Shown here: one piece after another, positions 1 to 64,000 of the stretch | Layout: the number at the start of each line of letters is the position of its first letter | Position numbering within the stretch: position 1 is the stretch's first letter | NCBI RefSeq assembly: GCF_040947875.1 | Contig: NZ_JBFRXN010000003.1 | Location: 992,001 to 1,056,000 of the forward strand | Source: Pseudomonas sp. MYb118 | GTDB taxonomy: Bacteria; Pseudomonadota; Gammaproteobacteria; Pseudomonadales; Pseudomonadaceae | Reading direction: 5' to 3' | Length of the DNA stretch: 64,000 nt | Notes under the pieces: model-generated | Told to the model about the DNA's origin: nothing | What the model saw: the letters and a program-made list of their open reading frames with translations, nothing else | The model's database searches: none | Program-made: the position numbers and the translations under genes

Positions 1-752
1 ATGGTCAGCCAGGCGTGCTTGCCATCGGCGCTGAACAACAGATGCCGCGGGCCGCTGCCTGGCGGCAACTGCACGAAGGCTGGCTCGGCCGGCACCAGCG
101 GCCTGTCCTTGTTGGCCTTGGGGTCGAAGTGATAGACAAACACCCTGTCGGCGCCCAGGTCGTTGGAGAACACGAAACGACCGTCCGGCGAAGACACCGT
201 CGAATGCACATGCGCCGACATCTGCCGCTCGGGATTGACCCGGCTCGACGGATGGCTGCTCATCTGCACCACGGGCCTGAGCGTGCCATCGGCGCCCACC
301 GGCAACACCGCCAGGGTGCCGCCCGGATCTTCGGACACCGAGTAATTGCTGACGAACAGGTGACTGGCGTCCGCGCTCAGGCTGGAATGCGTGGGCTCAT
401 TGCCCAGGCTCTGCACCTGATTGATCAGGCTCAGTTGATGGCTCTTGGGGTCGATGGCAAAGCTGCTCACACGCCCAACCGGGTCCATCTGGCCCGGGCC
501 GTTTTCGTTGACCACGTACAGGTGACGCTGATCCCTGGACAGGGTCAGCCAGGACGGGTTTTCGCTGTTGATCACTTGCAACGGCTTGGCCGCGAGCTGG
601 CCACTGGCGCTGTCAAAACCCAGGCGATAAATGCCCTCGCTCTGCCCCGCCGTGTAGGAACCCACCAGCAGCTGATACTGATCGGCGTACGCCGCCTGCA
701 CCCCCATGGCGCCGACACTGCCGGCCATCAGCAATGGCCAGAGCTTACGCAT
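1..752 (-). CDS. Lactonase family beta-propeller protein, partial (3' end outside window)
   Basis: The minus-strand frame is open from an ATG at 752 to the window edge. The N-terminus is a signal peptide (MRKLWPLLMAGSVGAMGVQA, then AYADQYQLLVGSYT), so the product should be exported. The body carries repeated propeller blades ending in S-x-D-x-x-x-L-F/V-S/T-N patterns (for example SLSADASHLFVSNYS and SSPDGRFVFSNDLGADRVFVYHFD), typical of the YbhE/6-phosphogluconolactonase-like lactonase family. The start overlaps the stop of the upstream 745-1038 gene by 8 nt, suggesting translational coupling. The family assignment is from blade pattern only. The true substrate is unknown, and an exported member is unlikely to be the cytosolic 6-phosphogluconolactonase. 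Confidence 0.75.
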   Translation of the reverse strand, partial: MRKLWPLLMAGSVGAMGVQAAYADQYQLLVGSYTAGQSEGIYRLGFDSASGQLAAKPLQVINSENPSWLTLSRDQRHLYVVNENGPGQMDPVGRVSSFAIDPKSHQLSLINQVQSLGNEPTHSSLSADASHLFVSNYSVSEDPGGTLAVLPVGADGTLRPVVQMSSHPSSRVNPERQMSAHVHSTVSSPDGRFVFSNDLGADRVFVYHFDPKANKDRPLVPAEPAFVQLPPGSGPRHLLFSADGKHAWLT

Positions 753-1038
753 CCTCATGCTCGTCATCCTCGTTGTCGCCACCGGTGGCGTCCAGGCACA
801 CCAGGCGATGCTCGCCGGACTCGCCGGTGATCAGCCAGCTCTGCAGGCTCGCATCGAACGTCGCCGCCTCGATCTGCGCCATGCTGAACACCCAACGCTT
901 GAGCGCACGGCCGTCCATGCATTCGATGTGCAGGTGATCTTCTTCATCGAGGGAAAAGTCGAAGGCGTGCAGCCCGTCGATTTCCAGCATGTCACAGGTT
1001 TCGAGGGCGGCGAGCAAGGTGTTGGGTACGGCAGTCAT
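745..1038 (-). CDS. Small acidic protein, DUF5629-like
   Basis: A 97-residue protein starting MTAVPNTLLAALE. The frame is open further upstream, but the ATG at 1038 removes a basic, atypical N-terminal extension and gives a start that looks like the Pseudomonas family. The protein is rich in D/E, ends in a very acidic tail (DNEDDEHEDA), and has alternating strand-like segments (LHIECMDGRALKRWVFSMAQI). It resembles the small DUF5629 family that I recall from Pseudomonas. No function is known. It overlaps the exported lactonase-like gene by 8 nt and is presumably co-transcribed with it. Confidence 0.6.
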   Translation of the reverse strand: MTAVPNTLLAALETCDMLEIDGLHAFDFSLDEEDHLHIECMDGRALKRWVFSMAQIEAATFDASLQSWLITGESGEHRLVCLDATGGDNEDDEHEDA

Positions 1039-1116
1039 GGCAGTCAGTCTTTGAGTTGAAAGGGGCAATGATAGCTTATTGAGCCAAACCCCTTTCACAA
1101 ACACCACACAATCCCT

Positions 1117-1206
1117 TGTGGGAGCGAGCCTGCTCGCGATGGCGGTGTGTCAGTCAAAATAATGTGGTCTGACACACCCTCATCGCGAGCAGGCTCGCTC
1201 CCACAG
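1117..1206. repeat. REPIN (two REP palindromes, head to head)
   Basis: Two inverted copies of gtgggagcgagcctgctcg bracket about 40 bp of unrelated sequence, in the intergenic space downstream of the dehydrogenase at 1230. Both arms are the same sequence variant (ggg/cc type), so the whole element can fold into one long hairpin. Confidence 0.9.
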
Positions 1207-1229
1207 TTAACAGGTTTCGTGTTTAAACG

Positions 1230-2810
1230 TCAGATCGCCTCACGCGACGGCTGGCCATCCACCAGGCGCTGGATGCGCAGCGGGTTGGCGTTTTTCAGGG
1301 CGTCCGGCAGCAGGCTGTCGGGGTAGTTCTGGAAGCACACCGGGCGCAGGAAGCGGTCGATGGCCAGGGTGCCCACCGAGGTGCCGCGCGCGTCGGAGGT
1401 GGCCGGATACGGGCCGCCGTGGACCATCGAGTCGCAGACTTCCACGCCGGTCGGGTAGCCGTTGAGCAGGATGCGCCCGACTTTCTGCTCCAGCAGCGGC
1501 GTCAGTTCGGCGAACTGGTCGAAGTCGCCCGGCTCGCCGATCAGGGTGGCGGTCAGTTGCCCGTGCAGGCCGTGCAAGGCAGCGGTCAGTTGCGCCTGGT
1601 CCGCCACTTCGACGAACACCGTGGTCGGGCCGAAGATTTCTTCCTGCAACACCTCGTCGCCATCAATCAACAGGCCGACATCCGCCTTGAACAGTTGCGG
1701 CTGTGCCTGGTTGCCTTGCTGGGTGCTGCCGGCCAGGTGCGTGATGTCCGGATGGGCCAGGAGTTTTTGCAGGCCCTTGCCATAGCTGCCCAGGGTGCCG
1801 GCGTTGAGCATGGTTTGCGCCGGCTGGTCGTTGATCAGCCCCGCCACCTGCTGCACGAAAGCGCTGAACTGGGGTGAGCGAATCCCGATCACCAGGCCCG
1901 GGTTGGTGCAGAACTGGCCGCAGCCCTGGACGACCGAAGCGGTGAGGTCGCGGGCGATGGTTTCGCTGCGCGCCTGCAGGGCCTCTGGCAGTACGATCAC
2001 CGGGTTGATGCTCGACATCTCGGCGAACACCGGGATCGGTTGCGGGCGCGCCGCAGCCATGTCGCACAAGGCACGGCCGCCACGCAGCGAACCGGTGAAG
2101 CCCACCGCCTGGATTGCCGGGTGCTTGACCAGCGCCTCACCGACGCCACCGCCGTAGATCATGTTGAACACGCCGGCCGGCATGGCGGTTTTTTCCGCGG
2201 CGCGGATGATCGCGTCAGCTACCCGCTCGGCCGTGGCCATGTGGCCGCTGTGGGCCTTGAACACCACCGGGCAACCGGCGGCCAGGGCCGAAGCGGTGTC
2301 GCCGCCCGCCGTGGAAAACGCCAGGGGAAAGTTGCTCGCGCCAAACACCGCCACCGGCCCCAGGCCGATGCGGTACTGACGCAGGTCCGGACGGGGTAAT
2401 GGCTGGCGCTCAGGCAGCGCACGGTCGATGCGTGCACCGTAGAAATCGCCACGGCGCAGGACCTTGGCGAACAAGCGCATCTGGCCGCTGGTGCGCCCGC
2501 GCTCGCCCTGGATGCGCGCCGCCGGCAGCGCGGTTTCGCGGCAGACCACGGCAACGAAGTCATCGCCCAGTGCGTCCAGCTCGTCGGCGATCGCGTCGAG
2601 AAACTGTGCACGACGCTCGGCACTCAGGCGCCGATACGCCGGGTAAGCCGCAGCGGCCGCCTTGGCCGCCGCATCCACTTCTTCAGGCGTGGCCTGCACG
2701 AAATGCCCCGGCAAGGCTTCGCCGGTGCTGGCGTCGACGCTTTGCAGTTGGACGCTGCCGGCCGCGCTGCGCTGGCCGCCGATGTAGTTGTGACCCAGTG
2801 TCTGACTCAT
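1230..2810 (-). CDS. Alpha-ketoglutaric semialdehyde dehydrogenase (NADP+ aldehyde dehydrogenase family)
   Basis: A 526-residue aldehyde dehydrogenase. Visible features are the oxyanion asparagine N160 (FGASNFPLAFS), cofactor-binding K185 (VVFKAHSGH), the base E264 (FAEMSSINP) and catalytic C301 (GQFCTNPGL). The long N-terminus and the GGDTASALAAGCPVV segment are typical of the KGSADH subgroup that oxidises 2,5-dioxopentanoate to 2-oxoglutarate, the last step of non-phosphorylative pentose and hexarate oxidation. It starts 11 nt after the AraD1 gene with a ggaaac ribosome site, so the two form one transcript. The dehydratase, AraD1 and GntR neighbours fit that route. The substrate assignment is by family and context. 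Confidence 0.85.
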   Translation of the reverse strand: MSQTLGHNYIGGQRSAAGSVQLQSVDASTGEALPGHFVQATPEEVDAAAKAAAAAYPAYRRLSAERRAQFLDAIADELDALGDDFVAVVCRETALPAARIQGERGRTSGQMRLFAKVLRRGDFYGARIDRALPERQPLPRPDLRQYRIGLGPVAVFGASNFPLAFSTAGGDTASALAAGCPVVFKAHSGHMATAERVADAIIRAAEKTAMPAGVFNMIYGGGVGEALVKHPAIQAVGFTGSLRGGRALCDMAAARPQPIPVFAEMSSINPVIVLPEALQARSETIARDLTASVVQGCGQFCTNPGLVIGIRSPQFSAFVQQVAGLINDQPAQTMLNAGTLGSYGKGLQKLLAHPDITHLAGSTQQGNQAQPQLFKADVGLLIDGDEVLQEEIFGPTTVFVEVADQAQLTAALHGLHGQLTATLIGEPGDFDQFAELTPLLEQKVGRILLNGYPTGVEVCDSMVHGGPYPATSDARGTSVGTLAIDRFLRPVCFQNYPDSLLPDALKNANPLRIQRLVDGQPSREAI

Positions 2811-2821
2811 TGCGGTTTCCT

Positions 2822-3814
2822 TTAAAGAGTACCGATGGTGCCGGGTTCGAACACCGCATCGACCGGTGCAATACCGTTGATCAACGGGGCGCCGAACTCG
2901 GCCTGGCTGATTTCGAAGACATCACCCGGCTGCGTGCGAACACCGTCGGCGAACGACAGCGTCGCGGTGCCGAAGAAGTGAATGTGCACATCCCCCGGAC
3001 GCAGGAACTGACTGTACTTGAAATGGTGGAATTCGAGGTTCTCGAGGCTGTGGCACATGTTGGCCTCGCCACTCAGGAACTCGTTCTGCCACAGCACTTC
3101 GCCGTTGCGCAAGATGCGGCTGGTGCCTGCCAGATGTTGAGGCAGTTCACCCACGCGAAGTTCCGGACCGTAGCTGCAACTGCGCAATTTCGAGTGAGCC
3201 AGGTACAGGTAGTTCTTGCGTTCCATGACGTGGTCGGAGAATTCGTTGCCCACCGCAAAGCCCAGGCGATACGGCTTGCCGTCGTGGCCGATGACGTACA
3301 GGCCGCTGATTTCCGGCTCTTCACCGGCGTCCTCGGCAAACGGTGGCAGCGGGAACGGCTGGCCCGGACGCACGACGATGCTGCCATCGCCCTTGTAGAA
3401 CCACTCGGGCTGCACACCGGCCTGCCCTGCCTGGGGTTTGCCGCCCTCCACGCCCCATTTGAAGATACGCATGGTGTCGGTCATCGCCGTTTCGTCACCG
3501 GCCTGCTGGTGCATCTTGTCCCGCGCCGAAGCGCTGCCCAGGTGGGTCAGGCCAGTGCCGCTGACCAGCATATGTGCCGGGTCCGGGTGGTCCAGCGGCG
3601 GCAGGATGCGCAGCTTGGCCAGCAGCTCGGCGTAGTCATGGCTGATGCCCAGGCCCAGCACGTTGACCTGCTGCTCCAGGCCGACACCGGCCTCGATGGC
3701 CGCCAGCGCCAGGTCGCGCACGGTGCGCGCGTCCTGCACTTCGCGGACCAGCCCGCCCTCGACCACACCTACGCGGCGCTCGCCGTTAATCAATTCGAAT
3801 TGAACCAGACGCAT
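2822..3814 (-). CDS. AraD1 family protein (fumarylacetoacetate-hydrolase fold), probable 2-keto-3-deoxy-pentonate dehydratase
   Basis: A 330-residue protein beginning MRLVQFELINGERRVGVVEG. The ATG at 3814 has a good aggaga site, so six upstream in-frame codons are excluded. The C-terminal half has FAH-fold landmarks: GLYVIGHDGKPYRLGF, GNEFSDHVMERKN, and a terminal beta-rich GDVFEISQAEFGAPL. FAH-fold enzymes are known to dehydrate 2-keto-3-deoxy-D-xylonate or -L-arabonate to 2,5-dioxopentanoate. That product is the substrate of the dehydrogenase encoded 11 nt downstream. The predicted pathway position is therefore dehydratase (5487) to AraD1 to KGSADH to 2-oxoglutarate. Which pentonate is used cannot be told from the sequence. 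Confidence 0.8.
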   Translation of the reverse strand: MRLVQFELINGERRVGVVEGGLVREVQDARTVRDLALAAIEAGVGLEQQVNVLGLGISHDYAELLAKLRILPPLDHPDPAHMLVSGTGLTHLGSASARDKMHQQAGDETAMTDTMRIFKWGVEGGKPQAGQAGVQPEWFYKGDGSIVVRPGQPFPLPPFAEDAGEEPEISGLYVIGHDGKPYRLGFAVGNEFSDHVMERKNYLYLAHSKLRSCSYGPELRVGELPQHLAGTSRILRNGEVLWQNEFLSGEANMCHSLENLEFHHFKYSQFLRPGDVHIHFFGTATLSFADGVRTQPGDVFEISQAEFGAPLINGIAPVDAVFEPGTIGTL

Positions 3815-3856
3815 GGGAATCTCCTTCAACAATTCTTGTACTCAATGCAGGCTCTT

Positions 3857-3947
3857 TGTGGGAGCGAGCCTGCTCGCGATGAGGTCATCACCTTCAACAT
3901 CCAGGGTGACTGTCACACCGCTATCGCGAGCAGGCTCGCTCCCACAG
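3857..3947. repeat. REPIN between MFS and AraD1 genes
   Basis: A pair of inverted gtgggagcgagcctgctcg elements separated by about 41 bp. It lies inside what would otherwise be a continuous catabolic operon (permease at 3970, AraD1 at 2822). It may act as an mRNA processing or stability point between the two. Confidence 0.9.
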
Positions 3948-3969
3948 GGAAGATCGGGGTTTTAACCAA

Positions 3970-5292
3970 TCAAGTCCGACTCGCCCCCCGCGCACTCGCG
4001 GCGAACTGGTCGGCTGGCAATACGTGCTTGCGCTCCAGCTGGCGGTAAACCACGCCAGTGAGGAACAGCCCGAACACCATCACGCCCGCCAGGAAATACA
4101 GCCCAGACGCAAGGTTGCCGGTGTATTCCTTCAGCGCGCCGATCACGAACGGGCCGATGTAGCCGCCCAGGTTGCCCACCGAGTTGATCAGGGCAATGCC
4201 CGCTGCCGCACTGGCGCCGGCGAAGAAGCGGCCCGGCAAGGTCCAGAACACCGCCGTGCAGGAAAACAGCGAGAACGCCACCAGGCACAACGCCGCCAGT
4301 TGCGCTGCCGGCAGGGTCAGCCAGGCACTGAGGAACAGGCCCAGGGCGCCCAATACATAGAGAACCGCCAGGTGGCCGTAGCGATCGTTCAGGCGGTCGG
4401 AACTGCTCGGGATGATCAACAGGCCGATGATCCCGAAGATGTACGGCACCGACGAGACGAAACCGGTCACCAGGTCACTGCCACCGAACTGCTTGATCAG
4501 CGTCGGCAACCACAGGCCCAGGCCATAAATGCTCAGGGTCACCGGCAGGTAGAACAGCGCCAGCAGCAACACGCGGCTGTCCTTGAGGGCATGCAACGGG
4601 TTGCCATGGCGGGTCTGGCCGTATTCCGCCAGGTCCTTTTTCAGCTCGCCGGCCAGCCAGTCTTTCTCTGCCTGGTCCATCCACTTCACCTGTTGCGGGC
4701 CATCCGGCAACCAGCGCAGCACCGGCCAGGTCAGCAGGATCGCCGGGGTGCCGATGACGATGAACAGCCACTGCCAGCCATGCAGGCCGAGAATGCCGTC
4801 CATGCCCAGCAGACCGCCGGACACCGGGCCGGTGATCAGCATGGCAATCGGTTGGGACAGGATGAACAGGCCGAGGATCTTGCCGCGATGGCGCACCGGG
4901 AACCATTGGGTGATGTAGTACAGCACGCCCGGAAAGAACCCGGCTTCGGCGGCGCCCAGCAAGAAGCGCATCACATAGAAGCTGTTCGGCCCCTGGACGA
5001 AGGCCATGCCGATGGTGATGGCGCCCCAGGTGATCATGATCCGCGCGAACCAGCGTCGTGCGCCGAAGCGTTCGAGCATCAGGTTACTGGGGATTTCCAG
5101 CAGGAAGTAGCCAATGAAGAACAGCCCGGCACCCAGGCCGTAGGCGGCATCGCCGATACCGATGTCAGCGCCCATGTGCAGCTTGGCAAAGCCGACGGCG
5201 GAGCGATCCACATAGGCGATCAGGTACAGCAGGATCAGGAAGGGAATCAGTTTGAAGGTAATGCGTCGGATAAGCCCCAGTTCCTGGCTCAT
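3970..5292 (-). CDS. MFS transporter, anion:cation symporter (ACS) type, probable sugar-acid permease
   Basis: A 440-residue protein with about 12 hydrophobic helices. It has the ACS-type N-terminus (IPFLILLYLIAYVDRSAVGFAK), the G-A-R-R-W motif after helix 2 (MLERFGARRWFARIMITWG), and an amphipathic central loop (KWMDQAEKDWLAGELKKDL). This subgroup imports organic anions such as glucarate, galactonate and phthalate. It is divergent from the IlvD/Edd dehydratase across a 194-bp promoter region and is followed by AraD1 and KGSADH, so uptake of the pathway's aldonic or aldaric acid is the likely role. The ATG at 5292 has a ggaga site. The substrate is inferred from context. Confidence 0.85.
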   Translation of the reverse strand: MSQELGLIRRITFKLIPFLILLYLIAYVDRSAVGFAKLHMGADIGIGDAAYGLGAGLFFIGYFLLEIPSNLMLERFGARRWFARIMITWGAITIGMAFVQGPNSFYVMRFLLGAAEAGFFPGVLYYITQWFPVRHRGKILGLFILSQPIAMLITGPVSGGLLGMDGILGLHGWQWLFIVIGTPAILLTWPVLRWLPDGPQQVKWMDQAEKDWLAGELKKDLAEYGQTRHGNPLHALKDSRVLLLALFYLPVTLSIYGLGLWLPTLIKQFGGSDLVTGFVSSVPYIFGIIGLLIIPSSSDRLNDRYGHLAVLYVLGALGLFLSAWLTLPAAQLAALCLVAFSLFSCTAVFWTLPGRFFAGASAAAGIALINSVGNLGGYIGPFVIGALKEYTGNLASGLYFLAGVMVFGLFLTGVVYRQLERKHVLPADQFAASARGASRT

Positions 5293-5384
5293 GAGATCGG
5301 TCTCCGTTTGTTGTTGTTATGGAACCTCGGGGGACGCCTCTCGCGAAAAAACGCCAGGGCCATCCCTCCAGTGGAAGTGACTAT

Positions 5385-5473
5385 ATAGTAATACTATTTA
5401 ATCGAGCAACACTTCCATTGAGACGAAATTGCGCTTAATGTACGCCTCAGCTCGCACAATATAGTCATACAAT
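5385..5473. promoter_or_regulatory. Divergent promoter region with two operator-like repeats
   Basis: The space between the MFS gene (minus) and the dehydratase (plus) holds ATAGTAATACTAT at 5385-5397, a perfect ATAGT-N3-ACTAT dyad, and ATAGTCATACAAT at 5461-5473, the same element with one mismatch. The centres are 76 bp apart. The second lies 13 nt before the dehydratase ATG, over the ribosome-site region. A GntR-type repressor is encoded at 7494. Short dyads with a small spacer are typical of FadR-subfamily operators. Binding is inferred. Confidence 0.5.
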
Positions 5474-5486
5474 AAGAGAACCGATC

Positions 5487-7223
5487 ATGTCTGATAAGAA
5501 ACCCACCCTGCGCTCCGCCCAATGGTTTGGCACGGCCGACAAAAACGGCTTCATGTACCGCAGCTGGATGAAGAATCAGGGCATTGCCGACCACCAGTTC
5601 CAGGGCAAGCCGATCATCGGCATCTGCAACACCTGGTCGGAGCTGACCCCGTGCAACGCGCATTTCCGCCAGATCGCCGAGCACGTCAAACGCGGCGTGA
5701 TCGAGGCCGGTGGTTTCCCTGTGGAATTCCCGGTGTTCTCCAACGGTGAATCGAACCTGCGCCCGACCGCCATGCTGACCCGCAACCTGGCGAGCATGGA
5801 CGTCGAAGAAGCCATTCGCGGCAACCCGATTGATGGCGTGGTGCTGCTCACCGGTTGTGACAAAACCACCCCGGCCCTGCTGATGGGCGCGGCCAGTTGC
5901 GACGTCCCGGCCATCGTCGTCACCGGCGGGCCGATGCTCAACGGCAAGCACAAGGGCAAGGACATCGGCTCGGGCACCGTGGTCTGGCAGCTCAGCGAAC
6001 AGGTCAAGGCCGGCACCATTACGATTGATGATTTCCTCGCGGCCGAAGGCGGCATGTCCCGTTCGGCCGGCACCTGCAACACCATGGGTACGGCCTCGAC
6101 CATGGCCTGCATGGCCGAAGCACTGGGCACTTCCCTGCCCCACAACGCGGCGATCCCGGCGGTGGATGCGCGTCGTTACGTGCTGGCGCACATGTCCGGC
6201 ATGCGCGCTGTAGAGATGGTCAAGGAAGATTTGCGCCTGTCGAAGATCCTCACCAAGGAAGCCTTCGAGAACGCCATTCGCGTCAACGCCGCCATCGGTG
6301 GCTCGACCAACGCGGTGATCCACCTCAAGGCCATCGCCGGGCGTATCGGCGTCGAGCTGGACCTGGACGACTGGACCCGCATCGGTCGTGGCATGCCGAC
6401 CATCGTCGATCTGCAACCGTCCGGACGCTTCCTGATGGAAGAGTTCTACTACGCTGGCGGCCTGCCGGCGGTGCTGCGCCGCCTGGGTGAAGCCAACCTG
6501 ATCCCCAACCCGAACGCGCTGACCGTCAACGGCAAGTCCCTGGGTGAGAACACCAAGGACGCGCCGATCTACGGCGAGGACGAAGTGATCCGCACCCTCG
6601 ACAACCCGATTCGCGCCGACGGTGGCATCTGCGTATTGCGCGGCAACCTGGCGCCACTGGGCGCGGTGCTCAAGCCTTCGGCCGCTACGCCGGAGCTGAT
6701 GCAGCATCGCGGCCGTGCGGTGGTGTTCGAAAACTTCGACATGTACAAGGCGCGCATCAACGATCCGGAGCTGGATGTGGATGCCAACTCGATCCTGGTC
6801 ATGAAGAACTGCGGGCCCAAGGGTTATCCGGGCATGGCCGAAGTCGGCAACATGGGCCTGCCGGCCAAGCTGCTGGCCCAGGGCGTGACCGACATGGTGC
6901 GTATTTCCGATGCGCGCATGAGCGGTACCGCCTATGGCACCGTCGTCCTGCACGTGGCACCGGAAGCGGCGGCCGGCGGACCTTTGGCGGCGGTCAAGGA
7001 AGGTGACTGGATCGAGCTGGACTGCGCCAGCGGCCGCCTGCACCTGGACATCCCCGATACCGAACTGGCTGCGCGCATGGCCGACCTGCAACCGCCGCAG
7101 CAATTGCTGGTGGGCGGCTATCGCCAGCTGTACATCGACCATGTGCTGCAAGCGGACCAGGGCTGCGACTTCGACTTCCTGGTCGGCTGCCGCGGCGCCG
7201 AAGTGCCGCGGCATTCGCACTAA
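5487..7223 (+). CDS. IlvD/Edd family dehydratase, probable pentonate (L-arabinonate/D-xylonate type) dehydratase
   Basis: A 578-residue Fe-S dehydratase. Cluster cysteines are visible at C56 (WSELTPCN), C124 (LTGCDKTTP) and C197 (SAGTCNTMGTAS). The proposed catalytic serine lies in SDARMSGTAYGTVVLH near the C-terminus. Length and spacing match the sugar-acid branch (L-arabinonate dehydratase of Rhizobium is close in length and motif wording) rather than IlvD (about 615 aa) or Edd (about 605 aa). The expected reaction is aldonate to 2-keto-3-deoxy-aldonate, the first step before AraD1 and KGSADH. The ATG at 5487 follows an aagagaa site. It is transcribed away from the permease operon, with the GntR gene downstream. 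Confidence 0.85.
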   Translation: MSDKKPTLRSAQWFGTADKNGFMYRSWMKNQGIADHQFQGKPIIGICNTWSELTPCNAHFRQIAEHVKRGVIEAGGFPVEFPVFSNGESNLRPTAMLTRNLASMDVEEAIRGNPIDGVVLLTGCDKTTPALLMGAASCDVPAIVVTGGPMLNGKHKGKDIGSGTVVWQLSEQVKAGTITIDDFLAAEGGMSRSAGTCNTMGTASTMACMAEALGTSLPHNAAIPAVDARRYVLAHMSGMRAVEMVKEDLRLSKILTKEAFENAIRVNAAIGGSTNAVIHLKAIAGRIGVELDLDDWTRIGRGMPTIVDLQPSGRFLMEEFYYAGGLPAVLRRLGEANLIPNPNALTVNGKSLGENTKDAPIYGEDEVIRTLDNPIRADGGICVLRGNLAPLGAVLKPSAATPELMQHRGRAVVFENFDMYKARINDPELDVDANSILVMKNCGPKGYPGMAEVGNMGLPAKLLAQGVTDMVRISDARMSGTAYGTVVLHVAPEAAAGGPLAAVKEGDWIELDCASGRLHLDIPDTELAARMADLQPPQQLLVGGYRQLYIDHVLQADQGCDFDFLVGCRGAEVPRHSH

Positions 7224-7229
7224 ACCCGC

Positions 7230-7252
7230 CATCCCCTCTCCCCGAGGGGATG
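7230..7252 (+). terminator. Hairpin downstream of the dehydratase
   Basis: A perfect 9-bp stem (catcccctc / gaggggatg) with a 5-nt loop starts 7 nt after the dehydratase stop codon. The following tract is only moderately T-rich (cttgtcttg), so termination may be weak. Confidence 0.5.
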
Positions 7253-7277
7253 CTTGTCTTGTGGCAGAAGGCTTTAC

Positions 7278-7369
7278 CTGTGGGAGCGAGCCTGCTCGCG
7301 ATAGCGTCATGGCAGGCAATGAATGCGTCGCCTGTTGAGCCGCCATCGCGAGCAGGCTCGCTCCCACAG
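7278..7369. repeat. REPIN between dehydratase and GntR genes
   Basis: Two inverted gtgggagcgagcctgctcg copies with about 42 bp between them, just after the 7230-7252 hairpin. Confidence 0.9.
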
Positions 7370-7493
7370 TGAAGCCCCCACCAGGCGGCTCCTGCACTGG
7401 ACCTCTCACAATTGATTTTCGTCCAGCTCAAGTTTGTGTCTTGCCTGTTATCATGCGCCACACCTCCCAGCACACAGGATCGCGCCGTTCCCC

Positions 7494-8213
7494 ATGGATT
7501 ACCGCAAACCCTCCGACCGCAAAAGCATGCACTCGCGCATCGTCCAGGAACTGGGCATGCAGATCGTTTCGGGGCGCTTTCTGCCGGACGACAAGCTGCC
7601 CGCCGAAGCGCTGCTGTGTGAAGAGTACGCGGTCAGCCGCCCGGTGCTGCGCGAAGCCACCCGGGTGCTGGTCGCCAAGGGCCTGGTGTACTCGCGTCCA
7701 CGGGTCGGCACGGTGGTCAAGCAGCGCAAGGAATGGCACATGCTCGATCCGGACGTGCTGCACTGGTTGATGCAGAGCAGTCCGCAAAATGAATTCTTCG
7801 ACCTGCTGACCAGCGTGCGCAGCATCATCGAACCGGCCGCGGCCGCCCTGGCGGCGCAGTTCGCCACCGAGGCCGACATCGCCGCCATCGGCGAAGCCTA
7901 CCAACGGATGGAAACCGCGCCGACCCCCGACGCCCTGTTGCAGCCGGACCTGGACTTCCACAGCCGCATCGCCGACGCCACCCACAACGACCTGCTGGCC
8001 AACCTGTGCAACATGCTGGCCGTGGCCATCGCCGAAGCGTTGAAACACTCCAACCAACGCCCCAACCTGCACGAACTGGCCCTGCCGCGGCACAAGGCGA
8101 TCCTCACCGCCATCGAGAACCGCGACGCGCTGGGCGCCCGGCATGCGACGCTGGTGCAGCTCGATGATGCGCGTAGTGCGTTGAGTGTGGTGTTGGGCGC
8201 AGAGCCAACCTGA
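7494..8213 (+). CDS. GntR family transcriptional regulator, FadR/FCD subfamily
   Basis: A 239-residue regulator. The N-terminal winged helix covers residues 10-80 (IVQELGMQIVSGRFLPDDKLPAEALLC written across its helices, with SRPVLREATRVLVAKGLV as recognition part). The C-terminal half is an all-helical FCD ligand domain with metal-site-like pieces (LDFHSRIADATHND, ALPRHKAILTAIENRD). The frame is open 20 codons upstream, but the ATG at 7494 gives a normal MDYRKPSDRKSMH start. Its position beside the sugar-acid genes makes it the likely repressor of the divergent 5293-5486 promoters, where two matching dyads occur. Confidence 0.85.
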   Translation: MDYRKPSDRKSMHSRIVQELGMQIVSGRFLPDDKLPAEALLCEEYAVSRPVLREATRVLVAKGLVYSRPRVGTVVKQRKEWHMLDPDVLHWLMQSSPQNEFFDLLTSVRSIIEPAAAALAAQFATEADIAAIGEAYQRMETAPTPDALLQPDLDFHSRIADATHNDLLANLCNMLAVAIAEALKHSNQRPNLHELALPRHKAILTAIENRDALGARHATLVQLDDARSALSVVLGAEPT

Positions 8214-8218
8214 ATTCC

Positions 8219-8309
8219 CTGTAGGAGCGAGCTTGCTCGCGATGCGGTGTATCAGTCGCCACATACATTGGCTGACACGCCGCCATCGCGAGCAAGCTCG
8301 CTCCTACAG
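8219..8309. repeat. REPIN, tag/ctt variant
   Basis: Two inverted copies of taggagcgagcttgctcgc, the second sequence type of REP in this window. Both arms match each other. It starts 5 nt after the GntR stop. Confidence 0.9.
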
Positions 8310-8326
8310 GGGAGAGTTTCAGGCAT

Positions 8327-8359
8327 AAAAAAGCCGCAACCTCGGGTTGCGGCTTTTTC
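8327..8359. terminator. Bidirectional rho-independent terminator
   Basis: Stem aagccgcaacc / ggttgcggctt with a 2-nt loop, flanked by an A-run on the left and a T-run on the right. It can end transcripts from both the GntR gene (plus) and the RND gene (minus). Confidence 0.85.
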
Positions 8360-8373
8360 ATTGCGGCCTGGAA

Positions 8374-10758
8374 TCAGTGAGCAAACAACGAATTGCCCTT
8401 CTGCCCCGCCAGTTTCTCCGGCTTGATCAGGAACCGCGCCAGGGCCGGCAGCAGCCACAGCGCACCGAACATGTTCCACAGCAGCATGAAGGTCAGCATC
8501 AGGCCCATGTCGGCCTGGAACTTGATGGCCGAGAAGATCCAGGTGCACACGCCGATGGCCAGGCACAGGCCGGTGAACAATACCGCTTTACCGGTGGACT
8601 TGAGGGTCTGGTAGTAGGCCTCTTGCAGGGGCAGGCCCGCACGCAGGAAGCTTTCCAGGCGGCTGTAGATGTAGATGCCGTAGTCCACGCCAATCCCCAC
8701 ACCCAACGCCACCACCGGCAGGGTCGCGACCTTCACGCCGATGCCCATGAAGGCCATCAGGGCGTTACCCAGTACCGAAGTCAGCACCAGCGGCAAGACG
8801 ATGCACAGGGTCGCCGCCCAGGAGCGGAAGGTGATCATGCACATCACCGCCACGCAGATGTACACCAGGATCAGGATGATCAGCTCGGATTTCTTGATCA
8901 CCTCGTTGGTGGCCGCCTCGATCCCGGCGTTACCGGCGGCGAGGATGAATTCCAGGCCGTCCTTGTTGTTCTCCTTGGCGAATTCCTGCACCGCATGCAC
9001 GGCGCGGTCGAGGGTTTCGGCCTTGTGGTCGTTGAGGAACACCAGTACCGGCGCCAGCGAGCAATTGTTGTTGTACAGGCCATCGGCGCGGGCGATGGAG
9101 TTGTTCAGCACGTCCGGGTTGCGCGACAGGGTTTCCCATTTCAGGTTGCCCTCGTTCATGCCCTTGATCATCTGCTTGGACACGGTCACCAGGGAAATCG
9201 CCGACTGCACGCCCTCGGTGTTCTGCATCTTCCACATCAGTTCGTCGATGGGCGCCATGGCCTCATAGCGCGAGCAGCCTTCGGACTTGGTCTTGACCAT
9301 CACCACCAGCACATCGGAACTGGTGGAGTAATTGCTGATGATGAAGTTGTTGTCCTTGTTGTAGCGCGAGTCCGGACGCAGTTCCGGGGCACCCTGGTCG
9401 AGGTCGCCGATCTTCAGGTTCTGGCTGTACCAGAGGCCGCCACCGAAGGCCAGCAACGCCAGGACGATCGACACCGGGGCGACTTTCGGGCTGGCGAAGC
9501 TCGACAGCAGGCGCCAGAACGGGTGTTCACGGTGCGCATCCTTCTTGCTGCGCTCGACCGCACGCTTGCTGATGCCGACATAGGAAATCGCCACCGGCAG
9601 CAGGATCAGGTTGGTGAACACGATCACCGCCACGCCGATGGACGCGCCGATGGCCAGTTCACGGATCACGCCGATGTCGATGATCAGCAGCGTGATGAAA
9701 CCCACGGCGTCGGCCAGGATCGCGATCATCCCCGGCAGGAACAATTGGCGGAAGGTGCGCCGCGCCGCGGTCAGGGCGTTATCGGCCTCGCTGGACTGCA
9801 AGGCGATACCGTTGATTTTCTGCACGCCGTGGGAAATGCCGATGGCGAAGATCAGGAACGGCACCAGCATCGAGTACGGATCCAGACCAAAGCCGAAGAA
9901 ATGCATCAGGCCCAGTTGCCAGATCACCGCCACCAGCGTGGTGCTCAACACCGCCACCGTGCTGCGCATGCAGTTCGTGAACCAGTACAGCAGGATCAGG
10001 GTAATGACGAAGGCGACACCGAAGAACATCACCACCATCACCAGGCCGTCGATCAGGTCGCCGACCTTCTTGGCGAACCCGACGATGTGGATCTTGACGT
10101 TGGGATTCTGTTTTTCGAACTTGTCGCGGATCTTTTCTTCCAGGTCATGGGAGAACTTGCGGTAGTCCAGCGCCAGCAACTTGCCCTGGTCCTGCGGGTC
10201 CGGGTAGGACTCCAGCAGCGGGATATCGACGATGCTCGACTTGAAGTCGTTGGCCACCAGACGGCCGATCTGCCCGGACTTGAGCACGTTGTTGCGCAAC
10301 AGGTCGAGGCTTTCCTGGGAGCCGTTGTAGCTCTGCGGGATCACTTCACCGCCGGCGAAGCCCTCCTCGGTCACCTCGGTCCAGCGTACGCTCGGGCTCC
10401 ACAGCGACTTGAGGCCGGAGCGGTCGACGCCGGAGATGTAGAACACCTCGTCGTTGATCTGGCGCAGGGTCTCCATGTACTCCTTGGAGAAGATGTCGCC
10501 ATCAGTGGCTTCCACCGAGATGCGCACGGTGTTGCCCAGGTTCGCCAGGTCGTTGCGGTGCTCCATCATCTTTTGAATGAACGGATGCTCCAGCGGGATC
10601 ATCTTTTCGAAACTGGTGGACGGCCGGATCAGCGTCGCCTGCCAGAACAGGAAGATGCTGACCAACAGGCAGATGGTAATCACTGCCGGGCGGTTGTTGA
10701 ATATCAGGCGCTCGAGGAACGTCGCCTTGTCCTGGTGATGACTTGTCATGGATGTCAT
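8374..10758 (-). CDS. RND/MMPL-type membrane transporter
   Basis: A 794-residue integral membrane protein with the RND repeat layout. TM1 is near residues 26-46, followed by a large periplasmic domain, then a block of five or six helices (GLVMVVMFFGVAFVITLILL, FLIFAIGISHGVQ, INLI-type segments). A second TM plus periplasmic domain and a second helix block (SELIILILVYICVAVMCMI, VALGVGIGVDYGIYIYSRL) follow. The G-x-x-x-D-Y signature of MMPL/patched-like members is present in the second block. It lies 16 nt downstream of the YCF48-like gene. In other pseudomonads such pairs accompany DUF1302/DUF1329 outer-membrane genes, but none is adjacent here. The substrate is unknown; lipid or hydrophobic-compound transport is a family-level guess. 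Confidence 0.85.
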   Translation of the reverse strand: MTSMTSHHQDKATFLERLIFNNRPAVITICLLVSIFLFWQATLIRPSTSFEKMIPLEHPFIQKMMEHRNDLANLGNTVRISVEATDGDIFSKEYMETLRQINDEVFYISGVDRSGLKSLWSPSVRWTEVTEEGFAGGEVIPQSYNGSQESLDLLRNNVLKSGQIGRLVANDFKSSIVDIPLLESYPDPQDQGKLLALDYRKFSHDLEEKIRDKFEKQNPNVKIHIVGFAKKVGDLIDGLVMVVMFFGVAFVITLILLYWFTNCMRSTVAVLSTTLVAVIWQLGLMHFFGFGLDPYSMLVPFLIFAIGISHGVQKINGIALQSSEADNALTAARRTFRQLFLPGMIAILADAVGFITLLIIDIGVIRELAIGASIGVAVIVFTNLILLPVAISYVGISKRAVERSKKDAHREHPFWRLLSSFASPKVAPVSIVLALLAFGGGLWYSQNLKIGDLDQGAPELRPDSRYNKDNNFIISNYSTSSDVLVVMVKTKSEGCSRYEAMAPIDELMWKMQNTEGVQSAISLVTVSKQMIKGMNEGNLKWETLSRNPDVLNNSIARADGLYNNNCSLAPVLVFLNDHKAETLDRAVHAVQEFAKENNKDGLEFILAAGNAGIEAATNEVIKKSELIILILVYICVAVMCMITFRSWAATLCIVLPLVLTSVLGNALMAFMGIGVKVATLPVVALGVGIGVDYGIYIYSRLESFLRAGLPLQEAYYQTLKSTGKAVLFTGLCLAIGVCTWIFSAIKFQADMGLMLTFMLLWNMFGALWLLPALARFLIKPEKLAGQKGNSLFAH

Positions 10759-10774
10759 AGCTCCGCCCTTCTTA

Positions 10775-11827
10775 TTATTTGCCCAGCTCTGCGCCGGTTG
10801 GCGAAGTAGCGCGAACGCCGCCCTGTCCTGCCAGAATCAGATTACCGTTGCCTGCTGCGGTCACCGCCGACACGGAAATACGATCCGGGCGGTTGAACAC
10901 GCTGAAGGTTTCGCCGTCGTCAGTGCTGCGCACCACGCTGCCACCGTTACCGACAATCACGATGGAACCGTCATCGAGCAGCGTAGCGCCCGACAGGCCA
11001 AACTCCAGTGCGCCGCGTGCCGCCTTGAGCTCGACCTGCTCCCAGGTGCTGCCAAAATCGGTGGAACGATACAGATTGCCGCGCAGGCCGTAGGCCAGCA
11101 ACGTATTGGCCTGGGAGGTGCCGATCACGCCGAACAGCGAACCTTCGTACGGACCTTCGAGCTTTTCCCAGGTCTGGCCCCAATCGGCAGAACGGAACAT
11201 GCTGCCCTGCTCGCCGACGATGAACAGCCCGGCATCCTTGACGGCGGCAATGGCGTTGAGGTGGTACTGGTCTTCGTTGTCGAGGCGGTCGCTGGCGTCT
11301 TCCCAGTGCTTGCCACCGTCGGTGGTGGCCATCAGGTTGCCGTAGGCGCCCACGGCAAAACCGTTGTCGACGTCCTGGAACCAGACGTCAAGCAGCGGCG
11401 ATTCGCGGGTCAGGTCTTCGAATTGTTTGTTCCAGGTGGCGCCGCCGTCCTCGCTGGCGAGGATCTGCGCGTCATGGCCGACCGCCCAGCCGTGCTTGTC
11501 GTCGACGAAATAGACGGAAGTGAGCAGTTGCCGGGTCGGCACCTTGGCCTGGGTCCAGGTAGTACCCTGGTCATCGGAATACAGGATATGGCCGCGATCA
11601 CCGACCGCCACCAGGCGCTTGCCGGCGTGAACCACGTCGAGCATCAGGTTTTTACTGGCCTTGGCCGACTCAACGGAATAGACCACTTCGGATGCCGGCG
11701 CAGCGGCAGCCAACACAGGTGCCGAGCCAACGGCACTGCCCAACAGCGAGAGCGCTGTGGCCAGCAACGCGAATTTACGCAGTGCCAGCGGGCGGCAGGT
11801 ACCCACACCCATGACAGGCTCACTCAT
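10775..11827 (-). CDS. Exported YCF48-like/BNR-repeat beta-propeller protein
   Basis: A 350-residue protein starting MSEPVMGVGTCRPLALRK at the ATG at 11827, which has a gagggaagg site. A hydrophobic signal segment (FALLATALSLLGSAVGSA) follows. Then come repeated blades with the BNR-type S-x-D-x-G-x-T-W motif: YSDDQGTTWTQAKV, ASEDGGATWNKQFED, TTDGGKHWEDASD, RSADWGQTWEKLEG, RSTDFGSTWEQVEL and RSTDDGETFSVFNR. This repeat set defines the YCF48/photosystem assembly-like propellers, which are widespread periplasmic accessory proteins. The gene is 16 nt upstream of, and co-oriented with, the RND gene. A joint envelope transport role is inferred. Confidence 0.8.
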   Translation of the reverse strand: MSEPVMGVGTCRPLALRKFALLATALSLLGSAVGSAPVLAAAAPASEVVYSVESAKASKNLMLDVVHAGKRLVAVGDRGHILYSDDQGTTWTQAKVPTRQLLTSVYFVDDKHGWAVGHDAQILASEDGGATWNKQFEDLTRESPLLDVWFQDVDNGFAVGAYGNLMATTDGGKHWEDASDRLDNEDQYHLNAIAAVKDAGLFIVGEQGSMFRSADWGQTWEKLEGPYEGSLFGVIGTSQANTLLAYGLRGNLYRSTDFGSTWEQVELKAARGALEFGLSGATLLDDGSIVIVGNGGSVVRSTDDGETFSVFNRPDRISVSAVTAAGNGNLILAGQGGVRATSPTGAELGK

Positions 11828-12187
11828 AGACCTTCCCTCTTTATTATTGTTAGGTCGCAAAAGGGTGCTCGAAGCGTTTGGATAAACCGGAGCATAGTCC
11901 TGAAACCCGCAACCCAGAGCCCCTTTGGAAGCTGGGCTTATCCTATCGGGCTTTGGAAAGGTCTGACAATCGACGCCACGTTATCTTTTGTTAACCCGGC
12001 GGGGTTGGGAGGGAGGGTGAATGATGGGGTATCAGGTGGGGTGATTGGGGCTTTTGCCACACCTTGAACCACTGTGGGAGCGAGCCTGCTCGCGATAAGG
12101 CGTGTCAGTCACCGAAAATGGTGAATGGACCGACCTCATCGCGAGCAGGCTCGCTCCCACAGGGTGGAACTGCGGTGAGTTAAGGGC
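11828..12187. other. Intergenic region between pepN and the YCF48 gene, with REPIN
   Basis: About 360 bp without a credible gene. The promoter for the minus-strand YCF48-RND pair should lie in 11850-12000. A REPIN (inverted gtgggagcgagcctgctcg pair) occupies 12072-12162, just beyond the pepN stop. Confidence 0.7.
12072..12162. repeat. REPIN downstream of pepN
   Basis: Inverted pair of the ggg/cc REP variant with about 41 bp between arms, 26 nt beyond the 3' end of pepN. Confidence 0.9.
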
Positions 12188-14845
12188 TTACGCCAAGCTC
12201 TTGCTCACCACCTCGAACACATCGCTGGACAACTGCCCCGAGGCGCGGATGCGCTCCAGTTCGCCTTTCATCAAGGCCTGGCGGGCGTCGTCGTATTTGC
12301 GCCAGCGGGTCAGCGGCGCCAGTTGGCGCGAGGCGATCTGCGGGTTGAAGCCGTTCAGCTCGATCACCAGATCGGCCAGGAAGCGATAGCCCGAGCCATC
12401 GGCGGCGTGGAAGTTGATCAGGTTCTGCCCGGCAAATGCACCGATCAGTGCGCGCACCTTGTTCGGGTTCTTGATGTTGAACGCCGGGTGCTGCATCAAC
12501 GCCTTGACCCGCGCCAGCCCGCCCGGCAACGGGCTGCCGGCCTGGACGCTGAACCATTGGTCCATGACCAGCGGGTTGTCCTTGAAGTGCTCGGCGAATG
12601 CCGCCAGTGCCTTGGCCTTGTCTTCCTCGTACGGCGAGTTGACCAGCACGGCCAGGGCGGTCAGGCGCTCGGTCATGTTGTCGGCGTGCTCGAACTGCTC
12701 GAGCGTCGCCGCCAGCACCTCTGGCTTGCCACTGAGCATCAGGTAGGACAGCGCGATGTTCTGCAACGCACGGCGGGCGAAATGCTCGGCCTCGGCGATG
12801 TACGGAGTCTGCTTGGACAGGTCACGGTTGGCCTGATAACGCAGCCACAAGGCTTCGAACAAGCCATCGGCCAGTTGCTTGCGCGCGAATTCCCGTGCGA
12901 TGTGGATCGCCTCGACGTCGGCCACTTCGCTGATTTCGGTCAGGTACGCCTCACCCGGCAAGGCGAGCATTTCGGCGACCATCGCCTGGTCCAGGGATTC
13001 GTCCGACAGCACGGTACGCAGGGCCGACACCAGACGCTGATCAAGCACCAGCGCCTCGCCCTTCTGCTGTTGCGCGATCAGTTCCTGCAGCACCTGGACC
13101 GCCAGTTGCTGGCCGGCATCCCAACGGTTGAAACCGTCGCTGTCGTGCTGCATGAGGAACATCAACTGATCGCGGTTGTACGGGAAGCTTAGTTTCACCG
13201 GCGCCGAGAAACCGCGCAGCAGCGAAGGCAACGGCTGTTCGGCGATGTCGACGAAGGTGAAGGTCTGCTCGGCCTCGGTCACCGAGATCACCCGCGACGT
13301 GCCCTGGGCAGTGGCTTCGCCGGCCAGGCGCAAGGCGATGGCTGCGCCCTTGGAGTCCAGCAGGCCCAGCTCCACCGGAATCACGAACGGCAGTTTTTCA
13401 ACCTTGTCCGGGGTTGCCGGGCAGCTTTGGCGGAAGGTCAGGCTGTAGGTTTTCGCCGCCGCGTCATAGTGTTCGCTCACCGCCAGACGTGGCGTACCGG
13501 CCTGGCTGTACCAGCGCTTGAACTGGGTCAGGTCGACACCGTTGGCATCTTCCATGGCCTTGACGAAGTCGTCACAGGTCACGGCCTGGCCGTCATGGCG
13601 CTCGAAATACAGGTCGCTGCCTTTGCGGAAGCCCTCTTTGCCGAGCAGGGTGTGGATCATGCCGACCACTTCCGAGCCCTTTTCGTACACGGTCAGGGTG
13701 TAGAAGTTGGAAATCTCGATGAAGCTGTCCGGACGCACCGCGTGCGCCATGGGGCCTGCGTCTTCGGCGAACTGGTGGGTACGCAGGTAGGCCACGTCCT
13801 GGATGCGCTTGACCGTGGCCGAGTTCATGTCGGCGGAGAAATGCGAATCGCGGAACACCGTGAAGCCTTCCTTGAGCGACAGCTGGAACCAGTCGCGGCA
13901 GGTCACGCGGTTGCCCGACCAGTTGTGGAAGTATTCGTGGGCGACGATCGCCTCGACACGCTGGTGCGCGGCGTCGGTGGCGGTTTCGGCGCGGGCCAGC
14001 ACGGCGCTGGAGTTGAAGATGTTGAGGCCCTTGTTCTCCATCGCGCCCATGTTGAAGTCGTTGACCGCAACGATCATGAAGATGTCCAGGTCATACTCGC
14101 GGCCATAGACCTCTTCATCCCAGCGCATGGACTTCTTCAGGCTGTTCATCGCGTGCTGGCACTTGTCGATGTTTTCCGGCTCGACGTAGATGCGCAGCGC
14201 CACAGTGCGCTCGGTCATGGAGGTGAAGGTGTCTTCGACACACCACAGGTCACCGGCCACCAGCGCGAACAGGTACGCCGGCTTCATGAACGGGTCTTCC
14301 CAGGTCGCCCAGTGACGACCGTCTTCGCCCGGGCCGCTGGCAATCGGGTTGCCGTTGGACAGCAGCACCGGATAGCTGTGCTGCTCGGCCACCACAGTGG
14401 TAGTGAACTTGCTCATCACGTCCGGGCGGTCGAGGTAATAGGTGATCTTGCGAAAGCCCTCGGCCTCGCACTGGGTGCAGAACATCGTGCCGGACTTGTA
14501 CAGGCCTTCCAGCGCGGTGTTGGTTTCCGGGTGAATCCTCACGCTGGTGTCGACCGTGAAGGTGGTGCTGGTCGGCTGCAGGGTCAGGTGGTTCTCGGTC
14601 AGCTGATAGTCGCCAGCGCTCAATTCGCTGTCGGCCAGGCTCACCGCCAGCAGTTCCAGTTGCTGGCCATCGAGCACCAGCGGCGGCAGGCCCGGGCCAC
14701 GCTCGGGGTTGCGGCGCATCACCAGTTGCGCGTGGACCAGGCTGTGGTCCTCGAACAACTCGAAGGTCAGGTGCGTCTCGTCGATCAGGTACTCGGGCGC
14801 CTGATAGTCCTTCAGGTAGATCATCTTCGGTTGTTCGGTGCGCAT
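12188..14845 (-). CDS. pepN: Aminopeptidase N (M1 zinc metallopeptidase)
   Basis: An 885-residue gluzincin peptidase. The substrate-binding G-A-M-E-N motif is at residues 267-271 (NMGAMENKGLNIF). The zinc site H-E-x-x-H is at 303-307 (AHEYFHNWSGNRVTCRDWF), with the third ligand glutamate in the following LSLKEGF segment. Length equals the bacterial PepN family. It removes N-terminal residues from peptides in the cytoplasm. It is the last gene of the nadK operon, 10 nt after DUF2797, with an agga site. The start (MRTEQPKMIYLKDYQ) is conserved-looking. Confidence 0.95.
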   Translation of the reverse strand: MRTEQPKMIYLKDYQAPEYLIDETHLTFELFEDHSLVHAQLVMRRNPERGPGLPPLVLDGQQLELLAVSLADSELSAGDYQLTENHLTLQPTSTTFTVDTSVRIHPETNTALEGLYKSGTMFCTQCEAEGFRKITYYLDRPDVMSKFTTTVVAEQHSYPVLLSNGNPIASGPGEDGRHWATWEDPFMKPAYLFALVAGDLWCVEDTFTSMTERTVALRIYVEPENIDKCQHAMNSLKKSMRWDEEVYGREYDLDIFMIVAVNDFNMGAMENKGLNIFNSSAVLARAETATDAAHQRVEAIVAHEYFHNWSGNRVTCRDWFQLSLKEGFTVFRDSHFSADMNSATVKRIQDVAYLRTHQFAEDAGPMAHAVRPDSFIEISNFYTLTVYEKGSEVVGMIHTLLGKEGFRKGSDLYFERHDGQAVTCDDFVKAMEDANGVDLTQFKRWYSQAGTPRLAVSEHYDAAAKTYSLTFRQSCPATPDKVEKLPFVIPVELGLLDSKGAAIALRLAGEATAQGTSRVISVTEAEQTFTFVDIAEQPLPSLLRGFSAPVKLSFPYNRDQLMFLMQHDSDGFNRWDAGQQLAVQVLQELIAQQQKGEALVLDQRLVSALRTVLSDESLDQAMVAEMLALPGEAYLTEISEVADVEAIHIAREFARKQLADGLFEALWLRYQANRDLSKQTPYIAEAEHFARRALQNIALSYLMLSGKPEVLAATLEQFEHADNMTERLTALAVLVNSPYEEDKAKALAAFAEHFKDNPLVMDQWFSVQAGSPLPGGLARVKALMQHPAFNIKNPNKVRALIGAFAGQNLINFHAADGSGYRFLADLVIELNGFNPQIASRQLAPLTRWRKYDDARQALMKGELERIRASGQLSSDVFEVVSKSLA

Positions 14846-14855
14846 GCTGGAGTCC

Positions 14856-15686
14856 TTAACTATGCACGGCGAGCTGATAAGCCGTGTACTTACGAATATT
14901 GATCACGCCGGTGTCGAAAATCAGGTATTGGCCCTTGATCCCCAGCAGCGTGCCTTCGGCAATCGGGTTTTTGTCCAGGTTGAAGCTGACGATCTTCGCC
15001 GGGTACTGCTCGACCGGAAAACGGATCTCCAGCGGTTCCACATCGGCAATGGTCTGGATCGCCTGCAGGCCAAATCGTTCCTGCAAGGCCTGCAATCCTT
15101 CGGCGCAGCTGTCGAACAGCTGGTCGCGAATTGCTGCCAGGTCCACCGACGCCGCCTCGCCCTTGAGTAAAGCACGCCAGTTGGTCTTGTCCGCCACCTG
15201 GCTGCGCAACAGGTCCTCGACGAAGCCCGATTGCTGGCGGGTTGCCACACGCATGATCGGCAGCGCCTGGCGGGCGCCCTGGTCGATCCAGCGGGTCGGC
15301 AGTTGGGTGGCACGGGTAATCCCGACTTTCACCCCGGACGAGTTCGACAGATACACAATGTGATCGGTCATGCAGAACTGCTCGCCCCACGAAGGCTCAC
15401 GGCAGGTGCCGGCGTCGTAGTGACAGCGCTCCGGGCTCATGATGCACACGTCGCACTGCGCCAGCTTGGTCATGCACGGATAGCAGTAACCCTGGCTGAA
15501 ACTGGTCTTGGTCTTGCGCCCGCAGTGGGAGCAGAAGATCGCCCCCAGGTATTCCAGGCGAACCGTGCTGCCGATCAACGGATTGACCGGCACTTGCAGC
15601 TCACCCAGACGAAACGCGTATTGCACGTCGGCACCCTCGAGGCGTGCCGACATCTTGCTGATTGCACCGCGGCCAATCTCGATCAA
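14856..15686 (-). CDS. DUF2797 protein, TTG start overlapping upstream stop
   Basis: A 276-residue protein of the DUF2797 family. It holds a cysteine-rich, zinc-finger-like region (IFCSHCGRKTKTSFSQGYCYPC, about eight Cys in total with CDVCIMSPERCHYDAG) and a GIY-YIG-reminiscent strand (HIVYLSNSSGVKVGIT). I place the start at the TTG at 15686, because the family begins just before IEIGRGAISKMSARL and that TTG overlaps the TGA of the DUF1315 gene (TTGA). The longer frame upstream would be read through the DUF1315 gene in a different frame. Function is not established; nucleic-acid binding is a guess from the cysteine pattern. Confidence 0.8.
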   Translation of the reverse strand: MIEIGRGAISKMSARLEGADVQYAFRLGELQVPVNPLIGSTVRLEYLGAIFCSHCGRKTKTSFSQGYCYPCMTKLAQCDVCIMSPERCHYDAGTCREPSWGEQFCMTDHIVYLSNSSGVKVGITRATQLPTRWIDQGARQALPIMRVATRQQSGFVEDLLRSQVADKTNWRALLKGEAASVDLAAIRDQLFDSCAEGLQALQERFGLQAIQTIADVEPLEIRFPVEQYPAKIVSFNLDKNPIAEGTLLGIKGQYLIFDTGVINIRKYTAYQLAVHS

Positions 15687-15943
15687 TGGACGGCATCCGA
15701 CTTGAACAGGATGTTCGGCACTTCGATCGACTTGGAGCCACATTCCTGGGTGCCCATGTAACCGGTGTGCTGGTCTTCGGGCAGGTTCTGGATTTCCCAG
15801 GCGATCATCGCCTGCAACGACAATTCGCGCTGTTCGGCGGTGAGCTTGCCACCGTCGGACCATTTGCCGATTTCCACGGCGGTTTTCAGGCTGTGGTAGA
15901 TCTCGGGGGTGATGTTGTTGATCATTTCATTAAAAGAGGACAT
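15683..15943 (-). CDS. DUF1315 (YeaC-like) small protein
   Basis: An 86-residue protein starting MSSFNEMINNITPEIYHSLK, with the tryptophan-bearing WSDGGKLTAEQRELSLQAMIAWE segment split across two helices and a C-terminal GYMGTQECGSK. This matches the YeaC/DUF1315 family in length and pattern. The ATG at 15943 is chosen because the upstream extension is unlike the family. It sits between the rhomboid and DUF2797 genes in the same operon. Function unknown. Confidence 0.8.
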   Translation of the reverse strand: MSSFNEMINNITPEIYHSLKTAVEIGKWSDGGKLTAEQRELSLQAMIAWEIQNLPEDQHTGYMGTQECGSKSIEVPNILFKSDAVH

Positions 15944-15977
15944 GGATTGTGCGCACTCCGTGATTAACATGAAAAAT

Positions 15978-16847
15978 TCAGGCAGCCAGTTTACGGCGGT
16001 TGTACAAACCACCCAACAAACCGGTCAGGCATCCGACGAGCAGCCCGCCGACATGGGCGGCGTTGGCAATTTCACCGAAGCCGATCAACGAGACCAGCCC
16101 CGACAGGCAAAGCAATAGCCACACCAGCATCATCACCAGCACGCCTTTTGGCAGGCGATAGGCGCGGTTGGGTGACAGCAACTGGAAGATCCAGCAATGG
16201 CCGAGCAGGCCGTAAAGCACGCCAGACAGCCCGCCAAACAGGGTCGGGCCGCTGAAAACGAACTGGGCGTAGTTGGACACCAGGGCAAACAGCAGGGTCA
16301 GGCCGATCAGGTTGATGCTGCCCTGGCGCGACTCGATACGCCGCCCCAGCTCCCAGTACCACATGCCGTTCATGGCCAGGTGCAGGAAACCGAAGTGGAT
16401 CAGCATCGGCGTCACCAGGCGCCACCACTGCCCTGCTTCCAGGCTGTCGGCCAGCGGGGTGAAATGGATGTACTCGCCGACCACGCGAAAATCGAGGAAG
16501 GTCAGCCAGCGCATCGTGTCGAGGTTTTCCCCCAGCAGCGTCACCACACCGACGATCAGCGTCAGTAACAGCACCAGCCCGGTGGCCCTGGCATGGCGCA
16601 ACTGTTCGGCGAAACCGGGGCGATGGTGGGTTTTCGCCAACGGAATATCGAGTTTCTGTTCGGGATCACCGGCCGGATAGCGCTCGTACAGCACACGCAC
16701 GTCGTCGCTGACGCTGGCGGGCACCCACAACACCTGCTCGCCCTGCTCTTCGCTGACCCGGTGCGGCACCTGCATGCGTTCGAGCAGCTTGACGAACCCG
16801 CTCAGGTCCACCGCCAGCGGCAGGCGCAATACGGCCACGGCGCTCAT
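15978..16847 (-). CDS. Rhomboid family intramembrane serine protease (GlpG-like)
   Basis: A 289-residue protein. The N-terminal 80 residues are a soluble GlpG-type domain. Six or more membrane helices follow. Rhomboid signatures are the H-F-x-x-x-H-x-x-x-N of helix 2 (IHFGFLHLAMNGMWYWELG), the catalytic serine in GGLSGVLYGLLG, and the catalytic histidine in NAAHVGGLLVG. It cleaves transmembrane substrates inside the inner membrane. Its ATG overlaps the stop of the phosphoesterase gene by 4 nt. Natural substrates are unknown. Confidence 0.9.
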   Translation of the reverse strand: MSAVAVLRLPLAVDLSGFVKLLERMQVPHRVSEEQGEQVLWVPASVSDDVRVLYERYPAGDPEQKLDIPLAKTHHRPGFAEQLRHARATGLVLLLTLIVGVVTLLGENLDTMRWLTFLDFRVVGEYIHFTPLADSLEAGQWWRLVTPMLIHFGFLHLAMNGMWYWELGRRIESRQGSINLIGLTLLFALVSNYAQFVFSGPTLFGGLSGVLYGLLGHCWIFQLLSPNRAYRLPKGVLVMMLVWLLLCLSGLVSLIGFGEIANAAHVGGLLVGCLTGLLGGLYNRRKLAA

Positions 16848-17821
16848 CGCAGGGCCTCGGGACGCTCGACATCGACCCAGACGAATTTGTTCGGGTCCAG
16901 GCGGGTTTCCTGGTCCAGGCGATAGGCCACCAGCTTGCCGTAAAGCACCGCGCTGTAGTCCAGGCAGGCCAGGTTCGGCCGGATCGGCGCCGGTTTGCCG
17001 CTGCGCCAGTAGTGGCCAACGAACAGCAAGGGCTCTTCGGCGCCGTAACGCAACAGGTTGTTCTTTTCGCTGGAGGTCAGCGGCGTGCGGGCCACCAGGT
17101 CCGGCAAGGCGTCGGGCTGGAAGACGATGTCGCCATAGGTCTGCGGGGCGTCCTCTTCTTCCCAGAATTTGGTGCGGAAGAACGACCGGGTCAGGCCATC
17201 GCCACTGGTCATGGTCTGGCCACCGGGCAGGCGCATGTCGGTGCCGCGCAGCAGACGATCGAATACAGTGCAGGCAAAACTGCCAGGCATGCCAGACGCC
17301 TGGAGAAAATGCTCGTCGACACGGCCATCAGGAAACAGCGCGCGCAGCGGCTCGATCAGGCCGGCGTCCCAGCAGGCGTGGACCACGCGGAATCGCCCGG
17401 CATCGACAAACAGCGGCAACTGGTAGAACCATTGCTGGAAGTCATGCCAGTCCGCCGGGTGACCTTCGAACTGCGCCAAAGTCTCGCCCAGCAGGCGCGC
17501 GTGGCGTGGCGTATGCTCGCGCACGAACTGCTTGCCACTGCCCGGCGGCGCCGGCGTGCTCCAGCCCAGGGCGTTGAACTCGTGGTTGCCCATGATGCAC
17601 AGGGCCTGGCCGGCCTCGACCATGTCGTGGACGATGTGCAGCGCCTCGCGGATGCGCGGGCCCCGGTCAATGATGTCGCCGACGAACACCGCCATGCGCG
17701 AAGTGTGTCGCCAGACGCCACCCTGCTTGTGGTAACCGAGCTGATCAAGCAAATGTTCAAGGGTCAATGCGCAACCATGGACGTCGCCGATCAGGTCATA
17801 ACTTCGCGCGGGATCGAGCAT
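16844..17821 (-). CDS. Metallophosphoesterase (calcineurin-like phosphatase)
   Basis: A 325-residue protein with the dinuclear-metal phosphoesterase motifs in order: D13-x-H15 (LIGDVHGCALTLE), G-D-x-x-D-R-G (VFVGDIIDRGPR), G-N-H-E (CIMGNHEFNALGW), and later histidines (VVHACWD, FVGHYW). Closest in style are PrpE/ApaH-like phosphatases acting on phosphoproteins or nucleotides; which one is not clear. The ATG at 17821 shares its A with the nadK TGA stop, so translation is tightly coupled to nadK. Confidence 0.85.
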   Translation of the reverse strand: MLDPARSYDLIGDVHGCALTLEHLLDQLGYHKQGGVWRHTSRMAVFVGDIIDRGPRIREALHIVHDMVEAGQALCIMGNHEFNALGWSTPAPPGSGKQFVREHTPRHARLLGETLAQFEGHPADWHDFQQWFYQLPLFVDAGRFRVVHACWDAGLIEPLRALFPDGRVDEHFLQASGMPGSFACTVFDRLLRGTDMRLPGGQTMTSGDGLTRSFFRTKFWEEEDAPQTYGDIVFQPDALPDLVARTPLTSSEKNNLLRYGAEEPLLFVGHYWRSGKPAPIRPNLACLDYSAVLYGKLVAYRLDQETRLDPNKFVWVDVERPEALR

Positions 17822-18711
17822 CAGTCGCCTCCACCACCCAACTTGCTGCCCCAGCCGAGTTTGGTCCGGCAAACTTCATAGTAGTTATGGTCGAGCGGGT
17901 GAATCAGCCGCAGCTTCTGTGCTTTTTTGCTCACGGTGATGGTGTCACCCGGCGCGCAGGTGAAATGGTTCTGCCCGTCGCAGGAAACCTGCGGGTAGAT
18001 CTGCATATCCTTGGACACGACGATTTTCAGCTCACTGTTGCCATCGACCACGATCGGCCTGCCCGACAAGGTATGGGGGTACATGGGCACAATCACAATA
18101 GCGTCGAGCTTGGGATGCATGATCGGGCCGCCCGCGGACAGCGCGTAGGCGGTGGAACCGGTGGGTGTCGCGACGATCAGGCCGTCGGCCTTCTGGCTGC
18201 AGACGAACTGGCCGTCGATGTACAACTCGAATTCGATCATGCGCGTGGATTTGCCGGGGTGCAGCACCACATCGTTAAGGGCATCGCCCTGGCCGATGGC
18301 TTCGGCATGGCGGCGCACTTCGGCCTGGAGCAGGAAGCGGTTTTCCACCAGGTAATGGCCGTCGAGCACTTCGGCGACCTTGACTTCGAGCTCGTCGGGG
18401 CGGATATCGGTGAGGAAACCCAGGCTGCCACGGTTGATACCCAGCACCGGGATGTTGTGCTTGGCCAGTGCCCGCGCGGCGCCGAGCAGGCTGCCATCGC
18501 CACCGACCACAATCACCATGTCACAGACTTCGCCGAGCATCTTGCGCGAGGAGGTTTGCAGGCCATGGCCGGGCAGCACTTCGGCGATGGTGTCTTCGAG
18601 GATCACATGCAGGTGACGATCGAGCAGAAACCGTTTCAGTCGGCGAACGGTATCCAGTACCTGGGAACTGCCCAGGCGACCGATGATGCCGATATTACGA
18701 AATTGCTCCAT
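17821..18711 (-). CDS. nadK: NAD kinase
   Basis: A 296-residue protein from the ATG at 18711 (MEQFRNIGIIGRLGSSQ). It has the kinase G-G-D-G-S motif at 70-74 (IVVGGDGSLLGAAR), the NAD-binding LNDVVLHPG segment, and the conserved glycine-rich ADGLIVATPTGSTAYALSAG. It phosphorylates NAD to NADP and is usually essential. The frame upstream of 18711 encodes an Arg/Pro-rich stretch unlike NadK and is excluded. It is the first gene of a six-gene operon running to pepN. Confidence 0.95.
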   Translation of the reverse strand: MEQFRNIGIIGRLGSSQVLDTVRRLKRFLLDRHLHVILEDTIAEVLPGHGLQTSSRKMLGEVCDMVIVVGGDGSLLGAARALAKHNIPVLGINRGSLGFLTDIRPDELEVKVAEVLDGHYLVENRFLLQAEVRRHAEAIGQGDALNDVVLHPGKSTRMIEFELYIDGQFVCSQKADGLIVATPTGSTAYALSAGGPIMHPKLDAIVIVPMYPHTLSGRPIVVDGNSELKIVVSKDMQIYPQVSCDGQNHFTCAPGDTITVSKKAQKLRLIHPLDHNYYEVCRTKLGWGSKLGGGGD

Positions 18712-18849
18712 GGGGCTCCTATAGCGACACGGGGTGCAGGGACGCGGGGGCCTGCGACGACTAAAAACACGATTATGGGCGAAAGCGCCGGATAGACAAA
18801 ATCCTTTCAGCGACAAGGGTGTACTCATGTTTAGGGCTATGCTCGCAAG

Positions 18850-19800
18850 ATGATCCTATTTCCCGACCTGCTGGCATTGCCCCAACAGTTGCGCCACGCC
18901 GAGGTGCGTGACCTGGCCTGGGTCATCCTCACGCCACCGATGCTGCAGAACACGCCCTGGCCACAGCGCCATCCGCTGGCCGGCAGTGACTGGGTGCAGG
19001 CACCGGAGCGCCTGGAGCAGTGGCTGCGCCAGCTCGATCACGACAGTTACGACCTGCTGCACTGGCTGGCCCAGGCCCGGACCCGACGCCTGGGCCTGTA
19101 TTACGAACGCCTGTGGCAATACGCGGTGCACCACGCGCCCGGTATCGAGTTGCTGGCCGCCAACCTGCCGATCCGCCGCGAGGGCCACACCCTGGGCGAA
19201 CTGGACATGCTGCTGCGCGACCGCGACGGCGTGCATCATCTGGAACTGGCCATCAAGCTGTACCTCGGCCCGCAGGATGGCGGCGGCCAGGACACCGCGC
19301 GCTGGCTGGGGCCGGGGTGTCATGATCGGCTGGACCGCAAACTGGCGCACCTGAGCCTGCACCAGTTGCCGATTGCCAACCGCGCGGAAAGCCGCGAGGT
19401 CCTGGCGGCGCTGGACATCCGCGAGTTCAGCTCACACCTGTGGCTGGGTGGTTACCTGCTGTACCCGTGGCCAGGGCAGGCCGAGCCGCCCCACGGCGCA
19501 CACCCGCAACACCTGCGAGGTCGCTGGCTGCATCAAAAGGACTGGCCCGCGTTTTTCGCCGGACGCCCGTTCGGCCGCTGGCAACCCCTGCCCCGCCACG
19601 CCTGGCTGGCGCCAGCGCACTACCCGGCGGAACAGACCTGGAATGCCGCGCAGTTACAGGCCTGGCTCGAAAACCTCGAACCCCAGGCACCGGCGCAGTT
19701 GCTGGTGCGGTTGGTGGAGAATGGAGACGGTGACTGGGAGGAAGCGGAGCGGTTGTTTCTGGTGGCGGATCTTTGGCCGAATGTGCCGGGGGCTGGCTGA
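18850..19800 (+). CDS. DUF1853 family protein
   Basis: A 316-residue protein divergent from nadK. The sequence pattern ([12 protein letters not shown] followed by [11 protein letters not shown]) resembles the D-(x)n-E-x-K core of the PD-(D/E)XK nuclease fold, as noted for DUF1853 proteins. Tryptophans are frequent ([23 protein letters not shown]). Length is normal for the family. No biological role is known to me. Confidence 0.8.
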
Positions 19801-19825
19801 GCTCTCCGTTGTTTGGAACAACGCC

Positions 19826-19897
19826 ATCGCGAGCAGGCTCGCTCCCACAAGGATCTATGTTTCACGGATGTACTGTGGGAGCGAGCCTGCTCGCGAT
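19826..19897. repeat. REP pair in opposite (tail-to-tail) order
   Basis: Here the reverse-oriented copy comes first (cgcgagcaggctcgctccca) and the forward copy second, about 24 bp apart, the opposite arrangement to most pairs in the window. Confidence 0.9.
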
Positions 19898-19911
19898 AGG
19901 GCCAACCCGAT

Positions 19912-21195
<1,284 letters not shown>

Positions 21196-21216
21196 GAAAA
21201 ACTGCCTGAGAAGAAC

Positions 21217-21249
21217 AAAGGCGCAGATTCTGGATCAGGCTGCGCCTTT
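21217..21249 (-). terminator. Terminator after the ChrR-like gene
   Basis: Stem aaaggcgcag / ctgcgccttt with a 13-nt loop lies between the reductase stop (21265) and the arsB start (21195). Read on the minus strand it is followed by a T-rich tract (ttgttcttct). Confidence 0.75.
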
Positions 21250-21264
21250 GTGGCAACGCGGGGA

Positions 21265-21822
21265 TCAGACCTTCTTGTGCTGCTCGACCCATTTGGCATA
21301 GGCGTTGATGAAGTTCTGCAGGAAAGGCTTCACCGACTCCGACAGCTTGCCGGCCTCATCGAACGCCGAACCGGCACCACCGAGGTAGGCTTCCGGTTGC
21401 TGCATGCACGGCACATCCAGAAACACCAGGGACTGGCGCAGGTGATGGTTGGCGCCAAAACCGCCAATCGCCCCCGGCGAAACGCTGATGATCGCACCCG
21501 GTTTGCCGCCCCAGGCGCTCTGGCCATAAGGACGCGAACCGACGTCGATCGCATTCTTCAAGGGTGCCGGAACCGAACGGTTGTATTCCGGAGTGACGAA
21601 CAGCAGCGCGTCGGATGAAGCCACTTGCTGGCGGAAAGTGCTGTAGGCTGCCGGCGGAGTGACATTGATGTCTTCGTTGTACAGCGGCAAATCGCCGATT
21701 TCGACGATGTTCAGCTCGAGATTCGCCGGCGCCAACTCAGCCAGGGCCAAGGCGACCTTGCGGTTGATTGACTGCTTTCTCAAGCTGCCGACGACAACAG
21801 CAATCTTGTAAACGTTGCTCAT
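21265..21822 (-). CDS. chrR: NAD(P)H-dependent FMN reductase (ChrR/YieF-like quinone reductase)
   Basis: A 185-residue flavodoxin-fold protein. The FMN-phosphate loop is VVVGSLRKQSINRK at residues 10-23. The conserved family segment LFVTPEYNRSVPAPLKNAID and SPGAIGGFGANHHLRQ are both present. Wording and length match P. putida ChrR, a two-electron quinone and chromate reductase thought to protect against redox stress. A self-complementary repeat pair sits in its upstream region. The enzyme class is firm; the chromate role is by similarity. Confidence 0.8.
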   Translation of the reverse strand: MSNVYKIAVVVGSLRKQSINRKVALALAELAPANLELNIVEIGDLPLYNEDINVTPPAAYSTFRQQVASSDALLFVTPEYNRSVPAPLKNAIDVGSRPYGQSAWGGKPGAIISVSPGAIGGFGANHHLRQSLVFLDVPCMQQPEAYLGGAGSAFDEAGKLSESVKPFLQNFINAYAKWVEQHKKV

Positions 21823-21872
21823 GGAAGATTCTCGACTGTCCGATTGAAAAGAGCTGGTAGTTATAGATGACG

Positions 21873-21929
21873 TTTCCTACAGAAAGCGACTAAAAACACC
21901 GTCATTCACTATTTTTTTCCTGTAGGAAA
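21873..21929. promoter_or_regulatory. Paired operator-like sites TTTCCTACAG ... CTGTAGGAAA
   Basis: TTTCCTACAGAAA (21873-21885) and TTTCCTGTAGGAAA (21916-21929) are each nearly self-complementary. Together they form a 10-bp inverted repeat separated by 37 bp, between the reductase start (minus) and the 21999 gene (plus). The layout fits two binding sites for one dimeric regulator. Confidence 0.4.
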
Positions 21930-21998
21930 ACTTACCTCACTCAGAGAAGGTCTACTGAGTCGCAAATTGAGTGATTTATCCCCAGAGGTTCTACACAG

Positions 21999-22250
21999 AT
22001 GGCAGAAGTACTTGTCGGTCAGTTTCATGCACGCGATGCCGAAGGGCGCGTCTATTCGGTGCATGAGTATCAGGAATCCAACCCGTCGGCAGACGGTCTC
22101 ATGCCGGCCACCATCTACAAGCTGGCCATCGGTGACCGGGTGAAGAAGCTCGACGACAACCAGTTTTTGCTGGTGCAATCCGACATCACCCTCGTTCGCG
22201 AACCCGATAGTTTCGTCACAGGCGAGGCACAAACCACTGTCGCTTCATGA
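21999..22250 (+). CDS. Conserved hypothetical protein, 83 aa
   Basis: A small soluble protein, MAEVLVGQFHARDAEGRVYSV at the start, with alternating short strands (KLAIGDRVKKLDDNQFLLVQ) suggesting a small beta-rich fold. I have seen similar proteins only as Pseudomonas hypotheticals. No signal peptide or membrane helix. It is divergent from the ChrR-like gene and upstream of a LysR gene in the same direction. Confidence 0.6.
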   Translation: MAEVLVGQFHARDAEGRVYSVHEYQESNPSADGLMPATIYKLAIGDRVKKLDDNQFLLVQSDITLVREPDSFVTGEAQTTVAS

Positions 22251-22348
22251 CGGCGCCTTACCGGCATGCGTTATGAGCAGAAGTCATGTGCGGACTTGAG
22301 TTAGGATTCAGCCACTGACTCTTCACCCGCTGAACATGGACTTCACGC

Positions 22349-23242
22349 ATGCGTTTACGCCATATCGAAGTAATTCAGGCGCTTTTACAGACCGGTCACC
22401 TGGGCACCGCCGCCGAATGGTTGCAACTGCCGGTGGCCGAGATCGAGAGCACGCTGCGCGACATCGAGAGTCAGTTGGGTTTCATGCTGTTTTCCAGTGT
22501 GCGCGGGCGTTTGCAGGCCACGCGCGAAGCTCGCGAGCTGCAGGTCGAGATCGCCCACGTCTACGAAGCGCTCGAACCGGTGCAGCGCCTGGCCAGCAGC
22601 CTCAAGCAGTATCACGCCCCACCCCTGCGCATCATTTGCACGCCGCCCCTGGCCCAACAGCTGTTACCGCAAAGTATCGCGGCGCTGCGCCGACGCCTGC
22701 CGGATGTGCCGTGCAGCCTGTTGAGCCAGCCGACCCGCAACATCGTGCGCAACCTGCTGCTGCGTGAGAGCGACCTGGGGTTGAGCCTGCACGATCCCGA
22801 TCATGCCGACATCGACTGCCAGGTCATCGCCCAGGGTAAATTGCAGTTGCTGGCGCCCCATGGCTGGCTGCAACCGAAGCAGAAGTACATTTCCCTGCAG
22901 GACCTTGCAGGCCAGGCGATGGTCGGCCTCGAAGGCCATGACCCGTTGAACCCGGCACTCGACAACAAACTGCATGCGCTGCGCCCTGCCCCGGTCATCC
23001 ACACCCGGGTGCAGACCCACCAGATGATGCGCAGCATGGTCGAGGCCGGAGAAGGCCTGGCGATTGTCGACCCGTTCACCGCCCTGGGTGCCAGGTCCGC
23101 GGGCCTGGGCATGTGCCCGCTGGCGCCCGCGGTGCCGATCAGCGTCTACGCCCTGTCGCTGAAAAACGCTGAAGCGTCGCCGGCAGCCAGGGCCTTGCTG
23201 GACATCGTCACGGAACAAGCCGCGGCGATGTTGGCGAGCTGA
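22349..23242 (+). CDS. LysR family transcriptional regulator
   Basis: A 297-residue regulator. The N-terminal helix-turn-helix (residues 3-60) reads RHIEVIQALLQTGHLGTAA then LESTLRD-type recognition and LGFMLFSSVRGR. A periplasmic-binding-protein-like effector domain follows (ICTPPLAQQLLPQSIAALRR, DLGLSLHDPDHAD). The last 35 nt overlap the 3' end of the convergent acetyltransferase gene. The target is not evident from the sequence. Confidence 0.85.
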   Translation: MRLRHIEVIQALLQTGHLGTAAEWLQLPVAEIESTLRDIESQLGFMLFSSVRGRLQATREARELQVEIAHVYEALEPVQRLASSLKQYHAPPLRIICTPPLAQQLLPQSIAALRRRLPDVPCSLLSQPTRNIVRNLLLRESDLGLSLHDPDHADIDCQVIAQGKLQLLAPHGWLQPKQKYISLQDLAGQAMVGLEGHDPLNPALDNKLHALRPAPVIHTRVQTHQMMRSMVEAGEGLAIVDPFTALGARSAGLGMCPLAPAVPISVYALSLKNAEASPAARALLDIVTEQAAAMLAS

Positions 23243-23822
23243 TCGGGTTTTCCAGCGGGTTGTCGAAGAACCGATACCAGAACAGCGCCACCTCGGCGGT
23301 GTTCGGGTCGATGCCGCGATAACGCAGGTGATCGAAACCGCCGATCACGTAGCCGCAGCGCTCATACAGCCGGCACGCCCCCAGATTGTTGTTCTGGGTT
23401 TCGAGCATGATGCCCGGCAGCTTTTTCTTGCGGCTCCAGAACTGCGCCACGTCAAGCAACGCCTTGGCGACACCATGCCGGCGCGCCGGCGCATGCACCG
23501 CCAGCTCGTCGATATGGGCGAACCCATTCCAGTTGGTGCTGATCACCAGGTGACCGACCGGCACGTCATCGAGATACGCCATGAAAATCGCGCTGTCGGC
23601 GGCGCCGCGAAAAGCGCTGAACTCTTCGGGGTCAATGCCATAGCACTTGCGGTATGGGGTAATCGGCGTGACCGGCCACTGCTCCACCGGCTGGCCGATT
23701 GCCGCCTCACCATAGGCTGCCACTTCAAAACTGAAGTCGCTGCTCCAGATGTAAGCGGCAAACCCGTCATCGGCAACGCGGACCGACAGGCCTGGGCATT
23801 TCGCGTTCATGACCAGTTGCAT
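23208..23822 (-). CDS. GNAT acetyltransferase, streptothricin acetyltransferase-like
   Basis: About 204 residues from the ATG at 23822 (MQLVMNAKCPGLSV). The ribosome site aaggag overlaps the ldcA stop codon, so the gene is coupled to ldcA. The GNAT core is clear: IDELAVHAPARRHGVAKALL (acetyl-CoA loop R-x-x-G-V/I-A), then LETQNNNLGACRLYERCGY and a conserved HLRYRGI tail ending in ALFWYRFF. The wording is close to Sat/SatA streptothricin acetyltransferases, which acetylate the beta-lysine arm of streptothricin. The true substrate may be another amine. An earlier ATG at 23852 would overlap ldcA by 16 nt. Confidence 0.75.
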   Translation of the reverse strand: MQLVMNAKCPGLSVRVADDGFAAYIWSSDFSFEVAAYGEAAIGQPVEQWPVTPITPYRKCYGIDPEEFSAFRGAADSAIFMAYLDDVPVGHLVISTNWNGFAHIDELAVHAPARRHGVAKALLDVAQFWSRKKKLPGIMLETQNNNLGACRLYERCGYVIGGFDHLRYRGIDPNTAEVALFWYRFFDNPLENPISSPTSPRLVP

Positions 23823-23836
23823 ATTGGGAAAAATCC

Positions 23837-26092
23837 TCACTCCTTGATGCAATCGACGGTGTATTGCCGCCCATTGCCTTGGTCTTCGTGTTGCAACCCG
23901 TGCACATCGGCGACGAACCCGGGAAAGCTGCTGTCGAAGGTGCGGGCAAAGGCCAGGTAGTCATTGATCGAGCGGGTCGACTCGGTGAAGCGCTCGCCCG
24001 GCATGATCAGCGGAATGCCCGGCGGGTACGGCACCAGCATCACCGCGGCGATGCGCCCTTGCAGCTCGTCGATCGACACCGCCTCCACTTCACCCCGCAC
24101 CAGGTGGTCATAGGCATCGGCCGGTTTCATGGCGACTTCCGGCAACACCGTGTACATGCGCTTCAAATGCTTGGCCGTGGCATTGCTGCGGTAACAGGCA
24201 TGCAGTTGATCGCACAGGTCGCGCAGGCCCATGCCCCGATAGCGCGCCGTGTCCTCTTGCGCCACACAGGGCAGGCAACTGGCGAGACTGACGTTGGCGT
24301 CGTAGCTGCGCTTGAACTCCAGCAGCTCCGTGAGCAGCGTGCTCCATTTGCCTTTGGTGATGCCCATGGAGAACAGCACCAGGAACGAATACAAGCCGGT
24401 CTTTTCCACCACCAGCCCGCGCTCCCAGAGGAACTTGCTGACCACCGCCGCCGGAATCCCCCGGTCGCTCAGTGCACCGCCCGCCGTCAGGCCCGGCATC
24501 ACCAGGGTGACTTTGATCGGGTCGAGCAGCACATAGTCGTCGGTCACGCCACCGAAGCCATGCCAGTCGGCCTCCGGTTCCAGCAGCCAGTCCTGGGTGA
24601 GCACGTGATCCATGCCATCGGCCGACGGCGGCTGCCAGATGGAAAACCACCAGTCATCCTTGGCGATGTGTTGGCGAAGATTGGCCAGCGCGCGGCGGAA
24701 GCTCAAGGCTTCGTCGAACATTTCTTGTAACAGGGAGCGACCGGCCGGCCCTTCCATCATCGCCGATGCCACGTCCAGGGACGCGATAATGCTGTATTGC
24801 GGCGAGGTGGAGATGTGCATCATGAACGCTTCGTTGAAACGATCCTGATCCAGTTGCCGCGCCCCACCGTTCTGCACGTGAATCATCGAAGCCTGACTGA
24901 ACGCCGCGAGCAATTTATGCGTGGAGTGCGTGGTGAACACCAGTGGGCTGTCCTCGCTGCGCGACGTGCCCATGCCGTAGCGACCGGCAAAGAATTCGTG
25001 AAACGCCGCATAGGCGTACCAGGCCTCATCGAAATGCAGCACTTCCACGCTGTTGCCCAGTTGCTGCTTGATCAGTTCGGCGTTGTAGCACAGCCCGTCG
25101 TAGGTCGAGTTGGTCACCACCGCCAGCTTGACCTTCGGCTCGCGCCCACGGGTCAAGGGGCTGGCGTCGATCTTGGCCTGGATCGACTCGCGGCTGAACT
25201 CGCTCAGCGGGATGGGCCCGATGATCCCCAGTTCGTTGCGTTCCGGGCACAGGTACAACGGAATCGCCCCGGTCATGATGATCGAATGCAGCACCGACTT
25301 GTGACAGTTGCGGTCCACCAGCACCAGATCGTCGCGGGCGACCATGGAATGCCAGACGATCTTGTTGGCGGTCGAGGTGCCGTTGATTACGAAAAAGGTG
25401 TAGTCGGCGCCGAAATTGCGTGCCGCGCGCGCTTCGGCTTCAGCCAGGGGACCGGTGTGATCGAGTAGCGAGCCCAGTTCGGGCACCGACACCGACAAGT
25501 CCGAGCGCAGGGTGTTTTCCCCGAAAAACTGGTGAAATGCCCGCCCTACCGGGCTCTTGTGATACGCCACGCCACCGCCATGCCCCGGCGTATGCCAGGA
25601 ATAGTTGGAGTCGGCAGTGTGTTGCACCAACGCCTTGAAAAACGGCGGCAGCAGGCCATCCAGGTATTTGCGTGCGGCACGGGCGACCTGCCGTGCCAGA
25701 AATGGCACGGTGTCTTCGAACAGATAGAGGATGCCGCGCAACTGGTTGAGTTCGTCCATGGCGTCGGCCGGGGCGTTTTCCAGCGTCACTTGCTCGCCGA
25801 GGGCGAAGATCGGCAAGTCCGGCGCGCGCACCCGCGCCAGAGCGATCAATTCGTCCATGTTGTGCAGCAGATGGGAGTTGGCGCTGGGGTCTTCGGCGGC
25901 GATCAACATGCAGGAAAGGCCATGATGGGTCGAGGCGACCAGCCGGCCTTCGGTGTAATCCACCGCCGAGACGATACTGAAACCTTCCTGCTCCAGCTCC
26001 CGGGCGATGCCTCGCACGCGATCACCGGCAACGGTGTCGGCCTTGATGTCACGGTGGACGATCAACACCGGAAATTTCAAATCTTTGTACAT
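23837..26092 (-). CDS. ldcA: Lysine-specific pyridoxal-phosphate decarboxylase
   Basis: A 751-residue fold-type I decarboxylase. The N-terminal response-regulator-like wing is residues 1-130 (FPVLIVHRDIKADTVAG). The PLP core carries NGTSTANKIVWHSM, a cofactor aspartate in LHFDEAWYAYAAFH, and the Schiff-base lysine in TTHSTHKLLAAFS. The C-terminal domain ends HGLQHEDQGNGRQYTVDCIKE-like (split). Length and wording match P. aeruginosa LdcA (PA1818), which converts L-lysine to cadaverine in lysine catabolism. The ATG at 26092 (MYKDLKFPV) matches that start, so 13 upstream codons are excluded. Confidence 0.9.
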   Translation of the reverse strand: MYKDLKFPVLIVHRDIKADTVAGDRVRGIARELEQEGFSIVSAVDYTEGRLVASTHHGLSCMLIAAEDPSANSHLLHNMDELIALARVRAPDLPIFALGEQVTLENAPADAMDELNQLRGILYLFEDTVPFLARQVARAARKYLDGLLPPFFKALVQHTADSNYSWHTPGHGGGVAYHKSPVGRAFHQFFGENTLRSDLSVSVPELGSLLDHTGPLAEAEARAARNFGADYTFFVINGTSTANKIVWHSMVARDDLVLVDRNCHKSVLHSIIMTGAIPLYLCPERNELGIIGPIPLSEFSRESIQAKIDASPLTRGREPKVKLAVVTNSTYDGLCYNAELIKQQLGNSVEVLHFDEAWYAYAAFHEFFAGRYGMGTSRSEDSPLVFTTHSTHKLLAAFSQASMIHVQNGGARQLDQDRFNEAFMMHISTSPQYSIIASLDVASAMMEGPAGRSLLQEMFDEALSFRRALANLRQHIAKDDWWFSIWQPPSADGMDHVLTQDWLLEPEADWHGFGGVTDDYVLLDPIKVTLVMPGLTAGGALSDRGIPAAVVSKFLWERGLVVEKTGLYSFLVLFSMGITKGKWSTLLTELLEFKRSYDANVSLASCLPCVAQEDTARYRGMGLRDLCDQLHACYRSNATAKHLKRMYTVLPEVAMKPADAYDHLVRGEVEAVSIDELQGRIAAVMLVPYPPGIPLIMPGERFTESTRSINDYLAFARTFDSSFPGFVADVHGLQHEDQGNGRQYTVDCIKE

Positions 26093-26218
26093 GAGGCACA
26101 GAGTCCTGAGGCGACAAGCGTGGCTTGCCAATGACCTCAGGTTAGAGCGTTGAAGCGGATGTGGCGAGTCTCGAAACCCTGATCCAGGTCAATCAGCGCA
26201 GCATCATTTCGCCACTTT

Positions 26219-26965
26219 TTACGCCTGCGCCTTGGCCTCGGCGAGCTGTTGCCACAGCGATGGAGCACCGGCGGATTTGGCGATCACTTCCAGGCGCGCC
26301 ATGTGTTGGGCCAGGTCGTCTTCGCTGGCGCGGATGATTCGCGTGCGCTGACGATCAGCCGGCAGACGACGAATTTCGCTGGCGGAGTTACCACCGCCTT
26401 CGCCATCAGACGCGTTGCCCGCCAACGACAGGCTGGTCTGCCCGCCGGTCATGGTCAGGTAGACGTCGGCGAGGATCTCCGAGTCGAGCAAGGCGCCGTG
26501 CAGTTCACGGCCGGAGTTGTCGACGCCATAACGTTTGCACAGGGCATCGAGGCTGTTCCGCTGGCCGGGGTGACGCTCCCGGGCCATCAGCAAGGTATCG
26601 AGGATCGAGCAATGCTGCGAAATATCGGCGCGCTCGTGCTGGCCCATCAAGGCAAATTCGTTGTTGATGAAGCCAACGTCGAACGCCGCGTTGTGGATGA
26701 TCAGCTGTGCGCCCTGGATGAACTCGAAGAATTCATCGGCCACTTCCGGGAAGCGCGGTTTGCCCGTCAGAAATTCGTTGGTGATGCCGTGAACACCGAT
26801 GGCGCCCTCGTCGCTTTCGCGATCCGGTTGCAGGTACACGTGGAAGTGCCGGCCCGTCAGGCGCCGACCGATCAACTCGACACAACCGATCTCGATAATC
26901 CGGTGGCCGTCGGTCACCGGCATGCCGGTGGTTTCGGTGTCGAGTACAACGGATCTGGTGGCCAT
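26219..26965 (-). CDS. dnaQ: DNA polymerase III epsilon subunit (3'-5' proofreading exonuclease)
   Basis: A 248-residue DEDDh exonuclease. Motif I is VVLDTETTGM (D9, E11), motif II is IIHNAAFDVGFINNE, and motif III is ELHGALLDSEILADVYL with the catalytic histidine. It proofreads for the replicative polymerase and binds the alpha subunit through its C-terminus. Its first 20 nt and leader form the left copy of a 51-bp direct repeat. A 10.6-kb insertion separates it from rnhA, its usual upstream neighbour, so its promoter now lies in, or is copied by, the inserted element. Confidence 0.95.
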   Translation of the reverse strand: MATRSVVLDTETTGMPVTDGHRIIEIGCVELIGRRLTGRHFHVYLQPDRESDEGAIGVHGITNEFLTGKPRFPEVADEFFEFIQGAQLIIHNAAFDVGFINNEFALMGQHERADISQHCSILDTLLMARERHPGQRNSLDALCKRYGVDNSGRELHGALLDSEILADVYLTMTGGQTSLSLAGNASDGEGGGNSASEIRRLPADRQRTRIIRASEDDLAQHMARLEVIAKSAGAPSLWQQLAEAKAQA

Positions 26966-26996
26966 CAGTGTTCAGCTCTCAATCGGTGATTCTTGT
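26946..26996. repeat. Left direct repeat (attL-like), overlapping dnaQ 5' end
   Basis: 51 bp identical to 37585-37635. It comprises the first 20 nt of dnaQ and 31 nt of its leader with the ribosome site. Similarity continues imperfectly to about 27014 (aaaggcgg shared). Confidence 0.9.
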
Positions 26997-27014
26997 CAAA
27001 GGCGGAGATGTTAA

Positions 27015-27545
27015 CACGCTCGGCGAACCGATTCAGGTAGACCGTGTCGACGGAATGGCGCGCACTGCTATCTGGTTTGCGATGATGACGAATTGGGCTA
27101 CACCAAGCCACCGCCCTGCCTCATGCTTTTGCTTGAGGAGCTCGAAGCGCTCCGACGCCCCAGAAACGTCAACCGCGTAATGGGTTTTGAGCGCGTTTTT
27201 TTACCTGGACATACACCTAGCCGGCTTCAGTGTTGAGCTCCACATCCTCGTCCCGCTCGACCAGCACTTCACGTACACCGGAAAATCGCACCAGGAGTGG
27301 GCAGCCCACAGCATACAAATGCTGATAAAGAAAACCATTATGAACAGACTCAACGCGCTTTAACTATGCCGGGCCTAGTACGTCACCGTGATGGGCCTGG
27401 TCATTCGATTGCATGACAATCAAATTTGGCATGGGGTAGAGAATTCTGCACAAGAAGTATTCGCTAGGCGACAGCGGGCGCTGCAGCAATTGTTGGTGAC
27501 CGATAGAGGCGAACGAAACCCGCCCCTTCTCTAGCCCAATCAGCA
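27015..27545. other. Island left margin, no convincing gene
   Basis: About 530 bp between the left repeat and the DUF3800 gene. Several short frames occur. One plus-strand frame without a good start (27066-27233, residues like CDDDELGYTKPPPCLMLLLEE) looks coding-like but is too short to name. No integrase was recognised. Confidence 0.5.
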
Positions 27546-28706
27546 CTAAATCGCCTCAAGCGACAGCAGCAGCTTTCTGATTTCAGAAAACTGGTCTGAT
27601 CCCAAGATATCGTAGTCCCCAACACTGCTAAGTCGATAGACATCGCGGGCCTTTTTGATCCGATCAAGAAGCGGAAGAATCTGACTCGATGCCAGCTCCA
27701 AAAAATCGTTGATGTCAGCCCTCGACCGGGGAATTTTGTAGCCCTTAGGGGCGCTGGCGATGATCACTTCAGCATCACGTAATTTCGCGATGCCACTGGA
27801 TCTGATCTTCTGCTCGGAGAGCCCTTGGAAGCCTCTGTCAGCAAGATGCTTGGCGATATCCCCAGTAGAGACGTATTCGTCGCCGACGAACTCGCTTCTG
27901 AATCGCAGGTAGTCCAGGATGCAGAGCTGAAGGCGCTCGTCCTCGTCGTGATGCTTGCCCACCTTGGTAAGGAATTTATCCGCCTGCTTTAGCGCCTGCT
28001 GATGAACACGATGATCTGCATACGCTGATTCATCCATGGGAGGAGGAATCAGCGACTGATAGCGCGGCGGCCATTCCAGGAGACCGATCGTGCGGTTACG
28101 CAAGATGTTCTTGTACACCTCAACGACCTCGCCGCTGGCCTTACCTTCGTAGATATGGGCGACTGTGCCGGCGAAGAAATCTGCAACCTGGATCAAAACA
28201 TCGTCCTTACTGCTTGCAGTGGTGAATGCCGAGTCACGAAAAAGATCGCCCGAGTATCGCTCAACGACATACTTCCTCAGGCTGGCCTGGAACTCCGGGC
28301 CACCATGCTCATCGACAGTCAGATGAAGATCCGGGCAATGTTCGAACAGGCGCGAATACAAGAGATTATTCACGTGTTTGATGAAGGTTTTTTTGAATTG
28401 CAGGCCACCATCTTGATAGACCCGGCTTTTATCGACGACGGTGAAATATAGCTTGAGCGGCAGCTCGGCAAGATCCACCAAAATCCTTTTGCGGCGATCC
28501 GCGTCCTTAGATTTAAGCCTGCTGGACTTTATCTCCCCAGATTGGAAGTGCCTGGCTCTCACACCGCCAGCAAGCTCGTAAGCCCGAGGCAGATCCTTCT
28601 CGGCAATAATGATCGAGCACACCACAAAAAAACCTGAGCTTCCCGATTTGGAGGTATCCAAGTCGTGATTACCCGACTCATCGACAAATGCGAATGTCCT
28701 TCCCAC
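27546..28706 (-). CDS. DUF3800 domain protein with C-terminal winged-helix-like region
   Basis: A 386-residue protein with a GTG start at 28706 (cggag site 7 nt before). The DUF3800 signature opens the protein: FAFVDESGNHD (D9, E10, S11, G12). Further family acids follow in HLTVDEHGG (D132, E133) and VLIQVADFFAGTVAH (D176). DUF3800 proteins are thought to have an RNase-H-like nuclease fold and are frequent in phage and defence islands. The C-terminal third (STGDIAKHLADRGFQGLSEQ followed by a beta-hairpin GYKIPRS) looks like a DNA-binding winged helix, which is not universal in the family. Nuclease activity is inferred. Confidence 0.75.
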   Translation of the reverse strand: MGRTFAFVDESGNHDLDTSKSGSSGFFVVCSIIIAEKDLPRAYELAGGVRARHFQSGEIKSSRLKSKDADRRKRILVDLAELPLKLYFTVVDKSRVYQDGGLQFKKTFIKHVNNLLYSRLFEHCPDLHLTVDEHGGPEFQASLRKYVVERYSGDLFRDSAFTTASSKDDVLIQVADFFAGTVAHIYEGKASGEVVEVYKNILRNRTIGLLEWPPRYQSLIPPPMDESAYADHRVHQQALKQADKFLTKVGKHHDEDERLQLCILDYLRFRSEFVGDEYVSTGDIAKHLADRGFQGLSEQKIRSSGIAKLRDAEVIIASAPKGYKIPRSRADINDFLELASSQILPLLDRIKKARDVYRLSSVGDYDILGSDQFSEIRKLLLSLEAI

Positions 28707-28966
28707 GCAGTTACTCCGTCATCCCAAGCGCACAGCGCTGCCATGGCATGACCCTGGCCTCAAACTGGTGCCTGGAGAGATACCCCATCAAGCCCAACAC
28801 CTACCACGCTGATAGCTTTATGCCACAATACTAGCAGCTGCGCGAGAGCCGGCACTGGGCATGACTATCCACGGTTTGATAGCGATGTCCTCTGTTTCAG
28901 CGCGATGCCAAAGAGCAGTCAAGACGTGATCGTCGAGGTTGAAGGATCAGGGAGTTGAAGGTTGTG

Positions 28967-29788
28967 ATGACGCATAGAGTTTTGGATTGGCGCAACCGAC
29001 GTTCATGGTTACAACACATCCGTTCATACGCAAAACCGCTGCTGACACCGAAACTAGTAGCGGTACTGGAGCGGCGCAGGCCCAACTGCTGGTCGGATGT
29101 CATGGACTGGCTTCCAGATCACCATGACGTGGTACCTGAATTCTGTGATCGGATGTCCTCGTACTACACACATTTCAAAGCCTTTCATGGCTGCCGCCCA
29201 GAATCGCTTTCGAGCTACTACGACCAGGGGCTTCGGGGACAAAACGCCGACTCGATCATCAAGAAATTTCGACAGCTTTTTGCAGATCTCCCGCCGGCCA
29301 GCCTCGACCAGGCCATTGAGGAGATGCAGCACCGTGAATCAAGTGAACGGGGCAAGACGTGGCTGTCCGGGGATGACCGCCAGATGGTAAAGGACTTCGG
29401 TCACTACATCATCAACGGCAGCGAATACCTCTTGGCACTGGCAGCGAAGCTGAGCAGAGGACATTATGAGGAAGACTACAGGCTCCGGTTGCGGACAATT
29501 GGCATTCCGACTGTACTGGAGGTCGACATTCCCATCGAGCTCATTCCACCAGCGCAGAAGTTGGAAGTAGCGAAAATGATATTGTCGGAATGGGGGCAGC
29601 TTCGGACAAAAAGCCCTTTGGGGATGTCGTCCTCACCGTGCTACGTAGTGCGCTCAGACATTCCAGCAGAGTGCATCAAAGCGCATTACCATCCGACAAG
29701 GATTCGGGACCTCCATCACGACATTCCTACCTACATCAACAAGGCAGTGCGATGTGATCACTGCCCACCAGCCCCTGAGTCTGACTAG
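28967..29788 (+). CDS. Unassigned protein, possible ADP-ribosyltransferase-like fold
   Basis: About 273 residues from the ATG at 28967 (gaagg site); TTG or GTG a few codons upstream are alternatives. I do not recognise a named family with certainty. An F-H-G-C-R segment (H74, G75) is followed 15 residues later by YYDQGL, recalling the HG(T)...GL pattern of PARP/Tpt1-like transferases. A second conserved-looking block is FGHYIINGSEYLLALAAKL (Y154). A third strand, VLEVDIPIELIP, carries E185, and a HYHPTRIRDLHHD tail follows. The order H-Y-E would fit the ART core. This fold call is inference. It converges with the HEPN gene at 29849. Confidence 0.45.
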   Translation: MTHRVLDWRNRRSWLQHIRSYAKPLLTPKLVAVLERRRPNCWSDVMDWLPDHHDVVPEFCDRMSSYYTHFKAFHGCRPESLSSYYDQGLRGQNADSIIKKFRQLFADLPPASLDQAIEEMQHRESSERGKTWLSGDDRQMVKDFGHYIINGSEYLLALAAKLSRGHYEEDYRLRLRTIGIPTVLEVDIPIELIPPAQKLEVAKMILSEWGQLRTKSPLGMSSSPCYVVRSDIPAECIKAHYHPTRIRDLHHDIPTYINKAVRCDHCPPAPESD

Positions 29789-29848
29789 ACCGGGGCCTCA
29801 ATCCGCGCACAGGTGCTGGCCCCTGCACCCTTGCAGGTAATCCAGAGC

Positions 29849-30754
29849 CTACTTGCCTGAGTAGGCCTGATCGTGAAGGAACACGATAGCCGAGGCCGTC
29901 AGATTCATCGCATACTTAGCGATATGCTCAGGCACTACCTTCGCGTTTTCTCCTGCGCCATGGGCTGAGCTCAGCTTATTGCGAAGCGTGCTCACAACCA
30001 TCAACGGAGTCTCCCAAAAGCCTTCCATCTGCGTCTGGGCCATGATGGTTCTCAAAAGCTTTGCAGTGCTATCGCCCTCGCTGTAGCCGAAACGCTTCTG
30101 GCCGCAAATCACCTTCATGACGCTCTCATAACTGGCATTGCACTTGGTGACACAGTCACCGAATTTCCGATGCCTGTAGTCTTCAAGCGCGGCCATAAAC
30201 TCGGTGTTGGCATAGCGAAATGCCGGTTGCTGGAGCAACTGAAGTGCCGGCTCAATTGCCGTTTCATGGATCACCTGACTGTCCTTGGGGATCACCTTCG
30301 ATTCTTCAAGAAGCCTTATTCTCTGGCTACTGCGAAAATCGTCGCTGTGCCAAGGCTCCCAGACCTGTTTGGTGACAAAGTAAGGCAGGTCATCAATGCT
30401 CAAGAACTCGTTCAATCGAGTCACGACGTCCTCTTGCCGTCCACCTAGGCACATATGTGCGTCTGTCTGCAGGATGTACTCAACTGCGTCCAGAAAGTGG
30501 GCATCACTACACGTGGTTAGGAACTGCAGGGTATCGTCCTGAGGAGACATGCCCTGACGCTGACTCAAAGAGACACGCCCCACCAAGTAGGTCAGCTTTC
30601 CATGAAGATGTTCAAGAGCCGGAAGTAGGCTCCCGTCGCCAGCGTCGCGCAGCAGCATAAGCGTCCGTTGCCTGAATCCTGGGGTCAGCGGTTTTCTGAC
30701 TGCTGCCTGGTTTACCTTCCTGCGGGAAAAAACGTTGAAAATATTCCCTATCAC
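29849..30754 (-). CDS. HEPN-domain abortive-infection-like protein (STM4504/CBY_0614 type)
   Basis: 301 residues from a GTG at 30754, which has an aggaa site 7 nt upstream; a TTG six codons earlier is possible but lacks a site. The N-terminal half reads like STM4504/CBY_0614 proteins (NVFSRRK, then GFRQRTLMLLRDAG). The C-terminal helical domain has E210 (CNASYESVMKVICG) and the HEPN-type R-N-x5-H at R258, N259, H265 (LRNKLSSAHGAG), the catalytic signature of HEPN ribonucleases. It is the third gene of a minus-strand operon with another HEPN/AbiJ-type gene. RNA cleavage during phage attack is the family-level expectation, not shown here. Confidence 0.65.
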   Translation of the reverse strand: MIGNIFNVFSRRKVNQAAVRKPLTPGFRQRTLMLLRDAGDGSLLPALEHLHGKLTYLVGRVSLSQRQGMSPQDDTLQFLTTCSDAHFLDAVEYILQTDAHMCLGGRQEDVVTRLNEFLSIDDLPYFVTKQVWEPWHSDDFRSSQRIRLLEESKVIPKDSQVIHETAIEPALQLLQQPAFRYANTEFMAALEDYRHRKFGDCVTKCNASYESVMKVICGQKRFGYSEGDSTAKLLRTIMAQTQMEGFWETPLMVVSTLRNKLSSAHGAGENAKVVPEHIAKYAMNLTASAIVFLHDQAYSGK

Positions 30755-30922
30755 ATCATCTTCCTGCTGCAAGTTAACTGAGGATCGTATTTCTCGCCCG
30801 GCAGCCGAACCTCCCAGGCAATTAAGTCAGTCAGCGATCGGTCAACGGGTGCAGTACCATCTACCGACCGCCTGTACGCGATCGACTGAATTCCCCGTCC
30901 ACCTGGCACCTATCTAAGGCGG

Positions 30923-31459
30923 TCATTTCACGATCAGCGCCTCTTTCCCTGTCTCAGGATCACGAGACCACCTAGTGTCGCAAGGGTCATCATTCCCGAC
31001 CTGGAGAAATACCGAAATCACCTCATCGATGCTGATGAAGTACAGGCATTTATCCTTGTCGAGATCTGAGCTGAAGAATGCACCGTCCAGTCCGCCACCC
31101 TCGGATATACAGGGCGCGAAGACGAAGCTATGAATGATCCGCCCGCATATAAACATAACGTCCCGCCCCTCTTGGCCTGCCTTGGAGAGGTCGTAGAGCT
31201 CATCTAGCCGGTGGTTGTTACGCCATGTCACGCGCTTCAGGTTTGGGTGCTTATGAAGGGGGATAGAAAGGTGGCGGATCTTGTCGGTGATCTTGGCAGG
31301 AGCCTCTAGTAGCTTCCTGACGGAGTAGAAGCCGATGAAGATGTCGCGCTCTACCTCTGCAAGTTCTTCATCAGACAGAGCACTGACCGTTTTGAGGTGC
31401 TCAAGACGATCTGCCATCTCTAACAGTGGCTGTTTCCAGTACCAGCTCTCCCAGATCAT
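30923..31459 (-). CDS. Unassigned 178-aa protein in the HEPN/AbiJ operon
   Basis: The ATG at 31459 has an aagga site and starts 18 nt after the AbiJ-type gene, so they are co-transcribed. The opening is W-x-W-K (MIWESWYWKQPLLEMADRL), with a conserved-looking FIGFYSVRKLLEA helix, LDELYDLSK, an ICGRIIHSFVFAP segment and a final strand-rich LYFISIDEVISVFLQVGND. I recall comparable proteins as unnamed hypotheticals in many bacteria. No catalytic motif is obvious; IIHSF could place a histidine near an active site. A partner, antitoxin or sensor for the neighbouring HEPN proteins is possible. Confidence 0.6.
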   Translation of the reverse strand: MIWESWYWKQPLLEMADRLEHLKTVSALSDEELAEVERDIFIGFYSVRKLLEAPAKITDKIRHLSIPLHKHPNLKRVTWRNNHRLDELYDLSKAGQEGRDVMFICGRIIHSFVFAPCISEGGGLDGAFFSSDLDKDKCLYFISIDEVISVFLQVGNDDPCDTRWSRDPETGKEALIVK

Positions 31460-31477
31460 CTTGTGAGTCCTTTTAAG

Positions 31478-32281
31478 TCACTTCGATTTCTTGATCAAAT
31501 AGCTGCTGACCGAGGCGCACAGGCCAACTACGAGCTCTGCGTCTTCGAAAGACGGCTCACGCCCTTCCTGGATGTGCCGTCCGAACTCCGAGGCGTACGC
31601 CCAGGTTTTGATGACAGCCTGATCCAATGGAGCTGGAATCAGCGTTCGGGAATCATTCATGATCTTCCCGAGGGTCGCTTGTTGGTCACCAGTGACCTGC
31701 CGAGCGACACACTCCAGCGAAGCCATGGCATGCTGTATCGCCCCCGTCGGGTCTGGAGACGGTCGGCGTGAGAGATCGGCAATCGCCTGGTGCAATTCCT
31801 TGCTGGCCGTGACGTGCCCATTTTGATGCTCAGTTTCTTTCGCCGAGGTCAAAACCTGCTCAAAGGATTCAGAACCACGGATTTCGATGCGACCTTCCAG
31901 CAGCTTCCACCCTATGCCGTGCTCAATGAAGAACTCGTTCAGCTCAGTAGTGAAGTGCTCGTACACGCCAGAGTCATAGTTACGGTTGCCGAGGTAATCA
32001 TCGAGCCGCTCAATGACGTCATACACCTTGAACCACTTGCACTGCTCAAGCCGCCGAACGTTTTCCTCGTGGATATTGGGCCTCTCACTCCAGTTCTGCT
32101 TGTCGGGCAAGACCTTCAATGCCTGGCAGATTATTTGGCGCAGGTTTGATGGCTTGAGACCACATTCGTAGCTCAATTGAATCAGATACTCCTGCAGCGC
32201 TTGCGGTGCGTCTTCCCGGACAGTGATTTCGGCTTCATCGACCTGCGAGAAACCGTGACGCCTTGAAAATGAGTCCTTCAT
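31478..32281 (-). CDS. AbiJ-NTD4/HEPN-like abortive infection protein
   Basis: 267 residues from the ATG at 32281 (ggagggtaagg site). The N-terminal region resembles the AbiJ-NTD4 pattern: SFSRRHGFSQVDEAEITVRE, a long helical stretch, then WFKVYDVIERLDDYL and FFIEHGIGWKLLEGRIE. The C-terminal helical domain has E190 (AMASLECVARQVTG), LIPAPLDQAVIKTWAYASE, R235-H236 (FGRHIQEGREP) and SFEDAELVVGLCASVSSYL, which is the layout of HEPN-type C-termini in Abi proteins. It leads the operon continuing with 30923 and 29849. The defence role is inferred from family resemblance and island context. Confidence 0.6.
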   Translation of the reverse strand: MKDSFSRRHGFSQVDEAEITVREDAPQALQEYLIQLSYECGLKPSNLRQIICQALKVLPDKQNWSERPNIHEENVRRLEQCKWFKVYDVIERLDDYLGNRNYDSGVYEHFTTELNEFFIEHGIGWKLLEGRIEIRGSESFEQVLTSAKETEHQNGHVTASKELHQAIADLSRRPSPDPTGAIQHAMASLECVARQVTGDQQATLGKIMNDSRTLIPAPLDQAVIKTWAYASEFGRHIQEGREPSFEDAELVVGLCASVSSYLIKKSK

Positions 32282-32299
32282 CCTTACCCTCCGCCTCAC

Positions 32300-32515
32300 C
32301 TAGTCCACCGGCAAATCGCCAGAGCGATCTGGCTCGATAATGCCTGACATTCCGGGCTTGGGATAGGTAACGGGAATCGACGCTTGACTTGGCCTGAAGA
32401 CTGCGCGTTCACCCGCCGCGGTCGATTCAAGCCACGACCTTTGAGGAGCGGCCTCAGGTCTTGCCCGAGCTACAGTGAAGGGTTTCGTCACTTTCGCCAC
32501 CGTATGATTAGACAC
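32300..32515 (-). CDS. Small hypothetical ORF upstream of the AbiJ-like gene
   Basis: 71 codons from a GTG at 32515, ending 18 nt before the AbiJ-like start and in the same direction. The peptide is basic, proline-rich and low in hydrophobic residues (VTKPFTVARARPEAAPQRSW). It could be a leader peptide or small antitoxin-like gene, or simply an open frame by chance. I cannot assign it. Confidence 0.3.
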   Translation of the reverse strand: MSNHTVAKVTKPFTVARARPEAAPQRSWLESTAAGERAVFRPSQASIPVTYPKPGMSGIIEPDRSGDLPVD

Positions 32516-32712
32516 CTTAACACTCAGCCTAAGGCCATAAAACTTCGTACCATCCGCCGCTGATCACACTCACTTGCTAGGAAGACCAGTGGCAACCTGC
32601 CCTAAGTACTCACGTTTTTTGAAAAAAAACCTCAAACCGCGACTCTACGCCGGCGCCTCAGTCATCCCCTAAAGCCACATGGTTAGCAAAAGCCATCACT
32701 TATTCAGGGCTG

Positions 32713-33688
32713 ATGGCCAACGCCTCTCAGGTCTTGATGCTAGCTGTAGCCGTAGTTGGCTATTTCTACACAGTGCGGCCAGTCTTCCAGAAAGAGGTGG
32801 TCTCCGAGGATCTCGCTCGCCTGCAGCTTGAACAACAAAAGCTTCAGCATCAAATGGAGGGGCAAGCGGAATCCCTGCAAGCTGGGGAAGCGAAAAATAA
32901 GGATCTGGCTGATCAGCGAGCTTCAATCGAGAAGCAAATTGTGACCCTCACCAGAAAGTAGGGGAAGCTGAGAGAGAAATCTGCCCGCGATGCAATGCTT
33001 CGGGCACAACGGGCAACAGCTGAAGCCAAAACGGCTGAATCGACCCTTGCCGGCCTTCAAGCGCAACACTACGGGCTGAAAGTGCAAAGCTTCTTAGGCC
33101 AGACAGCGCTGCCAAGCAGCATGATTCATGTCCTGAACAGAACAGCAAGCACACTACCTTTTGTGGTCTTCAAGGATGTGAAAACAGGCTCCATCGCAAA
33201 AAAATTACAATCGTTGGAGCTTCAGCCCCCTCGATCTAGCGAAGTCGACACTCTCTCAACTGCAAGAGCAAGCCAGCAAGCAATCCCGAGCGCCCAGTGC
33301 GGCCATCGATGCATTGTTGGTGCGCAATTATGAAAAGGGCATGATTGAGCATACTCAAGACCTGACATGCCCCACGCCTGCATATGCGGACTGGCAGTCT
33401 GCATTTCAGTCGGCAGTGCAGGCAAGCGAAGGGAACATTCGGGACTGCGTGCGCGGATCTTGGGCCGATCAAGTAGCACGGGAAGGCTGGTCACCTTCCG
33501 ATATTCGCAACCACCAAAAAACTGACTCTTGGAAACAGCTCGAAAGCAGCTTCAACGCCTCATGCAAATTGTCCTACAGCTATCTGATGCGCACAGCGTT
33601 CGAAGACGCCTGGAAGAAGGCTGATGAGGCCTGCGACGAGCGTCGGATGTACGTTAATCAGCTCGTGATGGGCACGCCCTTCAAGTGA
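32713..33688 (+). pseudogene. Broken gene for a membrane-anchored coiled-coil protein
   Basis: One reading frame starts at 32713 with a single transmembrane helix (MLAVAVVGYFYTVRPVF) followed by a long coiled coil (LQLEQQKLQHQMEGQAESL). It meets an in-frame TAG at 32959 and continues in the same frame (LREKSARDAMLRAQRATAE) to about 33230. The sequence then resumes one frame over (LDLAKSTLSQLQEQASKQS ... ACDERRMYVNQLVMGTPFK) to the stop at 33688. The shift lies at a run of five C at 33226-33230. Two lesions in one gene indicate decay, though a homopolymer sequencing error could account for the second. The original function is unknown. Confidence 0.65.
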
Positions 33689-33758
33689 CGCCTGACAGAG
33701 TTTACGGTGGTCACATCGCCCTCAACCGAAGAAATCGCCAAGCTGTTCCGAAATCGCA

Positions 33759-34270
33759 ATGCCAAGGATTAATGACTGGTTTGTATCGCTCGTATGCCAA
33801 CGCATGAGCTTTCTGAACTGGACGATGCTGGATCAGTCGCGTACTGGGCGCTCAGCCAGCGGTATGGGAGCCGGCAAGATTGATGGTTGGGTAATGGATA
33901 GCAGGGGCAAACCGAATTTCCTATTCGAAAGCTTTAGACTTGGGAGTTCCATTGACACAAAAAAGTTGATGAACATCTAAACAAGATAGGCAGATATAAC
34001 TCAATGGGCATGAGCCCGACATTCGTAGTAGTCTATGCTGCCACGCACAACCTCCCACAACTATGCGACTCCTACTTCAAGCACATCGAATAAATTGAAT
34101 ACACAGACTTTGACGACGACTACAAAAGCGTTTTAGAGCTGATAACAAGCCAGGGAAATAGCTTTAAAGCCAAGCATTACGAGGGAACACGTAGAACAAA
34201 TAGACCCGACGCAACCATTTACCACCATTTATTAAACCTTAAGCATCCTACTGATAATACCGGGACATGA
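33759..34270 (+). pseudogene. Remnant of a nuclease-like gene
   Basis: Frame 33759-33960 (GAGKIDGWVMDSRGKPNFLFESFRL, split here) continues after a frameshift in an A6 run at 33959-33964 as VDEHLNKIGRYNSMGMSPTFVVVY. It passes a TAA at 34091 and ends at a TGA at 34268. The order G-K-I-D ... F-E-S-F-R-L-x-S ... H-L-N-K-I-x-x-Y-N resembles PD-(D/E)XK restriction-like nuclease domains. It follows the broken coiled-coil gene and may once have been its operon partner or its C-terminal domain. Confidence 0.5.
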
Positions 34271-34622
34271 TTTGAAAACCCCAGAAGCAAACTCGCATCA
34301 CAACATAATTATTCGAGAAATTTTGGCTCTGTGCCCATATCATGGCGCAATAGTCGGAGAAAAATTTTGCCTAACTGAGCGCCAAACAACTTTGGAGCGA
34401 TACCTATCCTTCTGCTCGCTCCCAGCGTCTCATGACAGTAAGCAGTGTGGCGACTGCTAGATCATTGCAACGGGCTTTGACTAACCCGGTGCATCATACC
34501 GCAAGATAAAACCCGCTTCAGAAATGGTCATAGTGACCGACAAATTGCTAGCCTTGCTAGCCACTGTGACTCACCGTAAAATCGGGAGGCCAGGGATTTG
34601 ATATGTTGACCGGAGAGAAAAC
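34271..34622. other. Intergenic stretch before the DUF5677-like gene
   Basis: About 350 bp with one 62-codon plus-strand frame (34272-34460, Cys/His-containing) that lacks a ribosome site and similarity to anything I know. The promoter for the 34623 gene should be here; a ggagag site precedes that start. Confidence 0.4.
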
Positions 34623-35528
34623 ATGGACTTTGTTGAAAGCCCAGATCACTACACAAAAGATTTTCTAGCTCACCAACGGCATCTCCTAGAACTTGGAGAG
34701 CTCCAGCAGAAAATCTCTGAGACGCTTTATGAAGTCAGTCTCGATGACAAAGGCGATTTCAAGCTAAGCACAAAAGTCTGCTGCTACAAGGTGGCAAATG
34801 TAGTGACAGACTTAAATAACGGAATTCTACAGAGCTTGAAAATAAAAAGTTATAGCGCTGCCGAAGCGCTATCAAGGACATCCTTAGAAAACTCAATCAA
34901 CTTAATGCTATTTAGTGATGACAAGTCATCGGCGCGACCTAAGAGCTTTTTGCTGGGATACCTCAACAAGACATTAGATAACGCACGAAAATGGCATAAA
35001 TACGGAGTTAAAAACGATCACCCAGAGTCAGCTAAACGAGGATTAGAGCTGGAGAAATCATTCTTAGATTTAAAATCCATGTTCGGCGACCTAGAACAAG
35101 GCACCAAGGGCTGGCCCGACGCTTACAGCCGTTTCGAACAAGCCGGCCACGCCCTCTTTTATCATGTCTTATTCTCAAGTGCCTCCGACTCTACTCACGG
35201 CTTTGGCAGCGATGTATTCAATCAACTTCTAGGCGAACTCATACCTTACCAAGATAACGAAAAGCTAGCCTACTTCAAAAGAACAGAAGCTGAAAAAATC
35301 TCTTTCGCTTATTACTTGGCCACTAACGCGGTACTTTTTTATTGCGCAGCTGCATCGCGTATAGCTGCACGCGCAGAGGATCTCGCTGCCGTTGATAAAT
35401 TTGTGATTATAGCAAGTGCATTGGAAAGCATGCTTTCAGAGCATGAGCATCTTGCTATCACTTGCTTGGACAGCCTTGCGCAAGCTAGGAAGCGGCTAGA
35501 AGAGATCAAGAGCAGCGAAGATGCATAA
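34623..35528 (+). CDS. All-helical DUF5677-like protein
   Basis: 301 residues, predicted almost entirely helical, soluble. The segment SYSAAEALSRTSLENSINLML followed about 110 residues later by SASDSTHGFGSD recalls DUF5677-type proteins, in which an R-x-x-x-E helix and an S-x-x-x-H segment are conserved. Such proteins are often found in mobile and defence loci with no proven function. Start ATG with ggagag 5 nt upstream. AT content is clearly higher than in flanking core genes. Confidence 0.5.
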   Translation: MDFVESPDHYTKDFLAHQRHLLELGELQQKISETLYEVSLDDKGDFKLSTKVCCYKVANVVTDLNNGILQSLKIKSYSAAEALSRTSLENSINLMLFSDDKSSARPKSFLLGYLNKTLDNARKWHKYGVKNDHPESAKRGLELEKSFLDLKSMFGDLEQGTKGWPDAYSRFEQAGHALFYHVLFSSASDSTHGFGSDVFNQLLGELIPYQDNEKLAYFKRTEAEKISFAYYLATNAVLFYCAAASRIAARAEDLAAVDKFVIIASALESMLSEHEHLAITCLDSLAQARKRLEEIKSSEDA

Positions 35529-35895
35529 GCAATTTGGGGCCGGGCCAAGTAAGCCCTTCGAATGCAAACGAAGGACTCCCTCGGGGCATTTTATATAATT
35601 GAGACTGCGGGGAGTTGGAAGGCTGAAAATGACATAGAGAACGCATCAGATTCAGTAAGGCCGAGGAGCAACTGGCACAGTCGATCACCTACAACACAAT
35701 CAATATCGAGAGGATGGAGAATTCTCAGCTTCAGCAGTTGACCCAAAAGTCAGGGCAGTATAAAAATAAAGGTTAGTCGCGCAAGGCACACTAATTACGC
35801 TATTGAGCTACAAGCAAATTAATAACCATGTATTTCTGGACTACTTCGTGCAGCCCTCTATTGCGACAAAAGCAGCAAGATACTGAAGCCTAACT
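35529..35895. other. Gap with a short coding trace
   Basis: No complete gene. A plus-strand frame without a start codon near 35650-35777 (KAEEQLAQSITYNTINIERM) looks like the end of a lost coding sequence. The rest is AT-rich without pattern. Confidence 0.4.
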
Positions 35896-36960
35896 TCACG
35901 AAGATATTTTCACACCATCGATTTCTGCAGACGCTGAAAAAACTTGACGAGCTGCAGCCTTAACACAAATCTTATTATACCCAGCAAGTATGTCAATATC
36001 ATTAACGTGAAGTACACCATGAATTTTTCCACCGAGAGCAGCCATGCACTCACCTCTAGCAGACTCAGGAATATTGAGCTGCTTCATTGTCAAGTCCAAA
36101 AAACGCCCCCCAACAAAAGTATGCTGAATAGAAAGAACACAATTACTAGAAACATTCATGTAAGCAACCAGACCATCAGAACTCGAATCCTTGACCACAC
36201 CCGTATCCGTAAGCAGCGCGCAGCGAACATCAAAAACATGTATGTGAACCATATTGACGAACTCTTTCGCGAAAAAGAATTCTTCAACATACCCCTCCAA
36301 ACTTGATTTAATCTTGTCGTCCGAATAAAGAAACAACAATAACAACCTAATCCACTGCCTATACTCGCCCGGCAAAACACCATACACCTTGCATATATAT
36401 TTTTCCTCCTCGCAACTCTTGCTCGCCAGCGCCAAATAAAGCTGAAGAGCCTCAGGACTATCAATACAATGATCAACATATGGAGCGAAGTTTCTAATGA
36501 CCTCCCTGATTTTATATGGATTCCTTAACCAATTCATCACCTTATAAGTATAGATATATTTAACATACCCCAAGAGATCAAAAAACTGTAGCCCTTTAAC
36601 CTCTTCCAGATTGATGCCGCCACTCGCTGCCTTCTCCGAGCCCCTTGCTAAAGCAACCCAATCAAGCAAGGACGAAACCTGAGCGGGATAGCCATCTTCG
36701 TACCTTTTGAACATAGCTTCAAAGTTAACTCTCTCTTTATCCCCAACGCGAGCAATGGTAAAAAGATCCTGAAATGAAAGATTTTTTTCGATAGATTTTT
36801 TCTTTCCTGGGCGAACTGCCGGCTCTTTCTTGTCAAGAATATCAAAACAGTATATCCCTGCACCCTTCGATGGGGCGGACGAATAAGAATTGACTCGCTG
36901 TTCCGCCTGAGAGACAAAATGTTGATTATGCGTAGTATTTGTATATTTTTCAAAACTCAT
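35896..36960 (-). CDS. Unassigned protein, very AT-rich gene
   Basis: About 354 residues from the ATG at 36960 (atggatgg precedes it); a GTG at 36999 is an alternative. I do not recognise it with confidence. The N-terminus has T-H-N-Q-H-F-V-S-Q-A-E-Q-R, loosely recalling the H-x-V-P-Q opening of DUF4238 proteins, followed by IYCFDILDKK. A basic patch (GKKKSIEKN) and long helices fill the middle. The end is strand-rich (LSIQHTFVGGRFLDL, KIHGVLHVNDID). Codon use is strongly A/T-ending, unlike both the core genome and the HEPN operon, so it probably came from a different donor. Confidence 0.5.
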   Translation of the reverse strand: MSFEKYTNTTHNQHFVSQAEQRVNSYSSAPSKGAGIYCFDILDKKEPAVRPGKKKSIEKNLSFQDLFTIARVGDKERVNFEAMFKRYEDGYPAQVSSLLDWVALARGSEKAASGGINLEEVKGLQFFDLLGYVKYIYTYKVMNWLRNPYKIREVIRNFAPYVDHCIDSPEALQLYLALASKSCEEEKYICKVYGVLPGEYRQWIRLLLLFLYSDDKIKSSLEGYVEEFFFAKEFVNMVHIHVFDVRCALLTDTGVVKDSSSDGLVAYMNVSSNCVLSIQHTFVGGRFLDLTMKQLNIPESARGECMAALGGKIHGVLHVNDIDILAGYNKICVKAAARQVFSASAEIDGVKISS

Positions 36961-36999
36961 AAAACCATCCATTGAATTATCAATATTAAAATATGACAC

Positions 37000-37584
37000 C
37001 AGCAGAATAACTAATCAACCAAAACCAACATTCTGACCAACTTCAGGCACCCCAAAAACCAACCCAACACAAAATTTAAGAATACCAATTCTAGATACTT
37101 TCGTTTTTAGTTTGATGATTTCAGCCTTAGCGGCGCTGTAGGTAGCGATGCTGGCCTAGGCGAATCGACTCGAACATGACAGGGCGACCCAGCACGCCGA
37201 CGCATTTCGGAGCACCTGCTCAGTGAAGATCTGGAGTGTTTAGGCGATGGAAAGCCTGCCAAACTATTGTTCGGTCGAGCGATGACTATTAGCCGCCCAA
37301 GCGTAGACGGCGTTGCAATTTGTGCAAAAGCAGGCAGCGCAAAATATCTACTAGGGGCGGCGCTTGAGGCTTCGAGGCTTCGGAGCCTTATCTGTTTAAG
37401 GGCTTTGGGGCGCAGGTGTAGGCAAGGGCAAGTGTAAACCATGACCCTTGCATTCAGGCCACGGCTTACAAATTCCCTCGTAGAGCGGTGCCCTAGCCAA
37501 AGACAATGGCCTTCAGCTCAGTATACGCGGGGCCGGACGGCAAAATGGCTTACGTTTACACACCTCCACCAAAAGTGGTGCCAC
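37000..37584. other. Island right margin with coding traces, no intact gene
   Basis: About 580 bp. A plus-strand frame around 37190-37437 (ISEHLLSEDLECLGDGKPAK) has coding character but no start. A 40-codon frame (MAFSSVYAGPDGKMAYVYT...) runs from 37508 through the right direct repeat to a stop at 37628. These may be remnants of an element gene adjacent to the att site, where an integrase would be expected, but I cannot identify one. Confidence 0.45.
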
Positions 37585-37604
37585 ACAACGGATCTGGTGG
37601 CCAT
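37518..37604 (-). other. Truncated dnaQ start fused to island DNA
   Basis: The right repeat retains the dnaQ ATG (37604), leader and six full codons (MATRSV). The frame then runs into island sequence and stops after 28 codons. This is the scar left on the rnhA side by the insertion. Confidence 0.6.
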
Positions 37605-37635
37605 CAGTGTTCAGCTCTCAATCGGTGATTCTTGT
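37585..37635. repeat. Right direct repeat (attR-like)
   Basis: 51 bp identical to 26946-26996. The first difference beyond it is G for C, which changes TTGACA (left copy, minus strand) to TTCACA. Confidence 0.9.
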
Positions 37636-37678
37636 GAAAGGCGGGGATCTTAGCATGGCCGTTGACCGGGTTGCGCCT

Positions 37679-37754
37679 ATCGCGAGCAGGCTCGCTCCCA
37701 CAGAGGATCTGTGGCGTTCACAAAACCCAGTGTGGGAGCGAGCCTGCTCGCGAT
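37679..37754. repeat. REP pair (tail-to-tail) in the rnhA-dnaQ gap
   Basis: Reverse REP first, forward REP second, about 26 bp apart. It belongs to the original rnhA-dnaQ intergenic space, outside the island. Confidence 0.9.
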
Positions 37755-37776
37755 GGCCCCACCTCGGCCTCAGGAC

Positions 37777-38229
37777 TCAACCCTGCTTGAACCCCCGAAC
37801 CTCATCCACCCCGCGGTTGGCCAACTGGTCCGCCCGCTCGTTGCCATGATGGCCGATGTGCCCACGCACCCACTTCCAGGTCACGTTGTGGCGGTTGACC
37901 TGTTCGTCCAGCTGCTTCCACAGGTCGGCATTCTTCACCGGTTCCTTGGCCGCGGTTTTCCAGCCGCGCTTCTTCCAGTTGGCCATCCATTCATTGATGC
38001 CCTTCATCACATACTGCGAGTCGGTCACCAGCAGCACGTCGCAGGAGCGCTTGAGCTCTTCCAGGCCACGGATCGCGCCCATCAGCTCCATGCGGTTGTT
38101 GGTGGTATTGGCTTCGCCGCCCCACAGTTCCTTTTCAACGCCCTTGTACACCAGCAATGCGCCCCAGCCGCCGGGGCCGGGGTTGCCTTTGCAGGCGCCG
38201 TCGGTGAACAGTTCTACGCTATCGCTCAT
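37777..38229 (-). CDS. rnhA: Ribonuclease HI
   Basis: A 150-residue RNase H. The active-site acids are in [19 protein letters not shown] (first Asp), [16 protein letters not shown] (Glu), [12 protein letters not shown] (second Asp) and [10 protein letters not shown] (last Asp, with the flexible-loop His just before in GHIGHHGNE). It degrades RNA in RNA:DNA hybrids. It normally lies immediately upstream of dnaQ; here the island intervenes. The methyltransferase at 38320 is upstream in the same direction. Confidence 0.95.
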
Positions 38230-38319
38230 GCCAATCTATCCAAAAAATGCAGTGGCCCGCCGAGCCGCGCTCGACGACGCCCAGGGCCGGGGTACGCCCG
38301 GCCGGGAATGAAAAAGGGT

Positions 38320-39078
38320 TCAAGGTTCGATGTTGCGCCGGTTGACCTTGGCCATCGGCAACGGAATCAGCTTGCCCATCGGCTCGCGACGCTCCTGACG
38401 CAGCGGGCGCAGGCCGACCACGATCTTGCGCGCCACCAATAAATAGAAGCCGCCACCCGACAGTTGCCAGTTACCGGCCCTGCGTTCCCAACCGGCCAGC
38501 CGGGCTTGCCAGGCGGGCGACGCAAGCGGCGGACGATAGCACCCGAAGCGACGTTTCTCCAGCGCGAAGCCCAGCAGGTTCAGCCAGTCACCGACCCGTG
38601 ACGGCGAAATGCAGCGAGCCTGGCGCAAGGCATCGTGGGCGAACGCATGGCGCAGCCCCCAGGAACTCCACGGATTGATGCCGATGATCAGCAAGTGCCC
38701 GCCCGGTCGCACCGCGCTTGCCGCCTCGCGCAACAGGCCATGGGGCGACAGACAGAAATCCAGGCCGTGCTGCAGCACCACCACATCGGCGGCGTGCTCG
38801 CTCAATGGCCAGGCCTGTTCCTCACAGACGATCTCGACACCCGGCAACGGCGCGCCGAGCCGCACATTGCGCTGCACCTGGGGTGCCGACGGCGGGGTTT
38901 CAGCCGACGGGCCGTAATGCACCAGGTAACCGCCGAAGAAGCGGCCCAACTCGTCTTCGAGCATGCGCCGCTCTTCGTCCAGCAGAAATTGCCCAAGCGG
39001 GCCGGACAGCCATTCACGGGCCGCACTGATCAATGCGAGCCAGTCAGGATCGGCCTGAGCGAACGCTTTATCGGTCAT
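38320..39078 (-). CDS. Class I SAM-dependent methyltransferase
   Basis: 252 residues from the ATG at 39078 with ggagaatgca before it. The frame is open upstream, but that region overlaps gloB's promoter side and lacks a site. The Rossmann core is partly visible: a nucleotide-binding acid in [12 protein letters not shown], the strand [20 protein letters not shown] and [16 protein letters not shown]. This matches the methyltransferase beside rnhA in P. aeruginosa (PA1814 region). The substrate is unknown. Confidence 0.75.
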
Positions 39079-39143
39079 TGCATTCTCCAACGCGCCAGGA
39101 AGTTCTAAGATGCGCCATTGTTTACCGCTTGGCGAATCCATTG

Positions 39144-39911
39144 ATGATACAGATCACAGCCCTGCCCGCCTTCACAGACAACTACATCTGGTTGTTACAA
39201 GATCCCGACACCCGTCACTGCGCCGTGGTCGATCCGGGCGACGCCGCGCCGGTGCAAGCCTGGCTGGCCGCGAATCCGGGCTGGGTGCTCACGGACATTC
39301 TGATCACTCATCATCATCACGACCACGTCGGCGGCGTGGAGCAACTGAAAAAAGCGACGGACGCGAAGGTCTACGGACCGGCCAGCGAAAAGATCCCGGC
39401 ACGGGACGTCGGCCTCAAGGATAACGACCGCATCAACGTGCTGGGTTGGGACTTCGACGTCTACGCGGTTCCCGGCCACACCCTGGGCCATATCGCCTTC
39501 TATCATGAGGGCGTGCTGTTCTGTGGCGACACCCTGTTCGCCGCCGGCTGCGGACGCCTGTTCGAAGGCACGCCCGAGCAGATGCACACTTCCTTGAGTC
39601 GCCTCGCGGCGCTGCCGGAGCAGACGCGGGTGTATTGCACCCACGAATACACCCTGAGCAACCTGCGCTTTGCCGTTGCCGTGGAACCTGGCAACCGGCA
39701 CACCGCCGAGCGCCTGGCCGAGGTCATGGAGAAACGCCAGGCCGGGGTCATCACCCTGCCCTCGACACTGGCCCTGGAAAAGCAGACCAACCCCTTCCTG
39801 AGGGTCGGTGAAACATCCGTTAAAGATAAAGTGGACGAACGGAACGGCCCTCAAGACCGGGCTCCCAGCGCGGTTTTTGCCGCTTTGAGGGCGTGGAAAG
39901 ACACCTTCTGA
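39144..39911 (+). CDS. gloB: Hydroxyacylglutathione hydrolase (glyoxalase II)
   Basis: A 255-residue metallo-beta-lactamase-fold enzyme. The metal motif T-H-x-H-x-D-H is plain ([13 protein letters not shown]). Further ligands are in [12 protein letters not shown] and [17 protein letters not shown], and substrate contacts in [13 protein letters not shown]. It hydrolyses S-lactoylglutathione to lactate and glutathione in methylglyoxal detoxification. The start is the ATG at 39144 ([14 protein letters not shown]), matching the family; the upstream open frame is excluded. Confidence 0.95.
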
Positions 39912-40010
39912 GGGGGCCCTGCGGCAACGCGGCAGATCGTTTTGGTTGACCGAACAGGGTGCGCTTTCTAGAATCGCCCGACATTTTTGCCCGGAACTTA
40001 CTTCCAGCCA

Positions 40011-41465
40011 ATGTCGTCATCTATTCGTAAGTCCATCAATTCGAACGCACTGACCCGCCTGGCACAAGCCATCGCGGTGGCTGTGTCCGCCACCCTGGCG
40101 GGCTGTTCCAGCCATGTGCCACAGACTGAAGCGACTCACACGCCGAACATTGCCGCGCGGGCCAAACAGAAGCCTATCTGGCTCAGCGAAAAGCCGAGCC
40201 CGCAGATTCCCCAGGACGTCTGGGAGCGCATGCGCCAGGGTTTCCAGTTGCAGGAAGGCATTGGCGTCAACCCGCGTATCGAGCAACAGCGCCTGTGGTT
40301 CGCCAGTAACCCGTCCTTCCTGGAAAACGCCGGCGAACGCGGCAGCCTCTACATTCATTACATCGTCGAGCGCCTCGAAGAACGCAACATGCCGCTGGAA
40401 CTGGCTCTGCTGCCAGTGATTGAAAGTGCCTACAACCCGATGGCCTATTCCCGGGCCGATGCGGTTGGCCTGTGGCAGTTCATCCCGTCCACCGGGCGTT
40501 ACTTCAACCTGCGCCAGACCCGTTTCTATGATGGCCGTCGCGATATCACCGCCTCGACCACCGCGGCCATGGATTACCTGACCCGCCTGCACGACATGTT
40601 CAACGGCGACTGGCTGCTGGCCCTGGCGGCCTACAACGCCGGCGAAGGCACGGTCAGCCGCGCCATCGAGCGCAATGAAAAGCTCGGCCTGCCGACCGAT
40701 TACTGGAACCTGCCGCTGCCCGCCGAAACCCAGGCCTATGTGCCCAAGCTGCTGGCACTGTCGCAGGTAGTACTGGCCCCCGAGGCCTACGGCGTGAACC
40801 TCAACCCGATCGCCAACGAACCGTACTTCCAGGTCGTCGAAATCAACCAGCGCATGGACCTGTCCAAGGTCGCCGCGGTGGCCAACATCGACGAAGACGA
40901 ACTGTTCCAGCTCAACCCGGCCTTCAAGCAGCGCACCACCATCGACGGTCCCCAGCACCTGCTGGTGCCGACGTCCAAGGCGCAACTGCTGACCACCAGC
41001 CTGTCGACCATGCGCCCTGACGAGTTGATCAGCAAGCGTCCGCTCAAGCCAGTGTTCGAAGGGGCCAACAGCCCGGCAGTGGCCAGCGCCAAGCGCAGCT
41101 ACAAGGTCAAGCGCGGCGACAACCTGGGCACCATCGCCAAGGCGAACAAGGTTGACGTCAAGGACCTGCAACGCTGGAACAAGCTGACCGGCCAGAACCT
41201 CAAGGTGGGCCAGACCCTGGTGATGCAGGACAACAGCAAGCGCAGCAGCGGACGCGTCGACACCGTGGTCGCGGCCAATGCCAAGACCAGCGCCAAGACC
41301 AAGGGCAAGAAGGAACAGACCCAGTACAAGGTCCAGCAAGGCGATTCGCTGTACATTGTCGCCAAGCGCTTCAACGTCGAGATGCAACACCTCAAGCGCT
41401 GGAATCCACGCGTGGGCAAGGCCCTCAAGCCTGGGCAGATGCTCACGGTCGCCTCGCCGCATTGA
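40011..41465 (+). CDS. mltD: Membrane-bound lytic murein transglycosylase D
   Basis: 484 residues from the ATG at 40011 (MSSSIRKSINSNALTRL). A lipoprotein signal ends in the lipobox LAGC, so the protein is lipid-anchored in the envelope. The SLT domain has the catalytic Glu in LLPVIESAYNPMAYSRADA and the family motifs GLWQFIPSTGRY and LALAAYNAGEGTV. Two C-terminal LysM peptidoglycan-binding domains follow (YKVKRGDNLGTIAKANKVD and YKVQQGDSLYIVAKRFNVE). It cleaves the glycan strand to anhydromuropeptides. A strong terminator follows. Confidence 0.95.
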   Translation: MSSSIRKSINSNALTRLAQAIAVAVSATLAGCSSHVPQTEATHTPNIAARAKQKPIWLSEKPSPQIPQDVWERMRQGFQLQEGIGVNPRIEQQRLWFASNPSFLENAGERGSLYIHYIVERLEERNMPLELALLPVIESAYNPMAYSRADAVGLWQFIPSTGRYFNLRQTRFYDGRRDITASTTAAMDYLTRLHDMFNGDWLLALAAYNAGEGTVSRAIERNEKLGLPTDYWNLPLPAETQAYVPKLLALSQVVLAPEAYGVNLNPIANEPYFQVVEINQRMDLSKVAAVANIDEDELFQLNPAFKQRTTIDGPQHLLVPTSKAQLLTTSLSTMRPDELISKRPLKPVFEGANSPAVASAKRSYKVKRGDNLGTIAKANKVDVKDLQRWNKLTGQNLKVGQTLVMQDNSKRSSGRVDTVVAANAKTSAKTKGKKEQTQYKVQQGDSLYIVAKRFNVEMQHLKRWNPRVGKALKPGQMLTVASPH

Positions 41466-41469
41466 CAAG

Positions 41470-41496
41470 AAGCCCCTGGAAACAGGGGCTTTTTTG
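41470..41496 (+). terminator. Rho-independent terminator after mltD
   Basis: Stem aagcccctg / caggggctt with a short loop, followed by a run of T, 5 nt after the mltD stop. Confidence 0.85.
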
Positions 41497-41520
41497 TTTC
41501 TGGGGTTGCTCACCTGGCCC

Positions 41521-41611
41521 CTGTAGGAGCGAGCTTGCTCGCGATGGCGATGTGTCAGTCGCCTCATCTTTAGCTGATACACCGCGATCGCGAGCAAGCT
41601 CGCTCCTACAG
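41521..41611. repeat. REPIN, tag/ctt variant
   Basis: Inverted taggagcgagcttgctcgc copies with about 41 bp between, just after the mltD terminator. Confidence 0.9.
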
Positions 41612-41729
41612 GGGGGCGCGTACGCCAGTAACCAACAATTAACCCCGCATTAAAGCCCCGTCTTTTTCCTGTCCATACAAGCTGTTACTGTACGGGCCAT
41701 AAAAGCCCAAGCCGCCTGGATCGGATCCC

Positions 41730-43562
41730 TTGACGCGTCCCCTCCTCCTGTTCCTGATCAGCCTGGCCTTGAGCTCCTCCGCAAGCGCGACGATCAGCGA
41801 AAGCCATGGTTATGCGCAGTTCGGCACGCTCAAGTACCCGGCCAGATTTACCCACTTCGACTGGGTCAACCCGCAAGCGCCCAAGGGCGGTACGTTGCGG
41901 GTGATGGCGTTTGGCACTTTCGACACGCTCAATCCCTACACCTTCAAGGGCACCAGCCCGGTCGCCACGCCGAATTTCCTGCAATACGGGATCAACGAGC
42001 TGAACGAACCGCTGATGGTCGGCACCGGCCAGTACGCACCGTCCGGTGACGAGCCCACCTCCAGCTACGGTCTGATCGCCCAGTCGGTGGAATACAGCGA
42101 AGATCGCAGCTGGGTGGTGTTCAACCTGCGGCCGGAGGCTCGCTTTCACGACGGCGTGCCGATTACCGCCTACGACGTGGCCTTTTCCTACCGCCTGCTG
42201 CTCAAGGAAGGCCACCCGCAATACCGTACCAATTTGCAGGAAGTGCTGCGCGTCGACGTGCTCAACCCGCATCGCATCCGTTTTGTGTTCAAGCGCGCCG
42301 GCAATCCGCTGTTGATCCTGCGCCTGGGTGAACTGCCGGTGCTGCCGCAACATTACTGGAAAGGTCGCGACTTCAAGGCCACCACCTTCGAGCCGCCGCT
42401 GGGCAGCGGGCCTTATCGCATCAGCTCGGTCACCCCCGGTCGGCAGATTGTCTTCGAACGGGTCAAGGATTACTGGGGCAAGGACCTGCCGGTCAACCGC
42501 GGCAAGTACAACGTCGACCGCATGGAAGTGGAGTTCTACCGCGACAGCGACGTGGCGTTCGAAGCCTTCAAGGCCGGCGAGTTCGACATCTATATCGAGC
42601 ACCAGGCCAAGAACTGGGACACCGGCTACCGCTTCCCGGCGGTCAATCGCGGCGACGTGATCAAGGCGCAGATCGCCCACCAGATACCGACCCAGACCCA
42701 GGGCCTGTTCATGAACACCCGTCGCGCCACCTTCTCGGACGCCAGGGTCAGGGAAGCGCTGGGGCTGATGTTCGACTTCGAATGGACTAACCGCACGCTG
42801 TTCAGCGGCGCCTACAAGCGCGCCATGAGCTACTACCCCAACAGCGAGTTCACCGCCAGCGGCCTGCCGGTCGGCCATGAATGGCTGATGCTCAAGCCGT
42901 ATCGCGAGCAATTGCCCGCGCGGATGTTCACCGAACCCTTCACCCTGGCGCAGACCCAGGGCCGCGGCATCCCCCGGGAAACCATGCGCAAGGCCCTGGG
43001 CCTGCTCGGCGAAGCAGGCTGGAAGCTCAACGGCCAGCGCCTGCAGAACGCCGCCGGGCAACCGCTGCGCCTGGAAATCCTGCTGGTCAACCCGAACCTG
43101 GAACGCATTCTCCAGCCCTATGTCGAGAACCTTGCCAGCATCGGCGTCGAAGCACGGCTGCGCACGGTGGACCGCGCGCAATACAAGCAGCGCCTGGACC
43201 AGTTCGATTTCGACATGATCCTCATGACCCTCAGCCAGACCCTGAGTCCGGGCCTGGAGCAATGGCAGTACTTCCATTCCAGCCAGGTCGGGGTCAAGGG
43301 CAGCAAGAACTACGCCGGCATCGCCAACCCGGTGGTCGACCATCTGCTCGAACAACTGCTCGCCGCCAAGACCCGTGACGAACAGGTGGCCGCCGGCAAG
43401 GCCCTGGACCGCGTGCTGCTGTGGCAGCACTACATGATTCCCAACTGGTATCTCAACTATCACCGCCTGGCGTACCGTAACCGGTTCGCCTTCGTCACCA
43501 CGCCGCCCTACACCCTGGGCCTGAGCGCGTGGTGGTTGAAATCTTCGGAGAAAGATCAATGA
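41730..43562 (+). CDS. nppA1: Periplasmic peptide-binding protein of ABC importer, first paralogue
   Basis: A 610-residue SBP_bac_5-type protein from a TTG at 41730 with a cleavable signal peptide (LLLFLISLALSSSASA). Family landmarks are PKGGTLRVMAFGTFDTLNP, an R-P-E-A-R-F-H-D-G segment, LGSGPYRISSVTPGRQ and DYWGKDLPVNRGKYN. Its position upstream of the permeases and fabI equals PA1811/PA1810. In PA14 the NppA1A2BCD system is known to take up peptidyl-nucleoside antibiotics; YejABEF of E. coli takes up microcin C. Physiological cargo is probably short peptides. The stop overlaps the next gene's ATG (ATGA). Confidence 0.85.
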   Translation: MTRPLLLFLISLALSSSASATISESHGYAQFGTLKYPARFTHFDWVNPQAPKGGTLRVMAFGTFDTLNPYTFKGTSPVATPNFLQYGINELNEPLMVGTGQYAPSGDEPTSSYGLIAQSVEYSEDRSWVVFNLRPEARFHDGVPITAYDVAFSYRLLLKEGHPQYRTNLQEVLRVDVLNPHRIRFVFKRAGNPLLILRLGELPVLPQHYWKGRDFKATTFEPPLGSGPYRISSVTPGRQIVFERVKDYWGKDLPVNRGKYNVDRMEVEFYRDSDVAFEAFKAGEFDIYIEHQAKNWDTGYRFPAVNRGDVIKAQIAHQIPTQTQGLFMNTRRATFSDARVREALGLMFDFEWTNRTLFSGAYKRAMSYYPNSEFTASGLPVGHEWLMLKPYREQLPARMFTEPFTLAQTQGRGIPRETMRKALGLLGEAGWKLNGQRLQNAAGQPLRLEILLVNPNLERILQPYVENLASIGVEARLRTVDRAQYKQRLDQFDFDMILMTLSQTLSPGLEQWQYFHSSQVGVKGSKNYAGIANPVVDHLLEQLLAAKTRDEQVAAGKALDRVLLWQHYMIPNWYLNYHRLAYRNRFAFVTTPPYTLGLSAWWLKSSEKDQ

Positions 43563-45400
43563 AACCCGTACGTGCCCTGCTCCTGCAGGCTGGCGGCCTG
43601 TTGCTGTCCGGACTGGCCTGCGCCGCCCCGCAACACGCCGTAACGCTCTACAACGAACCGCCGAAATACCCGGCGGACTTCAAGCACTTCGATTACGTCA
43701 ACCCGGACGCGCCCAAGGGCGGGATTTTCCGTCAGGCCGGGTTCGGTGGCTTCGACAGCCTCAACCCGTTCATCAGCAAAGGCGTGCCCGCCGATGACAT
43801 CGGCCTGGTCTACGACACCCTGGCCAAGCAGGGCCTGGACGAGCCGTTCACCGAATACGGACTGATCGCCGGCAAGATCGAAAAAGCCCCGGACAACAGC
43901 TGGGTGCGCTTCTACCTGCGCCCCGAAGCACGTTTCCACGACGGTCATCCGGTGCGCGCCGAAGACGTGGTGTTCAGCTTCCAGACCCTGATCAAGGACG
44001 GCGCCCCGCTCTACCGCGGCTATTACAGCGACGTCGACGAAGCGGTCGCCGAAGACCCGCTGACCGTGCTGTTCAAATTCAAGCACACCAACAACCGCGA
44101 GTTGCCGTTGATCCTCGGCCAGTTGCCGGTGCTGCCCAAGCACTGGTGGGCGACCCGGGATTTCACCAAGGGCAACCTGGAAATGCCATTGGGCAGCGGG
44201 CCGTACAAGGTCAGCGAGGTCAAGGCCGGGCGTTCGGTGCGTTACGAGCGGGTCAAGGATTACTGGGGCAAGGACCTGCCGGTCAACCGGGGTTTCTACA
44301 ACTTCGATGTGATGCTCACCGATTACTACCGCGACAACACCGTGGCGCTGGAAGCGCTCAAGGCCGGTCAGTTCGATTACTGGCTGGAGATGACCGCGAA
44401 AAACTGGGCCAATGGCTACAACGTCCCGGCGGTCACCGAAGGCCGGCTGATCAAGGAGCAGATCCCCAACGGCAACCCGACCGGCATGCAGGGTTTTGTC
44501 TTCAACATGCGCCGCCCGGTGTTCCAGGACGCACGCGTGCGCCAGGCGATGACGCTGTTGATGGACTTCGAGTGGACCAACAAGCAGTTGTTCAACAGCG
44601 CTTACGCGCGCACCCGCAGCTTCTTCGAAAACTCGGAAATGGCCGCCACCGGCCTGCCGGATGCCGACCAACTGGCGATCCTCGAACCGTTTCGCGGCAA
44701 GATTCCCGAACAGGTGTTCACCGAAGCGTTCGAGAACCCGATGACCGATGGCAGCGGCATGATCCGCAACCAGCAGCGCAAGGCCTACCAACTGTTGCAG
44801 GAAGCGGGCTGGCGCATCGTCGATGACAAGATGGTCGACGCCAGCGGCAAGCCGGTGACCATCGAGTTCCTGCTGGCCCAGACCGAATTCGAACGGGTGC
44901 TGCTGCCGTTCAAGCGCAACCTCGCCGACCTGGGTATCGACCTGGTGATCCGCCGTGTGGACGTCTCGCAATACGTCAACCGCGTGCGCTCCCGGGACTT
45001 CGACATGATCGTCGGCAGCTTCCCGCAATCCAACTCGCCGGGTAACGAGCAGCGCGAGTTCTGGAAGACCGAGGCCGCCGACCGGCCCGGCAGCCGTAAT
45101 TCCATGGGCCTCAAGGATCCGGTGGTGGACCAGTTGGTGGAGCAGTTGATCAACGCCGATTCACGCAAAAGCCTGGTAGCCCATGCCCGCGCGCTGGACC
45201 GCGTGCTGCAATGGGGTTATTACGTGATCCCCAACTGGCACATCAAGACCTGGCGCGTAGCGTACTGGAACCACATCGGGCACCCGAAAACCTCGCCCAA
45301 GTACGACATCGGCATCGCCACCTGGTGGATCAAGCCGAACGTGGCGCCGGCCATAGAAGTCGAAACCAAACTGCAAGCCGACCCTGCGGGCACGGAGTAA
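43559..45400 (+). CDS. nppA2: Periplasmic peptide-binding protein of ABC importer, second paralogue
   Basis: 613 residues from the ATG at 43559, in a 4-nt overlap with the preceding gene. It has a signal peptide (ALLLQAGGLLLSGLACAAP) and the same YejA-like pattern as the first paralogue: PKGGIFRQAGFGGFDSLNP, LRPEARFHDGHPVRAEDVVF, PLGSGPYKVSEV and DYWGKDLPVNRGFYN. Tandem copies imply duplication followed by divergence of substrate range. It is followed 3 nt later by the first permease. Confidence 0.85.
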   Translation: MKPVRALLLQAGGLLLSGLACAAPQHAVTLYNEPPKYPADFKHFDYVNPDAPKGGIFRQAGFGGFDSLNPFISKGVPADDIGLVYDTLAKQGLDEPFTEYGLIAGKIEKAPDNSWVRFYLRPEARFHDGHPVRAEDVVFSFQTLIKDGAPLYRGYYSDVDEAVAEDPLTVLFKFKHTNNRELPLILGQLPVLPKHWWATRDFTKGNLEMPLGSGPYKVSEVKAGRSVRYERVKDYWGKDLPVNRGFYNFDVMLTDYYRDNTVALEALKAGQFDYWLEMTAKNWANGYNVPAVTEGRLIKEQIPNGNPTGMQGFVFNMRRPVFQDARVRQAMTLLMDFEWTNKQLFNSAYARTRSFFENSEMAATGLPDADQLAILEPFRGKIPEQVFTEAFENPMTDGSGMIRNQQRKAYQLLQEAGWRIVDDKMVDASGKPVTIEFLLAQTEFERVLLPFKRNLADLGIDLVIRRVDVSQYVNRVRSRDFDMIVGSFPQSNSPGNEQREFWKTEAADRPGSRNSMGLKDPVVDQLVEQLINADSRKSLVAHARALDRVLQWGYYVIPNWHIKTWRVAYWNHIGHPKTSPKYDIGIATWWIKPNVAPAIEVETKLQADPAGTE

Positions 45401-45403
45401 GAC

Positions 45404-46477
45404 ATGCTGGCGTATATTTTCCGGCGACTTTTGCTGATCATTCCGACGTTGTTCGGCATCCTGCTGATCAACTTCGTGATCATCCAGGCCGCCCCCGGTG
45501 GGCCGGTGGAGCAGATGATCGCCAAGCTCGAAGGTTTCGAAGGCGCCACCAGCCGCATTGCCGGCGGTGGCGCCGAAGTGTCGGTGGCCGGCTCCTCCTA
45601 TCGCGGCGCCCAGGGCCTGGACCCGGCGCTGGTCAAGGAAATCGAGCACATGTACGGCTTCGACAAGTCGGCGCCGGAACGTCTGTGGATCATGATCAAG
45701 AACTACGCGCGCCTGGACTTCGGCGACAGCTTCTTCCGCGACGCCAAGGTCATCGACCTGATCAAGGAAAAGATGCCGGTGTCCATTTCCCTCGGGCTGT
45801 GGAGCACCCTGATCATGTACCTGGTGTCGATCCCGCTGGGGATCGCCAAGGCGACGCGGCACGGCAGCCATTTCGACGTCTGGACCAGCTCGGCGATCAT
45901 CGTTGGCTATGCCATTCCGTCCTTCCTGTTCGCCATCCTGCTGATCGTGGTGTTCGCCGGCGGCAGCTACCTGGACTGGTTCCCGTTGCGCGGCCTGACC
46001 TCGAACAACTTCGACGAGCTGAGCCTGGGCGGCAAGGTCCTCGACTACTTCTGGCACCTGGCGCTGCCGGTGACCGCACTGGTGATCGGCAACTTCGCGA
46101 CCATGACCCTGCTGACCAAGAACAGCTTCCTCGACGAGATCAACAAACAGTACGTGATCACCGCCAAGGCCAAGGGCCTGACGAAGAACCGCGTGCTCTA
46201 CGGCCACGTGTTCCGCAACGCCATGCTGCTGGTGATCGCCGGGTTCCCGTCGGCCTTCATCGGCATCTTCTTCACCGGCTCGTTGCTGGTGGAAGTGATT
46301 TTCTCCCTCGATGGCCTGGGCCTGATGAGTTTCGAGGCGGCGATCAACCGTGATTACCCGGTGGTGTTCGGTACGCTGTTCATCTTCACGTTGCTGGGGC
46401 TGCTGGTGAAGCTGATCGGCGACCTGACTTATTCCTTCGTTGATCCACGCATCGACTTCGAAAGCCGGGAGCATTGA
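45404..46477 (+). CDS. nppB: ABC importer permease, YejB-like
   Basis: A 357-residue inner-membrane protein. TM1 is [21 protein letters not shown], the usual opening of DppB/OppB-type permeases, followed by a soluble insertion and a cluster of helices. The EAA loop that contacts the ATPase reads [21 protein letters not shown]. It forms the translocation channel with the 46479 product. The stop is 1 nt before the next ATG. Confidence 0.9.
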
Positions 46478-46478
46478 G

Positions 46479-47498
46479 ATGAACCTGTCCCCTCTCAATC
46501 GCCGACGTTTCGAACTGTTCAAGGCCAACAAGCGTGGCTGGTGGTCGCTGTGGCTGTTTCTGGTGCTGTTCGGCCTGAGCCTGGGTGCCGAGCTGATCGC
46601 CAACGACAAGCCGCTGGCGGTGCACTACGACAACAGCTGGTATTTCCCGGCGCTCAAGCGCTACCCGGAGACCACCTTCGGCGGTGAATTCCCGCTGGAG
46701 GCCAACTACAAGAGCCCGTACATCCGCGAACTGCTCAAGGCCAAGGACGCCTGGGTGTTGTGGGCACCGATTCCGTTCAGCTACCAGAGCATCAACTACG
46801 ACCTGAAGGTGCCCGCCCCCGCGCCGCCTTCGGCGGACAACCTGCTGGGCACCGATGACCAGGGCCGCGATGTCCTGGCCCGGGTGATCTACGGCTTCCG
46901 CATCTCGGTGCTGTTCGCCCTGACCCTGACCGTGCTCAGTTCGATCATTGGCGTCATCGCCGGCGCCTTGCAGGGCTTCTATGGCGGCTGGGTGGATTTG
47001 GCCGGGCAGCGTTTCCTGGAGATCTGGTCCGGATTGCCGGTGCTGTACCTGCTGATCATCCTGGCCAGTTTCGTGCAGCCCAACTTCTGGTGGCTGCTGG
47101 GCATCATGCTGCTGTTTTCCTGGATGAGCCTGGTGGACGTGGTCCGCGCCGAGTTCCTGCGCGGGCGCAACCTGGAATACGTGCGTGCCGCCCGGGCGCT
47201 GGGCATGCAGAATGGCGCGATCATGTTCCGCCATATCCTGCCCAACGCCATGGTCTCGACCATGACCTTCATGCCGTTCATCCTCACCGGCGCCATCGGC
47301 ACCCTGACCGCCCTGGACTTCCTCGGTTTTGGCCTGCCACCGGGCGCGCCGTCGTTGGGTGAGCTGGTGGCCCAGGGTAAATCCAACCTGCAGGCGCCGT
47401 GGCTGGGCATGAGTGCATTTGCCGTGCTGGCGCTGATGCTGAGCCTGCTGGTGTTCATCGGCGAGTCCGCTCGCGATGCCTTCGACCCGAGGAAGTGA
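46479..47498 (+). CDS. nppC: ABC importer permease, YejE-like
   Basis: A 339-residue membrane protein from the ATG at 46479 (MNLSPLNRRRFELFKANKRG). The start inside the upstream gene's frame is excluded because this ATG follows its TGA by one base. The long periplasmic loop after TM1 and the GTDDQGRDVLARVIYGFRIS segment are typical of the DppC/OppC partner. The EAA loop is VRAARALGMQNGAIMFRHILPN. It pairs with the YejB-like permease. Confidence 0.9.
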   Translation: MNLSPLNRRRFELFKANKRGWWSLWLFLVLFGLSLGAELIANDKPLAVHYDNSWYFPALKRYPETTFGGEFPLEANYKSPYIRELLKAKDAWVLWAPIPFSYQSINYDLKVPAPAPPSADNLLGTDDQGRDVLARVIYGFRISVLFALTLTVLSSIIGVIAGALQGFYGGWVDLAGQRFLEIWSGLPVLYLLIILASFVQPNFWWLLGIMLLFSWMSLVDVVRAEFLRGRNLEYVRAARALGMQNGAIMFRHILPNAMVSTMTFMPFILTGAIGTLTALDFLGFGLPPGAPSLGELVAQGKSNLQAPWLGMSAFAVLALMLSLLVFIGESARDAFDPRK

Positions 47499-47499
47499 A

Positions 47500-49110
47500 A
47501 TGAATCAGGACAATCTGATCGAAGTACGCGACCTCGCCGTCGAATTTGTCGTGGGCGAGCACTCCCAGCGTGTGGTCGAAGGCGTCAGTTTCGATATCAA
47601 GCGCGGCGAAACCCTGGCCCTGGTCGGTGAAAGCGGCTCCGGCAAGTCGGTGACCGCCCACTCGATCCTGCGCCTTCTGCCCTACCCGCTGGCCCGGCAC
47701 CCGTCCGGTACCATCGAATACGCCGGCCAGAACCTGCTGGACCTCAAGGAAAAGACCATCCGCCACATCCGTGGCAACCGCATCGCGATGATCTTCCAGG
47801 AGCCGATGACCTCGCTCAACCCGCTGCACTCGATCGAGAAGCAGATCAACGAGGTGCTGGGCATCCATAAAGGCCTGGTCGGCAAGGTCGCGACCAAGCG
47901 TACCCTCGAGTTGCTGGAGATGGTCGGCATTCCCGAGCCGGAAAAGCGCCTCAAGGCCCTGCCCCACGAGTTGTCCGGCGGCCAGCGTCAGCGGGTGATG
48001 ATCGCCATGGCCCTGGCCAACGAGCCGGAGCTGTTGATCGCGGACGAACCGACCACCGCGCTGGACGTTACCGTACAGCTGAAAATCCTCGAATTGCTCA
48101 AGGAGTTGCAGGCTCGCCTGGGCATGGCGTTGTTACTGATCAGTCACGATTTGAACCTTGTGCGAAGAATTGCGCACCGCGTATGTGTCATGCAGCGCGG
48201 TTGCATCGTCGAACAGGCATCGTGCGAAGAGTTGTTCCGCGCGCCGCAGCATCCGTACACTCGGGAACTGCTGGCAGCGGAGCCCAGCGGCAAGCCTGCA
48301 AGCAACGTGATCGGGCCGCCGCTGTTGCAGGTCGAGGACCTGAAAGTCTGGTTCCCGATCAAAAAAGGCCTGCTGAAAAAGACCGTCGATCACATCAAGG
48401 CAGTGGACGGGATCAATTTCAGCTTGCCCCAGGGACAGACGCTGGGGATTGTCGGCGAGAGCGGTTCCGGCAAATCCACGCTGGGCCTGGCGATCCTTCG
48501 GCTGATTGGCAGCAAAGGGGCGATCCGTTTTGAAGGCAAGCAGCTAGACTGCCTGACGCAACAACAGGTTCGGCCGCTGCGTCGGGAGATGCAGGTGGTG
48601 TTCCAGGACCCGTTCGGCAGCCTGAGCCCGCGCATGTGCGTGAGCCAGATCGTCGGCGAAGGCCTGCGGATCCACAAGATCGGCACCGAAGCGGAACAGG
48701 AACAAGCGATAATCGCGGCATTGAAGGAGGTAGGCCTGGATCCGGACACCCGGCACCGCTACCCCCACGAATTTTCCGGAGGGCAACGGCAGCGTATCGC
48801 CATTGCCCGGGCACTGGTGTTGAAACCGGCGCTGATCCTGCTGGACGAGCCGACTTCGGCCCTCGACCGGACAGTGCAGCGCCAAGTGGTGGAGCTTTTG
48901 CGTTCACTGCAAAGCAAGTACAACCTGACGTATCTGTTCATCAGCCATGACCTGGCTGTCGTCAAGGCGCTGAGCCACCAGTTGATGGTGGTCAAGCATG
49001 GCCAAGTGGTCGAACAGGGAGACGCGCAAAGTATCTTTGCCGCCCCCCAACATCCGTATACACAGCAGTTGCTGGAAGCCGCTTTCCTGGCTCCAGCCAC
49101 TGCGCAATAA
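47500..49110 (+). CDS. nppD: ABC importer ATPase with two nucleotide-binding domains, YejF-like
   Basis: 536 residues carrying two complete ATPase domains in tandem. Domain 1: Walker A GESGSGKS, signature LSGGQRQRV and Walker [13 protein letters not shown]. Domain 2: Walker A GESGSGKS, signature [15 protein letters not shown] and Walker [13 protein letters not shown]. Fusion of the two ATPases is normal for YejF. It energises peptide uptake through the two permeases. The start at 47500 follows the permease stop by 1 nt. fabI follows 19 nt later and may share the transcript. Confidence 0.9.
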
Positions 49111-49129
49111 CCTGAAAGAGGAGCAACAC

Positions 49130-49924
49130 ATGGGTTTTCTCGCCGGTAAGCGCGTACTGATCGTCGGTGTCGCCAGCAAGCTGTCCATCGCATCCGGCAT
49201 CGCCGCCGCCATGCATCGCGAGGGCGCTGAGCTTGCCTTCACTTATCAGAACGACAAACTCAAGGGTCGTGTCGAAGAATTCGCTCAAGGCTGGGGCTCG
49301 AGCCCTGAGCTGTGCTTCCCGTGCGACGTGGCCAGCGATGAAGAAATCGCCAGCGTCTTCGAAGCACTGAGCAAGAAGTGGGACGGCCTGGACTGCATCG
49401 TGCACTCCGTGGGCTTCGCCCCGGGCGACCAACTGGATGGCGACTTCACCGAAGCCACCACCCGTGAAGGTTTCCGCATCTCCCACGACATCAGCGCCTA
49501 CAGCTTCGTCGCCCTGGCCAAGGCCGGTCGCGAAATGATGAAAGGCCGCAACGGCAGCCTGCTGACCCTGTCGTACCTGGGCGCCGAGCGCACCATGCCT
49601 AACTACAACGTCATGGGCATGGCCAAGGCTTCGCTGGAAGCTGGCGTACGTTACCTGGCCGGCTCCCTGGGCCCGGACGGCACCCGCGTCAACTGCGTAT
49701 CGGCCGGCCCGATCCGCACCCTCGCCGCTTCCGGCATCAAGAACTTCCGCAAGATGCTGGCGGCCAACGAAGCGCAAACCCCGCTGCGTCGCAACGTCAC
49801 CATCGAAGAAGTCGGCAACGCCGGCGCCTTCCTGTGCTCGGACCTGGCGTCCGGCATCAGCGGTGAAATCATGTACGTGGACGGTGGCTTCAACACCACG
49901 GCCATGGGCAGCATCGAAGAGTAA
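49130..49924 (+). CDS. fabI: Enoyl-[acyl-carrier-protein] reductase (NADH), FabI
   Basis: 264 residues from the ATG at 49130 with a strong gaaagaggag site. It is an SDR-fold reductase with the atypical FabI nucleotide loop ([20 protein letters not shown]). The catalytic pair Y-x6-K appears in [15 protein letters not shown], with [14 protein letters not shown] as the substrate-binding loop. It reduces trans-2-enoyl-ACP in the last step of fatty-acid elongation and is the triclosan target in susceptible bacteria. A terminator follows. Confidence 0.95.
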
Positions 49925-49940
49925 TCTTCGGTTCGCCTGA

Positions 49941-49971
49941 GAAAAAACCCGCCTGATGGCGGGTTTTTTTG
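49941..49971 (+). terminator. Rho-independent terminator after fabI
   Basis: Stem aaacccgcc / ggcgggttt with loop tgat, then a T-run, 17 nt after the fabI stop. Confidence 0.9.
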
Positions 49972-49994
49972 TGCCTCTACGCGCCCCGCCCCCC

Positions 49995-50086
49995 CTGTAG
50001 GAGCGAGCTTGCTCGCGATGGCGGTCTATCTGTCCGCAAACGTATCGCCTGACACGACGCCATCGCGAGCAAGCTCGCTCCTACAG
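49995..50086. repeat. REPIN, tag/ctt variant, reaching into a LysR stop
   Basis: Inverted taggagcgagcttgctcgc copies. The right arm overlaps the last codons of the LysR gene (50081), so the ctacag of the REP supplies its TAG stop on the minus strand. Confidence 0.9.
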
Positions 50087-50947
50087 GGGCAATGGCATCA
50101 AGCAGTCGGCAAACAACTGCTGAATCGGCTGCTGCCGCTGGCTGTAGCGCTGCAGCAGGACGATGTCGCGGTAGAAGGTCAATTCGCCCAGGCGGATGAT
50201 CCGCACCTTCGCCCCGTATTCCAGCCACAACCCGGTCTCGGGCAGCAGGGAAACGCCCAGCCCGCACTCGACCATTTTCACGATCGCTTCCAACTCATCC
50301 AGCTCCAGCGCCACCTGCACATCCATCTGCTGCTCACGCAGGAAACGTGTCACCAGGCGGCCGCCGAAGGAATTGCGGTCGTAGCGCACGTGGGGATGAT
50401 CGGCCAGTAGTTGCAGCGGATCGTCGCCCTCAAGGTTTGCCGGGACGATCAGCACGAATGGCTCGCGGCGGATCACCTGGGCCGACAATTCCTTGGGCAA
50501 CTCGAACGGCGGCTTGATCAGGATCGCCAGGTCCACTTCGCCAGTGTCTACCTGGCTCAGCAGGTTCAGCGACACGCCGGGCACCAGCTTGGGCTCGAGC
50601 AGCGGTGCCTGTTGGCGCAGGCGCAACAGTGCCTGAGGCAGCAAACCGGTCTGGGCCGTGGCCACCGCGCCGATCTTCAGTTCGCCGCGGTATTCGCTGA
50701 CATCGTCGCTGACCGCCATGCGGGCAAAGGTTTCCAGCATGTCCCGGGCCATCGGCAACGCGCGCTGGCCTGCCGCATTGAGCAGCGCCTGGCGGCCGGT
50801 GCGGTCGAACAGGCGAATGCCCAGCGCCTGCTCCAGGTTGCGCATCTGCGCGCTGACCGCCGACTGCGTCAGGCCGATGTGCATGCCCGCTGCCGCGAAT
50901 GTGCCGTAGCGCGCCACCGCCATGAAGGTCTTCAATTCCCGCAGCAT
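50081..50947 (-). CDS. LysR family transcriptional regulator
   Basis: 288 residues from the ATG at 50947 (MLRELKTFMAVARYGTFAAAG). The N-terminal wHTH has IGLTQSAVSAQMRNLEQAL then RLFDRTGR. The C-terminal effector-binding domain has GELKIGAVATAQTGLLP and VDLAILIKPPFELP. It is divergent from the VOC gene at 51062 over a short shared region, the usual arrangement for a LysR regulator and its target. The stop codon lies in a REP element. Confidence 0.85.
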   Translation of the reverse strand: MLRELKTFMAVARYGTFAAAGMHIGLTQSAVSAQMRNLEQALGIRLFDRTGRQALLNAAGQRALPMARDMLETFARMAVSDDVSEYRGELKIGAVATAQTGLLPQALLRLRQQAPLLEPKLVPGVSLNLLSQVDTGEVDLAILIKPPFELPKELSAQVIRREPFVLIVPANLEGDDPLQLLADHPHVRYDRNSFGGRLVTRFLREQQMDVQVALELDELEAIVKMVECGLGVSLLPETGLWLEYGAKVRIIRLGELTFYRDIVLLQRYSQRQQPIQQLFADCLMPLPL

Positions 50948-51061
50948 GAACACCTCGATTGATCGAAATAATTTGAGCTCAGCGCAAAAACTATCGTCTT
51001 TCAATCAAAAAGCACAGCGCTAAACTCAATGGCACTGACCCATCGCCTGCGAGATTCGAAG

Positions 51062-51487
51062 ATGCAATTGTCCCCTTTTCACCTGGCCATTCCGGTATAC
51101 GACCTGCAAGCCGCGCGCACCTTCTACGGTGAAGTGTTTGGTCTGGAGGAAGGCCGATCCAGCGACCATTGGGTCGATTTCAATTTCTTCGGCCACCAGT
51201 TGGTGATTCACCTGGCCCCGAAAAACGCCTCCCAGGAAGCGGCACACACCAACGCCGTGGACGGGCATGACGTACCGGTGCCGCATTTTGGCGTGGTGCT
51301 GGGAATGGCCGAGTGGGAAGCGCTGGCCGAGCGCCTGCAGGCGCGGGAAACCCGGTTTGTGATCGAACCCGGCATTCGTTTCAAGGGGCTGGTGGGGGAA
51401 CAGGCGACCATGTTCCTGTTCGACCCTTGCGGCAATGCCTTGGAGTTCAAGGCTTTCAAGGATATTGGGCAGTTGTTTGCCAAGTAG
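51062..51487 (+). CDS. VOC family (glyoxalase/dioxygenase-fold) protein
   Basis: 141 residues from the ATG at 51062. Two beta-alpha-beta-beta-beta modules: [20 protein letters not shown] with metal-type H8, and [19 protein letters not shown] with a second histidine. The end is [16 protein letters not shown], where the E is the usual third ligand. The class binds divalent metals and does isomerase, dioxygenase or resistance chemistry; the particular reaction cannot be told. Probably controlled by the divergent LysR gene. Confidence 0.8.
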
Positions 51488-51506
51488 GTGGGGGCTGTAA
51501 ACAGCT

Positions 51507-51580
51507 ATCGCGAGCAGGCTCGCTCCCACATTGGTTCTCCATGTTGATGAGATCCCTGTGGGAGCGAGCCTGCTCGCGAT
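51507..51580. repeat. REP pair, tail-to-tail
   Basis: Reverse REP first and forward REP second, about 25 bp apart, between the VOC and GGDEF genes. Confidence 0.9.
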
Positions 51581-51595
51581 AAATCTGCAAAAACA

Positions 51596-52186
51596 TCACA
51601 TGTCTACCTGCCCGAACAGCTCTCCCCCCTCCACCAACATCTCCTCAACCAAGCCATGTCTCCCAGGCTCATACTCCACCTGGCCGATGCTGAACCGAAT
51701 GGCATAACCACGTCGCATCGTCGCATTGCGCTCATCGAGGATTTCCTCGAGCCGCCGCTTGATCCCACCCAGCTCTACCGCGCTTGAACCGGTCAACAGG
51801 GCCACGAACTCATCATCACCCAACCGCCCGATCACATCACTTTCGCGAAAGGCGATACGCAGCACGTCGGCGAATGTCTTCAACGCGTCATCACCCTCGG
51901 CACGGCCGTAGAGGTAATTGATGTGCTTGAAGTTATCCAGATCGAAGAACAGCAGCGTGGCGGGGATTTCCAGGCGCTGGCAGGCGTCGAGGCCCAATTG
52001 GGCGAGCGCGGTGAAACCGTGGCGGTTGGACAGCAGCGTCAGCTCGTCCATGCTGGCCATGGTCACGCCCATCACTTCCTGCTCAGCCGTGCGGGCCATG
52101 TCGCGCAGGGCAGCGCGAATCTGTTGGGGCGACAGCGAATGGGTGGCGTTGGCGCCGTGTTTAAGCGGTTTGCCGGGGATCAGCAT
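51596..52186 (-). CDS. GGDEF-domain protein with a divergent active-site motif
   Basis: 196 residues. A short N-terminal helical region is followed by a GGDEF-fold domain: DELTLLSNRHGFTALAQL, the metal-binding LLFFDLDNFKHINYLYG, and the signature as GRLGDDEFVALL (G-D-D-E-F instead of G-G-D-E-F). The C-terminus lacks the typical A-D-x-x-x-Y/L helix and ends GGELFGQVDM. Diguanylate cyclase activity is therefore uncertain. No sensor or membrane region is attached. Confidence 0.8.
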   Translation of the reverse strand: MLIPGKPLKHGANATHSLSPQQIRAALRDMARTAEQEVMGVTMASMDELTLLSNRHGFTALAQLGLDACQRLEIPATLLFFDLDNFKHINYLYGRAEGDDALKTFADVLRIAFRESDVIGRLGDDEFVALLTGSSAVELGGIKRRLEEILDERNATMRRGYAIRFSIGQVEYEPGRHGLVEEMLVEGGELFGQVDM

Positions 52187-52283
52187 TACATACTCCAGTA
52201 GTGGGTATGTTCTTTAGAACCCCGTGTAGTCGGTTTGACTCCCCGGTAACGGACCGAAGGTCATTTTGGTGGGTACTCATGAC

Positions 52284-52313
52284 CTGTAGGAGCGAGCTTG
52301 CTCGCTCCTACAG
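52284..52313. repeat. Single compact REP palindrome
   Basis: A 30-bp near-perfect palindrome formed by fusing two REP ends directly (taggagcgagcttgctcgct), with no spacer and without the cgat tails. It looks like a deletion product of a REPIN. Confidence 0.8.
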
Positions 52314-52329
52314 GGGTTCTAGGTTTGGC

Positions 52330-53175
52330 TTAGAAGTCGGTCGAAACCGACACCTCGCGCCAAGCCTGCAACTCACCGGCAACGAAGCTGTTTTTCGCCT
52401 CGATGGCGGCCACGCAGTCACTGCCCAGCGGCAGGCGCAGCGGCGCTTCTTTCGCTTCGACCAGGGTGATCATCACCTGGGCCAGCTTGTCCGGGTCGCC
52501 TGGCTGGTTCATGGTCACGACCTTGGCAATCCGGCGCACCTCGCCTGCGGTGCTGTCGTAGTCGGCAATGGTCGACGGCGACTCGACCAGCGAGTTGCCT
52601 TCCAGGAATTCCGTGCGGAAGTAGCCCGGTTCGACCACGGTCACCTTGATGCCCAGCGGTGCCAGTTCGGCGTGCAGCGCTTCGGTCAGGCCTTCGACGG
52701 CGAATTTGGTCGAGCAGTAGACGCCAAAACCCGGCCCGGATTTGTAGCCGCCCACCGACGACAGGTTGATCACATGCCCGCTGCGTGCGGCGCGCATGTG
52801 CGGCAGGACGGCACGGGTGATGTTGAGCAGGCCGAAGACGTTGGTTTCGAACACGCGGCGCACTTCGTCGGCCGTCGCCTCTTCCACGGCGCCCAGCACG
52901 CCGAACCCGGCATTGTTGACCAGCACGTCGATGCGCCCGAAGTGCTCGATGGCCTGCTGCGCGACGGCGATGCCCTGGGCTTCGTTGGTGACGTCGAGGC
53001 TCGCGGCGAGCAGCCCGGGCTGGACGCCGAAACGCTGGGTGACGCTGCTGGCATCACGGGCGGTGGCGACGACGGCGTCACCGTTGGCCAGGGCGGCGGC
53101 GGCGATCTTCGCGCCGATGCCACGGGAAGCGCCAGTGATGAGCCAGACACGGTTGAAGGTAGGAGAAGTGGTCAT
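52330..53175 (-). CDS. Short-chain dehydrogenase/reductase
   Basis: 281 residues from the ATG at 53175 (MTTSPTFNRVWLITGASRG). NAD(P)-binding T-G-x-x-x-G-I-G is plain (TGASRGIGAKIA), then VLVNNAGFGVLGAVEE, the catalytic serine in INLSSVGGY and Y-x-x-x-K in GVYCSTKFAVEG. The R in TARDAS after strand 2 suggests NADPH preference. The substrate is unknown. It is divergent from the LysR gene at 53291, its probable regulator; the long upstream open frame runs through that promoter and is excluded. Confidence 0.85.
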   Translation of the reverse strand: MTTSPTFNRVWLITGASRGIGAKIAAAALANGDAVVATARDASSVTQRFGVQPGLLAASLDVTNEAQGIAVAQQAIEHFGRIDVLVNNAGFGVLGAVEEATADEVRRVFETNVFGLLNITRAVLPHMRAARSGHVINLSSVGGYKSGPGFGVYCSTKFAVEGLTEALHAELAPLGIKVTVVEPGYFRTEFLEGNSLVESPSTIADYDSTAGEVRRIAKVVTMNQPGDPDKLAQVMITLVEAKEAPLRLPLGSDCVAAIEAKNSFVAGELQAWREVSVSTDF

Positions 53176-53290
53176 GAGCGTGTTTCCTTGTTTGCGTTGG
53201 GTGTAGGCAAAATGTACGCAGGAAGATTGCTCGGAAAAATGACCTCGTGTTACAAGCACTATGAAGCGCTCTTTCATAATGGCGACCGCA

Positions 53291-54211
53291 ATGAACCACG
53301 ATCCTTTCGATGGCCTGACCGAATTTCTCGCGGTGGCCGAGCACAAAAGCTTCACCGTGGCAGCCACGCGCCTGGCGGTGACGCCCACGGCGGTCAGCCA
53401 TGCGATCAAGCTGCTGGAACGGCGTACCGGTGTGCTGTTGTTCCAGCGCACCACGCGCAGGGTCGCGCTCACCGAAGCCGGTGCCAGCCTGTTCGCGCGC
53501 CTGCGGCCGGCGGCCAGCGAGATTGATGATGCGCTGGCGGTCCTCAGCGGTTTTCGCGACCAACCGATGGGGACGCTGCGCCTGACCGCGCCACGGCTGT
53601 CGGGGGCCCTGCTGATCGAGCCGCTGATACCGTTGTTTCGCGAGGCTTATCCGCAGGTGACGCTCGACATCTCCCTGGATGACGCCACGGTGGATTTGAT
53701 GGCGGCGGGTTTCGACGCCGGGATCAGGCTGGGTGAATCCATTGAAAAGGACATGATCGCGGTGCGCCTGACGCCGGACCTGCAATGGTCGGTGGTGGGT
53801 TCGCCCGCGTACTTTGCCAAGGCCGGCAAACCTGCCACACCGGAGGAACTGACCACTCACCAATGCATCGGTTTTCGCTTCTCGACCTCGGGCAACGCCC
53901 ACCGCTGGGAGTTTCGCCGTGATGGCCGCGACTTCACCGTGGGCGTTGCAGGCGGTGTGATCGTCAATGATCGGCAACTGCTGGTGGCCACGGCACGCCA
54001 AGGTTGCGGACTGATCTACGCCTGCGACCTGGAAATCGCCGAAGAACTGGCCGATGGCCGCCTCGAACGCGTGCTGCAACCCTTCGTGCCGCTCAGCTCG
54101 GCACTGTACCTCTACTTCCCCAGCCGCACACAGACCCAGCCGAAACTGCGCGCGTTCATCGAGCTGGCCAAAGAATGGATCGCCAACAAAAATTCACCCC
54201 ACCCCCTGTAG
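53291..54211 (+). CDS. LysR family transcriptional regulator
   Basis: 306 residues from the ATG at 53291 (MNHDPFDGLTEFLAVAEHKS); ATGs 4 and 10 codons upstream are possible. The HTH has LAVTPTAVSHAIKLLE and LFQRTTRRVALTEAG. The effector domain has GTLRLTAPRLSGALLIEP and RQGCGLIYACDLEI. It belongs to the AaeR/PerR-like group in style. The stop codon (TAG) is formed by the first bases of a REP element. It likely controls the divergent SDR gene. Confidence 0.85.
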   Translation: MNHDPFDGLTEFLAVAEHKSFTVAATRLAVTPTAVSHAIKLLERRTGVLLFQRTTRRVALTEAGASLFARLRPAASEIDDALAVLSGFRDQPMGTLRLTAPRLSGALLIEPLIPLFREAYPQVTLDISLDDATVDLMAAGFDAGIRLGESIEKDMIAVRLTPDLQWSVVGSPAYFAKAGKPATPEELTTHQCIGFRFSTSGNAHRWEFRRDGRDFTVGVAGGVIVNDRQLLVATARQGCGLIYACDLEIAEELADGRLERVLQPFVPLSSALYLYFPSRTQTQPKLRAFIELAKEWIANKNSPHPL

Positions 54212-54461
54212 GAGCGAGCTTGCTCGCGATGGTGGCCCAGACACCGCGAGGTATCTGGCTTCCCGCGTCATCGTTAACGACCATCGCGAGCAAGCTCGCT
54301 CCTACAGAGGGCGGCGCTGTTGTGGGAGCGAGCCTGCTCGCGATGGTGGCCCAGGCACCGCAGGGCATCTGGTTTTCCGCGTCATCGTTGACGACCATCG
54401 CGAGCAAGCTCGCTCCTACAGAGGGCAGCGCTGTTGTGGGAGCGAGCCTGCTCGCGATGGA
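54206..54461. repeat. Tandem REP array, 114-bp period
   Basis: Five REP copies. The unit from 54207 recurs at 54321 and 54435, exactly 114 bp apart each time, giving 2.2 units. Between the palindromes, the spacer ggtggcccag and the tcatcgtt stretch are conserved with few changes. The forward REP changes from the tag/ctt type in the first unit to the ggg/cc type in the second and third, while the reverse arms stay tag/ctt. Confidence 0.9.
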
Positions 54462-54508
54462 CCCGAGGGCACCGCAGGGAATGAGGCTTCCCACGTAATC
54501 GTTAACGG

Positions 54509-54760
54509 TCAGGCGGTGACGGCGGCTACTGGGTGTTGGCCCAACCGGTGTTGCGACAGCAGGCGCATGACGTAGCCGATCTTGATCAGGGTCGGGCCGA
54601 CGATGGTCATGGCGTGCAGGGCGACCTGGACGACGATCGACAGGTGGCCGCTGTAGAGATAGGCGCCGTAGATGCCCACCAGCAACATGGCAAGCCCCGC
54701 AATCAGGACTTCGCTCGACAGGTGCAGGACTTTGTGAGGATTGTTGAAATACGCAAACAT
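54509..54760 (-). CDS. Small membrane protein, PpyR-like
   Basis: 83 residues with a caggag site. Two or three hydrophobic helices (VLIAGLAMLLVGIYGAYLY, VVQVALHAMTIVGPTLIKIG) follow the opening MFAYFNNPHKVLHLSS. This layout (P-H-K-V-L-x-L-S and GPTLxKxGYVMRL) resembles the PpyR transmembrane sensor/regulator described for psl and pyoverdine control in P. aeruginosa. The function here is by similarity only. It is convergent with the LysR gene and divergent from the ECF sigma gene. Confidence 0.6.
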   Translation of the reverse strand: MFAYFNNPHKVLHLSSEVLIAGLAMLLVGIYGAYLYSGHLSIVVQVALHAMTIVGPTLIKIGYVMRLLSQHRLGQHPVAAVTA

Positions 54761-55044
54761 TTTTCGTACTCCTGAATCAGACCAGTTGTACGTTGTTTAT
54801 TTCACCATTCGTGCCAAGTTCAGCATCCATTAAAATCAATCACTTACAAACACATAGGTCAATTTGACCGCGCGGAAACCTAGTCAACATGACACACACT
54901 CAAGTCATACTGACTACAAAACCCATGCACGCGCTCAAAAGCAAACCAATATCATTTGCGCAGCTCCAATCCTTTTGTTTTAATCGCGACCAATTCTTAT
55001 TTGCACCGATGGCGCCCGTCGCCCAGGGACACGTGCTTACGATG

Positions 55045-55566
55045 ATGGTCGCCGATTCCTCCAGCGTTCAGAACCTCTACCTCACGCATCACCGCTGGCT
55101 GCACGCGCTGTTGCGGCGGCGCCTGAGCAATGCGTTCGATGCGGCGGACCTGGCCCATGACACCTTCATCCGCGTGCTCAAGCGCCCACAGATTTTCGAC
55201 AGCGAGACCGGCGAACGCTCCTACCTCGCGACCATCGCCCGTGGCCTGTGCATCGACCACTGGCGCCGTCGCCAGCTCGAACAGGCGTGGCTGGAAACCT
55301 TGGCCGCGCGCCCGCAGGCGGTGCAGCCGTCGCCGGAACAACGGGCGATCATCGTCGAGACCCTGTACGAAGTGGACGCGATGTTGCAGCGCCTGCCCCA
55401 GCGCGTGCGCGATGCGTTCATCCTCGCCCAGCTGCACGGCCTGACCTACAAGGCCATCGCCGCGGAAATCGGCGTGTGCGAGCGCATGGTCAAGAAATAC
55501 CTGGCCCAGGCGCTGATGCACTGCGCGATGCTCGAAGCCGAGCTCGACGGCCTGTTGATCGAGTAA
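55045..55566 (+). CDS. ECF (FecI-type) RNA polymerase sigma factor
   Basis: About 173 residues from the ATG at 55045. The longer open frame upstream (from 54889) has no sigma-like sequence. Region 2 reads LTHHRWLHALLRRRLSNAFDAADLAHDTFIRVLK with YLATIARGLCIDHWRRRQLE. Region 4 reads VRDAFILAQLHGLTYKAIAAEIGVCERMVKKYL. Together with the FecR-like gene 4 nt downstream and the STN-type receptor, this is an iron-starvation cell-surface signalling sigma that should recognise the receptor promoter. Confidence 0.85.
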   Translation: MVADSSSVQNLYLTHHRWLHALLRRRLSNAFDAADLAHDTFIRVLKRPQIFDSETGERSYLATIARGLCIDHWRRRQLEQAWLETLAARPQAVQPSPEQRAIIVETLYEVDAMLQRLPQRVRDAFILAQLHGLTYKAIAAEIGVCERMVKKYLAQALMHCAMLEAELDGLLIE

Positions 55567-55569
55567 GCC

Positions 55570-56553
55570 ATGCCCGCCGCCCCGTCCACCCACAGCATCA
55601 GCCACGCCAGCCTGGAACAGGCGGCGCAGTGGTACGTGCAGCTCAACGACCAGCAGGTCGGCGAGCAGGAACGCCAGCGCTGGCAAGCGTGGCTGGCGCA
55701 AAGCGGTGATCATCAGGCCGCCTGGCGCTATGTCGAGCGCGTCGGCGAACGTTTTGCCGCATTGCAGGATGACCATCCGCAGGCCGCCGGGCTGGTGCTG
55801 CGCAACACCGCCCGTGCGCCGATCAGCCGTCGGCAAACGGTCAAGAGTCTGCTTATTCTGGCCTCTGGCGGCCTGCTGGGTTGGAATGCCTGGCGCGAAA
55901 CCTCATTGCCGGACGCCCTGGGTCGCTGGACTGCCGACCTGTCGACCGGCACCGGCGAGACCCGTGAAAGCCTGCTCAGCGATGGCAGCCGCGTCTGGCT
56001 CAATGCCCTCAGCGCCCTGAACGTGCGTTTCGACGGCAGCCAACGCCTGTTGCTGCTCAGTGCCGGCGAGGTGTTGATCGACACCGCCAGGGACCCCAAC
56101 CGACCGTTCCTGGTGCAATCGGCCCAGGGCCTGATGCGTGCGCTCGGTACCCGTTTCAGTGTGCGCCAGCAACAACAGCAGACCCTGCTCAACGTCTACG
56201 AAGGCGCGGTAGAAGTTCGCACGACCCAGGGCCAGGTGCACGTGGTCGAGGCCGGCCGGCAACTGGCGTTCACTGACAACCAGATAGCCCCAAGCACCGC
56301 TGCGGCGGCCGGCCGCGAGGCCTGGCGGCGCGGTGTGTTGCTGGCCGACAACCTGCCGCTGGGCGAGTTGATCGAGGAACTGAGCCGCTACCGCCACGGC
56401 CACCTGGCCTGTGATCCAGCAATTGCCGGGCTGCCGGTGATGGGCTCGTTCCCGCTCAAGGACACCGATCAGGCGTTACGCCTGCTGGAAGCGGCCTTGC
56501 CGATCCGGGTGGAGAAAACCCTGAGCTGGTGGGTCAGCGTCAGCCCCGCTTGA
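55570..56553 (+). CDS. FecR-like anti-sigma regulator
   Basis: A 327-residue inner-membrane protein. The N-terminal DUF4880-type cytoplasmic domain has QWYVQLNDQQVGEQERQRWQAWLAQSGDHQAAW (split). A single TM helix lies near residue 95 (SLLILASGGLLGWNAW). The periplasmic FecR domain has LSDGSRVWLNALSALNVRFDG, VQSAQGLMRALGTRFSV and VYEGAVEVRTTQGQ. In such systems it holds the sigma factor and relays the signal from the receptor's N-terminal domain. It starts 4 nt after the sigma gene. Confidence 0.9.
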   Translation: MPAAPSTHSISHASLEQAAQWYVQLNDQQVGEQERQRWQAWLAQSGDHQAAWRYVERVGERFAALQDDHPQAAGLVLRNTARAPISRRQTVKSLLILASGGLLGWNAWRETSLPDALGRWTADLSTGTGETRESLLSDGSRVWLNALSALNVRFDGSQRLLLLSAGEVLIDTARDPNRPFLVQSAQGLMRALGTRFSVRQQQQQTLLNVYEGAVEVRTTQGQVHVVEAGRQLAFTDNQIAPSTAAAAGREAWRRGVLLADNLPLGELIEELSRYRHGHLACDPAIAGLPVMGSFPLKDTDQALRLLEAALPIRVEKTLSWWVSVSPA

Positions 56554-56577
56554 AGCCAGTCGAAAGTGACACCCGCT

Positions 56578-56605
56578 GGAAAAAAAACCCACCACAGTTC
56601 CCTTT
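56578..56605 (+). promoter_or_regulatory. Candidate FecI-type promoter of the TonB receptor gene
   Basis: GGAAAA at 56578-56583 and CCCTTT at 56600-56605 with a 16-bp spacer resemble the FecI-class consensus (GGAAAT, then TCCTTT about 17 bp on). The site lies 25 nt before the receptor start. Confidence 0.35.
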
Positions 56606-56629
56606 TACGATTTTCGTTCGGTTAACCCT

Positions 56630-59128
56630 GTGACCCCTTTCAATTACCGATCACCAGGGAACCCTTTTTTGCGCGACACTTTCACCCGCTGGCGTCCACT
56701 GGCACTGGCCATCCCCCTGGCGCTGGGCCTCGCGCCCACACAAGGGCATGCCGACGCCACCCGCGAACAAGCCATCAGTCAGTCGCGCCACTACGCCATC
56801 GCGCCCGGCTCGCTGGTCAGCGTGTTGAACCGTTTCGCCGAACAGGCCGGCATCTTCCTCGCTGGCCACAACGACCTCGCCAGCGACAAGCGCAGCCCCG
56901 GACTCAACGGCGACTTCACGGTGCAACAAGGCTTGCAACGGCTGCTCCAGGGCAGCGGCCTGCAAGCCCAGCCGCTGGGCCCTCGCGGTTATGTACTCAA
57001 AGCCGCCAGCGAAGGCGCGCTACAACTGGACGCCACGCAGATCTCCGGCCAGGCGCTGGGCGCGATCACCGAAAACAGCCATTCCTACACCACGGGCGCT
57101 ACGGCCTCGGCCACCGGCCTGGCCTTGTCCCTGCGCGAAACGCCGCAATCGGTGACGGTGATCACCCGCCAGCTACTCGACGACCAGAACGCCACCAGCA
57201 TCGCCGACGCCCTGCGCCGTGTGCCCGGCATCAGCGTGCAGAACTACGACAGTGAGCGTTGGGAGTTTTCCAGCCGTGGCCTGCCGATCACCAATTTCCA
57301 TTACGACGGCGTCAACACCGACTACGACGGCGTCTACGATTACGGCACCACCAGCACCGACATGGTCACCTTCGACCGCGTGGAAATCCTCAAGGGCGCC
57401 ACGGGGCTGATGACCGGCTCAGGCGACCCGTCGGCCACGGTCAACCTGATCCGCAAGCGCCCTACCCGCGCGTTCCAGGCGTCGGTCACGGGTGCCGTCG
57501 GTTCATGGGACGACTACCGCAGCACCGCCGATGTCGCCGGCCCCCTGAGCGCCAACGGCAAGTTGCGCGGGCGCTTCGTCGGCGCCTATCAGGACCGCAG
57601 CGCCTACCTGGATCACTACCGCAACACCCGGGACATCGCCTACGGTATCCTCGAAGCGGACCTCACGCCCGAGACCCTGCTGACCCTCGGCATCGACCAG
57701 CAGAACACCCGCTCGCGCGGTGCCAGCTGGACCGGTTTTCCAATGTTCAACAGCGATGGTTCGCGCACGCACTTTTCCCGCTCGTTCAACCCTGCCACCG
57801 ACTGGAGCCGTCGCGATTTCGACAACCAGACGCTGTTCGCCCAGCTCCAGCAGCAACTGGCCCGTGACTGGACGCTCAAGATCAGCTACGACCGCAAGCA
57901 CCGCCAGCACGACACCCTGCTCGCCTCGGCCAGCGGCGGTAATCCGGACCCCGTCACGGGCGACGGCATGTTCATGTACATGGGCACGTTCAAGGGCGAT
58001 CAGGTGCAGGACAACGTCGATCTCAACCTCAGCGGGCCCTTCACGATGCTGGGCCGCGAGCACGAATTGATCGCGGGCGTCATGTCGATGAACACCCGCC
58101 AGGACATCCCGGTGTATGGCTCGATTTATCCGGCGGTGGGCGGCAGCATCTACGCCTGGCGCGGCGAGTACGCCAAACCGGACATTCCCCGTATCGGCGA
58201 AAACGCTATCGACCAACGCCAGAGCGGCGTGTACCTGGCCACCCGGCTCAAGCCCAGTGACGATCTGGCGTTGATCCTCGGCAGTCGGGTCAGCCAGTTC
58301 AGCGCCGACGATGACCTCGACTACCACGACCCGGGCACCACGGACCTGCACGACAGCTACCGGCAAACCGGCGTGGTCACCCCCTATGCCGGGGTGGTCT
58401 ATGACCTGGACGACACCTACTCGCTGTACACCAGCTACACGCGCATCTATCAGCCGCAGATGGCCAGGGACGCCGAACGCAAGCTGCTCGACCCTGTGCA
58501 GGGCAACAGCTATGAGGCGGGCCTCAAGGCCGAGTACCTGGACGGAAGGCTGAACGCCAGCTTCGCGGTATTTCGCATCGAACAGGACAATCTCGCCGAG
58601 CAGGTCAGCGGCGTCGATACACAAACCGTGTACCGCGCGGTGCCAGGCGCAGTCACCAAGGGCTTTGAAGTGGAACTGGCCGGCGAAGTGCTGGAGGGCT
58701 GGAACCTCTCGGCGGGCTACAGCTACAACCACACCCGCGATGCCCAGGGCGAGCGGATCTACGGCGCGATCCTGCAAACCACCGCGCCCGAGCAGATGGT
58801 GCGGCTGTTCAGCACCTATCGGCTGTCCGGAGCGCTGGCCCCCTTCACCGTCGGCGGCGGCATCAACTGGCAGAGCGAATTCTTCGGCCAGGTGTTCCAG
58901 CCCAACCCCAACGACCCGGTCAATGGCGGCCAGACCACCCGGATCAGCCAGTCGAGCTACGCCCTGGTGGATGTGATGGCGCGCTACCGCTTCAACGATC
59001 ACCTGAGCACCACACTCAACGTCAAGAACCTGTTCGACAAGACCTATTACACCGGCCTTGGCAATTTCGGCACCGGCTTCTACGGCGAACCGCGCAGCTT
59101 GCAACTGACGACGCGCTGGGACTTCTGA
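56630..59128 (+). CDS. TonB-dependent siderophore receptor with N-terminal signalling (STN) domain
   Basis: An 832-residue outer-membrane transducer from a GTG at 56630. Signal peptide about residues 1-42 (ending LGLAPTQGHA). STN/secretin-N domain about 54-125 (YAIAPGSLVSVLNRFAEQAG, GDFTVQQGLQRLLQGSGL). TonB-box/plug about 160-290 (LRETPQSVTVITRQLLDDQN, VDRVEILKGATGLMTGSGDPSA). A 22-strand-type barrel ends in the outer-membrane signature LTTRWDF. The STN domain marks it as a transducer for the adjacent FecR and sigma genes. The architecture is that of ferrioxamine, ferrichrome or pyoverdine receptors; the ligand cannot be assigned. An alternative internal start at a TTG near 56670 would leave a shorter signal peptide. 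Confidence 0.9.
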   Translation: MTPFNYRSPGNPFLRDTFTRWRPLALAIPLALGLAPTQGHADATREQAISQSRHYAIAPGSLVSVLNRFAEQAGIFLAGHNDLASDKRSPGLNGDFTVQQGLQRLLQGSGLQAQPLGPRGYVLKAASEGALQLDATQISGQALGAITENSHSYTTGATASATGLALSLRETPQSVTVITRQLLDDQNATSIADALRRVPGISVQNYDSERWEFSSRGLPITNFHYDGVNTDYDGVYDYGTTSTDMVTFDRVEILKGATGLMTGSGDPSATVNLIRKRPTRAFQASVTGAVGSWDDYRSTADVAGPLSANGKLRGRFVGAYQDRSAYLDHYRNTRDIAYGILEADLTPETLLTLGIDQQNTRSRGASWTGFPMFNSDGSRTHFSRSFNPATDWSRRDFDNQTLFAQLQQQLARDWTLKISYDRKHRQHDTLLASASGGNPDPVTGDGMFMYMGTFKGDQVQDNVDLNLSGPFTMLGREHELIAGVMSMNTRQDIPVYGSIYPAVGGSIYAWRGEYAKPDIPRIGENAIDQRQSGVYLATRLKPSDDLALILGSRVSQFSADDDLDYHDPGTTDLHDSYRQTGVVTPYAGVVYDLDDTYSLYTSYTRIYQPQMARDAERKLLDPVQGNSYEAGLKAEYLDGRLNASFAVFRIEQDNLAEQVSGVDTQTVYRAVPGAVTKGFEVELAGEVLEGWNLSAGYSYNHTRDAQGERIYGAILQTTAPEQMVRLFSTYRLSGALAPFTVGGGINWQSEFFGQVFQPNPNDPVNGGQTTRISQSSYALVDVMARYRFNDHLSTTLNVKNLFDKTYYTGLGNFGTGFYGEPRSLQLTTRWDF

Positions 59129-59175
59129 GCCCGCAGCGCATACACTGCACTACGCATCTGCCCAGGACCGCGACG

Positions 59176-60009
59176 ATGAAACCCACCGCCAGACACACCG
59201 ACAAGGCCCCGCGTTTCTGGCGCGACGACGCCCTGCCCTTCATCGAGGCCCGATCCATCGCCGATGGCCGCGAGGTCTGTTACAGCCGCCATTCCCACGC
59301 GCATTTTTCCATCGGGGCGATCACTGCCGGGCGCAGCACTTACCTCCATGAGCAGGCGTCGTTCGAGGTCAGCGCCGGCACGGTGGTGTTGATGAATCCG
59401 GGCGATGTCCACGCCTGCAACCCGATTGATGACCAGCCGTGGTCGTACCTGATGTTGTATGTGGAAACCGCGTGGCTGACCGATCTGCAGCATCAGCTTG
59501 GGTTCGCCCAGGATCTGGCGTTCCGGCGTTTTACCGCCACGCATACCCAGGACGTCGGCCTGTTCAACGGGCTTGGGGCGTTGTACGAGACGCTGGTCGA
59601 CAGCCAGCAGGACGTGCTGGGCAAACAGAGTGCGGCGGTGGAGTTTTTCACCGAGGTGCAGCAGCGGCTCAACCCCGGTGAATCCCCCGTGCGCGAGCCG
59701 AATTTCAAGCTGGAGCGGGCAGCGGATTTCATTCGCGAGCACTGCACGCAACTGCTCAAGCTGGAAGACATTTGCGAGGCGGCGCAGTTGTCGCCGTCCT
59801 ACCTGATCCGCGCCTTCAAGCAGCATTACGGCATGACGCCCCATGCATTTCTGGTCAACCAGCGCATCCAGTTCGCCCGCGAGCGCCTGCGCAGTGGCCG
59901 GTTGATCGCCGATGTGGCACTGGAGGCGGGCTTTGCCGACCAGGCGCATTTTCAGCGGGCGTTCAAACAGCACCTGGCGGCGACGCCGGGGCAGTATCGC
60001 GGCGTCTAG
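59176..60009 (+). CDS. AraC family transcriptional regulator
   Basis: A 277-residue regulator. The N-terminal cupin-like sensing domain has HSHAHFSIGAITAGRSTYLH, GTVVLMNPGDVHACNP. The C-terminal two HTH motifs have LKLEDICEAAQLSPSYLIRAFKQ and IADVALEAGFADQAHFQRAFKQHL. It is followed convergently by a LysE-type exporter, a common arrangement in which the regulator controls amino-acid export. The 3' ends overlap by 4 nt. Confidence 0.85.
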   Translation: MKPTARHTDKAPRFWRDDALPFIEARSIADGREVCYSRHSHAHFSIGAITAGRSTYLHEQASFEVSAGTVVLMNPGDVHACNPIDDQPWSYLMLYVETAWLTDLQHQLGFAQDLAFRRFTATHTQDVGLFNGLGALYETLVDSQQDVLGKQSAAVEFFTEVQQRLNPGESPVREPNFKLERAADFIREHCTQLLKLEDICEAAQLSPSYLIRAFKQHYGMTPHAFLVNQRIQFARERLRSGRLIADVALEAGFADQAHFQRAFKQHLAATPGQYRGV

Positions 60010-60593
60010 GGCAGCAGCAGGTAGACGGCGCTCAAGGCCAGCAACAGGGCCATGGCGCGGTTGAACAGGCGCATGCCCGCCGGGTTTTCCAGGTAACCGC
60101 GCAGGAAAGTGCCGGCGTACGCCCAGCAGCCGACGGACAGGTAGCAGATCACCAGGTACACCGCCGCAAACTGCCAGATGAGCCGCGCCTCGCCATCGGC
60201 GACAAACGCCCCCATCCCCGCCACGCAGGCCAGCCAGGCCTTGGGGTTGAGCCATTGCATCACCGCGCCGTAGACCATCGACGGCGCCCGTGCCGAGTCC
60301 TTCGCATCGAGCTGGCCGTTGTCCGCGGCGAGCTTCCAGGCCATGAACAACAGGAACGCCACGCCGGCCAGTTGCACGACACGCGTCAATTGCGGCCACT
60401 GCTGCAACAGCTCGTGCAAGCCCAGGCCCATCAACACCAGCAACAACACAAACCCCAGCGTCGCCCCGGCCACATGCCGCTGGCTGGCGCGAAACCCGAA
60501 CTGCGCCCCCGAACTCAACGCCACAATATTCACCGGCCCCGGCGTGATGGAAGCCACCAGTGCGAAAGCGGCCATCGACATGATCAGACTCAT
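60006..60593 (-). CDS. LysE family translocator (amino acid exporter)
   Basis: 195 residues from the ATG at 60593. Six hydrophobic helices. The family's first-helix signature is SITPGPVNIVALSSGAQFG, and the third-helix region is AWKLAAD then QWLNPKAWLACVAGMGAF, with the N-P-K/A that RhtB/LysE proteins share. It exports amino acids or related metabolites. It is convergent with an AraC regulator. Confidence 0.85.
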   Translation of the reverse strand: MSLIMSMAAFALVASITPGPVNIVALSSGAQFGFRASQRHVAGATLGFVLLLVLMGLGLHELLQQWPQLTRVVQLAGVAFLLFMAWKLAADNGQLDAKDSARAPSMVYGAVMQWLNPKAWLACVAGMGAFVADGEARLIWQFAAVYLVICYLSVGCWAYAGTFLRGYLENPAGMRLFNRAMALLLALSAVYLLLP

Positions 60594-60689
60594 GGTTATT
60601 TTCTTCCCTTCAGTTGAACCAAGGGCTCCAAGGTAAATAACCGGGCGGGTCTGGTATTGAACAAAACTGCCCAATCCCCAAACCCTGCT

Positions 60690-61198
60690 CGCCGCGGGGT
60701 GTCAGGCATTCAGCATTATCGTTGACGACCATCGCGGGCAAGCCCGCTCCCACAGGGATTGCCGGTGTACACACAATCCATTTTCACCACCGCCGCCCCC
60801 CCTGTAGGAGCGAGCTTGCTCGCGATGGATTCAAGGCCGCCGCGGGGTGTCAGGCATTCAGCGTCATCGTTGGCGACCATCGCGAGCAGGCTCGCTCCCA
60901 CAAGGATTGGGGGTGTACACACAATCTGTTTTCACCACCAACCCCTCTGTGGGAGCGAGCCTGCTCGCGATGGGGTTCAAGGCCGCCGCGGGGTGTCAGG
61001 CATTCAGCGTTATCGTTGACGACCATCGCGAGCAAGCCCGCTCCCACAGTGATTGTCGGTGTACACACAATCTATTTTCACCACCGCCGCCCCCTGTAGG
61101 AGCGAGCTTGCTCGCGATGGACTCAAGGCCTCCGCGGGGTGTCAGGCATTCAGCGTCATCGTTGGCGACCATCGCGAGCAGGCTCGCTCCCACAGGGA
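60690..61198. repeat. Tandem REP-containing array, about 146-bp period
   Basis: The marker gtcaggcattcagc recurs at 60701, 60849, 60995 and 61141 (steps 148, 146, 146). Each unit holds two oppositely oriented REPs, a conserved spacer (ggtgtacacacaatc then ttttcaccacc), and tcaaggcc-ccgcggggt. Seven REPs are present. They are of three sub-types, including a divergent gcgggcaagcccgctccc variant at about 60734. The open frames through it are by-products of the repeats. This fills the 630 bp between the LysE and MocR genes. Confidence 0.9.
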
Positions 61199-61224
61199 GG
61201 GATGGGTTGTTTGAACTTTGTCAT

Positions 61225-62556
61225 TCAGGAATACGCGCCAACCACCCGTTTCACTTTGACCAACGCCTCACGCAACGCCTGCATATCCACCGAGCCCAGC
61301 GCCAGGCGGATGGCGTGGGGCACGTGCACCGAGGTGGCGAAGGGTTCGGCGGTGGAGACGGCAACCTGTTCGTGCATCAACTCCACGGCGATCTGGTCCG
61401 AGCGCGCATCCTCGCCCAGGGGCAACCACAGAAAATACGATGACGGATGCGTCATGCAGCGCAGCCCCTTGAGCAATTGAGCCGCCAACGCCTGGCGTGT
61501 CTGGGCGTCGGCGCGCTTCTGCGCCTCCAGTTGGGCGACTGTTCCGTCATCTATCCAGCCACAGGCAATCGCGGTCATCACCCCTGGCGTGTTCCAGGTC
61601 GTTGCCCTGATCACCCGTTCCAGCGCCGGCACCTTGTCTGGCGGCGCTGCGACAAAACCGACCCGCAACCCCGTGGCAACGTTCTTCGAGAACCCCGACA
61701 CATACACCGTGCGCTCCGGCGCCATTTGCGCCACCGGCAGCGGCGCGTCCTCGACCAGAAATGCGTAGGCCGCATCTTCGATGATCAACAGCTCATGCTG
61801 GCGCGCAATCGTCACCAGGCGCTCGCGCCAAGCCACATCCATCACCCACCCACACGGGTTGTGCAGCGTCGGCATGCTGTACACCGCCCGCACCGAGCGC
61901 TTTCGACAAAGCCGTTCGAGCGCCTCCAGATCCGGCCCGCGGTCGGTGACCGGAATGGGCACAATCTCCAGGTGCAACGATTCGGCCAACACCTTGAAGC
62001 CGGTGTAGGTCAGCGCATCTGCCGCGATCACATCCCCTGGCTTGAGCAGCGCCATCATCGCCACGGCCAGACCATGCTGGGCGCCGCTGACGATCAACAC
62101 CTGCTGCGCCTCCACGCTCAGGCCCCGCGACTGCAGATGCCGGGCAATCGACGCCCGCTCATGCAGGCGCCCGCCGTGGGGCTGGTAACGCAGATGGGCC
62201 TCCAGGTCGCCCGACAACGCCAGTTGCCGCAACGCGGTGCGCAACAGATCGGCCTGCCCCGGCAACGACGGATAATTGAAATTCAGGTCGGCCATGCCCA
62301 CCGCCACCACATGCTGGCTGACACCCTGGCCCGCCGGCAGCGACATCTCCCGCACAAAGGCGCCGCGCCCGGTCTCGCCACTGACCAGCCCCATGGCTTC
62401 CAGCTCGGCGTACACCCGGCTGGCCGTCACGAAGGCCAGCCCATGCTCCGCCGCCAGCTGGCGATGGGTCGGCAACCGGGTACCCGGTGCCAGGCGCCCC
62501 GAACGGATATCGGCGGCATAGGTGTCGACCAGCGACTTGTAGCGTAAACGAGGCAT
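61225..62556 (-). CDS. MocR-type regulator (GntR wHTH fused to aminotransferase)
   Basis: 443 residues from the ATG at 62556 (MPRLRYKSLVDTYAADIRSG). The N-terminal GntR winged helix is residues 5-70 (RLPTHRQLAAEHGLAFVTAS). The fold-type I aminotransferase domain has SGAQHGLAVAMMALLKPGD, the YSMPTLHNPCG substrate loop, an aspartate in LLIIEDAAYAFL and the PLP lysine in SGFSKNVATGLRVGF. It is divergent from an EamA transporter, whose promoter holds a 6-6-6 dyad, as is usual for MocR regulators and target transporters. Confidence 0.85.
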   Translation of the reverse strand: MPRLRYKSLVDTYAADIRSGRLAPGTRLPTHRQLAAEHGLAFVTASRVYAELEAMGLVSGETGRGAFVREMSLPAGQGVSQHVVAVGMADLNFNYPSLPGQADLLRTALRQLALSGDLEAHLRYQPHGGRLHERASIARHLQSRGLSVEAQQVLIVSGAQHGLAVAMMALLKPGDVIAADALTYTGFKVLAESLHLEIVPIPVTDRGPDLEALERLCRKRSVRAVYSMPTLHNPCGWVMDVAWRERLVTIARQHELLIIEDAAYAFLVEDAPLPVAQMAPERTVYVSGFSKNVATGLRVGFVAAPPDKVPALERVIRATTWNTPGVMTAIACGWIDDGTVAQLEAQKRADAQTRQALAAQLLKGLRCMTHPSSYFLWLPLGEDARSDQIAVELMHEQVAVSTAEPFATSVHVPHAIRLALGSVDMQALREALVKVKRVVGAYS

Positions 62557-62572
62557 GGGGCGATGTATCCAT

Positions 62573-62590
62573 GACAATTTTTTGATTGTC
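62573..62590. promoter_or_regulatory. Candidate MocR operator (GACAAT-N6-ATTGTC)
   Basis: GACAATTTTTTGATTGTC is a perfect 6-bp inverted repeat with a 6-bp spacer, 16 bp upstream of the MocR ATG and just before the likely EamA promoter (a TTGATT-17-CATACG stretch). Confidence 0.45.
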
Positions 62591-62656
62591 TCAATACTCG
62601 GTCATACGATGCCCGCAACGCAACCCACCACCGCCAACGCCTGTCGAGTGACCGCC

Positions 62657-63553
62657 ATGGAACGAACCACCCAGCTCAACACTCAGCCCCGGGCGAAATC
62701 CGCCAGCGGCTGGCTCAACGGCCTGATCGGCGTGATCATCTTCAGCGGCTCCCTGCCCGCTACCCGCGTCGCCGTGCTGGAGTTCGACCCGGTGTTCCTC
62801 ACGGTCATCCGTGCCACCCTGGCCGGTCTGCTCGCCCTGTGCCTGCTGACCCTGTTCAAGGAGAAGCGCCCTACCCGCCAGCAAATCCTGCCGCTGCTGA
62901 TCGTCGCCCTCGGCGTGGTCCTCGGCTTCCCCCTGCTGACCGCACTGGCCCTGCAATACGTCACCTCGGCCCACTCCATCGTGTTCATCGGCCTGCTGCC
63001 GCTGGCCACCGCCGCATTCGGCGTGATCCGCGGTGGCGAACGACCCCGTCCGGCGTTCTGGCTGTTTTCGATCCTGGGCAGTTTGCTGGTCTCGGGCTAC
63101 GCCCTGTCCCAGGGCGTGACCGCCAACCCCACGGGCGACATTCTCATGCTGCTGGCCGTACTGGCCTGCGGCCTGGGATATGCCGAAGGCGCCAAACTGT
63201 CGCGGACCCTGGGCGGCTGGCAGGTGATTTGCTGGGCGCTGGTGCTGTCGCTGCCGGCCATGGCCCTGCTCAGCGCCTGGCGTGCCCCCGCAACCTTGAC
63301 CGGCATCAGCCTGCCGGCGTGGTTCAGTCTGGGCTACGTGTCGTTGTTCAGCATGTTGATCGGGTTCGTGTTCTGGTATCGCGGCCTGGCCCAGGGCGGA
63401 ATTGCCGCCGTGGGACAACTGCAATTGCTGCAGCCGTTTTTTGGCCTGGCACTGGCGGCCGGCCTGCTGCATGAGCAGGTCAGCATCGGCATGGTGGCGG
63501 TGACGTTGGCGGTGATTTTGTGTGTGGCGGGGGCGAAGCGGTTTTCCAGATAG
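62657..63553 (+). CDS. DMT superfamily EamA-type transporter
   Basis: 298 residues from the ATG at 62657 (MERTTQLNTQPRAKSAS). Earlier ATGs (62609, 62555) lie within or before the probable promoter. It has about ten hydrophobic helices in two EamA repeats: LNGLIGVIIFSGSLPATRVAVLEF opening the first, and GGWQVICWALVLSLPAMALL in the second. The family exports metabolites or drugs across the inner membrane. The divergent MocR gene is the likely regulator. The substrate is unknown. Confidence 0.85.
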   Translation: MERTTQLNTQPRAKSASGWLNGLIGVIIFSGSLPATRVAVLEFDPVFLTVIRATLAGLLALCLLTLFKEKRPTRQQILPLLIVALGVVLGFPLLTALALQYVTSAHSIVFIGLLPLATAAFGVIRGGERPRPAFWLFSILGSLLVSGYALSQGVTANPTGDILMLLAVLACGLGYAEGAKLSRTLGGWQVICWALVLSLPAMALLSAWRAPATLTGISLPAWFSLGYVSLFSMLIGFVFWYRGLAQGGIAAVGQLQLLQPFFGLALAAGLLHEQVSIGMVAVTLAVILCVAGAKRFSR

Positions 63554-63701
63554 CCGGGCCCAGATACGTTTCCTGCGGATCCGCACTTAAGCCCGACCTC
63601 CGTCGCCGATGCACGTGCTGTACACGCCTGATCAGCGGATGACCCCGAAGCTGCGCAGCTTCCTGGATTTTTGTGTGCAAGCCTTCGGCAGGACACCGCC
63701 C

Positions 63702-63718
63702 CTGTAGGAGCGAGCAGG
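63702..63718. repeat. Truncated REP element
   Basis: Only the left half, tgtaggagcgagcaggtc, remains. The second half of the palindrome is missing. Confidence 0.6.
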
Positions 63719-63820
63719 TCATGTGACAGTAATTATTTTGTCATGATATCAATTTGGTACTGCAAGATTTTTCCCGTATGTTGCCGCTCATTGTTCGATA
63801 CAGCGCTACGGAAAGCCCGC

Positions 63821-64000
63821 ATGACCGCAAAGCCTTCAACCATGACCAAGCAAGTTACCTACCTGGGCCACGAGATTTTTGTCGAGACATTCGGCCCTGT
63901 CACTGCACGCCCTCGCGATACCGGCGGCCTGCAAACCCATCACACCACGAAAGTTTCCGTCTGGTTCGACGGTAAAGAACTGGAAGAGGCGCGCGAGACC
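63821..64000 (+). CDS. Conserved hypothetical protein, partial (3' end outside window)
   Basis: The frame from the ATG at 63821 is open to the window end (60 codons; MTAKPSTMTKQVTYLGHEIF ...). The second methionine (MTKQVTYLG) is an alternative start. The segment KVSVWFDGKELEEARET is strand-rich. I recall similar short proteins only as Pseudomonas hypotheticals. Function unknown. Confidence 0.5.
   Translation, partial: MTAKPSTMTKQVTYLGHEIFVETFGPVTARPRDTGGLQTHHTTKVSVWFDGKELEEARET

Follow-up and report, generated by a model that had tools for sequence, protein, structure and literature searches.

The 10.6 kb lying between dnaQ and rnhA in Pseudomonas sp. MYb118 are very probably the stranded right part of a GInt, a mobile island of a known kind, that inserted at dnaQ and would since have lost its left end, while dnaQ regained a start of native type. 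In the window (the whole stretch of 64,000 nucleotides analysed here), they are enclosed by an exact direct repeat of 51 bp (Table 1). As the preliminary description stated, the two copies are identical over this length, and the dnaQ-side copy consists of the first 20 nt of dnaQ followed by leader. The imperfect similarity, put there at about 18 bp past the repeat, turned out to be longer: without gaps it extends to 88 nt at 86%, and both copies run on as native-type dnaQ leader, up to about position 27048 on the dnaQ side and into rnhA on the other. When a 42-nt piece of the repeat was searched in the 6.58-Mb genome with up to 3 mismatches, it was found at two places only, both being the repeat copies.

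Table 1. Features of the island between dnaQ and rnhA and of its borders (window positions)
Feature	Position	Strand	Remark
dnaQ	26219-26965	-	intact, native-type N-terminus
Direct repeat copy, dnaQ side	26946-26996		native-type dnaQ start (20 nt) and leader
dnaQ leader with GTTAAC (-10-like, by eye)	26997-27048		native-type; nearest relatives differ from those of the rnhA-side leader
23 bp of unexplained origin, presumed illegitimate junction	27049-27071
NTPase gene remnant, 3'-truncated, frameshifted	27072-27546	-	homologue is a 968-aa ORF in G250
DUF3800 protein	27546-28706	-	weak PADLOC match, PDC-M04A
277-aa protein	28955-29788	+	without confident family
DUF7014 / Abi_C protein	29849-30772	-	STM4504/CBY_0614 family, under its cut-off
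178-aa protein	30923-31459	-	without family
AbiJ_NTD4 protein	31478-32299	-	PADLOC PDC-S32
Fragmented reading frame, interrupted by stops	32713-33688	+	without family
DUF5677 protein	34623-35528	+
367-aa protein	35896-36999	-	DUF4238, far under cut-off
GInt 3'-end motif pair TGTAAAC...CTTACA	37433-37470		32 nt from start to start
GInt 3'-end motif TTTACA	37555-37560		TTACA ends 27 nt before ACGGATCTG of the displaced dnaQ start
Element end at attR	37561-37584
Direct repeat copy, rnhA side	37585-37635		displaced native dnaQ start (putative attR relic)
Remainder of displaced native leader and spacer	37636-37776		REP-like hairpin at 37666-37767
rnhA	37777-38229	-

The adjacency of rnhA and dnaQ, mentioned in the preliminary description for P. 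aeruginosa, is found in relatives: of 148 further Pseudomonas genomes, 132 have a gap not exceeding 609 bp and seven one of 1.3-3.0 kb, while in the other nine rnhA falls outside the retrieved stretch. With such short spacers in relatives, the 10.6-kb interval is not ancestral, and the island is an insertion. When occupied sites were searched for a common recombinase, nine further genomes proved to have gin recombinase genes right at dnaQ, either as a four-gene gin operon (G005, G010, G011, G024, G084 and G138) or as GinA adjoining dnaQ together with GinC (G245, G419 and G420, the GinC of G420 having one in-frame stop). These islands supply a new dnaQ start. In seven of them the native start is still recognisable and has been pushed towards rnhA; G024 and G138 show no such start and do not enter the attR counts. 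In these relatives the junction falls within dnaQ, a few bases from its start, the start on the element side is not the native one, and no long repeat was found at the junctions. From these comparisons, the 5' end of dnaQ emerges as a recurrent target of site-specific insertion and as a GInt hotspot in Pseudomonas. In other genomes whose rnhA-dnaQ gap measures 0-6 kb, the interval contains no displaced dnaQ start like that of the window; only short matches (10-22 nt) occur, in L006, L017 and L055. In the literature searched, no paper names dnaQ as a target of GInts or islands, and one report (PMC2530875) deals with a Photorhabdus duplication taking in dnaQ. The gene is also absent from the main text of the papers describing GInts (PMC5385486) and SEs (PMC10214605).

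At the rnhA-side junction, the distance from TTACA to the displaced dnaQ start that follows it is exactly 27 nt, both in the window and in 8 of the 8 other recognisable dnaQ attR sites. Five of these (G005, G010, G011, G084 and G245) were located without the motif, and three (G419, G420 and G421) via a pattern permitting 25-29 nt. None of 41 empty-site cores, taken from the 139 rnhA-linked genomes wherever the core matched within one substitution, carries TTACA at this register. The 3'-end motifs follow no published criterion and were defined in the present analysis from the dnaQ islands. The gaps of 117 and 27 nt between the TTACA motifs and the core are those of G011. The three-motif pattern TGTAAA-TTACA-TTTACA, drawn up with knowledge of the window sequence, has a single occurrence in the genome, at the rnhA-side end (0.003 expected from composition, 0 for the reversed control), and in 2.9 Mb of retrieved, partly overlapping DNA only at this end and in the dnaQ GInt of G011. 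The middle motif of the window is CTTACA, not TTTACA, and GTTGACA, which follows TTACA at 7 of the 8 other attR sites, is missing both here and in G011. Beyond the motifs, the displaced copy continues natively into rnhA, with 85% identity to G158 over 645 bp. On this evidence the rnhA-side junction can be identified as a GInt 3' end.

The dnaQ side is different. The native-type start and leader are joined to a truncated NTPase pseudogene, in the position expected for ginABCD, and homology to the NTPase gene of G250, whose product matches Cap4_nuclease and AAA domains, begins abruptly at 27072. Searching the window with ginA-D by tblastn gave chance-level matches only, none in the island with E<0.5, and neither GinA (E≤1e-50) nor GinC (E≤0.001) has a match in the window's genome. 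A domain scan of ten island ORFs, smaller or broken frames apart, gave no integrase at E≤1, so that the integrase near the att site typical of a single-integrase ICE or IME is lacking among them. A GInt attL is absent from the island. A tRNA-type att site was rejected, the window containing no tRNA. Judged by its sequence, this junction is not a GInt end, and the NTPase remnant would mark the lost left end of the island. The absence of a visible integrase at a replication-gene target, found unusual in the preliminary description, is put down to a missing recombinase end and not to an integrase-free integration. The gin operon of the window element itself has never been seen, the gin evidence coming from the dnaQ islands of relatives.

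The two leaders point to different nearest relatives. Of 48 distinct relative leaders, that of G158 matches best over the first 51 bp and also along the rnhA-side leader, with none surpassing it, but for bases 52-103 on the dnaQ side 30 of the 48 match better than G158. The idea that the foreign signal is limited to the leader was dropped, since among 57 loci G158 ranks only 6th for the dnaQ 5' half and 4th for rnhA, with small margins.

Taking the GInt right end together with a dnaQ side that is not of GInt type, the 51-bp repeat would consist of a displaced native start and a restored native-type start. Comparison with the junctions of relatives rules it out as the integration core. The site-specific integration advanced earlier therefore holds as regards insertion and the recurrent dnaQ 5' target, not as regards the 51-bp core. 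Similarly, integration had been thought to have rebuilt the dnaQ 5' end, whereas the present start is native-type and looks restored after loss of the left end. We propose that the GInt integrated inside the first codons of dnaQ, supplying the start on the dnaQ side and displacing the native start, leader and spacer, now at 37585-37776, towards rnhA. The dnaQ-proximal end, with the GInt attL, ginABCD and most of the NTPase gene, would have been lost later, and a native-type dnaQ start with about 100 bp of leader would fill its place. The start was probably restored by recombination, and the likeliest route would be homology-facilitated illegitimate recombination with incoming empty-site DNA of a related strain, which recombined within dnaQ at one end and was joined illegitimately into the NTPase gene at the other. 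Two native-type starts would result, now appearing as the 51-bp direct repeat. An identity of 51 bp with sharp divergence beyond it is explained only if gene conversion followed as a second step or if the donor was very close. Having neither gin genes nor attL, the island is expected to be immobile. None of the genomes compared is a conspecific with the intact element or the empty site. The remnant model leaves the 23 bp before the NTPase homology unaccounted for.

Alternatively, the last step could have been a Campbell-type insertion, in which circular DNA, e.g. a mis-excised GInt piece from another strain carrying cargo, attR and a displaced dnaQ leader, enters an empty site by one homologous crossover within the dnaQ start. 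This would yield the 51-bp repeat directly; it competes with the proposed model over the final step alone and leaves the GInt origin of the right end untouched. It predicts the observed dnaQ side (host start, foreign leader, island) as well as the observed rnhA side (GInt 3' end, start, host leader), but requires a circle joining the leader to the middle of the NTPase gene, and no such circle or donor was seen; we consider it unlikely, although to be reckoned with. Long identical repeats over a gene start are a familiar arrangement for elements targeting gene ends. Such a repeat, with a promoter-like leader on the element side, would suit an element with a single integrase (lost or supplied from elsewhere), a 51-bp core and a rebuilt dnaQ 5' end. 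However, the right end has the GInt 3'-end motifs in register, GInts at dnaQ carry non-native starts and no long repeat, and the left end cuts through a gene, which makes this model improbable.

It is more improbable still that the island is a non-autonomous GInt derivative mobilised in trans by gin genes elsewhere. In favour of such elements, a GInt-type attL adjoins dnaQ and an attR adjoins rnhA in G421 (Pseudomonas sp. dw_612), whose genome, as searched, gave no match to GinA (E≤1e-30) or GinC (E≤0.001), so that gin-less islands may exist at this site. Yet dnaQ and rnhA of G421 are apparently on different contigs, and gin genes could thus be lost in an assembly gap; with no attL in the window and no gin match in its genome, there is at present no end for a trans reaction. 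Tandem duplication and assembly artefact can both generate direct repeats, but the window lies more than 1 Mb into one contig of a four-contig genome, and the DNA between the repeats carries genes absent from empty sites. Duplication without an empty-site counterpart, which the preliminary description had raised, is rejected by the empty sites present in relatives, and the chance of either origin is minimal.

As in the GInts described by Bardaji et al. 2017 (PMC5385486), the window island is inserted at a fixed site at the 5' end of a gene, its short 3' end next to attR shows conserved AT-rich stretches, and its cargo is diverse. The fixed chromosomal target, dnaQ, is common to the gin-bearing islands, which also have their gin genes at the dnaQ end as GInts do. 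In contrast, the window island has neither attL nor a ginABCD operon at its 5' end, and its repeat is perfect over 51 bp whereas GInt repeats are imperfect and of 10-17 nt (PMC5385486), a type of repeat not found here. Gene 3 of the gin-bearing dnaQ islands has homologues (31% and 28% identical) in four-gene operons beside ssb, on an E. coli and a P. aeruginosa plasmid, and ssb is a GInt target class (PMC5385486). SEs, strand-biased circularizing integrative elements (Idola et al. 2023, PMC10214605), likewise carry their recombinase genes at one end, as an operon of four (intA, tfp, intB and srap), together with target specificity and inverted terminal repeats, and SE blocks were found only in Gammaproteobacteria. 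Among the gene-3 homologues 34 of 64 are from Escherichia, and plasmid records occur in Rhizobium (2) and Azospirillum (1). An SE assignment for the relatives was set aside by host range and ssb context, not by direct protein comparison. SXT/R391 elements, which use a single integrase, rebuild the 5' end of prfC upon insertion. They share with intact dnaQ GInts the insertion in a gene 5' end and the element-supplied start; the dnaQ start of the window, however, is of native type and not element-supplied.

DnaQ is the proofreading subunit of the replicase, and intact GInts give it new first codons and new upstream DNA. We tentatively suggest, as a possibility somewhat short of an even chance, that cells reclaim the native dnaQ start from empty-site DNA, thereby shedding the recombinase end and fixing defence-like cargo. 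If so, direct repeats of gene starts would be scars left when islands are domesticated rather than when they integrate, and an island without gin genes would represent an expected end state at the dnaQ hotspot. TTACA placed 27 nt before a displaced start can mark a GInt end at dnaQ even without a gin operon, so that decayed islands and captured cargo become recognisable.

Concerning the cargo, megablast of the island against plasmids gave no match, and NCBIfam and PHROGs added little to its annotation. The AbiJ_NTD4 gene has a 96% counterpart in G255, near a gin operon. This operon belongs to a separate lineage (GinC about 30% identical) and adjoins a gene resembling copD by eye; the case thus indicates cargo shared with a GInt and was not retained as proof for the window. 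Several of the island genes look defence-like.

The 51-bp direct repeat claimed in the preliminary description is real; its copies lie 10.6 kb apart, and no third copy of a 42-nt part of it was found in the genome. The insertion also claimed there is borne out by comparing the spacers between dnaQ and rnhA across 148 other Pseudomonas genomes (G numbers): the two genes are separated by no more than 609 bp in 132 of them and by 1.3-3.0 kb in 7, these together being the 139 in which rnhA is on the fetched stretch. In six of the nine stretches devoid of rnhA (G005, G010, G011, G024, G084, G138), four co-oriented genes of 403-463, 533-560, 691-713 and 136-184 aa point away from dnaQ, the first at 72-459 bp from it in five genomes and at about 2 kb in G138, and rnhA is found at the far end, 20 to 108 kb off. 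For G013, G054 and G080, rnhA is at least 125 kb distant or on a separate contig, and inspection by eye showed no gin-type recombinase operon following dnaQ, within 6.6 kb in the case of G054. Three further genomes, G245, P. koreensis DSM 16610 (G419) and P. fluorescens C2 (G420), were counted on GinA and GinC alone: GinA directly adjoins dnaQ and a GinC match is present, that of G420 with one in-frame stop. The search of occupied sites for a common recombinase, also proposed in that description, gives gin genes at dnaQ in nine genomes. GinA-family matches at E<=1e-50 occur in 24 of 398 Pseudomonas genomes, part of them away from dnaQ. The island is a genuine insertion, and its site is a genuine hotspot.

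We name the gin-bearing dnaQ islands GInts because of their four-gene operon, the ssb context of homologues and the published definition. As presented in Bardaji et al. 2017 (PMC5385486), ginABCD is the defining feature of GInts, ssb is a frequent target, and insertion takes place at the 5' end of a gene, with an outward promoter and imperfect repeats of 10-17 nt. Gene 1 of the operon encodes a Phage_integrase domain; in gene 3 the match to this domain stays below threshold. Gene 3 homologues occur in 64 plasmid records, the operon context being taken from three: in E. coli pEQ011 (locus L281) and P. aeruginosa pPAD8 (L283), a four-gene operon with a gene 3 homologue comes immediately after ssb, and in Stutzerimonas p1_PM101005 three of the operon genes are annotated, with no ssb listed in the opened stretch. 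In pEQ011, avs4 comes after the gin-like operon, and a gene annotated as an AbiGi-type antitoxin stands farther along. SEs are a similar class as described by Idola et al. 2023 (PMC10214605), a likeness drawn here from the published description.

In seven of the nine gin-bearing islands the displaced native dnaQ start can be made out on the rnhA side (attR); in G024 and G138 it cannot. The start on the dnaQ side (attL) of gin-bearing islands differs from the common native type, e.g. ATGGTTAACAG. TTACA lies exactly 27 nt before ACRGATCTG in the window and at all eight displaced-start sites, those of the seven islands and of the gin-less G421. It is so placed at none of the 41 empty-site cores, which are the ones that matched within one substitution among the 139 genomes with linked rnhA. 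The sites of G005, G010, G011, G084 and G245 were located independently of the motif, those of G419, G420 and G421 via a pattern allowing 25-29 nt. Both TTACA gaps (117 and 27) are the same in the window and G011. The pattern TGTAAA-N-TTACA-N-TTTACA, drawn up with knowledge of the window, has a single match in 6.58 Mb, located at the rnhA-side end of the island (reversed control 0; expected 0.003). Against this assignment, the middle motif in the window is CTTACA, not TTTACA, and GTTGACA, which comes after TTACA at 7 of the 8 other sites, is missing from the window.

GInt attL and gin genes are absent from the left, dnaQ-side end, and no integrase domain was found in the ten island ORFs scanned, in keeping with the earlier remark that no integrase was visible. 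At this end, a native-type leader runs to about 27048; after 23 intervening bases, similarity to a G250 NTPase gene sets in abruptly at 27072 (82% over 27073-27510). The full ORF in G250 is 968 aa long, and a scan of its N-terminal 678 aa gave Cap4_nuclease and AAA matches; the window retains DNA for roughly the first 180 residues, with stops and frameshifts, and the lost part is on the side expected for the gin operon. In G250 (L201, G250:C1:15070-20509), a multi-gene cassette of another kind (426, 729, 182, 487 aa) is found close to this ORF; of its proteins only the 487-aa one has a Pfam Phage_integrase match.

Leaders were compared with 48 distinct ones from 60 loci of relatives, identical leaders being merged and two loci without core and G245 (displaced copy) left out. 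G158, the nearest empty-site relative among the genomes compared, comes out on top for both the first 51 bp and the rnhA-side leader; for dnaQ-side bases 52-103, 30 of the 48 match better than G158. Over 54-57 loci, G158 ranks first for dnaQ, the gene downstream of it and the gene beyond rnhA, and, by small margins, sixth for the dnaQ 5' half and fourth for rnhA, so a wider foreign tract is not in evidence. The left end would have been replaced when empty-site DNA recombined in and became linked to the NTPase gene by an illegitimate join, and the 51-bp identity may come from a close donor or from gene conversion. Insertion of a circle by single crossover is a fair rival for this end. An element of known kind, minus its engine, accounts for the island, and the surprise is moderate: dnaQ as target, a rewritten dnaQ start and a repeat of two origins.

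G421 (Pseudomonas sp. dw_612) shows ends of GInt type at dnaQ (attL, L275) and at rnhA (attR, L272), and its genome gave neither a GinA match at E<=1e-30 nor a GinC match at E<=0.001; as a gin-less island it is suggestive only, its ends being apparently on different contigs. By eye, the dnaQ-rnhA gap of G041 (L151) has an attL-like dnaQ start and leader of GInt kind, with LysR-like and CoA-transferase-like genes behind them; no GinC match was found, and the arrangement is possibly the scar of a lost GInt.

Cargo genes with family matches are those for DUF3800, Abi_C/DUF7014, AbiJ_NTD4 (PADLOC PDC-S32) and DUF5677. The interrupted or degenerate frames are consistent with a decaying island, as far as can be read from the sequence.

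Coordinates of the repeat, its flanking genes and cargo features
Feature	Position	Strand
dnaQ	26219-26965	minus
Repeat copy, dnaQ side	26946-26996	
Cargo protein, no confident family	28955-29788	
Cargo protein, no confident family	30923-31459	
Interrupted or degenerate frame (by eye)	32713-33688	
Interrupted or degenerate frame (by eye)	about 33700-34470	
Cargo protein, no confident family	35896-36999	
Repeat copy, rnhA side	37585-37635	
rnhA	37777-38229	minus

The island interior matches DNA of 44 of 398 genomes at E<=1e-20, the window's own included. The longest other match among those listed is 3.4 kb, G332:C1:4023631-4027014 against 28948-32342 at 91%, in a region without dnaQ, rnhA or gin genes. 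This stretch is a candidate mobile defence cassette; its four genes (277-aa protein, Abi_C/DUF7014, orphan, AbiJ_NTD4) form one block in G332. The AbiJ_NTD4 gene also occurs in G255, at 96% and next to a gin operon of another lineage, and there the counterparts of 31346-32469 and 35643-35716 are nearly adjacent. The 32470-35642 segment (about 3.2 kb), containing DUF5677 and interrupted frames, therefore looks like a later insertion in the cargo of the window, or else a loss in G255. A REP-like hairpin (37666-37767) lies in the displaced rnhA-dnaQ spacer, and similar sequences occur in native spacers of relatives.
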